From assembly GCA_023406965.1 (NCBI GenBank), contig JAEXTI010000066.1, positions 1-6,556 on the forward strand: a stretch of 6,556 nucleotides of DNA. The letters run 5' to 3'. Made by a program: the position numbers and the translations under genes. Of this stretch, positions 1-6,556 are shown one piece after another; position 1 is the stretch's first letter; the number at the start of each line of letters is the position of its first letter. The notes beneath the pieces were generated by a model. The model saw nothing but the letters and a program-made list of their open reading frames with translations, was not told where the DNA came from and did no database searches. Origin of the DNA: Chloroflexota bacterium. Lineage in GTDB: Bacteria; Chloroflexota; Anaerolineae; Anaerolineales; Anaerolineaceae.

Positions 1-3253
<3,253 letters not shown>

Positions 3254-3259
3254 AAAGGA

Positions 3260-3266
3260 CACCTTT
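3260..3266 (-). promoter_or_regulatory. Shine-Dalgarno of secA
   Basis: AAAGGTG on the minus strand sits six bases before the ATG at 3253-3251 and supports that start for secA. Confidence 0.75.
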
Positions 3267-3276
3267 CTGGGGGAAG

Positions 3277-3285
3277 ATTATAGCA
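3277..3285 (-). promoter_or_regulatory. Extended -10 promoter of secA
   Basis: On the minus strand the sequence reads TGCTATAAT: a consensus TATAAT box (3277-3282) preceded by the TGn extension. A start site about seven bases downstream would give a 5' UTR of roughly 17 nt that still contains the Shine-Dalgarno. No convincing -35 hexamer is seen 16-18 bp upstream (AATCCT at 17 bp), which is tolerated by extended -10 promoters. It lies in the gap after the lipoprotein stop codon, so secA probably has its own transcript. Confidence 0.7.
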
Positions 3286-3343
3286 TAATGGAAAAGAGCA
3301 GGATTGACGGATTTTGAGATGTGCTGCCTCCACCTCAATTTGA

Positions 3344-3838
3344 CTATGGTTTCAGTTGCGTCAACATGATCATGGTGTAATTTTCGTCTGTGCTGAAAAT
3401 CAACATGATATTGAAAGCCTCGTCGCCCCGCTCATAATCCAGGATTGTTGCCGGGCCTCCATACATACTTGTTTCGCTTGTTTGCCGATTCGATAAAGCC
3501 CAACCATCTTGCTCCATTTTCTCCTGGTAAAACTGTTCCGCCTCATCCACGGTGACATTCACCGAATAAATATAGCCGAAACCAGCGGGCATCCCTTCGT
3601 TTGCGCCAGGAATCACCGGAACACCTTGCCAGTCAGACACCAGCGTACCCAGTTCTGGACTTTTTTCGTCAGTTGGTTCTGGCGTTAGCGTGATTTTCTG
3701 CTGAAGCGTGGGCGTAGGTGTAGATGGTAATGTGGCAGTCGGACGTGGGGTTTCTGAGGGAGACAGAACTTGTGAAACCGGTGAGCAAGCAGAAATGATG
3801 AAAGCAAGGGTCAGCAGGAAGGAAATTCTAAGCCGCAT
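3344..3838 (-). CDS. Small secreted lipoprotein with Thr/Pro-rich linker
   Basis: The product has 164 aa. An N-terminal MRLR, a hydrophobic stretch and the lipobox ISAC with Cys18 form a signal-peptidase II signal, so the mature protein should be lipid-anchored outside the membrane. Residues of about 19-65 form a Ser/Thr/Pro-rich linker with TPTPT-like segments, common in Chloroflexota lipoproteins. The remainder is a compact domain of about 100 residues with a VDEAEQFYQEKMEQDGW segment, the kind of helix found in small domains where a short helix packs near a GW turn. I do not recognise a named family with certainty, and no catalytic motif is evident. The start at 3838 is chosen because AAGGAG lies nine bases upstream and the signal peptide begins there. 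An in-frame extension to 3931 has no SD and would spoil the signal peptide. The gene ends with TAG about 60 bp before the secA -10 box, in the same direction. Confidence 0.85.
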   Translation of the reverse strand: MRLRISFLLTLAFIISACSPVSQVLSPSETPRPTATLPSTPTPTLQQKITLTPEPTDEKSPELGTLVSDWQGVPVIPGANEGMPAGFGYIYSVNVTVDEAEQFYQEKMEQDGWALSNRQTSETSMYGGPATILDYERGDEAFNIMLIFSTDENYTMIMLTQLKP

Positions 3839-3847
3839 AATTTCAAG

Positions 3848-3853
3848 CTCCTT
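3848..3853 (-). promoter_or_regulatory. Shine-Dalgarno of the lipoprotein gene
   Basis: AAGGAG on the minus strand, nine bases before the ATG at 3838-3836. It decides between this start and the longer in-frame extension up to 3931. Confidence 0.75.
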
Positions 3854-3982
3854 AGAAACAGGCATGTGGAACGAATAGCAGAAAGAAAATTGATGGTTGC
3901 AAGGATCGTGTCTGCTACAACCTGATAGCACCGTATATCCAATGATAGTTTCGACAGATCTTCAAACCAGCCAGCACTAATC

Positions 3983-4321
3983 TTAAAACACAAACGCCGA
4001 AACCATAGCGAACCAGACCCAGGCGACAAGGCCGAACAGAATGCCGAGCACGCCAATCACGATCCCAGCGGCAGCAAATTTTTTGTTGATCAAGCCCCTG
4101 GATCGCGCATTGGTCCCGGCGATGATGGCGATCAAGCCGCAAGGAATGGCGAGGTACAGCCCGCCAAAGAAGGCGGCATTCTCGAAGGTGACGTCGTAGA
4201 CCCCGTCGCGAGCGGTGACTTCGGATACATACGCGAGGAGGGCCGCCAGGAAGATGAAGAGGATGGGGATGCTCGCGAGGATCAGGGTCAAGGAGGGCCA
4301 GGAGGGCCGGGGGGTGTTCAT
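3983..4321 (-). CDS. Small three-helix membrane protein, DUF4190-like
   Basis: The product has 112 aa and three predicted transmembrane helices: about residues 10-32, 49-69 and 82-110. Helices two and three are joined by a short polar loop, GTNARSRGLINKK. The layout of helix 2, a G-x-x-A-rich polar loop, then an AAAGIVIGVLGILFG helix resembles small DUF4190-type membrane proteins, whose function is unknown. The loop between helices one and two (residues 33-48) is acidic and would lie on the opposite side of the membrane from the basic second loop, which by the positive-inside rule is probably cytoplasmic. The start is the ATG at 4321, the only sensible start since the next Met is residue 106. 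An upstream in-frame extension reads through tRNA-like and palindromic sequence and is not credible. There is no good SD, but a TATAAT lies seven bases upstream. The gene stops with TAA 144 bp before the lipoprotein start. Confidence 0.8.
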   Translation of the reverse strand: MNTPRPSWPSLTLILASIPILFIFLAALLAYVSEVTARDGVYDVTFENAAFFGGLYLAIPCGLIAIIAGTNARSRGLINKKFAAAGIVIGVLGILFGLVAWVWFAMVSAFVF

Positions 4322-4328
4322 GGCTTCA

Positions 4329-4334
4329 ATTATA
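4329..4334 (-). promoter_or_regulatory. -10 box of the membrane protein gene, possibly leaderless
   Basis: A perfect TATAAT on the minus strand ends only seven bases before the ATG at 4321-4319. With the usual -10 to +1 distance the transcript would start at or one base before the ATG, giving a leaderless mRNA. This agrees with the absence of an SD at a useful distance (only GAAG two bases away). No clear -35 is seen. The upstream DNA is the palindrome at 4352-4380. Confidence 0.5.
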
Positions 4335-4351
4335 TCGGGAAGGGAACAAAG

Positions 4352-4380
4352 ACGTGACAGGTTTTGAAAACCTGCCACGT
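4352..4380. repeat. 29-nt near-perfect palindrome
   Basis: Arms 4352-4365 and 4367-4380 (ACGTGACAGGTTTT and its complement) flank a single central G, with one mismatch (A4357 against C4375). No T-run follows on either strand, so it does not look like an intrinsic terminator. It could be a dispersed palindromic repeat of the genome, or an operator overlapping the -35 area of the leftward membrane protein gene. Confidence 0.75.
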
Positions 4381-4387
4381 TTGGGGG

Positions 4388-4413
4388 TGTGGGGGACCGG
4401 ATGGATTTGAATC
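4388..4413 (-). repeat. Degenerate tRNA-3'-end-like copy A
   Basis: On the minus strand this reads GATTCAAATCCATCCGG followed by TCCCCCACA. It shares AATCCATCCGG and CCCACA with copy B, which lies 64 bp away and is a better tRNA end. Its T stem is not intact in place: the partner GGATGG of CCATCC is displaced by an inserted C5/G5 hairpin (4414-4418 with 4422-4426), so GGATGG 4399-4404 pairs with CCATCC 4427-4432 at a distance. It is best read as a decayed relative of copy B. Confidence 0.4.
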
Positions 4414-4455
4414 CCCCCATTGGGGGCCATCCACCAAAAGACTTGCTGAAATTTG

Positions 4456-4485
4456 TGGGCCCGGATGGATTCGAACCATCGACCA
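4456..4485 (-). pseudogene. tRNA 3'-end remnant (copy B), candidate att site
   Basis: On the minus strand a variable-loop-like TGGTC is followed by a canonical T arm: stem GATGG, seven-base loop TTCGAAT, stem CCATC. An acceptor strand CGGGCCC and discriminator A follow, then CAA where CCA would be encoded. The matching 5' acceptor strand (GGGCCCG) and a D arm are absent from the upstream 200 bases, and no proper anticodon arm can be folded. It is therefore a 3' fragment, not a working tRNA. The sequence is compatible with a tRNA whose acceptor is GGGCCCG, possibly tRNA-Ile, but the identity cannot be set. Such fragments typically arise when tyrosine recombinases insert elements into tRNA genes. 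Confidence 0.55.
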
Positions 4486-4517
4486 AGCGGTGGCTTATCG
4501 TATTCCAAAACGGCTTA

Positions 4518-4544
4518 ATTTTGACAATTTTACCCATTTTACCG
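4518..4544 (+). repeat. Three tandem 9-nt AT-rich direct repeats
   Basis: ATTTTGACA, ATTTTACCC and ATTTTACCG follow each other without gaps. A looser fourth match, ATTTTGCGA, lies at 4558-4566. They sit about 210 bp upstream of the ParM-like gene. Type II partition loci often carry short direct repeats upstream of parM that bind ParR, so this is a candidate centromere, though the array is short. The first repeat also contains TTGACA, which lacks a matching -10. Confidence 0.4.
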
Positions 4545-4562
4545 GCTATCCCGCAACATTTT

Positions 4563-4603
4563 GCGAACAAAAAGACGCCGCTTTTTGTTTCTTTTTTGTT
4601 TGC
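4563..4603 (+). other. AT-rich hairpin with two competing 3' arms
   Basis: AACAAAAAG (4566-4574) pairs perfectly with CTTTTTGTT (4581-4589) around a six-base GC-rich loop, and TCTTTTTTG follows. The same 5' arm, extended to GCGAACAAAAAGA, can instead pair with the second T-rich arm ending GTTTGC (4590-4603), with one bulge and a wobble. In plus orientation the first hairpin plus T-run resembles a weak terminator, but its stem is poor in GC and no plus-strand gene lies upstream. Confidence 0.35.
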
Positions 4604-4693
4604 ATAAAACACCTGCGTATCTTTGACGGCCATCGCCGCCGCGACCAGACGGCTGGCTTTTGTCTTGTCCCCCAACCTGTGAAGCATGGAAAT

Positions 4694-4705
4694 GAGCGTT
4701 CGCTC
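4694..4705. promoter_or_regulatory. Short dyad, possible operator
   Basis: GAGCG-TT-CGCTC is a perfect 5-bp inverted repeat about 50 bp before the ParM-like start codon. The position would suit an autoregulatory site for the downstream small adaptor protein. The dyad is short, so chance is a real alternative. Confidence 0.25.
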
Positions 4706-4742
4706 TTCCACGTACCACGATCTCTATCCATTTAATTCTTTC

Positions 4743-4750
4743 AAGGAGGT
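4743..4750 (+). promoter_or_regulatory. Strong Shine-Dalgarno of the ParM-like gene
   Basis: AAGGAGGT lies seven bases before the ATG at 4758 and decides that start over an in-frame ATG at 4686, which has no SD. Confidence 0.85.
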
Positions 4751-4757
4751 ATCTACG

Positions 4758-5717
4758 ATGACTGATGTAATTGCTCTCGACCCTGGTTTTGGCAATACCA
4801 AAGTTTGCCTGGATGGTCGCACCATCATTGTGCAATCTGCCGTTACTCGTCCCCGGTCAATGGGCCTGGCTGCGGTTGGGATGAAGTCTGCTCAGCGGGT
4901 AGACAAAGTGACCCTGGAGCAACAAACCTTTGCTATCGGCGCTGGCGCCTGGAATCACGGCAGCCTGCTGGGAGGAATGGATTATACCGGCCTGGGTTCT
5001 TTAGAACGGCGCGCGCTTTTCTTTGGCGCGCTCTCCCAACTACTTGAACCCGAAGCATCGATAACAGGCACATTGATGGTCGGGCTGCCCGTGCCCTTGC
5101 TCCAGGATCAAACCCAGGCCGAAGCTGTGTTTGCTCGCATGAAAACCTTTAAGGGTCAGCACAAGTTTCAGGTGAACCAACATGCTTACCAGATCCAGAT
5201 CGACCGCATAAAAATCTTGGCTCAACCTGTTGGCGCTTATGCGAACTGGCTGCTCGATGAGAATCTGCGAGTTCGGAAGAACGGAAATCAATCCGAAGTG
5301 GCCGTCCTTGACATCGGCATGAACACCCTGGATTTGTTTGTCCTGCAAGGAGGGCAGGTCACCCCTCGCTTCGTGGGGGGCGGAAAAGTTGGCGTGCGTC
5401 GCTTGCTCGATATGATCCGCTCGGACGGCTTTGAACTGCAAGAGCTGGACAATGCTTTGCGCCGTGGCGAACTGCGGGCATCGAAAGAAAAGCTTGAGGT
5501 CTGGATGGATGAAATCCTGGCTTCGGTCGAGCCTATCTGGCCCAATCTTCGCCGTTTCTCTGCCATCATCCCGACCGGCGGGGGAGCCCTGCTGTTGGGC
5601 GAATTGCTCCGGTTGGCGTTGATCTCAAAAGGCGCGGCGGTTCATTGGCCAGACGATCCGATTACTGCCAATGTTCTCGGCCTTTGGAAGTGGGGCAGTT
5701 ATGTCAGCGCTCATTGA
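4758..5717 (+). CDS. Actin-like ATPase, ParM/StbA-type plasmid segregation protein
   Basis: The product has 319 aa, matching the usual ParM size. It carries the three nucleotide-binding signatures of the actin/Hsp70 fold in order: phosphate-1 LDPGFGNTK (D8, G10, N13, K15), phosphate-2 VLDIGMNTLDL (D185, G187, T190), and the adenosine motif PTGGGALLLG (residues 272-281). The C-terminal DPITANVLGL is like the end of ParM/Alp proteins. Known relatives polymerise into dynamic filaments that push plasmid copies apart, with a ParR adaptor linking filament to DNA. There is no signal peptide or membrane segment, so it acts in the cytoplasm. The downstream adaptor-like gene overlaps it by 17 bp, which supports a partition operon. 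The start follows a perfect AAGGAGGT. Codon use looks more mixed than in the strongly GC-ending secA, in line with acquisition. A phage or integrated-element cytoskeletal role is the main alternative to plasmid partition. Confidence 0.88.
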   Translation: MTDVIALDPGFGNTKVCLDGRTIIVQSAVTRPRSMGLAAVGMKSAQRVDKVTLEQQTFAIGAGAWNHGSLLGGMDYTGLGSLERRALFFGALSQLLEPEASITGTLMVGLPVPLLQDQTQAEAVFARMKTFKGQHKFQVNQHAYQIQIDRIKILAQPVGAYANWLLDENLRVRKNGNQSEVAVLDIGMNTLDLFVLQGGQVTPRFVGGGKVGVRRLLDMIRSDGFELQELDNALRRGELRASKEKLEVWMDEILASVEPIWPNLRRFSAIIPTGGGALLLGELLRLALISKGAAVHWPDDPITANVLGLWKWGSYVSAH

Positions 5718-5934
5718 GCGAGAGGATGGAACCGTGGTGGTGACTGTTCGGCTGACATTGAAACCGGGCCGAGACGATATCCTGATCAGCTTGGTGCGCT
5801 CTGCCCCTACTCGGATGTTGGCCCCCTTGATCCGGGAAGCCATGCGCAGCGGGGTGAAACCACAATTTGAGCCTGTCGATCAGGTTGGTCAGGTCTATCA
5901 GCTCGAACTACCAGATATCAGTCTGGATCTATGA
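5701..5934 (+). CDS. Small ParR-like adaptor / ribbon-helix-helix candidate
   Basis: The product has 77 aa. After a short leader it shows an alternating strand TVVVTVRLTLKPG (about residues 11-23), a first helix DDILISLVRSAP and a second helix RMLAPLIREAMRSGV, then a charged tail. The order strand, helix, helix with an xLIREAMRxG ending resembles ribbon-helix-helix centromere-binding proteins such as ParR. This is pattern resemblance, not a family match I can confirm. The ATG at 5701 overlaps the last 17 bases of the actin-like gene, and only weak purine-rich sequence (GGAAG, GGGG) precedes it, so translation is probably coupled. In type II partition loci the gene after parM is the DNA-binding adaptor that also represses the operon, which fits this position. 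An earlier in-frame ATG at 5671 would lie deeper in the upstream gene and is less likely. Confidence 0.65.
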   Translation: MSALIEREDGTVVVTVRLTLKPGRDDILISLVRSAPTRMLAPLIREAMRSGVKPQFEPVDQVGQVYQLELPDISLDL

Positions 5935-5990
5935 ATGTTACAAACCCAACTAAACAGGGTCGAATGTTATCTGCAAACGGAGGTGATTAA
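5931..5990 (+). CDS. Possible 19-aa micropeptide bridging two operon genes
   Basis: The frame reads MNVTNPTKQGRMLSANGGD. Its ATG overlaps the TGA of the small upstream gene as ATGA, and its TAA overlaps the ATG of the next gene as TAATG. Both overlaps are classic for translational coupling and would carry ribosomes over the 55-bp gap without release. No SD of its own is obvious, so it would depend on re-initiation. The peptide has no recognisable domain. The alternative is that the gap is simply untranslated and the frame arises by chance, which is quite possible at 19 codons. Confidence 0.35.
   Translation: MNVTNPTKQGRMLSANGGD
5979..5987 (+). promoter_or_regulatory. Exceptionally long Shine-Dalgarno
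   Basis: GGAGGTGAT is a nine-base match to the complement of the usual 16S rRNA 3' end (ATCACCTCC). GGAGGT ends five bases before the ATG at 5990. It fixes that start and suggests strong translation of the coiled-coil protein. Confidence 0.8.
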
Positions 5991-6502
5991 TGCCCATTTT
6001 TTGGACGCCGCAACATGAAGAACGTGTTGCCCAAACTGCTTACCAGTCAGGATTTGATGCCGGAAAAAAGGAAGGAAGGCGTCAGCATGAATTGGCAACA
6101 ACGGAGATGCTCAAGTACTTTGTCTTCAAATTCGACGAAATCTTTTGCTCTAACATTCCGACTTCGTTCCGGCTCTCATCCAGGGTGTTCCAGGAAAATC
6201 AGGATACTGAAAGGATCATCCGCGCCTTGCTAAAAGAAGCACAGGGGCTGCAGCAGGCTTTTGAGCAGTACCGCTGCACCTACAACGAATCGAATACCAA
6301 AGCTCTAAACCAACAGATCGCTGCTCTTCGGCACGACTTACAAACCGCCGAGAGCGAGCTGGCTAAAGCTCAACAAAGCTTGGGGTTACTCCAACATGCA
6401 CAGGCTTATGCTCGCAGCCTGGAAGCAAAAGTGGAGAGTTTGCAAAACGTGACCGTTACCCTCCAGAATGAGCTGGATTGGGCAAAAAAGACGGGCAAAT
6501 AA
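5990..6502 (+). CDS. Uncharacterised protein with C-terminal coiled coil
   Basis: The product has 170 aa and is not recognised. The N-terminal part (1-60) is mixed, with a GFDAGKKEGRRQ segment and an aromatic stretch LKYFVFKFDEIF at about 41-52. From about residue 72 the chain is helical. Residues of about 100-166 have heptad-like spacing of Leu, Ile and Val (L106, L113, L117, L124, L131, L144, L151, L158, L162) and many Gln, Glu and Ala, the signature of a coiled coil. There is no signal peptide, membrane helix or catalytic motif. It is the third or fourth gene of the actin-like operon, with an excellent SD. By position it might be a filament-associated, membrane-tethering or DNA-bridging factor, but this is inference. 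A structural phage protein is another possibility. Confidence 0.75.
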   Translation: MPIFWTPQHEERVAQTAYQSGFDAGKKEGRRQHELATTEMLKYFVFKFDEIFCSNIPTSFRLSSRVFQENQDTERIIRALLKEAQGLQQAFEQYRCTYNESNTKALNQQIAALRHDLQTAESELAKAQQSLGLLQHAQAYARSLEAKVESLQNVTVTLQNELDWAKKTGK

Positions 6503-6540
6503 TCGGTTAGAGAACCCATAGTACTCGAATATTTTTCTTC

Positions 6541-6546
6541 AGGAGG
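6541..6546 (+). promoter_or_regulatory. Shine-Dalgarno of a gene starting at or past the right edge
   Basis: AGGAGG is followed by ATTTTTGACC and the end of the window. The start may be the TTG at 6551 (four bases after the SD, rather close) or a codon just beyond 6556. No terminator is seen between 6502 and here, so the operon probably continues. Confidence 0.6.
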
Positions 6547-6556
6547 ATTTTTGACC

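Follow-up and report, generated by a model that had tools for sequence, protein, structure and literature searches.

Actin-type partition has already been published both for integrating elements and for chromosomes (PMC4489591 and PMC12270681, in the portions available). The srpMRC locus of the SXT/R391 ICEs is reported, in the accessible text, to bind DNA and to stabilise a plasmid as well as the element itself (PMC4489591). On chromosomes, cParMR cassettes were found in hosts named in the available sections as Desulfitobacterium, Natranaerobius, Bacillus, Moorella, Clostridium, Caldicellulosiruptor and Burkholderia, and their distant ParRs were recognised through a predicted ribbon-helix-helix together with gene context (PMC12270681). 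The main text of that report, as far as it was accessible, mentions neither Chloroflexota nor tRNA, and neither "mobile" nor "coiled". Coiled-coil proteins of plasmid-like elements that lie near partition genes are exemplified by TubY (type III) and KfrA (IncU), both of which bind DNA according to the available excerpts (PMC7762940, PMC7783346). A survey of the open-access literature by title and beginning of abstract, with subscription papers outside its scope, showed, among the papers listed, no report on actin-type partition in Chloroflexota or Anaerolineae; the ParM content of PMC10462680 concerns Cellvibrio, not Chloroflexota, and the accessible part of PMC7203096 yielded no ParM. The host group described below may be new for this type of partition.

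The locus studied here lies in a stretch of DNA of 6,556 nucleotides, referred to as the window, with the following features.

2–3262, minus strand: secA (Pfam), running off the left edge and taken as the chromosomal side of the border
4390–4411, minus strand: degenerate second copy of a tRNA-end-like 22-mer (direct repeat, 86% identical)
4448–4491, minus strand: tRNA fragment comprising the 3' half only, which probably marks a leftover attachment site and the element's left border (ARAGORN, alignment, fully paired T-arm)
4743–4749, plus strand: parM ribosome-binding site AAGGAGG, read from the sequence
4758–5717, plus strand: parM, ParM-type actin-like ATPase, 319 aa (Pfam, PHROG and PDB matches)
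5701–5934, plus strand: ParR-like adaptor, 77 aa, strand-helix-helix pattern (profile, AlphaFold)
5979–5986, plus strand: ribosome-binding site of the coiled-coil gene, GGAGGTGA, a perfect site read from the sequence
5990–6502, plus strand: coiled-coil accessory protein, 170 aa (three close homologues; diverged relatives in loci L062 and L076)
6541–6556, plus strand: ribosome-binding site (AGGAGG, 6541–6546) and TTG (6551) of what is probably a further gene, truncated at the edge, read from the sequence

We interpret this arrangement, with a probability of about 80%, as a type II partition module close to one end of a plasmid-like, tRNA-integrated element in a Chloroflexota chromosome, in which the coiled coil is a separate and optional accessory gene. 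We infer that the adaptor would attach to a centromere of the element and link it to ParM filaments, and that these would drive the sister copies away from each other during the excised, replicating phase. The coiled-coil gene would be an optional accessory from a fast-evolving family that also occurs in a replication-type block consisting of an IstB/DnaC-like ATPase, a PD-(D/E)XK protein and the coiled coil. As in the window, srpMRC combines a ParM-type ATPase with a small downstream adaptor that has no recognisable domain, and does so on an integrating element; it differs in that it adjoins int, resides in other hosts, has reported DNA binding and stabilisation where those of the window pair are predicted, and has no coiled-coil gene described in the accessible text (PMC4489591). 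With the cParMR cassettes, as presented in the available portions, the window shares a chromosomal ParM and a nearby ParR-like gene (PMC12270681). The locus would represent an apparently uncharacterised ParM–adaptor group in Chloroflexota, carried on tRNA-associated mobile elements, and would extend the notion, reported for SXT/R391, that such integrating elements rely on actin-type segregation in their excised state.

The 319-aa product matched the Pfam families ALP_N (9.1e-15) and MreB-like_C (2.5e-6), both above their cut-offs, and phrog_691, annotated "partition protein" (3.8e-34); the NCBIfam ParM and PRTRC_D models stayed far under theirs. At E≤1, phmmer retrieved six PDB sequences, namely five ParMs and Ta0583, of which the Cbc/CBg-ParM pair ranked first at about 7e-8 (top hit 6.7e-8) and the remaining four, including 3js6 and pCBH ParM, lay between 0.004 and 0.2. 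In an alignment of 32 sequences, built from the 120 listed of 540 homologues (E≤0.001), the residues D8, G10, G12, D185, G187, T190 and G274–276 of the nucleotide site were invariant. The motifs DPGFGNTK, DIGMNTLD and PTGGGA, which we take to be phosphate-1, phosphate-2 and adenosine, respectively, are all present, and this agrees with the original prediction of a ParM-type ATPase with an intact site. No Hsp70 family was listed in Pfam, PHROGs or NCBIfam, nor did one occur among the six PDB matches, which supports the assignment of the ATPase as actin-type rather than Hsp70-type. Compared with the plasmid ParMs of R1, pSK41 and pCBH and with Cbc-ParM, it shares the actin-like ATPase motifs but is remote from them, belonging to a large family of its own.

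The second ORF overlaps parM by 17 nt, and the two genes are probably translationally coupled. An adaptor profile found matches next to parM in 29 of 31 loci, the window included, and in 15 of the 16 loci outside the alignment on which the profile was trained. The 77-aa protein is a conserved partner of ParM, and the earlier description of an actin-type segregation operon, with an adaptor-like second gene overlapping the first, holds on the ATPase identity and on this conserved adjacency. The AlphaFold model places strands at residues 4–6 and 12–14 and helices at 26–34 and 40–50, and the protein looks like a putative ribbon-helix-helix ParR adaptor. In a comparison of the adaptor profile with the PDB, the best matches were NikR (E 0.12) and 2q2k (E 0.32), neither of them significant; we take both to be ribbon-helix-helix proteins and 2q2k to be pSK41 ParR. 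Searches with Foldseek, VIA-align and Pfam gave no support for this fold.

The centromere of type II (ParMRC) systems, parC, usually consists of tandem repeats. No such repeats were seen in the intergenic gaps of the window. In the related locus L002 the commonest 7-mer was no more frequent than in shuffled sequence, and in L004 the heptamer ATTGCAC occurs four times, a count equalled by 2 of 200 shuffles. As a separate observation, four 10-nt direct repeats lie right before parM at 9915–9963 of L002 and form a candidate centromere.

The third gene had been predicted to encode a 170-aa coiled-coil protein with a very strong Shine–Dalgarno sequence, a description that the ORF, its ribosome-binding site and the heptad pattern all bear out: a simple in-house heptad score reached 1.35, whereas 200 composition shuffles averaged 0.80 and did not exceed 1.275. 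AlphaFold rendered it as nearly all helix at low confidence (pLDDT 57.6), too weak for a structure search. Close relatives are few. Among about 5.8 billion proteins we found three, 75–95% identical, and a profile of the four sequences at E≤1 returned the same three and no more from this large set, in a search that sees only proteins with common short exact words. The lengths of their contigs give a hint, to which we attach no weight, that these close relatives are not accompanied by a ParM of the two nearest clusters. Over the ORFs of the window and of L001–L048, phmmer recovered only the protein itself, and the single sequence matched one of 396 genomes of the class, by a weak coil match (E 4.5e-4).

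Diverged relatives emerged from profile comparisons. We surveyed ORFs of 85–260 aa in the 20 ParM loci that have 2 kb or more of downstream sequence, and hhalign over the 167 downstream ORFs yielded one convincing case, in L062, with a score of 33.6 that none of 250 heptad shuffles and none of 167 reversed ORFs attained; in the other 19 loci the family was not detected. The L062 protein is colinear with that of the window; the gene order in L062 is ParM, adaptor, IstB-like ATPase, a 91-aa ORF and the coiled coil. With the L062 sequence in the profile, a genome search retrieved a further relative at near full length (1.1e-13) in genome G494, at locus L076, where it follows an IstB-like ATPase and a PDDEXK_3 protein; ParM had no match at E≤1 in G494, where the coiled-coil contig measures 5.2 kb. 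This profile matched 19 genomes, 17 of them weakly and mostly through the coil (E 0.001–0.009), so that strong, near-full-length matches were confined to G494 and G472, the latter by construction because its own sequence is in the profile. When the window group was compared with the L062 and G494 sequences, the profile–profile score was 46.4 (probability 92%, 158 columns), against a maximum of 21.5 in 300 column shuffles that kept the heptad positions. The L062 case rests on this profile–profile test, and a reversed-ORF score of 29.1 shows how high coil artefacts can reach. No relative was confirmed in plasmids or in viral contigs, one of the viral searches having used the L062 protein.

Two further candidates were rejected. 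The last 26 residues of a 94-aa ORF in L020 scored 26.2, against a control maximum of 24.0, but only 22.1 with the six-sequence profile, with which the coiled coil of L003 scored 21.6; both were dropped because a reversed coiled-coil ORF scores 29.1 with that profile. We therefore regard the coiled-coil ORFs near parM in L003, L020 and L069 as positional look-alikes only.

The coiled-coil family diverges fast; we found it beside one other ParM–adaptor pair and in one genome where ParM has no match. Because it occurs in only one of 20 ParM loci and also in G494, the protein appears to be tied more closely to these elements than to the ATPase, and it is most likely an element maintenance factor. 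The idea of a new partner constantly associated with the ATPase is not supported, since 19 of 20 homologous ParM loci have no detectable relative, although the diverged relative in L062 leaves room for a looser functional link. A gene should not be taken for a partition partner just because it follows a partition pair.

The best-surviving alternative nevertheless makes the protein a dedicated third segrosome component, similar to TubY or KfrA, that would bind the adaptor–centromere complex, the filament or the membrane and thereby stabilise partition. Its position on the same strand, 55 bases behind the adaptor ORF and with a perfect ribosome-binding site, is compatible with such a role, as is the homologous gene behind the ParM–adaptor pair of L062, and both TubY and KfrA provide precedents for segrosome-associated coiled coils in the portions of the reports available (PMC7762940, PMC7783346). 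Unlike these two DNA-binding proteins, however, the window protein has no DNA-binding domain above a Pfam cut-off. The sparse distribution among ParM loci, the occurrence in G494 and the two genes, IstB-like ATPase and 91-aa ORF, that separate adaptor from coiled coil in L062 also argue against a dedicated component, which we consider unlikely. A broader version, according to which the protein would be an undescribed third part of Chloroflexota actin-type segrosomes that diverges with element-specific centromeres or filaments and recurs beside ParM–adaptor pairs in two or more distant element lineages, those of the window and of L062, appears rather improbable to us.

As a side observation, an ATPase of the IstB/AAA type and a small coiled-coil protein recur as neighbours in the plasmid-like elements of L062, L076 and L003; a PD-(D/E)XK protein (PDDEXK_3) beside that pair was confirmed in L003 and L076 only.

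The SecA encoded at the left of the window matched four Pfam SecA families (SecA_DEAD 5.6e-121) and is 61–64% identical to a protein of the three MAGs behind L003, L004 and L007, which are labelled Chloroflexi, Candidatus Aquidulcis (Chloroflexota) and Anaerolineales, respectively. Among the six close ParM loci (L002–L007), five are titled Chloroflexota and one, L006, Pseudomonadota. Based on these SecA matches and titles, the host is probably a member of the Chloroflexota, as had been proposed.

Returning to the reading as an integrated element, we found that tRNA ends accompany parM repeatedly. A T-arm pattern scan of the ParM loci gave 12 matches in 354,978 bases, compared with 3, 0, 1, 1 and 0 in five shuffles, and 11 of the 12 lie upstream of parM. 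Seven close loci have 3 kb or more of upstream sequence (window, L002, L003, L004, L005, L007 and L050), and six of them carry a T-arm 5' of the parM ORF, within 3.4 kb. In the window, L002 and L004 it stands on the minus strand and no full tRNA goes with it. The tRNA-Glu of L003, also on the minus strand, is intact, as is the plus-strand tRNA-Asp ahead of parM in L005, L010 and L050. An integrase was not seen within the window; in L002 a phage integrase (Phage_integrase 2.2e-36) lies behind parM, together with a CHC2 primase and an FtsK-like ATPase nearby. L003 carries an HTH regulator, an AAA ATPase and a PDDEXK_3 gene, and L062 the IstB-like ATPase; HTH proteins near parM in L052 (with a DnaA_N domain) and L057 are taken to be replication proteins. 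One ParM relative is located on a virus contig; another is in Virus Rctr41k, where a gene named xerD follows about 2.6 kb downstream. The distribution of ParM is patchy: at E≤1e-20 it is matched in 34 of the 396 genomes of the class and in 5 of the 400 of the phylum, sets that overlap and in which at most five candidates per genome were scored.

Alternatively, the ParM–ParR pair could have been domesticated by the chromosome for a host role, with no mobile element involved. Polymerising chromosomal ParMs are known from Desulfitobacterium and C. botulinum, according to the available sections of PMC12270681, and the start of secA lies only about 1.5 kb from parM. The patchy distribution, the proximity to tRNA ends and the relatives with integrase, with primase or on a virus contig, however, make this explanation very unlikely.

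At the border itself, ARAGORN called no full tRNA gene in the window, and a second full copy of the tRNA end would lie outside it. In the eight E. coli records listed, of 40 matched, the half aligned to the 3' part of a gene annotated as tRNA-Asn (E 0.9); 12 listed phage matches comprised three tRNA-Asn, one tRNA-Lys and otherwise unannotated sequence, and no tRNA name appeared among the plasmid matches listed. An assignment to tRNA-Ile was given up once the first bases of the fragment were placed outside the tRNA; a 44-mer chosen on that assignment occurs in 0 of 396 genomes. That the fragment is a chance or unrelated remnant, the operon having reached secA by another route, would fit the weak Rfam T-arm match (13 bits, E 0.39), the ambiguous tRNA type and the fact that no intact copy was seen, but it is highly doubtful given the excess of T-arms over shuffles, their repeated position upstream of parM and the same layout in L004, where a minus-strand T-arm precedes the parM ORF by 286 bp and no full tRNA is called.

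Farther left, ORF 3344–3931 was read as a lipoprotein and has no Pfam match, and the small minus-strand ORF left of the tRNA remnant has a sub-threshold match to DUF4190. Between this small ORF and the remnant lies a near-perfect 14-nt inverted repeat with a 1-nt loop (4352–4380). The two tRNA-end-like 22-mers at 4390–4411 and 4454–4475 are 64 nt apart and are possibly successive attachment remnants.

Incomplete or interrupted parM copies were observed in two related loci. At 8751–8960 of L050 the intact tRNA-Asp runs straight into the parM frame, and this parM lacks about 50 N-terminal codons including phosphate-1, a piece that was not found elsewhere in that genome; parM may contain the attachment core, or else the gene has decayed. 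In L007 the main parM has an internal stop and a second parM-like fragment lies about 6.4 kb off, which suggests decayed copies.
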